Positions 1-41,220 of a stretch of 41,220 bases of DNA are shown here, piece after piece. The translations under genes and the position numbers were made by a program. Under the pieces are notes generated by a model, which saw only the letters and a program-made list of their open reading frames with translations, did no database searches and had not been told where the DNA came from. Position 1 is the stretch's first letter. Each line of letters opens with the position of its first letter. The DNA lies in the NCBI GenBank assembly GCA_023299885.1, contig JALZUS010000058.1, positions 1 through 41,220 of the forward strand. Reading direction: 5' to 3'. The stretch comes from Bdellovibrionales bacterium. Its GTDB lineage: Bacteria > Bdellovibrionota > Bdellovibrionia > Bdellovibrionales > UBA1609.

Positions 1-653
1 AAATAGATTTTTTTATTTTTATTACGAGTAATTTTAATAAGAGATGAAGTAATATTATCTTCTGTATAGGGCTGCTCTAAACGGAGCTTTTTATCCCCTG
101 TTTTAATAAAGGCTATAACTTGATCTGTATTACCAATACCCTGTAAATGCTCTTTTGATACTTTTAAATCAGAATAAGAGTTGTAAACATTAATTTTTAC
201 CTTATCAGAGTAATCTTCATAAAACTTTACTTTGTCTCTTAAAGTATTAACAACCGCTTTATCTTGATCGCCCCTATGAAATACTAAAAACTCAATATCA
301 CTACCAATAGCATCTATTATCTTTTGAGATTGGTCAGAAAGTGAGAATAGCTTTTCTGTTGTTAAATCAAAGATTTTATTGTTTTTAAAAGCCAAGTAAT
401 TAACTGATGACAGCAGAGCAATTGCTATTAAAACAACTAAACCCATACTCATTCCATTTTTAGTTGTTTTTAAGCTAAAAAATTCTTTATAGAATTTAAA
501 ATCAAAGAGGACTGCTGCAAAAGCACACCCAATACTCAGGCCCAAAAATATAGCCAACAATGACATCCATCCACCCAAAATATACCTCAAAGAAAAAAGT
601 ATAAGTGTAGAAAGCAAACTACCCAGCCATAAAATTTTTGACATCTTAGACAT
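1..653 (-). CDS. GldG-like ABC exporter auxiliary protein (partial, 3' end beyond window)
   Basis: The reading frame starts at ATG 653-651 and runs off the left edge, giving about 217 residues. Two hydrophobic segments lie near the N-terminus (about residues 7-50 and 70-90). They are followed by a soluble region beginning FDLTTEKLFSLSDQS, the typical opening of GldG/ABC_transp_aux domains, which sit outside the membrane next to an ABC-2 exporter. The start lies two bases after the stop of the permease gene, and the ATPase gene is just upstream, so the three form one transcription unit. In Bacteroidetes GldA/F/G serve gliding; in other bacteria the substrate of such exporters is unknown, so no motility role is claimed. 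The C-terminal part cannot be judged. Confidence 0.8.
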   Translation of the reverse strand, partial: MSKMSKILWLGSLLSTLILFSLRYILGGWMSLLAIFLGLSIGCAFAAVLFDFKFYKEFFSLKTTKNGMSMGLVVLIAIALLSSVNYLAFKNNKIFDLTTEKLFSLSDQSQKIIDAIGSDIEFLVFHRGDQDKAVVNTLRDKVKFYEDYSDKVKINVYNSYSDLKVSKEHLQGIGNTDQVIAFIKTGDKKLRLEQPYTEDNITSSLIKITRNKNKKIY

Positions 654-655
654 AA

Positions 656-1420
656 CTACCTCCACCTCGTTGCTTCAATCATTCTTTGAGTTAAAAATAC
701 AAAAAAGATAATAACACTTAAAAAGAACACAAGGCCACCCACAGACATTGTCCCTTTTAAAAACGCGTATAATTGATTGGGTACAGATATATATTCAAAA
801 AATTCTACAGCAGCAGAACCTTTTGCCGACATAGCCGCTTGCGCCATTAACCATAAGATAAGGTTAAATACTATACCCAAAATAACGCTCAAAACTGAAG
901 ATTGAGTGATTGATGAAGCTAGTAACCCTAAAGCCACATATAAAGCAGTCACTAAAACTAGGCCTGCATAAGCTACTAACAAGACTGTCCATGAAAATTT
1001 AGCAAAGAAGCTTAAAAGCATAGGATAGAACAAAGTAATACCTATTAGTAAAAGACTCACTCCAAAGCCCGCAACAAACTTACCTACAGCAATATCTGTA
1101 GATGTAATTGGGGACGTTAAAAGTAAATCATAGCTTTTTTGCTTCTTTTCTTCTGATATAAGCTTCATTGTAATGGCCGGTATTGCAAAAATAAAAATAA
1201 TATTCACGAAAGAAACTAGGGATACAAATAAATTATAATGTAGATTTAAATTGCCTCCACCTAACTGCATTGGGTTACTAGACTGATATGCAAACTGAAT
1301 AACAGCTCGCATAAAATTAGAACCCCAGATAGCTGAACATAAAAAAGCAATAATAAAAAACGTAGGGCTAAAAACAATAGTTTTAAAATCTTTCCATGCA
1401 ATGGCTTTTATAGCTCTCAT
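656..1420 (-). CDS. ABC-2 type transporter permease (GldF/NosY-like)
   Basis: This 254-residue protein is almost entirely membrane-embedded, with about six hydrophobic helices. It contains the stretch KLISEEKKQKSYDLLLTSP around residues 85-105, the cytoplasmic coupling region typical of ABC-2 permeases of the GldF/NosY type. Its ATG overlaps the TGA of the ATPase gene by four bases (ATGA), and a GGGGGT motif lies just before it, so the two are translationally coupled. It should form the channel of an exporter powered by the neighbouring ATPase, with the GldG-like protein as accessory subunit. The substrate cannot be read from the sequence. Length and topology are normal for the family. Confidence 0.85.
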   Translation of the reverse strand: MRAIKAIAWKDFKTIVFSPTFFIIAFLCSAIWGSNFMRAVIQFAYQSSNPMQLGGGNLNLHYNLFVSLVSFVNIIFIFAIPAITMKLISEEKKQKSYDLLLTSPITSTDIAVGKFVAGFGVSLLLIGITLFYPMLLSFFAKFSWTVLLVAYAGLVLVTALYVALGLLASSITQSSVLSVILGIVFNLILWLMAQAAMSAKGSAAVEFFEYISVPNQLYAFLKGTMSVGGLVFFLSVIIFFVFLTQRMIEATRWR

Positions 1421-2358
1421 TGGTTACCCCCATCTTTACTTTCTTTTTTGCTAGTTAGCTTAATGAAGACATCTTCTAATGAGTCTTGCTCTATACTAAA
1501 GCTAACTAGCCCCGCCTCACTTGTAGCTATTACTTTAGATAGCTCTGCAATATGTGAAGACTCACCTTCAAAGCTTATTATAAGCTCTTTGCCATTAACT
1601 TTTACCGAGTTAACAAACTTCAAACTATTAAGCTTTGCAACTAAACCATTCATTCCGCTTTCGTTAAAACACAAGGTCTTAATTACTTTTTGTGAAGCAC
1701 CTGCCTCAGAGACTAAGCTCTTATGACTTATAATTTTTCCTTCATTAATAATAATATATCTTTCACAAGTCGCCTGGACTTCAGATAAAATATGAGTTGA
1801 AAAAATAATAGTATGCTTACCCTTAAGTGAGTTAATCAGACTTCTGATTTCTGCCACTTGATTTGGATCTAACCCAACAGTAGGTTCATCTAAAATTAAA
1901 ACTTCTGGCTGACTCACAAGAGCCTGGGCTATGCCGACTCTTTGCCTAAAGCCTTTTGATAAATTCTCAATACGACGGTGAGCCACTTCGTTAAGCTGTG
2001 TCGCAGACAAGGCATAATCAATATATTCTTTTATCTTATCAGCAGGCACACTTTTTAGTTCAGCAACAAATTTAAGGTAATCCTTTACCTTCATCTCCGG
2101 ATACAATGGTGGAGCCTCTGGCAGATAGCCAATTTTCTTTTTAACAGCTACAGGGTTTTCAAAAACATCTTCACCGCCAATCATAGCTTCGCCAGATGTT
2201 GGAGCCATAAAGCCTGTTATGATTTTCATTGTTGTACTTTTTCCCGCCCCATTAGGACCTAAAAAACCTACAACCTCACCCTTGGCAATTTCAAAGCTTA
2301 AATTATCTATAGCTTTTCTATCGCCATAAACCTTTGTTAAATTTTTAACTTTTATCAT
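1417..2358 (-). CDS. ABC transporter ATP-binding protein (GldA/CcmA-like)
   Basis: The ATPase of the exporter, 313 residues from the ATG at 2358. It has Walker A GPNGAGKST, the signature LSKGFRQRVG, Walker B VLILDEPTVGLDP and the switch histidine in FSTHIL. A C-terminal extension of roughly 90 residues is usual for GldA/NatA-type ATPases. The frame also opens at a TTG (2376) inside the preceding gene, but the ATG starting MIKVKNLTKVYG is the natural beginning of the nucleotide-binding domain and lies two bases after the upstream TAA. It precedes its permease with a 4-base overlap. Related ATPases drive export of varied substrates, so the exported molecule is unknown. Confidence 0.9.
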   Translation of the reverse strand: MIKVKNLTKVYGDRKAIDNLSFEIAKGEVVGFLGPNGAGKSTTMKIITGFMAPTSGEAMIGGEDVFENPVAVKKKIGYLPEAPPLYPEMKVKDYLKFVAELKSVPADKIKEYIDYALSATQLNEVAHRRIENLSKGFRQRVGIAQALVSQPEVLILDEPTVGLDPNQVAEIRSLINSLKGKHTIIFSTHILSEVQATCERYIIINEGKIISHKSLVSEAGASQKVIKTLCFNESGMNGLVAKLNSLKFVNSVKVNGKELIISFEGESSHIAELSKVIATSEAGLVSFSIEQDSLEDVFIKLTSKKESKDGGNQ

Positions 2359-2360
2359 TC

Positions 2361-3584
2361 TTATATTGTGACACAAAATACACGCTCTTTAGAATAGGTA
2401 ACGCGCCCTAGTTTATCCCCTTTTATAGGTTTTACATATCTCTTTTCGGTGACAATAACATCGTACCTGCCCTCAGGCGACTTAATGCTTTCTTTCAGTA
2501 GCCACTCACAAGCCTCAATCATAACTGAATCAGATATCTGCTCTTTTTTGTTTCTGTGAATAAGAGCATGGCTTCCAGGAGCATCTTTTACATGCAGCCA
2601 CAAAAACCATGCTGGAGACTTACGCAATAGCTGTAAATTTTCAGTGGCAGACTTACCCCTCACCACAACAAACCCATCAGACAAGTGAAAAGTACGCCCC
2701 TTTAGCCCGCTAGACTTAAGGAGTGTCGGCTTATTTACTGACTTTAATAGACCAGAGTAGTCTTTATTTTCTTGTTTTAATCTGTACCCATCGAGCTCCG
2801 CATTTAGCTCTTTTAATTTTTTCTCTACAACTGGTAGTTTTGATTTATTTTGCTTACCTTTTTCAAAAAAATAATCCACGAGCTCATGTCCTGAAAAATT
2901 TTGAGGGTTATGGCTATTAATAAAAGCCTGCAACTCAGCGGGCACCTCACCAACCAATAAAGCCTGAGCGGCTTCTTTGTATTTAGAGCTACGCTTTTCT
3001 TCAAGCGAGCTCTCTACCTTTGAAATTGTCTTTTCTAGTTTTTTAATTTTTTTTGACAGCAATACTTCCGGGCTTTGCTTGTTTTTTTTAATAGATTTTT
3101 CTGGCATCACAGCACTAGCTAGTTCTGATAAACTTTTTAAAGACTCAAACTCGCTTGCAGACTCTTCTATGGGCTCTAACACGCTAGGACGACTTAAAGA
3201 TATTGTTTTATCCCCATCAATTAGCAAAATATTAAAGGCATGAGGTACAAGCTGTAGCTCTATTTTTTTATGAGCACTAATTTCTATAACCAAAACACGA
3301 CCCCAACCCACTTTGCGAAAAACAGAAGTCACCTCATGGCTCTTATAATGCTTATCAAAGTATATAGTTATTGGCTTTACTAATGATTTTTTTGACCTAA
3401 ATTCATCAGCGCCCAACAGTGCCGCTTTTGGTTTTGCTTTTTGAGTATTAACCACTAAGTTAATAACGGAGCTACCGTCCCAAAATTTAAAAGCTAATAA
3501 TTGCGGTTGGAAATTAATAGATTGAAGGCTTAGGCTATATTGCCCAAGGTATTTTGCAATTAAATCGAATTCTCCAAGCTTCAC
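2361..3584 (-). CDS. NFACT (RqcH-like) family protein, divergent
   Basis: A 407-residue protein with a recognisable NFACT architecture: an N-terminal NFACT-N region (about 1-130), a charged coiled coil (about 165-280) and a C-terminal NFACT-R/DUF814 region. The last contains SPAWFLWLHVKDAPGSHALI, matching the W-x-H-x-K-x-x-P-G-S-H signature. Bacterial RqcH binds stalled 50S subunits and adds alanine tails to nascent chains. This protein is clearly shorter than the roughly 570 residues of Firmicutes RqcH, and the region aligning with the catalytic Asp-Arg pair reads GWGR (residues 93-96), with Arg kept and Asp replaced by Gly. Alanine tailing therefore cannot be assumed. The start is a GTG with only a weak ribosome-binding site. 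It is followed after two bases by the ABC ATPase gene. Confidence 0.8.
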   Translation of the reverse strand: MKLGEFDLIAKYLGQYSLSLQSINFQPQLLAFKFWDGSSVINLVVNTQKAKPKAALLGADEFRSKKSLVKPITIYFDKHYKSHEVTSVFRKVGWGRVLVIEISAHKKIELQLVPHAFNILLIDGDKTISLSRPSVLEPIEESASEFESLKSLSELASAVMPEKSIKKNKQSPEVLLSKKIKKLEKTISKVESSLEEKRSSKYKEAAQALLVGEVPAELQAFINSHNPQNFSGHELVDYFFEKGKQNKSKLPVVEKKLKELNAELDGYRLKQENKDYSGLLKSVNKPTLLKSSGLKGRTFHLSDGFVVVRGKSATENLQLLRKSPAWFLWLHVKDAPGSHALIHRNKKEQISDSVMIEACEWLLKESIKSPEGRYDVIVTEKRYVKPIKGDKLGRVTYSKERVFCVTI

Positions 3585-3645
3585 AAGCTTATACTATGTA
3601 TTAACACTCAGAGAGTCCAGCTGACAGCAGCCTACTTATTGATTT

Positions 3646-4023
3646 TTATAGAGCTCCGTTTTGAACATTGATTAACTCTTTTCGATGGTTAATTGTCCAC
3701 TGGTCGTCTGTACTTCCACCCAAAGAATCTCGATGAGCAGCTGCAGTCATAGTAAAAGTACTAGCTGTAGGAGCCATTACTAGTCCAGCAATACGCAGAT
3801 TGACCCCAGCGCCAGAAAAACGGAAATTTTGAGATATTCCACCAGCATAAGTTGTTGAGCAAATAAAAGCTGTGTTTTCATTTAAATTTGCTCAAGCCTC
3901 CGTCTGCTTAGCTTTACGTTGAAACTTTTGAAACTGAGGGATCGCAACAGCAGATAAAATACCAATAATGGCAACAACAACCATAAGTTCTATCAAAGAA
4001 AAACCTTTATTATTTCTGAACAC
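3646..4023 (-). pseudogene. Type IV pilin pseudogene (in-frame TGA at codon 44, shortened body)
   Basis: On the minus strand, a GTG at 4023 preceded by AGAGG opens a prepilin: basic leader FRNNKG, then [16 protein letters not shown], the class III signal with Glu5. A TGA at 3894-3892 stops it after KQTEA. The same frame then stays open for about 80 more codons to TAA 3648-3646 and ends DDQWTINHRKELINVQNGAL. That tail matches the last residues of the intact pilin at 9202-9762 ([20 protein letters not shown]). The frame is about 125 codons against 186 in the intact gene, so about 60 residues are missing, most likely from the middle. It is probably a decayed pilin or a silent pilin copy. A sequencing error is less likely because both the stop and the shortening are present. 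It fills most of the 528-base gap between 3585 and 4112. Confidence 0.85.
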
Positions 4024-4043
4024 AAAAATACCTCTGGTATAAT

Positions 4044-4072
4044 ATTATCAAATATTTTTTATATTTTTGCAA
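4044..4072 (-). promoter_or_regulatory. Possible sigma70 promoter of the pilin pseudogene
   Basis: On the minus strand a -35-like TTGCAA (4072-4067) is separated by 17 bases from a -10-like GATAAT (4049-4044). This lies just upstream of the ribosome-binding site and GTG of the pilin pseudogene. The surroundings are very AT-rich, so chance resemblance is quite possible. A second TTGACA at 4104-4099 lacks a good -10. Confidence 0.35.
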
Positions 4073-4112
4073 AAAAATAAAATTTAATACTTAAAACGTG
4101 TCAAATTGAGAC

Positions 4113-4856
4113 TTACAGGCTACCGCCCACAGCCTGGACAGGCTTTAGGCTTTTTTGTGAAGTCACCCAAAATGCAGTAGAAAATGATTTAGCTGTGCTC
4201 TTATGCTTTTCTGGCAGAGTAAACTCCATAGAAAATGAATTTTCACCACTTTTCTTCATATCTTTTTTAGCAAAAGATAAAACTACAAATTCATGCACCA
4301 AAGTTTCCCCTGTATTCTCCCCTGCTGTTACTTTTGTGTTTAAGCCATTACCCATGATGGCTCCAAAAAGTCTAAAACCCTCTTCGCTTTTTGTCTTAAG
4401 GCCTGTCGGCTTAAATGTTGCTTTATAAGTATTTCCTTTAACCTGCACCACCTTAAGCACACCCACTTCTTCGCCTGCTTTTTCAGGCACATACTGGTGA
4501 CCGTTCTGAGTACGCCCACCATCTAGAGTAAACTGTGGTGTGTATACCGTTCTTTTGCCCCACTCTTTTGAATAAGATCTTTGACGTGTGGCAAATTCTT
4601 TTTTTGAAAATTTATCTACCCATCCTAAATAGTTCCAATAATCGACATGAAACTCTAAGGGCACAAATGTTTTCCATAAATTTGGGTTCGTTTTTTGCTT
4701 TGAAAGCCATCTTTCTGCAGGCGGACAACTGCTGCAGCCTTGAGAGCTATAAAGCTCCAATAAATGAACTTTTTTTGAAGAACTTGTATAAGTTTTATTT
4801 TGAGCGAAGACAGTGGAAACTGAAACAAGGGATATTAATACAATAATAAATTTCAA
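4113..4856 (-). CDS. Secreted DUF1223 family thioredoxin-like protein
   Basis: A 247-residue protein with a Sec signal peptide (hydrophobic core FIIVLISLVSVSTV, likely cleavage after VFA near residue 18). It then carries LLELYSSQGCSSCPPAERWL, the DUF1223 hallmark with a CxxC-type pair (Cys41 and Cys44), as in thioredoxin folds. HVDYWNYLGW and YTPQFTLDGG further on are also family-typical. The family is periplasmic or secreted and its biochemical role is not settled; a redox function is only an inference from the CSSC motif. The start is a TTG, the only codon that gives a proper signal peptide, with AAAGG eight bases upstream. It is divergent from the DUF839 gene. The function of the pair is not known. 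Confidence 0.85.
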   Translation of the reverse strand: MKFIIVLISLVSVSTVFAQNKTYTSSSKKVHLLELYSSQGCSSCPPAERWLSKQKTNPNLWKTFVPLEFHVDYWNYLGWVDKFSKKEFATRQRSYSKEWGKRTVYTPQFTLDGGRTQNGHQYVPEKAGEEVGVLKVVQVKGNTYKATFKPTGLKTKSEEGFRLFGAIMGNGLNTKVTAGENTGETLVHEFVVLSFAKKDMKKSGENSFSMEFTLPEKHKSTAKSFSTAFWVTSQKSLKPVQAVGGSL

Positions 4857-4863
4857 AATAAGG

Positions 4864-4879
4864 GCCTTTCTATAAAGGC
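4864..4879 (-). promoter_or_regulatory. Small hairpin overlapping the ribosome-binding site of the DUF1223 gene
   Basis: In the transcript GCCTTT and AAAGGC form a 6-bp stem with a 4-base loop. The 3' arm contains the AAAGG that serves as ribosome-binding site for the TTG start at 4856. It could hold back translation, but a 6-bp stem can also arise by chance. Confidence 0.3.
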
Positions 4880-5040
4880 TTATTAAACCACTTTATGACA
4901 TCTACACCATAATAGATTTACTTAATTTGCTTTTTAGTAACTATATGTAAATAAAGCCCGATCCATGCAAGACTTGTCTCATATTGAAACTTACAGCAGT
5001 GACTTTTAGCTGATGTACTGGCATAAACTAATTAAAGTTT

Positions 5041-5054
5041 AGGGGGCCGATATA
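5041..5054 (+). promoter_or_regulatory. Strong ribosome-binding site in front of an ATA start codon
   Basis: AGGGGG at 5041-5046 lies five bases before ATA 5052-5054. In this frame a TAG stands at 5040-5042, and no ATG, GTG or TTG occurs between it and ATG 5091. The ribosome-binding site and the Tat motif encoded at 5070-5087 both point to initiation at ATA. Confidence 0.55.
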
Positions 5055-6665
5055 GATAATCAAGCCAACAGAAGAGAGTTTTTAAAATTCATGAGTGCTG
5101 CCACTGTAACAGCGACCACAGCCACTTCATTGATAAGCTGCCAATCTCAAGCAAAAAAAATCATTCCACCGGCACCATTCAACCCCTTAGCGCCTAGCTC
5201 AGAAGATGCGCTTAAATTAGTACCTGGCCTCAGCTATGAAATCCTCATTAAGTACGATACCCCTATAAATAATGCTGGTGAAAAATTTGGTTTTAATAAT
5301 GACTATATTGCTTATATAGGAACCAAAAACGATGGCATTATTATGGTAAACCATGAATACAATAACCCTTTGTTTGTCAGCGGCTTTGATAGGCAAGGCA
5401 AACTTAAAAAAACAAAAACGCAATTCGATAAAGAAAGAGCCTCTCTAGGTGTTAGCCTCTTAAAAATAACAAAAGAAAAAAGCAAATGGTCTATCGACTT
5501 AAAAAGCAAATATAATAAAAGAATTCATGGTGGCAGTAAAATACCAATTATAGCCGACAGAGAGATTGTAAAAAATAATATAGCTACAGGCACAATGGCC
5601 AACTGTGCTGGCGGTATCACACCCTGGGGGACCTTTCTTACATGTGAAGAAAACTATAACCACTACTATGGAGAGTGGAAATATGACAGCAAAGGCAATA
5701 AAGCAGGGAAACAAAAACGAAATAAAACTTATAACAACGGTTGGGACCAATTTGAAAATCAAAACCCCGAGCAATACGGCTGGGTTGTTGAAGTTAACCC
5801 TAAGACCGGCACAGCAAAAAAGCTTACATCCCTAGGCCGCTTTTCCCACGAGAGTGCAACAGTCACACTTTCAAAAGATGGCTACCCCGTCGTTTACACA
5901 GGTGACGATAAAGCTAATGAGTATTTATATAAGTTTGTGTCCTCACAAAAAAAATCTTTAGAAAAGGGCGAGCTCTTTGTAGCCAATACTAAAAAAGGAA
6001 AGTGGATTTCATTAGATATTAATAAACAGCCAAAGCTTAAAGAAAACTTTAAAGACCAAACTGAAGTTTTAATACGAGCTAGAGCCGCTGCTAGATTATT
6101 AGGAGCTACCGAACTGGATAGGCCTGAAGATATAGAAATAGAACCTAAGACAAATACAGTTTTTGTAGCCCTTACCAACAATATCACTACAGCCAATGCC
6201 CACGGTTCGATACTTAAATTAGAAGAAACCAATGCCGATGCAAAATCATTAACCTTTAAAGCTTCAAAATTTTTAACTGGAGGGCTTAACGGTGGGCTTT
6301 CTTGCCCCGATAATTTAGCTTTTGATGCCAACGGAAACCTATGGGTCACAACAGATATTTCTGATAAGCTTACTAACCAGTTTCCGTACTCTAAGTTTAA
6401 AAATAATGGTTTGTTTTATGTACCCATGAGTGGCGCTAACGCCGGCAGAGCCATGCAAGTGGCCTCGGCTCCCAATCAAGCTGAGTTTACTGGAATTTGT
6501 TTTTTACCAGACAATAAAACCCTACTGCTTTCTGTACAGCACCCTGGTGGCGCCACTAAAAAGCTCTCAAAGCCTACAAGCCATTGGCCCCATGGTGGCA
6601 AAAACCTACCAAAGCCCGCCGTTGTAGCGATTACTGGTGAGCTAATGGATAAATTATTAGGGTAG
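5052..6665 (+). CDS. DUF839/PhoX-like phosphatase with Tat signal, apparent AUA start
   Basis: Starting at ATA 5052 gives 537 residues beginning with a Tat signal: NRREFLKF (twin Arg at 7-8), an Ala/Thr-rich hydrophobic stretch and a lipobox-like LISC with Cys30. Starting at ATG 5091 would remove the twin-arginine motif. The body is DUF839/PhoX-like: NCAGGITPWGTFLTCEENYN (with Cys residues of the type that bind metal in PhoX), FSHESATV, VYTGDDKANEYLYKF, DRPEDIEI and LSCPDNLAFDANGNLWVTTD, a run of beta-propeller blades. PhoX enzymes are calcium- and iron-dependent periplasmic phosphomonoesterases that release phosphate. Whether this one is a phosphatase is inferred. The gene is followed by the convergent lipoprotein gene after two bases, with no room for a separate terminator. 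Confidence 0.85.
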   Translation: MDNQANRREFLKFMSAATVTATTATSLISCQSQAKKIIPPAPFNPLAPSSEDALKLVPGLSYEILIKYDTPINNAGEKFGFNNDYIAYIGTKNDGIIMVNHEYNNPLFVSGFDRQGKLKKTKTQFDKERASLGVSLLKITKEKSKWSIDLKSKYNKRIHGGSKIPIIADREIVKNNIATGTMANCAGGITPWGTFLTCEENYNHYYGEWKYDSKGNKAGKQKRNKTYNNGWDQFENQNPEQYGWVVEVNPKTGTAKKLTSLGRFSHESATVTLSKDGYPVVYTGDDKANEYLYKFVSSQKKSLEKGELFVANTKKGKWISLDINKQPKLKENFKDQTEVLIRARAAARLLGATELDRPEDIEIEPKTNTVFVALTNNITTANAHGSILKLEETNADAKSLTFKASKFLTGGLNGGLSCPDNLAFDANGNLWVTTDISDKLTNQFPYSKFKNNGLFYVPMSGANAGRAMQVASAPNQAEFTGICFLPDNKTLLLSVQHPGGATKKLSKPTSHWPHGGKNLPKPAVVAITGELMDKLLG

Positions 6666-6667
6666 AG

Positions 6668-8962
6668 TTATTTACTGCACTTTTTTTCTAGGTCATCAAT
6701 GATAGAAATATGGTTTTTGTACTCTTCTATACTCGCTGATCCACCTGTAGTCGAAATACTTCTCATATATAACTTATATTTCTCAACTTCGTAATTATCA
6801 ACAGTAGTGAATCTTATTCTTTTACCACTTTCTGATTGAGTATATTCTTCATCAAACCAGGCCATCCTACCTTCTTCGTATTTTTTTATATTAGAAAAAT
6901 TAGTACAATCTACAGAGTCTAAAAGCAAATCAGTTGTAACTGCAATTAACTTAGCTGACCTCTCTTCGTATGGCTTTAAATCTTTAGCTGTTCGTTGATT
7001 AATTACTGTATGAATTAGATTGCTTTCACTACTGTTTATATTTTTATTTACTAAGTGATAAATCCAATACCTAGTCCACGGGCTATAGCCATCAAGGTAA
7101 TATGCATATTCATGATCTTTATTCTTTTCTTTGAAGTCTGCTAAATTTTTGGATACCTCCACTAACTCTCTCTCTACATAGGCTAAGTGCTTTTGCAAAG
7201 CTGCTTTATTCGCAGGCTTATATTTTAAAAGTAATGAAATAGCATCTTCAACTTCATCATATAAATCTGAAGCGATGTCTACATCAATTTCTGACAAAGC
7301 TTTGTTTTTTGCTTTTTCATAGTTTAATTTTATAGCTCTCAAAACTTTTTCTGTAGAATATTCATTACCTCTTAGTATAAATAAAGCACCTCGATTTAAT
7401 GAGTCATTTCGTGAATTTAATTGTTTATAAACTTTTTCTGAGATCTTAATATCTTTCACCTCGAGGCAACCTACAGCCCACATAGTAAACACATCCCACT
7501 CGCCTGAGTAAAAGGCATCTATTGTAAGCCCTGGTATTTCTAAATCCATAGTACAAATAAGCTCGGCTCTTTCTCTTGGAACATTAGCAGCCTTTAAATC
7601 CCCAATTAAATTATTTCTGTAGCTAGTAATTTCATCTTTTGAAAAGATATTTAACTCGTCAGAAATTTCTAGCATTGTCGCTCTTATCTGAAGCATCCCA
7701 GGTATGTCCTGCCTAAGGTATTTATCAAATGTGGCTTTTGCATTTGCGTTGGTTGAAATTGCTTTCTTGATTTCATCTTTGATTTTTACTGGTATTGATT
7801 TAAAAAAGCTTTCCAGTTTAGAAGCTGATTTTTTAAATTTAGCAGTGTAATAACTTGGATTTAATATACTTTTTTGCTCTAAACTTTTAGACTCAGAGTC
7901 TGAAAGCTCAAGTATTTTTTCATCTCCTGAGTTATACGTATACTCCCTCATTCCATTTTCTATCTGATCTAAATAATAAGAGATAAAAGGCAACGATTCT
8001 AATAACTTAGACTCGTCATCAAGTATTTCATTAATATGCGCAAGTTTCTGTATTTCTGTGACATTATCACTCATTAACATACATGCAGAGCTCGACATCT
8101 TATCTAAAGACCCAGCCGCTTGCTCTTGGCTTGTAACTGCCAATGATTTTGTCCAATTTGTATTACTTTTTTCTGCAGACACTTCACTAAGATGCTTTTC
8201 ATAATCAGGAAGCCTTTTAAAGTAATCCACAAGCATATGCCTTACATTTTGACCTGCTGGCCCTACAGAATCAAAGCCGTAAATTTTTTCTACAGAACTA
8301 AAGGCACGGCTCATTCTGTTATGAAAACTTGGCCCTACTGGAGAGTACCTAAAAGCAGCAATCTGTTGTGCTTCAAGCTCTGAAAAACCATCTTCCACTA
8401 AAACTCTTATATAAGCCTCTGGAGACCTATGGTCTTTTGCTTTGCCCGCTAGCGTATTACAACCAAATAAAAAGACCTCTTTTGGATTATTTAAAATGCC
8501 CTCACAAGAATTAGTGCAAGATAAAGCCTCTAATTTTTCCATAGAAAGAGTTTTCCCTGAGTCTCCAAAAAACTCACCGCCAAAATGTCCTGATACAACT
8601 AAAACATCACATTTTACTCCCGACTGACAAGACTCATCCATCCAATCGTCACCATCATTATCATCGCCAGCGTCAGTAAGTTCTATAAAGTTAAAGTTAG
8701 GCAATGCTTGCTGAAAAACTTCTCTCTCATCTTTAGAGTTAATTGTTATCGTACATACAGTTTTTTTATTTGGGTCTAAATTAGAAACCTTGTCGTCTAA
8801 AGAGGCTATACTACGAGTTGCAGTATGCTTTTTAAATACTCTTTTAGGTTTATTTTTATCTACTATTTTCTGTAAAGTATCACTGCTAATAGCAGCTTTT
8901 TTAGTTGCCGATGTACATCCAAAAAGTAGCACAATAACCAAGGCATTTATTATTTTAAACAT
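6668..8962 (-). CDS. Large predicted lipoprotein with caspase/CHAT-like His-Cys domain
   Basis: A 764-residue protein that I do not recognise as a named family. It begins with a lipoprotein signal (hydrophobic residues 5-14, Cys16 in LLFGC), and AAGGA stands seven bases before the ATG. Residues 65-240 look like a clan CD cysteine-peptidase fold. Alternating strands and helices lead to DVLVVSGHFGG (His126) and then EVFLFGCNTLAGK (Cys168), the spacing and hydrophobic lead-ins expected for the His-Cys pair of caspase-like or CHAT domains. An acidic stretch (DAGDDNDGDDWMDE, about 97-110) lies just before and could bind calcium. The rest (about 270-764) is helix-rich, charged and possibly repeat-like, with no motif I recognise. 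It is divergent from the pilin gene and convergent with the DUF839 gene. Peptidase activity is an inference from the motif pattern only. Confidence 0.6.
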   Translation of the reverse strand: MFKIINALVIVLLFGCTSATKKAAISSDTLQKIVDKNKPKRVFKKHTATRSIASLDDKVSNLDPNKKTVCTITINSKDEREVFQQALPNFNFIELTDAGDDNDGDDWMDESCQSGVKCDVLVVSGHFGGEFFGDSGKTLSMEKLEALSCTNSCEGILNNPKEVFLFGCNTLAGKAKDHRSPEAYIRVLVEDGFSELEAQQIAAFRYSPVGPSFHNRMSRAFSSVEKIYGFDSVGPAGQNVRHMLVDYFKRLPDYEKHLSEVSAEKSNTNWTKSLAVTSQEQAAGSLDKMSSSACMLMSDNVTEIQKLAHINEILDDESKLLESLPFISYYLDQIENGMREYTYNSGDEKILELSDSESKSLEQKSILNPSYYTAKFKKSASKLESFFKSIPVKIKDEIKKAISTNANAKATFDKYLRQDIPGMLQIRATMLEISDELNIFSKDEITSYRNNLIGDLKAANVPRERAELICTMDLEIPGLTIDAFYSGEWDVFTMWAVGCLEVKDIKISEKVYKQLNSRNDSLNRGALFILRGNEYSTEKVLRAIKLNYEKAKNKALSEIDVDIASDLYDEVEDAISLLLKYKPANKAALQKHLAYVERELVEVSKNLADFKEKNKDHEYAYYLDGYSPWTRYWIYHLVNKNINSSESNLIHTVINQRTAKDLKPYEERSAKLIAVTTDLLLDSVDCTNFSNIKKYEEGRMAWFDEEYTQSESGKRIRFTTVDNYEVEKYKLYMRSISTTGGSASIEEYKNHISIIDDLEKKCSK

Positions 8963-9201
8963 AGTATTTCCTTATTTAGTTTTAATAATTACAGTAGTTT
9001 ATCGGAAATATGAGGCTACAAATTAAGCCAAAGAGCCCTAACTAGACCTTATTTATAAAATGCCTAACTGAGAGATATTTAGATCACTAGACCTGCCACA
9101 CAGACCAACTTCCCAATTTAAGACAGACTAAATACTTGTATAGCTTTTAAATTTCTATAAATCGATACCCTCTGATACAATCCAATATAGAGGTGCCTAG
9201 C

Positions 9202-9762
9202 ATGAATATTACTAAAAATAAAAAAGGATTCACGCTCATAGAGCTTATGGTCGTTGTTGTCATCATTGGCATACTAGCCACTATTGCTGTACCTCAATAT
9301 CAAAAGTTTCAAAAAAAATCGAGACAAAGTGAAGCTAAAGCTGGGCTTGCTGACCTCTACACGGCACAGCAAGTTTTTAAATTACAGCATAAAACTTATT
9401 ATAATAACCTTTGGGCAACAGGATATGAACCAGTAGGAGTTATGCACTATGCAGCCTATATAATTACTGAAACAGGAGTAACGACTCCACCAGGGTTTAA
9501 CACAAGTACTTTGCAAAAAGGGGCCCTCAATACAACAGTACAAATTTGTGGAACTTCGTTTGCCGATGGAATTAGCCAAGATTGTATGCGACTGCCTGAA
9601 AGCATACCTGACGCCTCTGATATACCTAACTTATTTGACCATAGAGCTACTCCTACAACTTTTTTAGCTGGAGCAGCCACTAAGTCTGATGACTTTTATG
9701 ATGTGTGGACGATAGACCATAGAAAAACATTTGTTAATGTAATTGATGGGGTTTTAAATTAA
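9202..9762 (+). CDS. Type IV pilin (PilA-like), intact
   Basis: This 186-residue prepilin has a short basic leader, NITKNKKG, cut before Phe10. The mature start is [20 protein letters not shown], with Glu5 (residue 14) needed for assembly. The C-terminal half has two widely spaced Cys residues (ICGTSF and QDCMRL), which could form the disulfide of the D-region. The end, [19 protein letters not shown], is shared with the pseudogene at 3646-4023. The ATG at 9202 was chosen over an upstream GTG (9193) because AGAGGTG lies six bases before it and the leader then has normal length. The gene is convergent with pilR, four bases away, and lies beside the pilus assembly operon, so it is probably its major pilin or a main subunit. 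The 239-base upstream region shows no convincing sigma70 or sigma54 promoter. Confidence 0.93.
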
Positions 9763-9766
9763 ACGC

Positions 9767-11167
9767 CTACTCTTCGTCATCTTCAGAGCCTAAGCCATAC
9801 TTCTCTACTCTATATCGCATAGACCTAAAAGAAATATTTAGTAGCTTTGCCGCTCTTTTCTTAACACCACCAGATGCATGAATGGCTTTAACAATAAGTT
9901 CTTTTTCAATTTGCCCAATAATTTTATCAATATCTACACCTTCTTCGGTGATTTCAATCTCGTGGCTTGAAGCTAGTTTCCTCTCCCCTGAGCTGGTAGG
10001 CACAAGCGGAGGCAAACTCTCAGGCAAAATGGCATGACCACCCTCAAGAGCTACAGTTCTTTCAATAATGTTCTCAAGCTCACGAACGTTACCTGGGTAT
10101 TTATATGTTTTTAATATCTCCATGGCTTCATCTGATATTTTATTTATAGGTTTTGCCATCTTCTCTACATACTTATTTAAAAAGTGATTAGCTAACATTG
10201 GGATATCACCTTCACGATCTCTTAGTGCTGGTGATTTAATTAAAATAACATTTAAACGATAGTATAAATCTTCTCTAAATGTGCCCTCTTTAACCATAGC
10301 GGCTAAATCTCTATTAGTAGCTGCAATAATTCTTACAGTCACTTTAGTATCATCAACAGCACCTACTTTGCGAATCACTTGCTCTTGCAAAGCACGTAGT
10401 AATTTTACCTGGATAGTTAAAGGCAACTCCCCAACCTCATCTAAAAATAGAGTTCCACCATCAGCAGCCTCAAACATACCGATTTTATCAGATATTGCAC
10501 CAGTAAATGAGCCCTTTTTATGACCAAACATTTCTGATTCCATTAAGTTTTCAGGGATGGCTCCGCAGTTTACAGGAACAAAAGCTCTTTCCTTTAAAGG
10601 GCCATTATAATGGATAGCCTTAGCTACCATTTCTTTACCCGTACCACTTTCACCCGTCACTAATACGTTTGTAGGTGCTATCGAAACTCTTCGAATCACT
10701 TCAAAAAGCTTATGCATGATATCTGAGTTACCAATTAAATTCTGAAACTTATTTTCTTTAACTAAAACTTTTTTTAAGCTTCTAATTTCTCTCTCTAAAC
10801 CTTTACTCTTTAAAGCATTGGCAATAACAATACGAACTTCATCAATTTTAAAAGGTTTAGAAATATAATCATAAGCCCCCATCTTCATAGCCTCTACAGC
10901 TGTTTCTGATGTTCCAAAAGCCGTAATCATCATAAAAAGCATATCAGGATCTTGATCTTTCACATGGTGAAGGAGCTCTATGCCTGTCATATTAGGCATC
11001 TGCATATCTGAAATAATAAGATCAAAGCTCTTCTTCTTAAGAGTTTCTACAGCTTTCTGACCGTCTTCTGCCAAGGTCACATCATAACCTTCTTTTTTAA
11101 GCATAATCTGTAAAAATTCTCTTATAGACTCTTCATCATCAACTACTAATATTTTCTTTTTAGACAT
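9767..11167 (-). CDS. pilR: Pilin gene response regulator PilR (NtrC family)
   Basis: A 466-residue regulator with three domains. The receiver (1-120) has acidic residues DDE at 10-12 and phospho-acceptor Asp54. The AAA+ sigma54 activator domain has Walker A GESGTGKE, the loop GSFTGA (Ser instead of the usual Ala) and GGTLFLDEVGELP. The C-terminal Fis-type helix-turn-helix is KKRAAKLLNISFRSMRYRVE. PilR proteins turn on pilin transcription with sigma54 RNA polymerase after phosphorylation by PilS. The gene follows pilS in the same operon after 82 bases, has AGGGA before its ATG, and ends four bases from the convergent pilin stop. The order pilB-T-C-S-R makes the PilR assignment firm, although I see no good sigma54 site before the pilin gene. 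Confidence 0.92.
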   Translation of the reverse strand: MSKKKILVVDDEESIREFLQIMLKKEGYDVTLAEDGQKAVETLKKKSFDLIISDMQMPNMTGIELLHHVKDQDPDMLFMMITAFGTSETAVEAMKMGAYDYISKPFKIDEVRIVIANALKSKGLEREIRSLKKVLVKENKFQNLIGNSDIMHKLFEVIRRVSIAPTNVLVTGESGTGKEMVAKAIHYNGPLKERAFVPVNCGAIPENLMESEMFGHKKGSFTGAISDKIGMFEAADGGTLFLDEVGELPLTIQVKLLRALQEQVIRKVGAVDDTKVTVRIIAATNRDLAAMVKEGTFREDLYYRLNVILIKSPALRDREGDIPMLANHFLNKYVEKMAKPINKISDEAMEILKTYKYPGNVRELENIIERTVALEGGHAILPESLPPLVPTSSGERKLASSHEIEITEEGVDIDKIIGQIEKELIVKAIHASGGVKKRAAKLLNISFRSMRYRVEKYGLGSEDDEE

Positions 11168-11249
11168 ATATCCCTCTTTAACTAGATAATAATATACCCG
11201 AGAGATAGCTTATTGATTAGCTCTATACCCCTGTTTGTCCAGTCTATAT

Positions 11250-12842
11250 TTATGATGCAAATTGCTTTTTTTGACCTGAACCCATAAATGATTCAATTGG
11301 AAACTCTATAATAAACTCTGTACCCACGCCTATCTCACTGGTTACCCTTACCGAAGCCCCATGAGATTCAAAAATCCTATGAGTGATAGCAAGCCCTAAG
11401 CCCGTACCTTTAACTTTTGTTGTATGAAAAGGTTCAAAAATCTTATTTAACTGCTCTTCTGGTATCCCCAAACCATAGTCTTTAATTTTTACAATAATAG
11501 TCCCCGGCTCATCATAAGTAGAGATATTAAGTCTTACAATGTCTTTGCCTTCCATCGCCTGGATACCGTTAGATACAATATTTATGAAAGCTTGCTTTAG
11601 CTTATTACTATGACCAACAAATTGAGATTTAGCTGTAAACGCTTTAACAAAATTTAATTTTGTACCATGCTGTGGATTATTTTTACTCAACTCGCATATC
11701 TCATTAAGTAGTTCATTAATTTTAATAATATCTTCACCGGCCTGCTGGGGCTTAGCGTATTCTAAAAATTCAGTAACTAACCCATCTAATCGATCTATTT
11801 CTTTTAAAACTATTCTTGATAGTCTTTCTTTATCTTCACCATCCTCTAAAGCTTTCATAAGCTGCAAAGAGCCACTAATACTAGCCAGTGGATTTCTAAT
11901 TTCATGAGCTATACCAGCTGCTAATTGCCCCACTGCTGCAAGCTTTTCACTTTGCTGTAATTTTCTTTCTAAATTATAAACATCTGTTTTATCATTCACT
12001 AAGAGTACATGCCCCTTAACCTCATCAGTATGTATAGGCGTAGATACAATATTAAGAATTTTACTACTATTACTTTTTGAAAACGTATTAATTTTAATTG
12101 TTTTAGTGACTGGCTCACCGGACGCGCATAGATCTTCAATTTTTTGAAAATCAGAGAAAAATAACTCTTTAACAGACAGCCCCGAAGTAGCACCACCAAA
12201 AAGCTCATTAGCAGAAGGGTTTGCATGCTTTATCCTACCGCTCTCTATTAAGAGCATAGCTGGCTTAATATTATTAACAATAATATTATTTAAACTTTTT
12301 AGATCTACTATCTCTTTATTCTGCTGCTTTACTTTGCCCTCTAAAGCTTTGTATAAATCTAAAAAATTAGTGGACAAATGAGCTGTCAGTAAAAATGTTG
12401 CATTATTAATGAGGACCGCTAACAGCAATGGTAACGTCCCCATAGGTGTCATGCTTGATTGAATATTAAAAAGTATACAAGAAAAAAGCGCTAGCTTAAT
12501 AGCATAATCTTTTGAAAAGTAAACAGAAGATATTATAATTTGAGCCACATAGAAAACAACAATTAGACTTTGGAAGTCCTTCAGTGAAATAGAAAACACC
12601 ATTAAGGCCGCAGAGACTACTGGCAGTAAAAATTGATCCCACCTTGTATTCTTGATCCCATGTAAAAACAATGAAAGGCTTGTCACTAAAAATACTAGCC
12701 CATATGTCATATTAACTTTATTAAAATCAATAAATGGGCTTAATTGAAAATAAGAGACTATAGCGACAATAAATAGCATGCCCCATAATGCATTAATAGC
12801 ACTATGCAGATGATTTTTTTTACTGCTCACTAAAGCTTTCAT
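11250..12842 (-). CDS. pilS: Pilus two-component sensor kinase PilS
   Basis: This 530-residue membrane histidine kinase has about six transmembrane helices in the first 165 residues, a short coiled coil, and a PAS-like region (about 185-280, LLIESGRIKHANPSANELFGG). The HisKA domain carries GIAHEIRNPLAS (His313), and the HATPase domain has the N-box AFINIVSNGIQAM, G1 KDYGLGIPEE, F-box IFEPFHTTK and G2 GTGLGLAI. Six helices followed by PAS is the known PilS layout, in which the kinase senses pilin levels in the membrane and phosphorylates PilR. The gene starts two bases after the pilC stop and is followed by pilR. All catalytic boxes are present, so it should be active. Confidence 0.92.
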   Translation of the reverse strand: MKALVSSKKNHLHSAINALWGMLFIVAIVSYFQLSPFIDFNKVNMTYGLVFLVTSLSLFLHGIKNTRWDQFLLPVVSAALMVFSISLKDFQSLIVVFYVAQIIISSVYFSKDYAIKLALFSCILFNIQSSMTPMGTLPLLLAVLINNATFLLTAHLSTNFLDLYKALEGKVKQQNKEIVDLKSLNNIIVNNIKPAMLLIESGRIKHANPSANELFGGATSGLSVKELFFSDFQKIEDLCASGEPVTKTIKINTFSKSNSSKILNIVSTPIHTDEVKGHVLLVNDKTDVYNLERKLQQSEKLAAVGQLAAGIAHEIRNPLASISGSLQLMKALEDGEDKERLSRIVLKEIDRLDGLVTEFLEYAKPQQAGEDIIKINELLNEICELSKNNPQHGTKLNFVKAFTAKSQFVGHSNKLKQAFINIVSNGIQAMEGKDIVRLNISTYDEPGTIIVKIKDYGLGIPEEQLNKIFEPFHTTKVKGTGLGLAITHRIFESHGASVRVTSEIGVGTEFIIEFPIESFMGSGQKKQFAS

Positions 12843-12844
12843 TC

Positions 12845-14050
12845 TTAAGCTCCAACCGCATCAGCTAAGTTAAATACTGGTAAGTACATTGCCACAACAA
12901 GCCCGCCAACAACAACGCCTAAAAAAGCCATCATGATAGGCTCAATCATACTTGTAAGAGAGTCGGCAGCGACTTCAACTTCCTCTTCGTAAAAGTCAGC
13001 CACCTTACCTAGCATAGTATCCAAACTACCAGATTGCTCACCAATACTAATCATTTGAGATACCATCTCAGGGATAAAAGGAGAATTTTGAAGCGGTGTA
13101 GAAAGCATTTTACCTTGAGAGATATACTCTTTACATTCTAGTAAAGTATTTTCTAAAACCTTATTACCAGCTGTTGCAGCAGCAATATCTAAAGATTCAA
13201 TAACTCTAACACCAGACATAATTAGCGTCGAAAGTGTTCTTGTAAATCTAGCTACTGAACTTTTTAAAATTAAATCTCCAAAAAGTGGGGTTTTTAATAA
13301 TATTCTATCAATATTTTCTTTACCCGCTTTAGTTGCATAATACTTTTTAATAACTGTTGGAATACCGAAGGCTGCAGCTATAATGACATACCACCTTGCT
13401 TTTACAAAATTACTCAAATCAATCACTAGCTGAGTAAGCGCTGGCAGCTCTTTACCACCATCAGAAAATAGCTTTTCAAAAGCCGGAACAACAAAGAATA
13501 AAATAGCAGCAACTACTACAGCTGCAATAACTAAAATCGCTATTGGATAAACCAAGGCGCCTTTTACTTTTCTTTTTAAAGCCACAGCTTTTTCTATATA
13601 TTCAGCAAGACGCTTTAAAACATCTTCTAAAACACCACCCTCTTCACCGGCAGTCACCAAGTTGACATACATTGTATCAAAAGCGCCAGGATACGACTTC
13701 ATGCTTTCTGCTAATCTTTTACCGCCCTCAATATCATCTATAAGTCCCCTTAAAACAGTATTAAGCTCTGGACTCCTGGCTTTACCAGTCATAGCCTCTA
13801 AACTCTCTATAATAGGAACACCTGCTCCCATCAAAACAGCAAATTGCCTTGTGAAAATCTTCATCTCATCGATATCTACTTTAACGGCCTTACCTGACTT
13901 CTTTTTTTCAGAAGAGTGAAGCTCAATAAGCATTGGCATAAATTGGTTAGAGCGAATTTTTACCCTAGCTTCAGTGATACTTTCAGCATCAACCGTGCCT
14001 TTAACTAATTTTCCCTCTAATGTTTTAGCTTCATAGGTGTACTTTGGCAT
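12845..14050 (-). CDS. pilC: Type IV pilus inner-membrane platform protein PilC
   Basis: A 401-residue member of the GspF/PilC family with two tandem T2SF domains. The first (about 70-190) has FTRQFAVLMGAGVPIIESLE; the second (about 270-395) has FTRTLSTLIMSGVRVIESLD. Three membrane spans lie near residues 170-190, 218-235 and 375-395. PilC sits in the inner membrane and links the cytoplasmic motor ATPases PilB and PilT to the growing pilus. Length is typical. The ATG abuts the stop of the pilT-like gene with no gap, so coupling is likely. Nothing unusual is seen. Confidence 0.95.
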   Translation of the reverse strand: MPKYTYEAKTLEGKLVKGTVDAESITEARVKIRSNQFMPMLIELHSSEKKKSGKAVKVDIDEMKIFTRQFAVLMGAGVPIIESLEAMTGKARSPELNTVLRGLIDDIEGGKRLAESMKSYPGAFDTMYVNLVTAGEEGGVLEDVLKRLAEYIEKAVALKRKVKGALVYPIAILVIAAVVVAAILFFVVPAFEKLFSDGGKELPALTQLVIDLSNFVKARWYVIIAAAFGIPTVIKKYYATKAGKENIDRILLKTPLFGDLILKSSVARFTRTLSTLIMSGVRVIESLDIAAATAGNKVLENTLLECKEYISQGKMLSTPLQNSPFIPEMVSQMISIGEQSGSLDTMLGKVADFYEEEVEVAADSLTSMIEPIMMAFLGVVVGGLVVAMYLPVFNLADAVGA

Positions 14051-15094
14051 TTAAAACCCCGCCTTTTTTAACATGCTGTCTAATTCTTCTGGTTGAGGCG
14101 ATGCTAAAAAAGCATGCTTTACATCAATTTTTCTTTTAATAACAAAATCCATCAAAGCTTGGTTAAACGAGAAATTACCCAAACTATCTCTATCTATTTT
14201 TATAAGCTCAATAGCTTTATCAGTTTCATCAGAAAAAATAGCTTTTTTTACATCATTATCTAAGAAAATAAGCTCAGATATAGGCATAAGCTCTTTACTA
14301 ATAGATGGTACAAGCTTTTGAAAAACTATAACTTTTAAAGCCTTCATCAGTTGAGCCTCTAAATGCACTATTTCTTTATTTTTTAGTACAGCTCTCAAAG
14401 AGTCTACTGCACACAAAGAACTTGAAGAATTTATTTCTCCAAAAACTAAACAGCCTGAATTTACTAGCTCTATCGCTTTTTTTAAATTTTTAATATCTTT
14501 TATATCTCTTATTAGTACTATTTTTGGGCACAAGCTCTCTATAGGCTGATTTTTTACAGTCTTTATCTGCGACAACAGGCCTTTACCCTCTTTATAAGTG
14601 TACTCTACAGGATCTTCTATAGTTAAAATATTTAACCTGCTATTTCTATTAAAGTAATCAACGACTGCAGAGGATAATGTTGTTTTACCACTACTTAATG
14701 GGCCAGAAAATAATACCAATCCTTTTTCAAAATTTAATACAGATTTAAAAGAAGATGGTAAGTTTAAGTCTTTAAGAACAGGCAACTCAGAAAAAAGTCT
14801 TCTAAAAACTCCATTGACGCCATCTATTGTTTGAAAAACACTAAGCCTAAACCTGTGTCCCTCAGGACCTTCAAAACTTATCACAGTTTTTTTACCATCT
14901 AAAAAGTTCTGCTGCTGCTCTTCTGATAGCATTTCAAAGCATAAGGACTTAGCTTCTTCTTTTGATAAGTTCTCTGTTTTTGCTTTTATAAGTTTATTGT
15001 TAATTTTAAATGCAGGCGGATACCCCGCAGATATAAACATATCTGCTGCATTTTCTTTAATGGCCGAACTTAATAATTGTTTTAAATTTATCAT
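14051..15094 (-). CDS. pilT: PilT-like retraction ATPase, degenerate active site
   Basis: A 347-residue protein lying where PilT belongs, between pilB and pilC. The N-terminal PAS-like domain and the Asp box ILTIEDPVEY (157-166) are clear. Walker A is GPLSSGKTT (131-139) instead of GPTGSGKST. The Walker B region reads PKIVLIRDIKD, where PilT has PDVILVGEMRD, so Gly-Glu is replaced by Arg196-Asp197. The His box reads FGEINSSS, with Asn222 in place of His. ATP may still bind, but hydrolysis should be weak or absent. It may be a regulatory or structural PilT/PilU paralogue, with retraction powered by another PilT elsewhere. The frame is intact, arguing against simple decay. It overlaps pilB by four bases. 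Confidence 0.85.
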   Translation of the reverse strand: MINLKQLLSSAIKENAADMFISAGYPPAFKINNKLIKAKTENLSKEEAKSLCFEMLSEEQQQNFLDGKKTVISFEGPEGHRFRLSVFQTIDGVNGVFRRLFSELPVLKDLNLPSSFKSVLNFEKGLVLFSGPLSSGKTTLSSAVVDYFNRNSRLNILTIEDPVEYTYKEGKGLLSQIKTVKNQPIESLCPKIVLIRDIKDIKNLKKAIELVNSGCLVFGEINSSSSLCAVDSLRAVLKNKEIVHLEAQLMKALKVIVFQKLVPSISKELMPISELIFLDNDVKKAIFSDETDKAIELIKIDRDSLGNFSFNQALMDFVIKRKIDVKHAFLASPQPEELDSMLKKAGF

Positions 15095-16803
15095 TCATCA
15101 TCATCAGCAACAGAAGTGTTAATCACTTGCTCAACTGTTGTCTGCCCTCTTTTTAATTTTAATAGAGCACTCTGCCTAAGTGAAGACATACCTGTCTTCA
15201 CTGCTGCCTTTTTAATTTCAAGGGGCGGCTTACCCTGTAAAATAGCCTCTTTTATATCTGTCGCAATTCTTAAAACTTCAAAAATAGCCATTCGTCCAGA
15301 TAGTCCTGTCTTGTTACACTTCTCACAGCCTTCACCTCTGGCTGTCTCAGAGTAATCGGCTAATTCATTTTCAGGAACACCCAGCTCTAATAAAATCTTA
15401 TCTTCTACCTTTTGAGGCTTAGTACACTTAGAGCAATTCTTTTTTATCAGCCTTTGCGCCACAATTAAACTTGTTGATTCTGCAACAACATAAGGAGCAA
15501 TTCCCATATCTAACAAACGACTTACTGTTGCAGGAGCACCATTTGTATGAAGTGTACTTACAACCATATGCCCTGTTGATGCCGCTTTATATGCAATTGC
15601 ACCCGTCTCATAATCACGGATCTCACCCACCATAATAATCTCAGGATCCTGACGGAGAAAAGCCCTTAGCGCTGCTGGAAAATCAAACCCAATATCTGGA
15701 TTTACCTGAACCTGGTTAATACCCTCTAAGTTGTACTCGACAGGATCTTCCGCTGTAGAAATATTTATATCGGGCTTGTTAAGCTCTGCAAGTGCTGAGT
15801 AAACCGTTGTCGACTTACCACTACCAGTAGGACCAGTAATTAAAATCATTCCCTGCGGCTGCTTTAAAGCATCTTTAAGTTTTTTTAAGTCATGCTCTTC
15901 CATCCCCAAATCCATTAAATCAGCTTGTAAATTTGATTTATCCAAAATCCTCATCACAATTTTTTCACCAAATAATGTTGGTACACAGTTCACACGAAAA
16001 TCAACTTCTTTACCATTCGACATCTTTACTTTAATACGACCATCTTGGGGTCGTCTTTTTTCAGCGATATCCATGCTTGATAATATTTTAATACGTGAAG
16101 CTATAGAAGAAGCAGCACCCTGAGGTGGCGACATTTTTTCAAACAATGTCCCATCAATTCTAAATCTAACTCTAAAACGCTTTTCGTAAGGCTCAATATG
16201 AATATCTGATGTACCTGATAGTATTGCCTCTTGAAGCATTACGTTTACAAACTTAATAACCGGAGCTGAATCAACACCAACATCATCACCATCAATAAGC
16301 TCAGCTTTACTGTCCACAGCCTCTAGAGAGTCTGTCCCAAAACCTTCCATAGCATCATTAAGTACCGTCGCAGCGTCTTTCCTAAAGTACTTTTGAAAAG
16401 CTTCTTTAAGCTGCTCTTGAGTAGTGATGACAGGCTCTATCCTACATCTTGTGATATGTGCCAAGTTTTCAATAATATGGTCATTACTAGGGTCAGCAAA
16501 AGCGACCACTAGTGTTCTGCCCGCTTTTTGTATAGGTAATACTAGGTTTTTTGCACAAATTTGTGGGCTAATAAGTTTTATAATATCTGGATCAATTGTG
16601 AAGTTAGCTAGGTCGACTGTTGGAAGCTTATATTCCTTTACAATAGCCTCAGCAACAATTGCACTATCTATCAAACCGTTTCCAATTAAAACAGTAAGCA
16701 AGGCACCACCCTTTTGCTTTTGAATTTTATGGGCTAGATGCAGATCTTCTTCCGAGATCATTTTTTCATCTAGCAATAAGTCTGATAATGCTCTAGCACC
16801 CAA
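15091..16803 (-). CDS. pilB: Type IV pilus extension ATPase PilB
   Basis: This 570-residue hexameric motor ATPase has an N-terminal GspE-N/MshEN domain (about 1-150). The catalytic core has Walker A GPTGSGKST (324-332), Asp box STAEDPVEYN, Walker B DPEIIMVGEIRD and His box STLHTNGA. A zinc-binding tetracysteine follows (CSKC and CEKC around residues 455-495). It drives pilin polymerisation through PilC. All motifs are canonical, in contrast to the neighbouring pilT. The start is a TTG supported by AGGAG seven bases upstream. It is the first gene of the pil operon, 125 bases downstream of ribF. Confidence 0.96.
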   Translation of the reverse strand: MGARALSDLLLDEKMISEEDLHLAHKIQKQKGGALLTVLIGNGLIDSAIVAEAIVKEYKLPTVDLANFTIDPDIIKLISPQICAKNLVLPIQKAGRTLVVAFADPSNDHIIENLAHITRCRIEPVITTQEQLKEAFQKYFRKDAATVLNDAMEGFGTDSLEAVDSKAELIDGDDVGVDSAPVIKFVNVMLQEAILSGTSDIHIEPYEKRFRVRFRIDGTLFEKMSPPQGAASSIASRIKILSSMDIAEKRRPQDGRIKVKMSNGKEVDFRVNCVPTLFGEKIVMRILDKSNLQADLMDLGMEEHDLKKLKDALKQPQGMILITGPTGSGKSTTVYSALAELNKPDINISTAEDPVEYNLEGINQVQVNPDIGFDFPAALRAFLRQDPEIIMVGEIRDYETGAIAYKAASTGHMVVSTLHTNGAPATVSRLLDMGIAPYVVAESTSLIVAQRLIKKNCSKCTKPQKVEDKILLELGVPENELADYSETARGEGCEKCNKTGLSGRMAIFEVLRIATDIKEAILQGKPPLEIKKAAVKTGMSSLRQSALLKLKRGQTTVEQVINTSVADDDE

Positions 16804-16810
16804 GCTAATT

Positions 16811-16815
16811 CTCCT
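16811..16815 (-). promoter_or_regulatory. Ribosome-binding site deciding the TTG start of pilB
   Basis: AGGAG on the minus strand lies seven bases before TTG 16803-16801. No ATG lies at a suitable distance, so the TTG is the start. Confidence 0.75.
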
Positions 16816-16928
16816 AAACAGCCATTATTTAAAGGTCTCTGGCTATAGAAGTTATCGGCAAAACTAAAGAAAATATGAAAGGCTCAAGTGCCAGCAACTT
16901 AATGGTGACAGGAAATACTCAACTCAAG

Positions 16929-17891
16929 CTAGACCTTAGTACTGCCTGTGTCCAGATAGGCTTGCTGCACATCTTTGCTGATTTGGGTCTTTAATTCTTC
17001 AATATTTGAAAATTTAATCTCTTCACGAATAAACTGATCAAAATAAACAGTCATTTTTTTACCATAAATATTTTTAGAAAAATTAAGTATAAAAGTCTCT
17101 AAAGTCTTAACTTTAAGGTCATTATTTACTGTTGGTTTTGAACCAAAATTTGAAATACTATCATACATCTGGCCATCAAGAAGAACCCTTGTTTTATAAA
17201 CACCTTTTTTAAGTGGCACCCTAACATCAATAATATTAGCTGTGGGGAAACCAATTTGATGTCCCAACTTTTGCCCCGAAATAATTTCGCCCTCAATAAA
17301 AAAAGGCTCTTTACCTAAAAGAAGATTTGCCTTTTCAATTTCGCCCTTCATTAAATGCTCCCTAATAACAGAGCTCGAAATAATCACGCCCTCATCACTA
17401 AGCTTAGGTAGCGCATTAAGCTTATAGCCATAAGTGGCTTGAGCCTCCTCTAAAAACCTAATGTCACCCTCTCTCTTGTGGCCAAATTTAAAATCTTTAC
17501 CAACAACTATATGCCGAGGCTCTATTGTTTTGATAATAATATTTTTTAAAAAATCGTTTGCGCTCAAGCTAAATATTTCTTTTTCAAAAGGAACAATAAT
17601 TATGGCATCTACATCAAACAATTTAAATCGCTCAATATTTTGATGTTCAGAGAATATTTTAAAAAATTGATCGCTTTTGTTAAAAACCTCTTCAGGGTGA
17701 GGGGAAAACGTAATCACTACAGACTTTTTTCCATTTTTCTTGCTCGCCTTAATAAGCTCTTGGTGCCCAAGGTGGACACCATCAAAGTTACCTATAACAA
17801 CAGCACAACCTTTATAAGCCTTAAGCTTTTGCTGTATTTCGGGCGTGAGCGGATTATAAAGCCTGATAATATCCATAGGCCATTTATACAT
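16929..17891 (-). CDS. ribF: Bifunctional riboflavin kinase/FAD synthetase RibF
   Basis: About 320 residues. The N-terminal FAD synthetase domain has VVIGNFDGVHLGHQ (nucleotidyltransferase HxGH-type motif), ITFSPHP and SSSVIREHL. The C-terminal riboflavin kinase domain has GHQIGFPTANI and YDSISNFGSKPTV. The enzyme phosphorylates riboflavin to FMN and adenylates FMN to FAD in the cytoplasm. The start is uncertain: TTG 17900, ATG 17891 and ATG 17876 all lie in frame. ATG 17891 has a weak GAG four bases before it and was chosen. The gene stands 125 bases before pilB and 69 or more bases from the divergent kinase gene. Confidence 0.95.
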   Translation of the reverse strand: MYKWPMDIIRLYNPLTPEIQQKLKAYKGCAVVIGNFDGVHLGHQELIKASKKNGKKSVVITFSPHPEEVFNKSDQFFKIFSEHQNIERFKLFDVDAIIIVPFEKEIFSLSANDFLKNIIIKTIEPRHIVVGKDFKFGHKREGDIRFLEEAQATYGYKLNALPKLSDEGVIISSSVIREHLMKGEIEKANLLLGKEPFFIEGEIISGQKLGHQIGFPTANIIDVRVPLKKGVYKTRVLLDGQMYDSISNFGSKPTVNNDLKVKTLETFILNFSKNIYGKKMTVYFDQFIREEIKFSNIEELKTQISKDVQQAYLDTGSTKV

Positions 17892-17969
17892 TAGGCTCAA
17901 ATATTAGTATAGAGCCAAATACTTGAGTAATTTCATGCCCTTACAAAAAAATGACCAACCTGAGTTGAG

Positions 17970-19808
17970 TTGAATCTCCACTTATTTTTTTGTACAAAGA
18001 AGCCTGTGGTTATCTCATTACTAAAAAAAATATTTACCTATCTTTTTAGCAAAAAAGAATTTCTCCTTAGAGTTCTTTTTTGCTGGGCGCTTGGTATTGT
18101 TATTATAGCCATCGACAAAACTCCTCATCTAGATCTCCGCTATAAAATAAGAGGAGATAAGGCTAGCACTAGCCCGATAGTCATAACTTCAGTAAAGCTC
18201 ACAGATTGGCAAAAGTATTTTCCAGTACAAAGTGTACTAGAGACCTCGAATAGTTCATCTAACTACGACAACCTTTTTGGTAACCTTGAAGCCTGGAGCA
18301 CAATACTAGATAAACTTTTAAAAAAAGACCCTAAATTTATTGGTATTACTTTTTTTCTAGATGAGTCTACAAACTCAGACGAAGCACTCAATCAGTATCC
18401 TTTTAATGACCCACGCATACATTGGTCTGCCAAAACTAATGCAGATGGCCGCTTGCAGTACTCTAAGCCTGAAAATTCAAATTACAATTTTCAACTGACT
18501 CAATTTTTTAGTGATAGCGATGATGTCTACAGAAGCTTTCAATCCCCCCTACTTCATGTCCAACATATGTCTTTAAAAGCCTCGCAAAGCATAAAGCCAT
18601 ATACAAATTATAATGTTGGAGAATTACTAAGAATAAACCTATATGGCCGAGATGATTATTATAAAAACCTTAGCCTTGACGACCTTATGAATAACAATAA
18701 CTCTAACCCTATCAAAAATAGTATTGTCCTTATAGGAGGCCACTACCAAGAGTCAAAAAGACTAAATACAGCACTGGGCGATATGTCAGTGAATGCACTT
18801 ACAGCAAACGCCATCGACAACTTTCTAAACAAGTCATGGATTAAAATCCCATCATTTTATACTCTTTGCCTTTTGTTCTTACTCTTTTCTTTTTTGTTTG
18901 CACGCGTTTCTGTTTACTACCCACAGCCAGTAACATTCATTATTTATATTTTAATTCTTGTTATTTACTCTGGGTTCTCTTTATGGTTTTTTGATACCCA
19001 CTATGTTTGGACACCCATCCTATCTTTAATATTTTTAGCGGGCTGCACTTATGTTGTCTTCCTTAGCTTTCAGATATCTAATCAAGAAAATCAAATTTGG
19101 AGGCTAGAAAAAGAAAAAGTATTTTCATCAGAAGTTGAAGAGCTTAAAAGTAATTTTATAAGCCTATTTAGCCACGATTTAAAAACACCACTAGCAAAAA
19201 TTCAAGCTATCTCAGACCGCCTTATTCAAGAAAATAAAAGTGAAAAATTAAATAACGACCTTGAGCTCTTAAAAGCGGAGGGCGAAGAACTTAATAGAAG
19301 CATACAGTCTATTTTGAAATTATCGCGAGTGGAATCTAGAAGCCTCAAACTTAATAGAGAGCCTCACGATCTCAACGAAATCATTTTACAATCACAAAAA
19401 AGTCTAAAACCACTTGCTGACAAGAAAAGTCTTACTATGGACACTCAGCTCACACCACTTTTCTTGTCAGAATTTGATGCCTTACTCATTAAAGAGGTTG
19501 TTAGTAATATTATTGAAAATGCTATTAAATACACTGACAATGGTGGCTCAATCATCATATCAAGCGATGAAACAAACAATGATATTGTTCTCAAAGTCTT
19601 TAATACCGGCCAAACACTCTCCCAGAGTGAAGCCTCTCAAGTTTTTGAAAAGTTCTACAGAAGCCCTCAGTTTAAGGACACACAAAAAGGCTCTGGCCTA
19701 GGTCTTTATTTATCAAAATACTTTATTGAGCTTCACGGTGGAAAGATGTATTTTAAGGCCATAGAAAGCCAAGGGACAGAAGTAGGCTTTACGTTACCTC
19801 TGTCATAG
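17970..19808 (+). CDS. CHASE2-type membrane sensor histidine kinase
   Basis: About 612 residues. One transmembrane helix (about 33-50) is followed by an extracytoplasmic region that opens with HLDLRYKIRGDK and SPIVIT. This is the pattern that starts CHASE2 domains, sensors of unknown ligands. Three further helices lie at about 297-375, then a linker, a HisKA domain with LFSHDLKTPLAK (His402), and a HATPase domain with ENAIKYTDNGG, FEKFYRS and KGSGLGLYLS. All kinase boxes are intact. TTG 17970 begins the frame; a GTG at 18006 is an alternative, and neither has a strong ribosome-binding site. It is followed by its likely partner regulator 19 bases downstream. The signal sensed cannot be read from sequence. 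Confidence 0.85.
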   Translation: MNLHLFFCTKKPVVISLLKKIFTYLFSKKEFLLRVLFCWALGIVIIAIDKTPHLDLRYKIRGDKASTSPIVITSVKLTDWQKYFPVQSVLETSNSSSNYDNLFGNLEAWSTILDKLLKKDPKFIGITFFLDESTNSDEALNQYPFNDPRIHWSAKTNADGRLQYSKPENSNYNFQLTQFFSDSDDVYRSFQSPLLHVQHMSLKASQSIKPYTNYNVGELLRINLYGRDDYYKNLSLDDLMNNNNSNPIKNSIVLIGGHYQESKRLNTALGDMSVNALTANAIDNFLNKSWIKIPSFYTLCLLFLLFSFLFARVSVYYPQPVTFIIYILILVIYSGFSLWFFDTHYVWTPILSLIFLAGCTYVVFLSFQISNQENQIWRLEKEKVFSSEVEELKSNFISLFSHDLKTPLAKIQAISDRLIQENKSEKLNNDLELLKAEGEELNRSIQSILKLSRVESRSLKLNREPHDLNEIILQSQKSLKPLADKKSLTMDTQLTPLFLSEFDALLIKEVVSNIIENAIKYTDNGGSIIISSDETNNDIVLKVFNTGQTLSQSEASQVFEKFYRSPQFKDTQKGSGLGLYLSKYFIELHGGKMYFKAIESQGTEVGFTLPLS

Positions 19809-19827
19809 CTACAAAGAGAGGTTTAGC

Positions 19828-21237
19828 ATGAGCAACGAAAATAGCGACATTAAGGTTCTTATTGTTGACGACGAATCTGAGTTAAGAAAGTCAGTCATAA
19901 GCCAACTAAAGACCCATCTAGACTCCTATTCCTTTTGTTTTTCAGAAGCTAGCGATGGCGAAGAAGCTGTTAATCAGTGCAAAGAAAACAACTATGATAT
20001 TGTTTTGATGGATGTCAAAATGCCTAAGTTGTCTGGCCTTGAAGCGCTAGAACAAATAAAACAACATCGCCCTGAAACATTTGTCTGTATCATGACAGCA
20101 CATGCTAACTTAACCGATGCTGTCTCTGCCATAAAGCACGGTGCTTACGATTATATTGAAAAACCAGTAAAACCAGAACAACTCACTATTATGGTTACAA
20201 AAGCACTTGATGCAAAAAGCATTGTTTCTTCACTAAGAGCTTCAAAGCCCATTTTTGCTGATGATGTTGAAACAAAATTTGTAGGTGACTCTGAAGAAAT
20301 ACAAGAAGTCTTTAAACTTATTAACAAACTCAGCCAGGTGGACACAACAGTTCTTATTAGAGGCGAGAATGGCACTGGAAAAGAGCTTGTTGCACAGGCT
20401 ATACACAGTAACTCTCCAAATAAGCACGGCTCGTTTATCGCAATAAACTGCGGAGCTATCCCAGAAAACTTAATGGAGAGCGAACTCTTTGGCCACGAAA
20501 AAGGTGCCTTCACGGGTGCCACCGAAAGAAAAATAGGAAAATTTCAAGTAGCTAACAGTGGAACCTTATTTTTAGATGAAATTGGTGAAATGAAGCCCGA
20601 CTTACAGGTAAAGCTACTAAGAGTACTTCAAGAAAAATCTTTTATGCCCGTAGGGAGTACAAGAGAAGTTAAAACAAATGCTCGAATAGTTGCAGCAACA
20701 AATAGTAACTTAGAAAAAATGATAGAAGATGGCACCTTTAGAGAGGACCTCTTTTATAGGCTCAACGTTATGCCTATCTTTATGCCACCCCTTAGAGAAA
20801 GGCTCGATGACCTCGAAGCACTTATACATTACTTTTTAGATAAATTTGCCGATAAATATCAAAATAAAATTACTTCAGTAAACCCTAAAGTTTTAACTCT
20901 TTTAAAAAACTATACTTGGCCTGGCAACATTAGAGAACTCGAAAACTTTATCCAAAGAACCTATATCATAGAAACAACTCAGCAAATTTCTATGTCTAGT
21001 ATTCCTGAAAACATAGTGAACAAAGCTAAAGAGGCTATGGAGCAGCAAGGCACCAGCGTTATGGATTTTGATAAATTCAAAGAAAGTTCTGAGAAAGACT
21101 TTATTATTAAAGCCCTAAAAGCTAACAAAGGAAAAATCAATAAAACAGTTGCGCATGCAAATATTCCTAAAAATACATTACTTAGAAAAATTAAAAAGTA
21201 TGAAATTAATGTAAAAGAGATTATTGAGAATAGTTAA
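19828..21237 (+). CDS. Sigma54-dependent response regulator (NtrC family)
   Basis: A 469-residue three-domain activator. The receiver has DDE at residues 14-16 and phospho-acceptor Asp62 (VLMDVKMPKLSG). The AAA+ domain has RGENGTGKE, the full GAFTGA loop and GTLFLDEIGEM. The C-terminal Fis-like helix-turn-helix contains KINKTVAHANIPKNTLLRKI. AGAGAGG stands before the ATG. It is encoded right after the CHASE2 kinase, so the two form a two-component system acting on sigma54 promoters. Its target genes are unknown; the closest candidates are the envelope genes that converge on it, with which its 3' end overlaps by four bases. Confidence 0.9.
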   Translation: MSNENSDIKVLIVDDESELRKSVISQLKTHLDSYSFCFSEASDGEEAVNQCKENNYDIVLMDVKMPKLSGLEALEQIKQHRPETFVCIMTAHANLTDAVSAIKHGAYDYIEKPVKPEQLTIMVTKALDAKSIVSSLRASKPIFADDVETKFVGDSEEIQEVFKLINKLSQVDTTVLIRGENGTGKELVAQAIHSNSPNKHGSFIAINCGAIPENLMESELFGHEKGAFTGATERKIGKFQVANSGTLFLDEIGEMKPDLQVKLLRVLQEKSFMPVGSTREVKTNARIVAATNSNLEKMIEDGTFREDLFYRLNVMPIFMPPLRERLDDLEALIHYFLDKFADKYQNKITSVNPKVLTLLKNYTWPGNIRELENFIQRTYIIETTQQISMSSIPENIVNKAKEAMEQQGTSVMDFDKFKESSEKDFIIKALKANKGKINKTVAHANIPKNTLLRKIKKYEINVKEIIENS

Positions 21238-22280
21238 AATATCTTTAAAAGCATTTCAGCTTTTTTAATGACTTCTTCAGGACTTATAGAGGTCATGCAT
21301 TCATGAGTCCTTGTTGGGCATACTTTTTGACCATGCAAGCCACAAGGACTGCATGATAATTTTGAGTTTTGTAAAACAATAGCTTTTTCATTAAAAGGCC
21401 TATAACCAATCTCAAGCCTTGTTGGCCCAAATAAGCTTACTGTCGGAAGGCCGGCAATGGCTGCTATATGTTGAGCTCCGCTATCATTAGAAATAAGTAC
21501 ATCTGAAGACTGCATAGTCTTTAGCAACTGATAAATATTTTGTTTACCAGCAAGGTTTACAGCATTCTCTGAATTAACCATAACCTTATTACATGACTCC
21601 ATATCACCAGGGGCACCTGTTATAAAAACTTGATAATTTTTATTTAAAAAATATTTAACTACTTTTTTAAAGTAGGCTTCAGGCCATTTTTTTGTAGACC
21701 ATACACTACCCGGCGCAATAACTACTTTTTTATTAAGACTTGATGATGAAGGCCTTAAATATTTCTCTATTTTAAGACTAAAGCGCTTATTTATATTTAG
21801 AGGCAAGGCTTCACTTAAAGTATGATTAGTTATCTTTTTCTTTGTAATCCCATCAAATAGTGTTTTATCAACCGCTTCAGCTAAACGCATAACTCTATAA
21901 ACTTCATGCTCGTCTTCATTATATACAGCTTTATAAGACAAATCCTTCTTTGAATAATGGCCGTGAAAAGAGACTTTATGATCAGCTGATAAATTATTGA
22001 GTAGCAACTGGCTTCTTGGCGACCTATGAGGACAAAAAGCATAATTGTATTCTGTATTTAAAACCGCTTCATTAATCTTATGCCATGACTCACTTTTATT
22101 AGTTTTATCAAATTCAATGACCTTGTCAGCAAGGCCTATCTCTTTAAAAAATGATCCATAACCTTTTCTTGTTAAAAAAGTTATGGGCTCGCTACTATGC
22201 CTCTTTAACCATTTAAATAAAGGGATAGAAAGTACACAGTCGCCCAAAAAAGCAGTTTGAATAATTATGTTTTCTTTCAT
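21234..22280 (-). CDS. Family 9 glycosyltransferase (heptosyltransferase-like, WaaF/WaaC type)
   Basis: A 348-residue ADP-heptose:LPS heptosyltransferase homologue. The N-terminal Rossmann half begins IIIQTAFLGDCVLSIPLFKW. The C-terminal half has VVIAPGSVWSTKKWPEAYF and LISNDSGAQHIAAIAGLPTVSLFGPT, the donor-binding signature of GT9. Such enzymes add heptose to the Kdo-lipid A core at the inner face of the inner membrane. The true donor sugar cannot be told from sequence. It is the last gene of the envelope operon; its ATG directly follows the TAA of the DUF3108 gene. The C-terminal Cys cluster (SCSPCGLHGQKVC) is common in GT9 proteins of this type. Confidence 0.88.
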   Translation of the reverse strand: MKENIIIQTAFLGDCVLSIPLFKWLKRHSSEPITFLTRKGYGSFFKEIGLADKVIEFDKTNKSESWHKINEAVLNTEYNYAFCPHRSPRSQLLLNNLSADHKVSFHGHYSKKDLSYKAVYNEDEHEVYRVMRLAEAVDKTLFDGITKKKITNHTLSEALPLNINKRFSLKIEKYLRPSSSSLNKKVVIAPGSVWSTKKWPEAYFKKVVKYFLNKNYQVFITGAPGDMESCNKVMVNSENAVNLAGKQNIYQLLKTMQSSDVLISNDSGAQHIAAIAGLPTVSLFGPTRLEIGYRPFNEKAIVLQNSKLSCSPCGLHGQKVCPTRTHECMTSISPEEVIKKAEMLLKIF

Positions 22281-23321
22281 TTACTGCTTAAACTTTCTTA
22301 GTTCTCCAACAATCTTGCCTATTTTAATATGAGCTTCAAATTTAACAGGAGTCCTATGTTCATCATCAGTAACCCACAAGAAGACATCACCTGATTTTTC
22401 TATTCGCCCTTCAGACTTAGCAACAGGCTCTAAAACAATTGTATTAAACTCACCTATATCGGTCTTCAATCGCTCTTTTCTTAATACCTTTAACTTAAAG
22501 TCATAATTTTTTCCACGATTAGCTATTGGAAACTTATACTCTTTACCTGGAAATAAATCTAAGGTTCTCAAATAGTAAAAGGCACTGTAAATATTTTGAG
22601 TGCCGGGCTTCAGATCCCAATCTTTCTTTTTAGTCCTTCTAGGCTTACCTTTTCGCTGACTATCTTCCCAATACTTGGCTTTTAAACTTTTATAGTTATA
22701 AACAGAGCGTATATCACTTTTTTGCTTACTCTCATTAATCTTCAAAGTATAGCTCATAGGTAAAAAAGTTTTTGTATCTATATAAAGATCAAACTGATCT
22801 TTTACTCTGTAAAAAGCAGAAAAAATACGGCTTGATTTCGCTACACCTCTTATATGGTAAGCTTTTTTCCCATTAACCTCTGCAAATGGCAGGATATCTA
22901 AGTCAAGATAACCGGCTGCTAAATTAAAGTATGTAACCGCAAAGCGAATACTCTCACCCACCTTAAAAGGTGTATTTAATTTAGTTTTCTCGTCTTCTTT
23001 TGTAACCATAGGTACTTCTTTATAAAGGGCTTTTTTGCCTTCTGCCTTAATCTTTTTTGGCTTTTCAACAGTTTGACTGACTTTTTCTTTTAAGCTATTT
23101 TTTCTAGTCTTTGGGAAAATAGCTTTTATTGGATTAGGTATAATGCTCTTTTTTTTATTAGGGTCTTGCCATTTTTTTAACTGAGTTGCCTCTTGATACT
23201 CTTTGCCTACGTTAACATAAGGCTTGTCGTCTTTTGGTTCAATGACCTTCCACTGGCTACTACAGGCTAGTTGAAAACCAACTAAAATTAAAACTATTAT
23301 TTTTTGGGAAACTTTTTCCAT
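22281..23321 (-). CDS. DUF3108 domain lipoprotein
   Basis: About 346 residues from the ATG at 23321. This start places a lipoprotein signal at the N-terminus (hydrophobic IIVLILVGFQ, lipobox LAC, then SSQ). An upstream in-frame ATG at 23342 would add seven residues inside the preceding gene. After a Lys-rich, low-complexity linker (about 40-120) comes the DUF3108 domain: FKVGESIRFAVTYFNLAAG, KSSRIFSAFYRVKDQFDLYI and FLPMSYTLKI. The family is envelope-associated, with a beta-rich lipocalin-like fold suspected and no proven function. Its place between the acyltransferase and glycosyltransferase genes suggests a role in outer-membrane or LPS biogenesis, but this is context only. It overlaps the acyltransferase gene by 25 bases. 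Confidence 0.82.
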   Translation of the reverse strand: MEKVSQKIIVLILVGFQLACSSQWKVIEPKDDKPYVNVGKEYQEATQLKKWQDPNKKKSIIPNPIKAIFPKTRKNSLKEKVSQTVEKPKKIKAEGKKALYKEVPMVTKEDEKTKLNTPFKVGESIRFAVTYFNLAAGYLDLDILPFAEVNGKKAYHIRGVAKSSRIFSAFYRVKDQFDLYIDTKTFLPMSYTLKINESKQKSDIRSVYNYKSLKAKYWEDSQRKGKPRRTKKKDWDLKPGTQNIYSAFYYLRTLDLFPGKEYKFPIANRGKNYDFKLKVLRKERLKTDIGEFNTIVLEPVAKSEGRIEKSGDVFLWVTDDEHRTPVKFEAHIKIGKIVGELRKFKQ

Positions 23322-24187
23322 CGTCTGTGTACCCACATCCATTGCTCTGGTTTTTTTAATACAATTTCTTCTAATTTATGATTGCATAGCTGAGTAAATT
23401 GGAGCAAGTCCTCTACATAATTATCAGACCTTTGAAAGCGAATTTCTTTTTCAAAAACAATAACTGTTTTTCCTTCGCCATCCCTGTAAGCGTAGACAGG
23501 GACCACTGGAGCTCCAGAGCGAAATGATAAGGCCGCTAAACCTGCTGCGGTTCCAGTGTACTTACCAAAAAATTGGGTTCTTATACCATGAGGGTGCGGC
23601 ATGAATTGATCTTGCACAAAAACAACTGCTTCATTTCTTTTTAGTGCCTTTAATATATGATAAGCACTATTTTTAGACTTGATAAACTGCGTCCCAAAAC
23701 GCTCTCTCAAACCAAACCAAATATTATTAAGCCAATCAATTGAAAAGTCTTTTGAAATGACATTTAGTTTTATATCGTGAAGCCCTACACCAACTATACT
23801 AAAATCAGGATTACCTAAATGAAGCGTCAACAGGCAAACTCCCTTTTCTTTCTTGTAGGCTTCTTGCAGATGCTCAAGCCCATTCACTATAAACCTATCT
23901 TTACTTTTTTTATCTTTCTTCAAAAAGACAAGCTCAGCAGCCTCTACAAAAGAATGCCCCATATGATGACAGGATTGCCTTCCAATTCTTATTTTTTCTT
24001 TTAATGTTTTATTAGGGAATACTATATCCAAATTAGACATTATGATGTCTCTGCGTATTCTAAAAACATCAAACCATAATGAGCCTAAGAACTTGCCTAT
24101 TATAGTTTTTATCATCCTAGGCATAATAGTAATAAAAAAAGCGCCTGCTTTAATTAAGAGAAGTCCAAACTTTTGAGATAAATTCAT
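23297..24187 (-). CDS. Lipid A late acyltransferase (LpxL/HtrB family)
   Basis: A 296-residue inner-membrane acyltransferase. It has an N-terminal hydrophobic segment (about 8-35) and the catalytic HX4D motif LLTLHLGNPD (His123, Asp128). It continues with FVQDQFMPHP, where LpxL proteins have their second block, and ends with PEQWMWVHRRWKKFP, another family hallmark. LpxL-type enzymes add secondary acyl chains to Kdo2-lipid IVA. The strong AGGAGGT site five bases before the ATG lies inside the 3' end of lpxK, with a 38-base overlap, so translation is coupled. Whether it acts first (LpxL) or second (LpxM) cannot be told; it is the only such gene here. Confidence 0.88.
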   Translation of the reverse strand: MNLSQKFGLLLIKAGAFFITIMPRMIKTIIGKFLGSLWFDVFRIRRDIIMSNLDIVFPNKTLKEKIRIGRQSCHHMGHSFVEAAELVFLKKDKKSKDRFIVNGLEHLQEAYKKEKGVCLLTLHLGNPDFSIVGVGLHDIKLNVISKDFSIDWLNNIWFGLRERFGTQFIKSKNSAYHILKALKRNEAVVFVQDQFMPHPHGIRTQFFGKYTGTAAGLAALSFRSGAPVVPVYAYRDGEGKTVIVFEKEIRFQRSDNYVEDLLQFTQLCNHKLEEIVLKKPEQWMWVHRRWKKFPKK

Positions 24188-25121
24188 TGGAACCTCCTAA
24201 TATTTCTGTATTAATTTTTATATAGTAATATTTATTTTTTAATTTTAGATTTTTTAATTTAATAAAATCCTTCTCAGTACACAAAATAGAAGCTTCAGGA
24301 TTAGCGCTTTCTATTTTTAAAATATCATCCTGTTTATAACTATAATGATCTCTAAATATTTTATGTGAATCAAAATCAACCGAAAAGCTTTTTGCTGTTT
24401 TTTCAAAACTTTCTGGATTACCCACTCCAGATAACAAAACAATAGGGCTCGACTTTAAAGGCTCTGCCACTACCCCTGAAAATGAATAGATATTACTAAC
24501 TGTAGTTTTCGCCCAAAATATATTTTCTTCTTTTAAATAAGGGCTAATTTTTTGATAAAGCCCCTCTTTATTTATTTCATTAGATCGAGTAATAACAACA
24601 AAATCAGCTCGCTTTAAACCTTCTAAAGACTCTCTTAATCTTCCAGATGGAAACACACCCAAGCGGGCATCTGTAGAGTCCATTAATACAACATCTACAT
24701 CTCTCTTAAAGTACCTGTGTTGAAAAGCATCATCAGCAATAACTATATCTACAGCTTCTTTAGCTATAAGTTCTTTTATTGCTACTGTCCTTTTTTTACA
24801 AACATATATAGGAGTATCAGGATAACGCTCATTGAGCATAGACATCTCATCACCATATTGAGTGATTGCGCCAGGCTTTACTTTATCAACGCCCTTGTAG
24901 CGGCCGCCGTACCCTCTAGATACTACGCCTACTTTAAGGCCCTTCTCCTGAAAGCTTTCAATTAGCAAAGCCACCATAGGTGTTTTTCCAGTACCGCCCA
25001 TACTCAAGTTGCCTACAGATATAATTGGTTTATTAAATTTTATCGATTTAATAAGATCTTTATCAAAGGCGTAATTTCTTAAACTCATTACTGATGAATA
25101 AAAGTGGCCAGCAATACCCAT
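24150..25121 (-). CDS. lpxK: Tetraacyldisaccharide 4'-kinase LpxK
   Basis: This 323-residue enzyme phosphorylates the 4' position of the lipid A disaccharide at the inner membrane. The P-loop reads SVGNLSMGGTGKTP (about 36-49). VVSRGYGG and DIVIADDAFQHR, the metal/substrate region, follow, and CTEKDFIKL near the C-terminus is also family-typical. The N-terminus is amphipathic, as usual for LpxK. The ATG lies three bases after the lpxB stop. Length matches the family (about 320-340). It is followed by, and overlaps, the acyltransferase gene that acts next but one in the pathway. Confidence 0.95.
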   Translation of the reverse strand: MGIAGHFYSSVMSLRNYAFDKDLIKSIKFNKPIISVGNLSMGGTGKTPMVALLIESFQEKGLKVGVVSRGYGGRYKGVDKVKPGAITQYGDEMSMLNERYPDTPIYVCKKRTVAIKELIAKEAVDIVIADDAFQHRYFKRDVDVVLMDSTDARLGVFPSGRLRESLEGLKRADFVVITRSNEINKEGLYQKISPYLKEENIFWAKTTVSNIYSFSGVVAEPLKSSPIVLLSGVGNPESFEKTAKSFSVDFDSHKIFRDHYSYKQDDILKIESANPEASILCTEKDFIKLKNLKLKNKYYYIKINTEILGGSNEFISKVWTSLN

Positions 25122-25124
25122 TAC

Positions 25125-26291
25125 TTAATGCCAAAATTTTTCTACTGCATCAGATACAGTTTTTGTTACATTTTGACTACCTAAGCTTTTTCTAACCTGC
25201 GATAAATCATTCACCGCATTCTGGTAAGCCTCAGGATCAGAAATATATACTTCCATATGCTTCACTAAATTTTCAACATTGGCTTGCTCTTGAAAAAGCT
25301 CGGGGGCCACTTCTCTATCCATAACTATATTTACTAACCCGAAAAACTTTAAAGAGCGTACTAAAAAACGACCTACAAAAACTGTTAACGCGTTCATTTT
25401 GTACATTATAACCATAGGTTTTTTAAATAGGCCTACAAATAAAGTGGCCGTCCCAGACGCACACAAAACAATATCAGCCAACGGAATCATTTTTAAAGGC
25501 TCTTCCTTGATAATTGTTAACGGGAAGTCATAACGCGGCAACATAGACTTTACTTCATGTAAGTTTAAAGTAGGCGCAACAAATAATGCATAATTATAAG
25601 ATGGATATTTTTTATAAAGCTCCTGAGCTGTTTTTATTTGGGGCTCTAAAATATACTTTAATTCAGAATGTCGGCTGCCAGGCATAAGTGCTATTACTTT
25701 ATTTTTTCCAAAGCCATAACGATCTTTGCGACTTTGCAGCTCTTCAGCTGTCCCCACATAGCTATCAATTTCATCTACCAACGGATGGCCAACAAACTCA
25801 ACATCTACATTATGCTTTTTATAAAGGTCTACTTCAAAAGGAAACAACACCAACATCTTATCAACAACTTTTTTAATCTTATGGATTCTTTTTTTCTTCC
25901 AGGCCCATATGTGAGGAGAAATATAGTAAACAACAGGTATACCTAATTTTTTAAGATCTTTAGCTAACCTTAAATTAAATCCTGGGTAATCTAATAATAA
26001 AGCAAACTTTGGTGGATTACTTTTACACTCTTCTAGTATCGCCTTGTAAGCTTTAGAAATAACATCCCAATGGCTTATGACTTCTTGCAAGCCCATAACG
26101 GCCATCTCTTCAGCTTTGCCTACTGCTGTGAAACCAACATCCACCATTTCCTGGCTTCCGACTCCAAAAGCTTCAAACTCTCTATCTTGCCAATGCTCTA
26201 GTAACCTTTGTGCATAAAGTGCACTAGACGCTTCTGCAGCTACCATTAGGACTCTTGGTTTTTTAGTTACTGAAGATGACTCCATAGACAC
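25125..26291 (-). CDS. lpxB: Lipid A disaccharide synthase LpxB
   Basis: A 388-residue family 19 glycosyltransferase that joins UDP-2,3-diacylglucosamine and lipid X. Visible hallmarks are VLMVAAEASSALYAQRLL at the N-terminus, FALLLDYPGFNLRLAKDLKK, VYYISPHIWAWKKKRI, FVGHPLVDEI, ALMPGSRHSELKY and LCASGTATLF. The start is GTG 26291, with GAG seven bases upstream; an ATG two codons later is an alternative. It lies between lpxA (13-base gap) and lpxK (3-base gap), giving the usual lpxA-lpxB order. No odd features. Confidence 0.96.
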   Translation of the reverse strand: MSMESSSVTKKPRVLMVAAEASSALYAQRLLEHWQDREFEAFGVGSQEMVDVGFTAVGKAEEMAVMGLQEVISHWDVISKAYKAILEECKSNPPKFALLLDYPGFNLRLAKDLKKLGIPVVYYISPHIWAWKKKRIHKIKKVVDKMLVLFPFEVDLYKKHNVDVEFVGHPLVDEIDSYVGTAEELQSRKDRYGFGKNKVIALMPGSRHSELKYILEPQIKTAQELYKKYPSYNYALFVAPTLNLHEVKSMLPRYDFPLTIIKEEPLKMIPLADIVLCASGTATLFVGLFKKPMVIMYKMNALTVFVGRFLVRSLKFFGLVNIVMDREVAPELFQEQANVENLVKHMEVYISDPEAYQNAVNDLSQVRKSLGSQNVTKTVSDAVEKFWH

Positions 26292-26304
26292 AATAAGGCT
26301 CGCT

Positions 26305-27084
26305 TTAGCGAGCTAAACCTTTATCTGAAGAAGCTATAAAGTTTAATATATTTTTAACATACTTATCTTGGCGGCAATCATTTTTTACTTTTTCTATAGA
26401 CTCTTCTAGAGTTCTTTCTTTATTTAAAAGTGTTCTGATAGCTTTATGAATGTTATCACGGTCTTCAGAGGAAATACCTGACCTTTCAAGGCCTATTTTA
26501 TTAGTAGCCCTACATACAGCATACTTGCCCTGGGCAATAACATAAGGAAGTATATTTTTATTTACCGCAGACTCGCCAGTTATATAGCTACCATCACCCA
26601 CACTTACAAACTGACTAAAGTTACATGCGCCACCAATGGTAACATTATTACCTACTTTTACATGGCCAGCAAAATTTGTTGTATTAGCAACAATAACCCT
26701 GTCGCCTAAAATACAATCATGCCCTATATGAACATAAGCCATAAGCAAACAGTTATTACCTATAGTTGTCGTATTGTCTTGCTTAAGTGTACCCGTATTG
26801 ATTGTACAGAACTCTCTAAAAGTATTCCCATCACCAACAATAAGCTTTGAGACTTCACCTTTGTAGCTGAGGTCTTGTGGTGCTCCGCCTAAAAAAGAGT
26901 GATCACAAATTATATTATTTTTACCAATAATAGCTTCAATATTTTCATGCCCAACAATAGCATGGCTCCCTACACGGGTCCCTTCACCAATAACCACTGA
27001 ACCCTTAATCACTGCGTAGGGCCCAACTTTTACTGAAGGATGAAGTTTTGCTTTTTCAGAAATAATTGCTGTTGGATGTATCAA
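26305..27084 (-). CDS. lpxA: UDP-N-acetylglucosamine acyltransferase LpxA
   Basis: A 259-residue left-handed beta-helix protein made of hexapeptide repeats (for example VKVGPYAVIKGSVVIGEGTR). The catalytic His lies in MAYVHIGHDCILGD, followed by a helical C-terminal domain. It catalyses the first step of lipid A synthesis, using an acyl-ACP. The start is TTG 27084, which overlaps the fabZ TGA (TTGA); it gives [15 protein letters not shown], the exact family N-terminus, so TTG is right. Length is close to E. coli LpxA (262). Confidence 0.96.
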   Translation of the reverse strand: MIHPTAIISEKAKLHPSVKVGPYAVIKGSVVIGEGTRVGSHAIVGHENIEAIIGKNNIICDHSFLGGAPQDLSYKGEVSKLIVGDGNTFREFCTINTGTLKQDNTTTIGNNCLLMAYVHIGHDCILGDRVIVANTTNFAGHVKVGNNVTIGGACNFSQFVSVGDGSYITGESAVNKNILPYVIAQGKYAVCRATNKIGLERSGISSEDRDNIHKAIRTLLNKERTLEESIEKVKNDCRQDKYVKNILNFIASSDKGLAR

Positions 27085-27557
27085 GATTTTTTACCATTTG
27101 TTACATGGGCCCAAATATTAGCTTCAGCGACAAGCTTGTCGTTCACTTTAGCCTCTGTGTGGATCATGATAATAGACCCTCTGTCATTAATAATCTCAGA
27201 GGTAATTATTAACTGATCGCCTGGGACCACAGGTTTTTTAAATTTAGCGCCATCTACTTTAGCAATTAAAAAACTTCCATTTTTTTCATCTTGTCCGTAT
27301 TGGCAAGAAAGCCCACCTACTTGAGCCATAGCTTCAACAATAAGAACACCAGGCATAATTGGGTTGCCAGGAAAATGTCCATTAAAAAAAAGTTCGTTTA
27401 CAGATACATTTTTAATGGCTGTGATCTTGCGACCCACTCTTTTTTTATCACCAGTCTCTTCTGTAAAATCTATGACTCTATCTACCAATAATATTGGATA
27501 CCTATGAGGCAACAGCTCCATGATATCTTTGGCTTCTATAGGAAGGTTAAACTTCAT
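27081..27557 (-). CDS. fabZ: 3-hydroxyacyl-ACP dehydratase FabZ
   Basis: A 158-residue hot-dog fold dehydratase of fatty acid synthesis. It has [39 protein letters not shown] with the catalytic His, and the Glu-containing central helix. It competes with LpxA for 3-hydroxyacyl-ACP, so its place next to lpxA is typical and balances phospholipid and lipid A supply. The ATG lies three bases after the skp stop. Normal length, no anomalies. Confidence 0.96.
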
Positions 27558-27560
27558 AAT

Positions 27561-28061
27561 TTATTTCGCTTTATTATAAGCTTTTACAAGCTCATCTGTA
27601 AGATCATTGCCGCTAGCGCCCCAGATGATTTGCTGAGCCCTAAGTATCATTGTGTAGTTGCCTTTTTTAGCCATTCCATCAATAACTTTTTCCATCTTTT
27701 TTAAAATAGGTGTTGTAAGCTCTGTTTCTTTCTTTTTTAGCTCTACTTGGCTAGCACCAACAAGCTCTCTGTACTTAAGCATTTTTTCTTGAAAGCCTTT
27801 AAATTTTTGCTGCTTAGCTTCTGGAGACAATAAAGCCATTTTTTTATCTAAGCTTTTCTTTTCACTCTCTAATATTTTTTCCATAGATGTGATTTCTTTT
27901 TGTTTCTTTTGCTGAAAGCTTTTTAAAGATTTTTCAATTTTCTTGCCATCAGAAGATTTTAGTACGGCCGCCTCTAAGTTTACGTAACCGATTTTAACGT
28001 CAGCCCATGTTGCTGCAGAAAATAGTAAAGTTGCCGCCAATATTGTAATTTGTTTAAGCAT
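27561..28061 (-). CDS. skp: Periplasmic chaperone Skp/OmpH family
   Basis: A 166-residue protein with a Sec signal peptide (cleaved near SAATWA, residue 20). The mature start is DVKIGYVNLEAAVLKSSDG, typical of OmpH. Long charged helices of coiled-coil character (about 45-125) form the tentacles of the trimeric chaperone, which carries unfolded outer-membrane proteins to BamA. GGAG stands five bases before the ATG. It follows bamA after 40 bases and precedes fabZ, as in many Gram-negative genomes, except that lpxD is not between them. Confidence 0.9.
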   Translation of the reverse strand: MLKQITILAATLLFSAATWADVKIGYVNLEAAVLKSSDGKKIEKSLKSFQQKKQKEITSMEKILESEKKSLDKKMALLSPEAKQQKFKGFQEKMLKYRELVGASQVELKKKETELTTPILKKMEKVIDGMAKKGNYTMILRAQQIIWGASGNDLTDELVKAYNKAK

Positions 28062-28101
28062 AAAAACTCCTTCGCTTAATTATTTAATTGTTTATTTAAT
28101 A

Positions 28102-30492
28102 TTAAAAAGGTGTTCCAAAAGAAAAGTGGAACTCATTCGCTCTTTCACCAAAGCGAGGGTCCCTATCTATAGGAAAGCCAAATTCAAATCGTAATGGCCC
28201 CATTGGTGAAAACCAACGAACACCAAAACCATAGTTTTGCCTAAAATCAGAAAGACTTAAACTATCGTCTGCGTAACCAATGTCATAAAAGAAGACAGCC
28301 ATCATTTTAGCCTCTTCTACTAATGGAAACATAAGCTCTAAGTTATAAACAAGCTTCTGCTCACCACCAAAAGGGCGGTTACAAAAATTAAAAGCTTCAT
28401 CATTACTAGCAGAGTCCTTAGTACACGACTGCCCACTTGTCCCACCAGCTAATATACCTGCATTTTTATTAGAAAATTTTCTTCTTCCAACAGAGTACCA
28501 GTCAAAGCCTCTTAATGAATAAGGGCCACCCAATAAAAACAATTCATTGAATGGGACTTTATCATCACCCTCTTGAGAGATAACTCTATCGTAAACAAAA
28601 TTATTTCTTAAAGTTATTTTTTTTGTAATAGGGATAAAGTGCTTTAAAGTTGTACCCACTTTAAAGTAACGATGATCTCCACCAAGCCCTGCATAGCCAG
28701 CATAAGCTGTCCAAAGCGTGCCTTTAGAGGGCATGATTCTATCATTACGAGTATCAAAGCTAATCGCAGTATTAATGTAGCTTGTTAACCCGTTAGCCGT
28801 CTCTACTGGAAAAAGATCTGTATCCGCATCAGGCAACAAATCAAGATCTGTATCAAAAATATCATACCCAATTTGCCATCTTATATTTTCGGCAAGAGGC
28901 CTTGATAAATCGAAACCAAAACCTAATTTTTTCTCTTTGTAAGAATTTAACTGACGGTCTTTAAAGTAAAAGTTTAAACCTAAACCCCAAATAGAGTCCT
29001 TCCAGTAAGGCTCATTAAAACTTAAATTTATATTTTGCCTATCTTCACTTAGGTCAACTTGCACGCCTAACCTTTGACCTTTGCCTAAAAAGTTAGATTG
29101 GCTAACCTGCGCACCAAATACAAAGCTGCTTTCTGCGCTTGTACCTGCACTAATCTGCAAAGCCCCTGTATTTCTTTCTTTAACCCTAATATCGATATCC
29201 ATAATGTCATCGCGACCAGGAGGAGTTTTTGTTTGAAAAACAATATCTTCAAAGAAACCAAGTCGCCTTACATTGGCCAAAGACTTCTGCTTAAGAGTTT
29301 CGTTGTACATATCCCCTTCAGAAAGCTTGAGCTCACGTCTTAAAACCTTGTCTCTTGTGTGGGTATTACCAACAACATTAATATTGCCAATATAAACCTT
29401 TTGACCTTTATTAATTTCAAAAAGAATGTCCACAATTTCTGTTTCGTCATTCATTCTTGGTCTTGGTATTGGATTGGTGTATGCAAAACCTTTGTCACCA
29501 TACTTTTCTGTAATAGCCTGAATATCTTTTTGCAACTTAGAGTACGAAAACACATCTCCTGATTTTGTACTTAGCACTTCTTCTAATTCAGATTCAGAAT
29601 GTATAATATCACCGTCAAAAAGAATATTGCCAACCGTATATTTGATGCCCTCAAAGACTGGAATATTGATAGACAAACCTGAACGGTCTGGACTCATTTG
29701 CACAGAGGGCTTTTCCACCTTTGCCTTTAGGTAACCTTTATCTAAGTAATAAAAATTAAGCCTTTGTATATCTTGATCAAAAGCGTCTTGCTTATAAGCC
29801 CCAGACTTAGAAAAGCGAGTAAAAAAACCAGCCTCTCGAGTGGCCATAAACTTTTTTAACTCAGTATCTTTAATTTGAGTGTTGCCTGTAAATTGGATAC
29901 TTTTAACTTTAACTTTTTGGCCTTCATTTATAGTAAATACAACATCTGACGTTGTTTCTGACTCATTAGCTAAAGAGTAACTCACCTCTGTTAAAAAATA
30001 ACCTTTTTCTTCGTAGGCCGCTTCTATAGCGCCAATAGATTCATTAAGCTTAGTGTAGCTTAACAACTGATAAGGTCTTAAGCCTGTAGCTGCTTGCAGC
30101 TCATCAGCAGACAGGGATCCATTACCTTTGTAAGAAATAGAGACAACAGATGGTTTTTCTAGAACTGTATAGTTGAGACCAACTCCACCCTTAGCTTTTA
30201 TTTTTTCTACAAGAACATCATTAAAATAGCCCATCCCAAATAAAGCTTTAATGTCTTTATTGATATTAGCGGACTTATATCTTTCGCTAACTTTAGAAGT
30301 TAGCTTTCTTTTAATAGCTGCCGACTCAATTTTTTTATTTCCAACAATATTTATGTTTTTAATAACCTGCGCGTATGCACCTGATGACGATACCGTCAAA
30401 ATAAGCATAGTTAAAAAATTAACAGCCAAAAAATGCAAAGTGATACATTTTTTTGTTACAGGACTTGAACTAGATAAAATGAGTTGTTTCAA
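28102..30492 (-). CDS. bamA: Outer membrane protein assembly factor BamA
   Basis: A 796-residue Omp85 protein. A long signal peptide (cleaved near AYAQ, about residue 41) precedes five POTRA domains (about 42-445; VIKNINIVGNKKIE opens the first). The C-terminal 16-strand barrel has LLGGPYSLRGFDWYS, the conserved loop-6 RGF motif. Two Cys residues follow soon after (SCTKDS and FCNRPF), resembling the loop cysteines of E. coli BamA. The chain ends in Phe, the usual outer-membrane signal. It inserts beta-barrel proteins. The start is TTG 30492, with GAGG about five bases upstream; no ATG lies before the signal peptide. It follows lolD by 47 bases. Confidence 0.96.
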   Translation of the reverse strand: MKQLILSSSSPVTKKCITLHFLAVNFLTMLILTVSSSGAYAQVIKNINIVGNKKIESAAIKRKLTSKVSERYKSANINKDIKALFGMGYFNDVLVEKIKAKGGVGLNYTVLEKPSVVSISYKGNGSLSADELQAATGLRPYQLLSYTKLNESIGAIEAAYEEKGYFLTEVSYSLANESETTSDVVFTINEGQKVKVKSIQFTGNTQIKDTELKKFMATREAGFFTRFSKSGAYKQDAFDQDIQRLNFYYLDKGYLKAKVEKPSVQMSPDRSGLSINIPVFEGIKYTVGNILFDGDIIHSESELEEVLSTKSGDVFSYSKLQKDIQAITEKYGDKGFAYTNPIPRPRMNDETEIVDILFEINKGQKVYIGNINVVGNTHTRDKVLRRELKLSEGDMYNETLKQKSLANVRRLGFFEDIVFQTKTPPGRDDIMDIDIRVKERNTGALQISAGTSAESSFVFGAQVSQSNFLGKGQRLGVQVDLSEDRQNINLSFNEPYWKDSIWGLGLNFYFKDRQLNSYKEKKLGFGFDLSRPLAENIRWQIGYDIFDTDLDLLPDADTDLFPVETANGLTSYINTAISFDTRNDRIMPSKGTLWTAYAGYAGLGGDHRYFKVGTTLKHFIPITKKITLRNNFVYDRVISQEGDDKVPFNELFLLGGPYSLRGFDWYSVGRRKFSNKNAGILAGGTSGQSCTKDSASNDEAFNFCNRPFGGEQKLVYNLELMFPLVEEAKMMAVFFYDIGYADDSLSLSDFRQNYGFGVRWFSPMGPLRFEFGFPIDRDPRFGERANEFHFSFGTPF

Positions 30493-30495
30493 AAA

Positions 30496-30537
30496 AACCT
30501 CAATCGTTTCAATAACTTAAAATCTGGACTTGAGGTT
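30496..30537 (-). promoter_or_regulatory. Inverted repeat sequestering the bamA ribosome-binding site
   Basis: Between the lolD stop and the bamA TTG, the transcript carries AACCTCAA (30537-30530) and its perfect complement TTGAGGTT (30503-30496) with a 26-base loop. The second arm contains the bamA ribosome-binding site GAGG and is followed by a run of T. It could act as a translational switch or weak attenuator; an 8-bp stem with a long loop is only modest evidence. Confidence 0.35.
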
Positions 30538-30539
30538 AG

Positions 30540-31220
30540 CTATAAATCAAGCCACTGTCCATCTTTGATGGTTTTGCGCTGCTGAAAACGCGCTGCAAAG
30601 GACTCCTCATGAGTTACGACAATTAGAGTCAATTTTCTTTTCTCTTGAAGCTCAAAAAAGAGGTCATGGATCTTGCTTGCATTGGCTGAATCCAGGTTTC
30701 CTGTTGGCTCATCAGCCATAAGCACCTGAGGGTCCATTATAAGGCTTCTTGCTATAGCTACCCTCTGCTGCTCGCCACCACTCATTTGTGATGGGTAGTG
30801 ATTTATTCGATCTGACATCCCAAAATCTTCCAATAACTCTTCTGCCTTTTTATGAGCCTCTCTTTTATCCATGCCTGCTATTCGGGCAGGCATGATTACA
30901 TTTTCTACCGCCGTAAATTCTGCCAATAAGTGATGGAACTGAAATACAAAGCCAATATTTTTATTTCTAAAGGCTGAAAGCTCTGCATCAGTATAATTAT
31001 AAATAAGCTCTTCTTTAAAAGTAACATCGCCACTTGTAGGCTCATCAAGACCGCCCAAAATATGAAGTAGAGTACTTTTACCCGCTCCAGAGCCACCAAC
31101 AATACATAATGCCTCACCAGCATTAATACTAAAATCAATTCCTTTTAAAATTTCAAGCTCACCGGAGCCCACATTATATTTTTTAAAAATATTTTTTGCA
31201 CTTATAATTAAATCACTCAT
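30540..31220 (-). CDS. lolD: Lipoprotein-releasing system ATPase LolD
   Basis: A 226-residue ABC ATPase of the MacB/LolD type. Walker A is GGSGAGKST (42-50), the Q-loop region is FVFQFHHLLAEFTA, the signature is MSGGEQQRVAIARSL, and Walker B is VLMADEPTGNLD. It powers release of outer-membrane lipoproteins from the inner membrane to LolA. QFHHLL is the LolD-specific variation that distinguishes it from FtsE. It overlaps the end of the permease gene by eight bases, so the two are made together. No lolA is seen in the window. Confidence 0.93.
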   Translation of the reverse strand: MSDLIISAKNIFKKYNVGSGELEILKGIDFSINAGEALCIVGGSGAGKSTLLHILGGLDEPTSGDVTFKEELIYNYTDAELSAFRNKNIGFVFQFHHLLAEFTAVENVIMPARIAGMDKREAHKKAEELLEDFGMSDRINHYPSQMSGGEQQRVAIARSLIMDPQVLMADEPTGNLDSANASKIHDLFFELQEKRKLTLIVVTHEESFAARFQQRKTIKDGQWLDL

Positions 31221-32436
31221 ACCTTAACCCCTCGACAATGGCCTTTCTTGAGGCCTTCTTAGCCGGAAAAAACGTAGCCATATAACAAACCAATAAAGAT
31301 GCTAATAAAACAATAGCTAAGTCAAAAAATCTTAATTCTAATTGCAGCTCTGTTATTTTATAAACTTTAGACGGAAGCAGTCCAAATTTATTATTTACGC
31401 TTGTTAAGATACGACAAGCCAACAAGCCTACGCCTATTCCGCACAGGCTGCCTATAAAACCTATAAAAAGTCCCTTATACGTATAAATTCTAAGTATAGA
31501 CTCTTTTGTTGCACCCATAGCTTTTAAAATAGCTATATCTTTTGTTTCTTTCATTACACTTATAAATAATGAACTTGTGATATTGAAAGCCGCCGCCAAA
31601 ACTATAATCAATATCACCAAAAAAATAATTGGTTTTTCGTATTTAATAGCTTCAAATAAATTAGCATTAACATCCCACCAACTGCGAGCCGAGTAGTCAT
31701 CAAGCTGCGAGTGAATTTTATCCACCATAGGAATAGCAAAGTCTGAACTTTCCAGACGCAATCTCCAGCCTGTGATTTGCTCTTTTTTGAAAGTAAAGCT
31801 TTGGGCTACTTTTATATTTACCATTATATATCTTGAATCATAATCATGGCGACCCAGCGCTGTAACCCCAGCCACTTTAAACATTTTAAGCTTTGGCCTT
31901 ACTTGCACTGATTTAGACTGTAACTGAGGCACCACTATAGGAAATCGGTCACCCACTTTTAAATCAAACTCTTTAGCAATCCCCTGCCCTACCAAAGCCA
32001 GAGGCTGCTTTAGGCCCTCAAGGTTAAACTCGCCCTCAGTGACTTTATTTTTTATATTAAGCACATCATGAACAGACTCAGTATCAATACCTTCAATAAC
32101 AACGCCTCTCACTTTTCCTTTTCTGGCGACTAGGCCCTCCACCACATAAAAAGGCGTTTTACCTTTTATGCTGTATCCCAAATTTGAAATATGAGTTTCG
32201 ATCTCATTTGATTTAAAGTGGCCTTGATCATTTTTATACAACAAGACATGGCCAACAGCATCGATAACACTTTTACGCAAACTCGTCTCATAACCACTCA
32301 CTACAGCCATAGCTACAACTAGAGAAGCAACGCCTATTACTAGAGCCCAAAAAGGCAAGCTTTTATTAATCTTAGTAAAGATTGATTTTAAACCCACTGA
32401 TTTTAATGCAAAAATAATACTTGTTTTTTTATTCAT
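31213..32436 (-). CDS. lolC: Lipoprotein-releasing system permease LolC/LolE
   Basis: A 407-residue FtsX-type permease. One helix lies near residues 28-48, a large periplasmic domain follows (about 50-265), and three C-terminal helices end the protein. LFISVMKETKDIAILKAMGA and LCGIGVGLLACRIL are typical of LolC/E. Only one permease gene is present, so the complex may be a homodimer of a LolF-like protein or a partner may lie elsewhere. The ATG overlaps the prfB stop region by eight bases, and AGAG lies upstream. It is followed by lolD. Confidence 0.92.
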   Translation of the reverse strand: MNKKTSIIFALKSVGLKSIFTKINKSLPFWALVIGVASLVVAMAVVSGYETSLRKSVIDAVGHVLLYKNDQGHFKSNEIETHISNLGYSIKGKTPFYVVEGLVARKGKVRGVVIEGIDTESVHDVLNIKNKVTEGEFNLEGLKQPLALVGQGIAKEFDLKVGDRFPIVVPQLQSKSVQVRPKLKMFKVAGVTALGRHDYDSRYIMVNIKVAQSFTFKKEQITGWRLRLESSDFAIPMVDKIHSQLDDYSARSWWDVNANLFEAIKYEKPIIFLVILIIVLAAAFNITSSLFISVMKETKDIAILKAMGATKESILRIYTYKGLFIGFIGSLCGIGVGLLACRILTSVNNKFGLLPSKVYKITELQLELRFFDLAIVLLASLLVCYMATFFPAKKASRKAIVEGLRYE

Positions 32437-33554
32437 TCATCATCTCTTTAGAATGCTTTAAATAAGTTTCAATCAAACTGGATAAATCTCCATCAAGCAC
32501 TGTGTCTGGTTTTGAAACTTCATGGTTTGTTCTATGGTCTTTAACCATTTGATAAGGATGTAAAACATAAGACCTTATTTGGCTTCCCCACTCATTGGCC
32601 TTCTTTTCTGAATTAAGCTCATTCTTTTCTGCGTTTCGTCTTTCAACTTCTCGCTCATAAAGAGCAGCCTTTAACATTTTTAAAGCTTTATCTTTATTAG
32701 CATGCTGGCTTCTTTGGTTTTGGCACTGAACAACCACATTTGTAGGCAAGTGAGTAATCCTTACAGCTGAGTCAGTCGTATTAATATGCTGACCACCAGC
32801 CCCACTAGCCCTATAAGTATCCACCCTTATCTCTTCTTCTTTAATTTCAATATCTATGGAGTCATCCACTTCAGGCCATGCAAAAACAGAGGCAAAGCTA
32901 GTATGCCTCCTCGCACTAGAGTCAAAAGGGCTTATCCTTACTAAGCGATGCACTCCAGTCTCCGCCTTAAGGTAACCGTAGGCATATGGGCCAGAGATAG
33001 AAAGAGTCACCGATTTAACACCAGCCTCTTCACCACTTGTGACGGACATCACCTCAACTTTAAATCCATTCTTATCTGCATAGCGCTTATACATGCGCAA
33101 CAACATTCCCGCCCAGTCACAAGCCTCTGTGCCACCAGCTCCAGAGTTTATAGAAATATAAGCTCCGTTGGAATCAGTCTCACCACTTAAAAAACTTTTA
33201 AGCTCTAGGGATTCGTAAATTTTTATAATTTCTTTTTCTTCCGACTTTACTTCTGTAAATGAGTCCTCATCTTCTAGCTCTAAAGCCATAGACAAAAGAA
33301 CCAGGGCATCTTCAACTTTTTGATGAAGATGCTTCCAGTCGATAACTGATTTTTCTAAAATTGCTTTTTCTTGATTAAGAGACTGCATTTCTTTTGGATT
33401 GTTCCAAATAGATGGGTCTTGAATAGCTATTTCGATTTCTTCTAAACGTTTAGTGTTTTTATCAACTTCAAAGATACCCCCTAAGTTCTTCAGACTTATT
33501 GAGATAGCTTTCTAATAAAGTTTTTGTGGCTCCCGCCTCAGTAGCTAATGACAT
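32429..33554 (-). CDS. prfB: Peptide chain release factor 2 with programmed +1 frameshift
   Basis: The gene consists of two frames. ATG 33554 opens 28 codons ending RGYL and an in-frame TGA at 33470-33468. A +1 shift over CTT-T then continues EVDKNTKRLEEIEIAIQDPS into the long frame, for about 374 residues in total. The second frame has RISPFDSSARRH with the RF2 stop-codon-reading SPF tripeptide, and RASGAGGQHINTTDSAVRI with the catalytic GGQ. RF2 releases peptides at UGA and UAA. The UGA in its own mRNA makes its synthesis self-regulating: low RF2 gives more frameshifting. A caller that ignores the shift would start the gene falsely at 33388. It heads the lol-bam-lpx operon. Confidence 0.95.
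33468..33482 (-). promoter_or_regulatory. prfB: RF2 programmed frameshift site
   Basis: The transcript reads AGGGGG-TAT-CTT-TGA. A Shine-Dalgarno-like AGGGGG stands three bases before the slippery CTT and the UGA stop, the same arrangement as in E. coli prfB. The ribosome shifts +1 from CUU to UUU and avoids the stop. Confidence 0.95.
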
Positions 33555-33624
33555 ACACCTTTTTTCTCAAAATTTATCTATGGAGTCACCTTAAAGTGCA
33601 TTAAAGTTGAGTAAATAATAAGCT

Positions 33625-34065
33625 TTATTTATTAAAGCTCGATATCTCCTCAAAAATTTTATCCTGGAGTGAAAACATTTTTTTAGCCTTCACGCTGCAA
33701 CCTTCATGCTCAAAGCCTAATAGATGCAACAAACCATGCAGCACTAAATAAGCAGCCTCATCTCTAAAACTATGATTATTTTCTTTTGACTGCCTTTTAC
33801 AAACCTCGGAGCAAATAACAAGCTCACCTAAAAAAGAATCTGCACCAGAAAAGCTTAAAACATCTGTAGCTTTATTTTTTGAACGATACTGCATATTCAA
33901 TTGCTGACTTACCGAAGCTCTAACAAAAATTATATTAAACTCTTTAATTTGATTTTTTTTTATTATTTTCTTTTTAACAAGGACCCCGCAAACATAAGCA
34001 ATCCAGTCACTTAAAAAAGCTCTGGGTATATTTATATCTGATTGGTTAATTATTTCTAAAGTCAT
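33625..34065 (-). CDS. ybeY: Endoribonuclease YbeY (rRNA maturation)
   Basis: A 146-residue UPF0054 protein. The zinc-binding motif HGLLHLLGFEHEG matches HGxLHLxGxxH and is complete. Upstream NKATDVLSFSG is also family-typical. YbeY takes part in 16S rRNA 3' maturation and ribosome quality control. The ATG overlaps the stop of the HD-domain gene (ATGA); the pair YbeY plus 7TM-HD protein is conserved in many bacteria. prfB begins 70 bases further downstream. Confidence 0.94.
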   Translation of the reverse strand: MTLEIINQSDINIPRAFLSDWIAYVCGVLVKKKIIKKNQIKEFNIIFVRASVSQQLNMQYRSKNKATDVLSFSGADSFLGELVICSEVCKRQSKENNHSFRDEAAYLVLHGLLHLLGFEHEGCSVKAKKMFSLQDKIFEEISSFNK

Positions 34066-36491
34066 GATTTTTTAAAGTTTATAGATTTCACTTTATCGTT
34101 TTTTTGTTTATCTTTTTTTGGCCTATCATTCTTTTGTTGGTTTTCAGAAGGATATTCTATGCGCTGATGATAAACACTGAGTAAAGTTTTAGTAAATGAT
34201 CTTTCAATAATTGATAAGTCTTTTAATGTTAAATCACACTCATCAAGTTGTCCGTCGATAAATTTCCCTTTAATAACATCTTTTACAAGTTGCGATAACC
34301 GCGCGCCTGTAGGGTCATCAATTGACCTGGCAGCAGCCTCTATACTATCCCCCAACATAACAAGAGCAGCCTCTCTAAACTGTGGCTTTGGACCTGGGTA
34401 TCTAAATTCACTTTCTTTTATAGTGTCTATAGCTTCGTCTTGCTCTGATACCGCCTTATGGTAAAAATAACGAATTAAAGAGGTTCCATGATGCTGCAAA
34501 ATACCATCGATAATAGGCTTACCCAACTTATACTTTAAGCCCAACTCAGCACCATCTTTTACATGAGCCACAAGTATTGTTTTACTCATATGAGGAGTGA
34601 CCTGGTCATGTGGGTTTTTACCACGGTGTTGGTTTTCAATAAAATAATGAGCATGCTCCATTTTACCAATGTCATGATAATAGGCCATTACTTTAGCCAG
34701 TAATGGGTTAGCATCTATTTGCTCTGCAGCTGTCTCTACCATCGTACCTACAGCCAAACAATGGTGGTAAGTCCCCTGGGCCTTTAATGCTAACTTTTTC
34801 ATAACAGGATGGTTTAAGCTACTAAGCTCTAATAGCTTAATGTCAGTCGTATAATTAAAAAGGCTTTCTAAAAGAGGGACCGTAATCATAGCTATAAATG
34901 ACGAAGAAATACCGCCTAGAAAGGCTGCAGGCACCGACCAAGCCAAAACTTCCCACAAGCTTGAGTAGTTAAGGTTTTGCAAAGAAAGAACTAAAGCAAC
35001 AACAAGCGCACAAACCAGGCCTGAAACTAAGCCCGCCAAGTATATATCGTTTCTTTTTTTACAGACATGCACGCCACGTGCCGCAGCTATACCACCAACC
35101 AAACTCATGGCCATAAAAGCTGAATTAAAATCTGTAAGTAAACCCATAACAAAAGCCATTACGAGTGTATAAACCCAAACAACTTCACCATAAGTAATCA
35201 ACAACCCTATAATCATTGCGCCAGCAACAGCTGGTGCCGCGTAGATAATAGAACCTGAAGGTATTGCAAAACCTAAATGCGGTATTACTAAGTCTGCCAA
35301 GAACAGATAAACCTTAGATAGAACCACTACTAATAAAGTAACTAGTCCCATTGCTGTAATGTCTTTAAATTGTACTTTTAATTTATTTTTATTAAGCCTT
35401 GTCGCATAAGTAATAAGTACCGTTACTGATAAAAATATTAGTAAGGTTGCTAATATTATAGATATGCCAATTTGCTGATTTTCACGCCTATTATTAATTT
35501 CATTTATTATTTTAAGCTGACCCTCTTGTACTTTTTGCCCTTCAGCTACAATAACTTGGTTTCTTTTAATAGATACTTTTACAGGTAGCACTGATTCTTT
35601 TGCCAGCTTTTTTCTTGATTTTGTTTCTTCTAAATTAAACATTACATTTGGGCTAATAATTTTTTTTGCAATTTTCTTTAAGTTCTTTTTTGCAGACTCT
35701 TTAAAACGGCTTAAGCCCCTAATATCTGTTAGCGCTAAGCTCTCTGGGTCCCTTATGTTAACAAATGCAGACTTTAAAGTAGAAACCCCTGTTGAGTACT
35801 CCTCTGTAGCTATTTGGTTTCTTAAAAGTATTTGAGTAGTGCTACCAGGTAAAGAAGACTCTGATGCATCAATAATTTTTAAGCTCGACCACGATGACAA
35901 AGCTTTAATAAGAATGTTTTCTATCGATACACTAAACTTATTCTCTACAAGCCATTCAAAGCTTCTAATATCAATTTCAGCACCCAATAAAGAGTCAAAC
36001 TCACCCTTATTAGTTAAAAAGTCTTTAACTAATTCCTCTTTCTTAATCTCTTCTCTTGGCCACTCTATTTTATTAACTTTTTTCCTAAAGAGATCAAAAG
36101 CTTTATAAATGTTAGAATACTTTCCTTCAAAAACTTGGCTATCGTAATCAAATACAGGGAGCACCGACTTATCAGCTTCTATTTTTTTATTTTCAGTTTC
36201 TATCTCATCAACAAATGTAAAACTAAAAGGTGATTTTATATCAGCTGCCACAATATCATTCTTTTTAACTTTGTAGCTAAAATTAAAGTCTGAGTATAAA
36301 AAGTAAGACAACACTGAGGCTATCAAAAAGATATACATCAACTGCTTGAGGTAGTTTCTTTTATCAAAAAATATTAATAAGCGACCTATCCAGTTTTTTT
36401 CAGACTTCATTTGCTGAGTCCACTGCATAAAGTGTAACGATTGATCGCTATACTTTTTACGCTTAGAAATTTTATTTTGCTTCTTGCTCAT
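34062..36491 (-). CDS. pgpH: 7TM-HD phosphohydrolase (PgpH/YqfF-like, probable c-di-AMP phosphodiesterase)
   Basis: About 809 residues from ATG 36491, which has AAAGGA five bases upstream; an earlier in-frame ATG (36521) has none. Order: a cytoplasmic basic N-terminus, one helix (about 50-70), a large extracytoplasmic 7TMR-HDED region (about 75-330), seven helices (about 340-560), and an HD domain with GTYHHCLAVG, YYHDIGKMEH (His606-Asp607) and QHHGTSLIRYFY. PgpH in Firmicutes breaks down c-di-AMP, so the organism may use that messenger; the substrate here is inferred. It lies in the operon with ybeY and is divergent from the mazG-like gene 89 bases away. Confidence 0.9.
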   Translation of the reverse strand: MSKKQNKISKRKKYSDQSLHFMQWTQQMKSEKNWIGRLLIFFDKRNYLKQLMYIFLIASVLSYFLYSDFNFSYKVKKNDIVAADIKSPFSFTFVDEIETENKKIEADKSVLPVFDYDSQVFEGKYSNIYKAFDLFRKKVNKIEWPREEIKKEELVKDFLTNKGEFDSLLGAEIDIRSFEWLVENKFSVSIENILIKALSSWSSLKIIDASESSLPGSTTQILLRNQIATEEYSTGVSTLKSAFVNIRDPESLALTDIRGLSRFKESAKKNLKKIAKKIISPNVMFNLEETKSRKKLAKESVLPVKVSIKRNQVIVAEGQKVQEGQLKIINEINNRRENQQIGISIILATLLIFLSVTVLITYATRLNKNKLKVQFKDITAMGLVTLLVVVLSKVYLFLADLVIPHLGFAIPSGSIIYAAPAVAGAMIIGLLITYGEVVWVYTLVMAFVMGLLTDFNSAFMAMSLVGGIAAARGVHVCKKRNDIYLAGLVSGLVCALVVALVLSLQNLNYSSLWEVLAWSVPAAFLGGISSSFIAMITVPLLESLFNYTTDIKLLELSSLNHPVMKKLALKAQGTYHHCLAVGTMVETAAEQIDANPLLAKVMAYYHDIGKMEHAHYFIENQHRGKNPHDQVTPHMSKTILVAHVKDGAELGLKYKLGKPIIDGILQHHGTSLIRYFYHKAVSEQDEAIDTIKESEFRYPGPKPQFREAALVMLGDSIEAAARSIDDPTGARLSQLVKDVIKGKFIDGQLDECDLTLKDLSIIERSFTKTLLSVYHQRIEYPSENQQKNDRPKKDKQKNDKVKSINFKKS

Positions 36492-36580
36492 GCCATCCTT
36501 TAATGAAAAACTAGTTGACATACTTGTCGGTATTTTCAGTAGAAAACTCCGCTTATTTTAACCTTTTGTCTAGGAATTAT

Positions 36581-36973
36581 ATGCATAAAAACAGTAAAAT
36601 TATATCTCCACTGATTGAAAGCCAAAATATAGGCCATAAGAGCAAAGAAAATAGCTTTGATTGGCATACCGTGAGCGAAGTCATGCTTAAAGTAGATGAA
36701 GAGCTTGCTGAACTTAAGCATGAAATTAGCAGTGGAACCCCTATAAATATAAAACTTGAACTCGGAGACCTACTCTTCTCGCTAGCTCAACTCGCAAGAC
36801 ATTTAGATATTAATGCTGACGAAGCTTTAGTGTTAGCAAATACTAAATTTGAAAAAAGATTTTTTTTAATGATGAAGCTTTGCACAGATAAAAATCTTAA
36901 TTGGAACACACTTAACGACCAAGAAAAGCATCATCTCTGGGAAGAAGCTAAGAAGTTATCTTTTGAAAAATGA
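36581..36973 (+). CDS. mazG: Half-size MazG nucleotide pyrophosphohydrolase
   Basis: A 130-residue single MazG domain. It has the metal-binding EExxE (Glu40, Glu41, Glu44) in KVDEELAELKHE and ExxD (Glu60, Asp63) in LELGDLLFSLA. It resembles the C-terminal half of full-length MazG (about 260 residues), including FDW before the first helix and ANTKFEKRF after. MazG hydrolyses NTPs to NMP and pyrophosphate as a housecleaning enzyme, and E. coli MazG's C-terminal half is the active one. The start is ATG 36581 with TAGGA seven bases upstream; the earlier TTG 36515 would add a tail overlapping the divergent gene. Its 3' end overlaps murJ by 18 bases on the opposite strand. Confidence 0.88.
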   Translation: MHKNSKIISPLIESQNIGHKSKENSFDWHTVSEVMLKVDEELAELKHEISSGTPINIKLELGDLLFSLAQLARHLDINADEALVLANTKFEKRFFLMMKLCTDKNLNWNTLNDQEKHHLWEEAKKLSFEK

Positions 36974-38572
36974 AATTACTTTTCTAGACTCTTCTATTTT
37001 CAGTATATAACTAAAACTAAAGTAAAAAAGCACGGAAACTAAAACGGTCATGATTAAACTAATATTTTGACTGAAAATAAAAGTATTAAGCCCTTTAAAG
37101 ACAAATCCAATAAACCAATAAAACACAAATAGTAGTGGCGTCACTTTATAAAAAAAGCTTAACATTTTTTTATCTATTAATGCTCCAACCTTAGACTGAT
37201 AAACAATAACTAAAAATGCTAAATTAAAAAATGCAGCAAATGTCATAGAGTATGCTAAGCCTACAAGCCCCCATGTTTTTATAGAGTAAAAACCAAGTGC
37301 AGCATGAATCAATAAGGAAAATGTAGAACCCCATGCTGGAATTTTAGTATTTTTCTGAGCGAAAAATTGAGGAGCTATAATTTTAATTGAGCTCGCTATA
37401 ATTAATAGCACTGCATAAACCTTTACTATCGAAGCTGTTGTCAGTGATTGCTCATAAGTGAAAGCACCTCTTTCAAATAAAAGCTGTACTATAGGCAAAG
37501 CTAGTGAATATAAACCTACAGCGCTAGGCAAAGCTAAAAAAAGCAAAAGACGCCATTGCTGTGAACCCACCTCAACAAACTTTTGTATATCTTTTTGTGA
37601 CCATAGCTTTGATAATGTAGGAAGCAAGGCGGCCCCCAAACTAATAGCAATTAAGGATTGAGGCAGCTCTAAAATCCTATCAGAGGCATAGATAAAGGTA
37701 TGACTCCCCTCGCCAAGGTGGCTAGCAAAACGCAAGTTAAGTAGCCCCATAATCTGAATAACACCCATGCCCCAAATTCCTGGCAATGTATTTTTTAAAA
37801 CAAAAAGTGAATCTTTGTTTTTCCAAAATTTTACAAACTTTGGAAAAAGCTTTAGTCGGTAAACAGGGACAGCCACCATCGCTAACTGTAGCACTCCCCC
37901 AACAATAACGCCGACTGCTAACCATAGCCCAGGCGTAGCAAATACAGACTGAGGCATTAATGCAAAAATAATAAGTGATAAGTTAAATATAGCAGGCGCC
38001 AATGCTGGCCAGAAGAAACGACCGAAGGCATTTAAAATCGCCATAAAAAAAGCATAACTAAGCACTAAAAGTAAGTATAAAAACAGGAAACGAGCTAAAG
38101 TAACAGCCAGTTCAAGCTTACCAGGCACGGCTAGAAAACCCTCGCCCCCTACAAGAGCGCGCAACAATGGCTCCATAAAAAGAATACCTAAAACAGTGAG
38201 AGCCGATGAAAATAAAAAGAGAAAGCTATAAACACCACTTACCAGCGAAAGGCTCTCTTTTTTAGAGCCCAGCTTTTCTACCAATACGGGCATAAAGCTT
38301 ACAGAAAGCGCCCCTTCGCCAAATAGCCTTCTAAACATATTTGGTAACTTAAATGCCACCACAAAGGCATCTGTTACTTTTCTGTCAAAATAGCTTGTTA
38401 AGACAATATCCCTCAAAAGACCCAGAAATCGACTTGATAGAGTCCCCAGCGACATCCTAAAAGCCCCTAAAAAGACCTTTTTTGTGGAATCTACTGACTT
38501 CTCTGCTGAGCTACCCATTGATTTTACTGTTGATTTTATTGAGGAATCTGGATTATCTGCTGAATTCGACAT
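36956..38572 (-). CDS. murJ: Lipid II flippase MurJ
   Basis: A 538-residue polytopic membrane protein of the MOP/MviN family with 13-14 predicted helices. After a polar N-terminal tail of about 40 residues comes SLGTLSSRFLGLLRDIVL, the MurJ start. FKLPNMFRRLFGEGALSVSFMPV, the most conserved MurJ stretch, follows. It flips lipid II across the inner membrane for peptidoglycan synthesis. The N-terminal Ser-rich tail is longer than in E. coli MurJ, and the true start could be a little downstream because no clear ribosome-binding site precedes ATG 38572. It is divergent from rpsT, an arrangement also seen in E. coli where murJ and rpsT lie near each other. Confidence 0.94.
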   Translation of the reverse strand: MSNSADNPDSSIKSTVKSMGSSAEKSVDSTKKVFLGAFRMSLGTLSSRFLGLLRDIVLTSYFDRKVTDAFVVAFKLPNMFRRLFGEGALSVSFMPVLVEKLGSKKESLSLVSGVYSFLFLFSSALTVLGILFMEPLLRALVGGEGFLAVPGKLELAVTLARFLFLYLLLVLSYAFFMAILNAFGRFFWPALAPAIFNLSLIIFALMPQSVFATPGLWLAVGVIVGGVLQLAMVAVPVYRLKLFPKFVKFWKNKDSLFVLKNTLPGIWGMGVIQIMGLLNLRFASHLGEGSHTFIYASDRILELPQSLIAISLGAALLPTLSKLWSQKDIQKFVEVGSQQWRLLLFLALPSAVGLYSLALPIVQLLFERGAFTYEQSLTTASIVKVYAVLLIIASSIKIIAPQFFAQKNTKIPAWGSTFSLLIHAALGFYSIKTWGLVGLAYSMTFAAFFNLAFLVIVYQSKVGALIDKKMLSFFYKVTPLLFVFYWFIGFVFKGLNTFIFSQNISLIMTVLVSVLFYFSFSYILKIEESRKVISFFKR

Positions 38573-38591
38573 ATTTAGAGTCAGACCTTTC

Positions 38592-38620
38592 TTGCCTTAA
38601 CATAGAGCCTATGCTAAATC
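38592..38620 (+). promoter_or_regulatory. Possible promoter of rpsT
   Basis: TTGCCT (38592-38597) is separated by 17 bases from TAAATC (38615-38620), and TG at 38612-38613 makes an extended -10. Transcription would start about 37 bases before the rpsT TTG. The -10 box is imperfect. Confidence 0.35.
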
Positions 38621-38663
38621 TCCATACTTAATTATTGTTATATTCTATACTTGGAGGCAGGAA

Positions 38664-38930
38664 TTGGCTAATCATAAATCAGCGGCAAAAAGAGCTCGTC
38701 AATCAATCGTTAAGAACGAAAGAAACGCTACAACAAAAAAAGCTATCAGAACAGTTGAGAAAAAACTAAGAGCAGCTATTACAAGCAACTCTGCTGATGA
38801 AGCTAAAACTTTACTTCAGACATTTACTTCTAAAATTGGTAAAGCGGCTCAAAAAGGCATTTTACATAAAAACAATGCTTCTAGAAAAATCAGCCGTCTA
38901 TCTAAAAGCTTTGCTCAAATGGGCAAATAA
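38664..38930 (+). CDS. rpsT: 30S ribosomal protein S20
   Basis: An 88-residue basic helical protein beginning ANHKSAAKRARQS, the S20 signature, and ending with the conserved KNNASRKISRLSK region. It binds 16S rRNA early in small-subunit assembly. The start is TTG 38664, with GGAGG about six bases upstream. E. coli rpsT also starts with UUG, where the weak start takes part in autoregulation, so the same control may exist here. It is a single-gene unit, followed by a strong terminator at 38964-38994. Confidence 0.97.
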   Translation: MANHKSAAKRARQSIVKNERNATTKKAIRTVEKKLRAAITSNSADEAKTLLQTFTSKIGKAAQKGILHKNNASRKISRLSKSFAQMGK

Positions 38931-38963
38931 TTGGGTAAATAAGTTTGGATAGCTAGAATGAAT

Positions 38964-38994
38964 AAAAAAGCAGCTTAATAAGCTGCTTTTTTTT
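38964..38994. terminator. Bidirectional rho-independent terminator between rpsT and kdsC
   Basis: GCAGCTT and AAGCTGC form a 7-bp GC-containing stem around a 3-base loop, extended by A-T pairs. It is flanked by a run of A on the left and T on the right, so it can end transcripts from both directions: rpsT on plus and kdsC on minus. Confidence 0.9.
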
Positions 38995-39002
38995 GGCCAC
39001 TA

Positions 39003-39509
39003 TTACTTATAACTGAGATAATCTAAGCCTTTTGCTTTTAGTATATTATCTGAAACTTCCCTGAAGGCCCCTGTACCGCCTTTACTTTTTAAAACCCAGT
39101 CGGCTTTTTCCTTTATATAATCAAAGGCATCAGCAACAGTTACAGCCAAGCCGCAAGCTTCAAAAGCTGGAAAATCAATAACATCATCACCAATGAATAC
39201 TGTTTCTTCTTTAGAAACACCCAATCTATTAATAATATCTTCACAGGTTATTTTTTTATTAGGTATAGCAAAATGCGCTTCTTTAATACCTAAAGCTTTT
39301 GTTCTTTGGCGCAAGGGTTTTGAATCACCACCAGAAACCACGGCTACTTCTATGTTGTTTTTTTGAAGCATTTTAATGCCTAAGCCATCTCTAACATTAA
39401 ATTTTTTAAAACATTCACCGTCTTCGTTATAAAAAAGACCACCGTCAGTTAATACGCCATCAACATCTGTAATCACTAATTTTATTTTTTTTAATTTATC
39501 TTCAAACAT
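39003..39509 (-). CDS. kdsC: 3-deoxy-D-manno-octulosonate 8-phosphate phosphatase KdsC
   Basis: A 168-residue HAD-superfamily phosphatase. Motif I is VITDVDGVLTDGGLFY (Asp15, Asp17), motif II VVSGGDS, and motif III/IV VFIGDDVIDFPAF. The short C1-type form without a cap domain acts as a tetramer. It makes Kdo from Kdo-8-phosphate, the product of KdsA encoded 19 bases upstream, so the two act in sequence in the cytoplasm. GGGAG lies five bases before the ATG. The gene ends at the bidirectional terminator. Confidence 0.94.
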   Translation of the reverse strand: MFEDKLKKIKLVITDVDGVLTDGGLFYNEDGECFKKFNVRDGLGIKMLQKNNIEVAVVSGGDSKPLRQRTKALGIKEAHFAIPNKKITCEDIINRLGVSKEETVFIGDDVIDFPAFEACGLAVTVADAFDYIKEKADWVLKSKGGTGAFREVSDNILKAKGLDYLSYK

Positions 39510-39528
39510 ACTGACTCCCAGTTATTTT

Positions 39529-40392
<864 letters not shown>

Positions 40393-41220
40393 TTAAGCAT
40401 CACAAGACTGAAGAATAAAGTTTTCTAACCATACATGAGAGGCTAATGGCGATGACTTTAAAGCTTTATCTGTTTTATGAAGCTCTTCCATAGTTTTAGT
40501 TATTTTCTTTAAATTCCACTGCTGACTTTGCGAAAGGTATTGTTTTAAAAAATAAGGGCTCACTCCTGCTCTCGAGCTTAAAGACTTGCCGGCAAGCCCC
40601 TCACTTAAACCTTTTTTAACTAAGGCTAAAATTTTTAAATGCCTATGAATCATAGACATTGTTGCAATTTCATTTTGACCATTAGCTAACAAGTTAGCTA
40701 AGCAAGTTAAAGCCTCAACCCTATCTCTTTTACCAATAGCCTCTGTCAGCTGAAAGATACTGTTGACTCTAAGGTGCGATGTTGAAGCCAAGACATCTTC
40801 TTTAGTTACAGGCCTGATCTTGCTTTTTGAAACTGCATCTTCCTGAGACGCGCCCTTGTAACCAATATAATCTGAAAGCTTTTTAAGCTCTGCATTTAGG
40901 TCTGACAACTGGTTGCCTACAATTTGCTGCAACAAAGCAGCTATGTCTTTTGACAAGCTTAAGCCTAAACTTGAAGCCATATAGTTTATCCAAGGAGGCA
41001 CCTGGTTATCATAAGGAGTTGTAAGTTCAACAACCTTACCTGATTTATTAATTGTTTTGTAAAATGACTTTCGCTTATCAATTTTATCTGCAAAAAATAC
41101 GACCTTTAATTGGTCACTGTATTTAAGGATTACAGGTAAAATAGCTTTCCATTGAGCCTCTTTAAAAAGATGAGCCTGTCTAAATATTATGAAACGATAA
41201 GGACTCATTACAGGCAAAGT
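40393..41220 (-). CDS. holA: DNA polymerase III delta subunit HolA (partial, 5' end beyond window)
   Basis: The open frame reaches the right edge. The visible part (about 275 residues) starts at a point corresponding to roughly residue 70 of a usual HolA (about 330-345 residues). A TTG at 41217 is not the real start, because the frame continues upstream of it and the N-terminal AAA+ part of delta is missing. Recognisable parts are YRFIIFRQAHLFKEAQW, LKVVFFADKIDKRKSFYK, IVGNQLSDLNAELKKLSDYI and the C-terminal collar-domain helices. Delta opens the sliding clamp in the clamp loader. The overall sequence is divergent, but the order of segments is clear. It precedes kdsA by 18 bases. Confidence 0.82.
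   Translation of the reverse strand, partial: TLPVMSPYRFIIFRQAHLFKEAQWKAILPVILKYSDQLKVVFFADKIDKRKSFYKTINKSGKVVELTTPYDNQVPPWINYMASSLGLSLSKDIAALLQQIVGNQLSDLNAELKKLSDYIGYKGASQEDAVSKSKIRPVTKEDVLASTSHLRVNSIFQLTEAIGKRDRVEALTCLANLLANGQNEIATMSMIHRHLKILALVKKGLSEGLAGKSLSSRAGVSPYFLKQYLSQSQQWNLKKITKTMEELHKTDKALKSSPLASHVWLENFILQSCDA

Follow-up and report, generated by a model that had tools for sequence, protein, structure and literature searches.

A putative exported cysteine endopeptidase family with a predicted clan CD-like fold in Bdellovibrionota

Introduction

Few kinds of exported caspase-fold proteases are known in bacteria. Clan CD peptidases are endopeptidases with specificity for P1. Separase carries helical repeats on the same chain, and CHAT proteins (PF12770), such as the TPR-CHAT of Craspase, show a CNT-like reading after the Cys and are fused to helical repeats. 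In clan CD, to which human separase belongs as an enzyme that cleaves after Arg, the catalytic His comes before the Cys, with the former at the C-terminal end of strand 3 of the caspase sheet and the latter at that of strand 4, and the substrate loop L5 carries a conserved aromatic residue (PMC4357240). In caspase-7 and MARTX-CPD, the second residue ahead of the Cys (Gln184 and Val138, respectively) forms part of the S1 lining, and in the clan the region of helix 1 helps to set the P1 charge (PMC4357240). A Gly preceding the catalytic His is a further feature of the clan. Its families can lack sequence homology with one another, and YabG was proposed as a member on the basis of its dyad and specificity (PMC12445089).

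Here we describe a gene in a 41,220-nucleotide stretch of DNA from a Bdellovibrionales bacterium (the window), whose product had been read in a preliminary description as a lipoprotein with a caspase- or CHAT-like His-Cys pair.

Results

The gene and its surroundings

The open reading frame at 6668-8962, which has an ATG start, was confirmed as a gene. It is present in a single copy in its own genome, and its homologues are of comparable length. A PhoX phosphatase gene is convergent with it, with the two stop codons 2 bases apart, while a pilin-like gene lies divergently 230 bases upstream and is followed by PilR/PilS-like and T2SSF genes. The pilin-like gene (window 9193-9762, plus strand) has an N_methyl match and weak PilA and ComP_DUS matches, and together with the PilR/PilS-like regulators and the T2SSF gene it resembles a piece of a type IV pilus cluster. 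The main parts of the gene are as follows.

6668..8962, minus strand: whole gene, 764 aa, with no operon partner
8915..8962, minus strand: export signal with lipobox LLFGC and Cys16 (residues 1-16), read from the sequence and also found in the closest relative, L016
8069..8767, minus strand: clan CD-like peptidase domain (about residues 66-298), predicted from family alignments, the AF2 model and Foldseek matches to caspases
8642..8674, minus strand: acidic stretch DAGDDNDGDDW (residues 97-107), unconserved except for Trp107 (88%)
6671..8065, minus strand: C-terminal part (residues 300-764), with no Pfam match; its first helices fall within the model of residues 58-335

A near-invariant His-Cys pair

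The motif DVLVVSGHFGG begins at residue 119 and EVFLFGCNTLAGK at residue 162, and His126 and Cys168 stand where the preliminary description had put them, each after a predicted strand. The corresponding features are the following.

8564..8608, minus strand: motif DVLVVSGHFGGEFFG (residues 119-133), comprising strand 3, Gly125, the putative catalytic His126 and the loop L3 hairpin (conservation, DSSP)
8585..8587, minus strand: codon of His126, the putative general base (conservation)
8441..8479, minus strand: motif EVFLFGCNTLAGK (residues 162-174), comprising strand 4 and the putative catalytic Cys168 (conservation, model)
8459..8461, minus strand: codon of Cys168, the putative nucleophile (conservation)
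8252..8281, minus strand: YGFDSVGPAG (residues 228-237), the end of strand 5 and the next loop, located where clan CD enzymes have their L5 substrate loop (model, conservation)

Across 88 diverse members of the family, His126, Ser124, Gly167 and Asp119 are 100% conserved, and Cys168, Thr170, Leu165, Cys118, Glu79, Asn75 and Cys70 are 99% conserved. Since His126, Ser124, Gly167, Asp119, Cys168 and Thr170 are the most conserved of all positions in these 88 members, the two motifs exceed what would be expected by chance. Among 143 database matches, His was found in 139 of 139 rows and Cys in 139 of 140 where the column is present, although the rows were aligned by a profile favouring the His and Cys positions, which biases the exact fractions upwards. 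The pair is thus near-invariant in the kind of homologue alignment that had been proposed as a check, and the clan CD idea survived it. The sole exception at the Cys column is a Ser in L071 (402-2315, genome G035; GSHTSG), a candidate dead or serine-using form.

Other positions also agree with the features of clan CD. The residue before His126 is Gly in 86/88 members and Ala in 2/88, Pro235 is 98% conserved, and residue 230, at the end of strand 5, is Phe, Tyr or Trp in 88/88; from its place we infer that this aromatic is the counterpart of the conserved one in loop L5. The residue two before Cys168 is Phe in 66/88 members and Met in 14/88. In two distant relatives, L076 (804-2162) and L077 (877-2316) from genomes G026 and G029, only part of the domain was matched, with SGHHGGEFFG...GCYP and SGEHGGHFFG...GCYPT, and these sequences point to a wider superfamily.

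The predicted fold resembles that of caspases

A first AlphaFold2 model of residues 66-255, built from 13 sequences, had a pLDDT of 88.7. Caspases made up nearly all of its Foldseek matches listed from the PDB, with one alpha/beta hydrolase (7ebo_B) among the top 50. The model of residues 58-335 from 88 sequences reached a pLDDT of 95.3 and a pTM of 0.92, and shows strands at 68-73, 91-94, 120-124, 130-132 (a hairpin), 162-166, 226-230 and 279-282 with helices between them. In this model, His126 comes directly after main strand 3 and Cys168 directly after strand 4 of six, as in the clan CD dyad. All 50 of the 50 listed PDB matches were caspases, with a best E-value of 4.5e-4 and probabilities of 0.90-1.00. 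The matches often span 265-280 columns, with TM scores of 0.23-0.49 and an rmsd of 8-15 Å for most. The six predicted strands follow the order of the clan CD sheet, of which five strands are parallel and one is antiparallel; this agreement is in strand order, at TM scores below 0.5.

Because caspases are numerous in the PDB, we used a viral library with fewer caspases as a check. An ascovirus executioner caspase ranked third (0.94) and a Clostripain-related C11 protease fifth (0.84); the leading matches also included three unnamed or uncharacterised proteins, after which the probability drops to 0.69 and 0.11. The spacing between His126 and Cys168 is 42 residues. In the models, fold, topology, dyad order and spacing, together with the near-invariance of the pair, therefore bear out a clan CD-like His/Cys peptidase domain, and the structure prediction and fold search that had been suggested gave a caspase-like result with which the earlier idea stands.

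No sequence relation to named clan CD families

The family is nameless in Pfam, NCBIfam, PADLOC and PDB sequence searches. Pfam and NCBIfam scans of the 88 members matched no clan CD model and gave no model that covers the domain, PADLOC gave no credible match, and searches of the PDB by sequence (phmmer, hmmsearch) gave no convincing match to the 764-aa protein or its family profile. With hhalign, C14 and C25 profiles from the same phylum scored 12-15 against shuffled means of 13; as these scores are at the shuffled level, we did not use them as support. The C14 alignment puts SGH on SGH and Cys on Cys, at a score that is not significant.

The individual families were rejected in the same way. 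For peptidase C14 (PF00656), hmmscan matched no member and hhalign stayed at the null level, and the organism's own genome contained no C14 match. Peptidase C25 (PF01364) gave no hmmscan match and an hhalign score at the null level, and was absent from the same genome at the threshold used. CHAT (PF12770) matched no member by hmmscan; a CHAT search across the phylum was silent, as it was in the control genomes, so that this silence does not speak for absence. Separase (C50) had no Pfam match, and none was listed when the family profile was compared with all PDB chains, separases included. Membership in CHAT, C14 or C25, which the preliminary description had considered, thus found no match by sequence.

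Comparison with known systems

Caspases (MEROPS C14A) are the best matches of the predicted fold and share its strand order, with His at the end of strand 3 and Cys at the end of strand 4, as well as the loop L3 hairpin and, following strand 5, a loop with a conserved aromatic residue. The His-Cys spacing of 42 is also that of caspase-7 (His144/Cys186, PMC4357240). Unlike caspases, however, which have Gln two before the Cys, the family mostly has Phe or Met there, is exported and cysteine-rich, has a long C-terminal part, and shows no profile match. Separase (MEROPS C50) is alike in motif only, its His being part of a GH and its Cys of an (L/F)FGC(N/S)(T/S) motif (YAGHGAG...LLFGCSSA in human separase), whereas it is a eukaryotic intracellular enzyme with a His-Cys spacing of 26 and is not among the listed fold matches. 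Metacaspases and orthocaspases (MEROPS C14B) share the SGH motif and a Cys after the next strand, and their weak hhalign alignment is in register, but the profile score is not above that of shuffles and Pfam C14 matches no member. Gingipain-like peptidases (MEROPS C25) are secreted-type clan CD enzymes common in the same phylum, but they too gave no profile match and are not found in the organism's own genome at the threshold used. CHAT proteins resemble the family in the CNT-like reading and the helical C-terminal part, whereas the Pfam CHAT model matches no member.

Export signal, acidic stretch and cysteines

The lipobox noted near residue 16 is present: Cys16 closes the hydrophobic LLFGC stretch, in which the Phe at -2 is less usual, and the product is a predicted lipoprotein. 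The signal sequence likewise agrees with the export that had been proposed. By a simple rule, most members of the family have ordinary signal peptides, a rough count, as the rule overlooked the lipobox of the 764-aa product itself. Since the lipobox is common to L016 and yet ordinary signal peptides prevail, membrane anchoring is probably a local variation within the family. The proposed lipoprotein anchor thus holds for the protein's own branch and not for most relatives.

The acidic stretch is present at residue 97, as had been noted, but is not a feature of the family, being mostly a gap or non-acidic in relatives. It therefore gives no ground for a calcium site, and the suggested calcium dependence is not supported.

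In addition to Cys168, six further cysteines are conserved (C70, C112, C118, C149, C153 and C294). Losses of C112 and C153 (p=1.5e-5) and of C149 and C294 (p=3e-6) occur jointly, with p-values that ignore relatedness, and the paired losses are mostly found in one or two clades, thus representing few events and being suggestive only. From the export signal, the seven cysteines and these losses, the sequences suggest an extracytoplasmic enzyme with three disulphides (likely C70-C118, C112-C153 and C149-C294) and a free nucleophile.

The corresponding tail of some relatives contains significant HEAT repeats. The protein's own tail scored 19 against the HEAT-like tails of relatives, compared with a mean of 15 and a maximum of 21 for shuffled sequences, which is not significant.

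Distribution of the family

Members were found in 11/47 genomes by a genome-family search, and the profile of the N-terminal domain matched 52/141 genomes of the order and 101/369 genomes in 52/182 genera of Bdellovibrionota, with up to five matches per genome. A single-sequence scan of genome contigs gave nothing, whereas an alignment-based scan did find members. No family members were found in phages and plasmids. Named carriers include Bdellovibrio sp. qaytius (two copies), B. bacteriovorus kdesi, Pseudobdellovibrio, and Bacteriovoracaceae and Halobacteriovorax MAGs, and two further family-bearing genomes are presumably those of B. bacteriovorus HD100 and Tiberius. In Burkholderiales, the carriers include Ramlibacter montanisoli, R. 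paludis, R. monticola and Aquabacterium terrae.

In a quick tree, 21/21 Burkholderiales rows group as a single clade, supported by an SH-aLRT of 99, that lies among the Bdellovibrionota rows, which fits a single transfer to Burkholderiales. There the gene nearly always comes in two tandem copies that share a strand and, in most loci, have similar lengths; 27 loci contain two members.

L128, L133, L134, L137-L142, L145, L147-L151, L153-L164: Burkholderiales tandem-pair loci

Beyond these tandem copies, no conserved neighbour genes were found at family loci, in a comparison that is noisy at high-GC loci owing to antisense ORFs. Gingipain-type C25 domains occur in 46/144 genomes of the same phylum, and at L195-L207, L210 and L211 in Bdellovibrionota they lie within open frames of about 1,900-3,500 aa.

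Discussion

Taken as a whole, with its mechanism, we consider it probable that the product is an exported, lipid-anchored putative cysteine endopeptidase on a clan CD (caspase) fold. The core of this explanation, a clan CD-like peptidase, is well supported by conservation and the predicted fold, whereas similarity in sequence lends it no support. As judged from the modelled fold, the protein with good probability works in the manner of a clan CD peptidase, and by sequence the protein is not a C14, C25, C50 or CHAT member. For the family, the best reading is one of exported, probably disulphide-stabilised, predicted clan-CD-type endopeptidases whose C-terminal half is helical. In the proposed mechanism, disulphides would stabilise the exported domain, His126 would activate Cys168, and Cys168 would attack a peptide bond gripped by the loops that follow strands 1, 4 and 5, while the helical C-terminal part may present the substrate or regulate access. 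In most members Phe or Met stands two residues ahead of the Cys (Phe in human separase), and helix 1 starts with the nearly invariant Glu79; by analogy, we would therefore expect a preference for a basic or hydrophobic P1 rather than Asp. The most likely job would be the limited processing of proteins in the envelope or outside the cell, rather than bulk digestion or a task specific to predation.

We counted against the clan CD reading the failure to link the protein by sequence to any of the clan's families, the TM scores below 0.5, the high rmsd and the Ser in L071, as in dead enzymes. That the domain has the clan CD fold but serves in ligand or partner binding, or employs His and Cys in another transfer reaction, with the helical tail as the working part, seems unlikely. 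The Ser for Cys, the unusual Phe or Met at the second position ahead of the Cys, and the distant L076 and L077, which share part of the domain and of which one has Glu for His, would fit such a protein; His in 139/139 and Cys in 139/140 rows across two phyla are what one expects of a catalytic pair, and the predicted substrate-loop residues Pro235 and aromatic 230 are conserved as well. It is very unlikely that some other alpha/beta fold merely resembles clan CD and uses the two residues for other chemistry or a metal. Although the low TM scores, the absent sequence signal and the appearance of 7ebo_B in the first search speak for it, the deeper model listed only caspases from the PDB, the named leading viral matches are clan CD peptidases, and the order of His and Cys, their strand positions, the Gly before His and the spacing all fit clan CD.

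A different question is where a clan CD-like endopeptidase would act. The preliminary description had suggested action on prey, and a lipoprotein displayed or shed to digest prey proteins would suit a family that is common in Bdellovibrionota, occurs in up to five copies per genome, and has members both in Bdellovibrio sp. qaytius and in what is probably the B. bacteriovorus HD100 genome. This suggestion is weakened by the single clade in Burkholderiales, as Ramlibacter and Aquabacterium are not known as obligate predators, and by the finding that the family is missing from some three quarters of the Bdellovibrionota genomes searched and present in only about one quarter. Moreover, no conserved neighbour ties the family to predation genes, and the prey-exit proteases that have been tested are others, of the serine type (PMC12546842). 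The prey-lytic proteases named in that proteome paper are Bd2269, Bd2321 and Bd2692 (PMC12546842), and the Bdellovibrio papers found name no caspase-like or metacaspase-like protein in title or abstract. We therefore regard a predator's weapon as quite unlikely. The patchy distribution of the family in Bdellovibrionota and its occurrence in Burkholderiales favour instead a general role in processing outside the cytoplasm.

It is an even call whether these proteins represent a further clan CD family beyond the eight in MEROPS (March 2025). Such a family would be exported and disulphide-stabilised, with caspase-like spacing, a separase-like FGC(N/S)(T/S) and a helical, partly HEAT-like C-terminal scaffold, and would be old in Bdellovibrionota, passed once to Burkholderiales and working there as tandem pairs. 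This family, nameless in the libraries searched, spans about a quarter of sequenced Bdellovibrionota together with cultured Ramlibacter and Aquabacterium strains, and its structure, if confirmed, would be a new branch of clan CD that bears on the links among caspases, separases and their bacterial relatives. The member in the apparent B. bacteriovorus HD100, a genetically tractable strain, makes activity, substrate and a role in predation directly testable.

In that genome, the member (L225, 4277-6100, plus strand) is located between universal-stress-type and D-2-hydroxyacid-dehydrogenase-like genes, and the neighbourhood includes murC, murG and an ftsQ-like gene, as named by eye from their translations.
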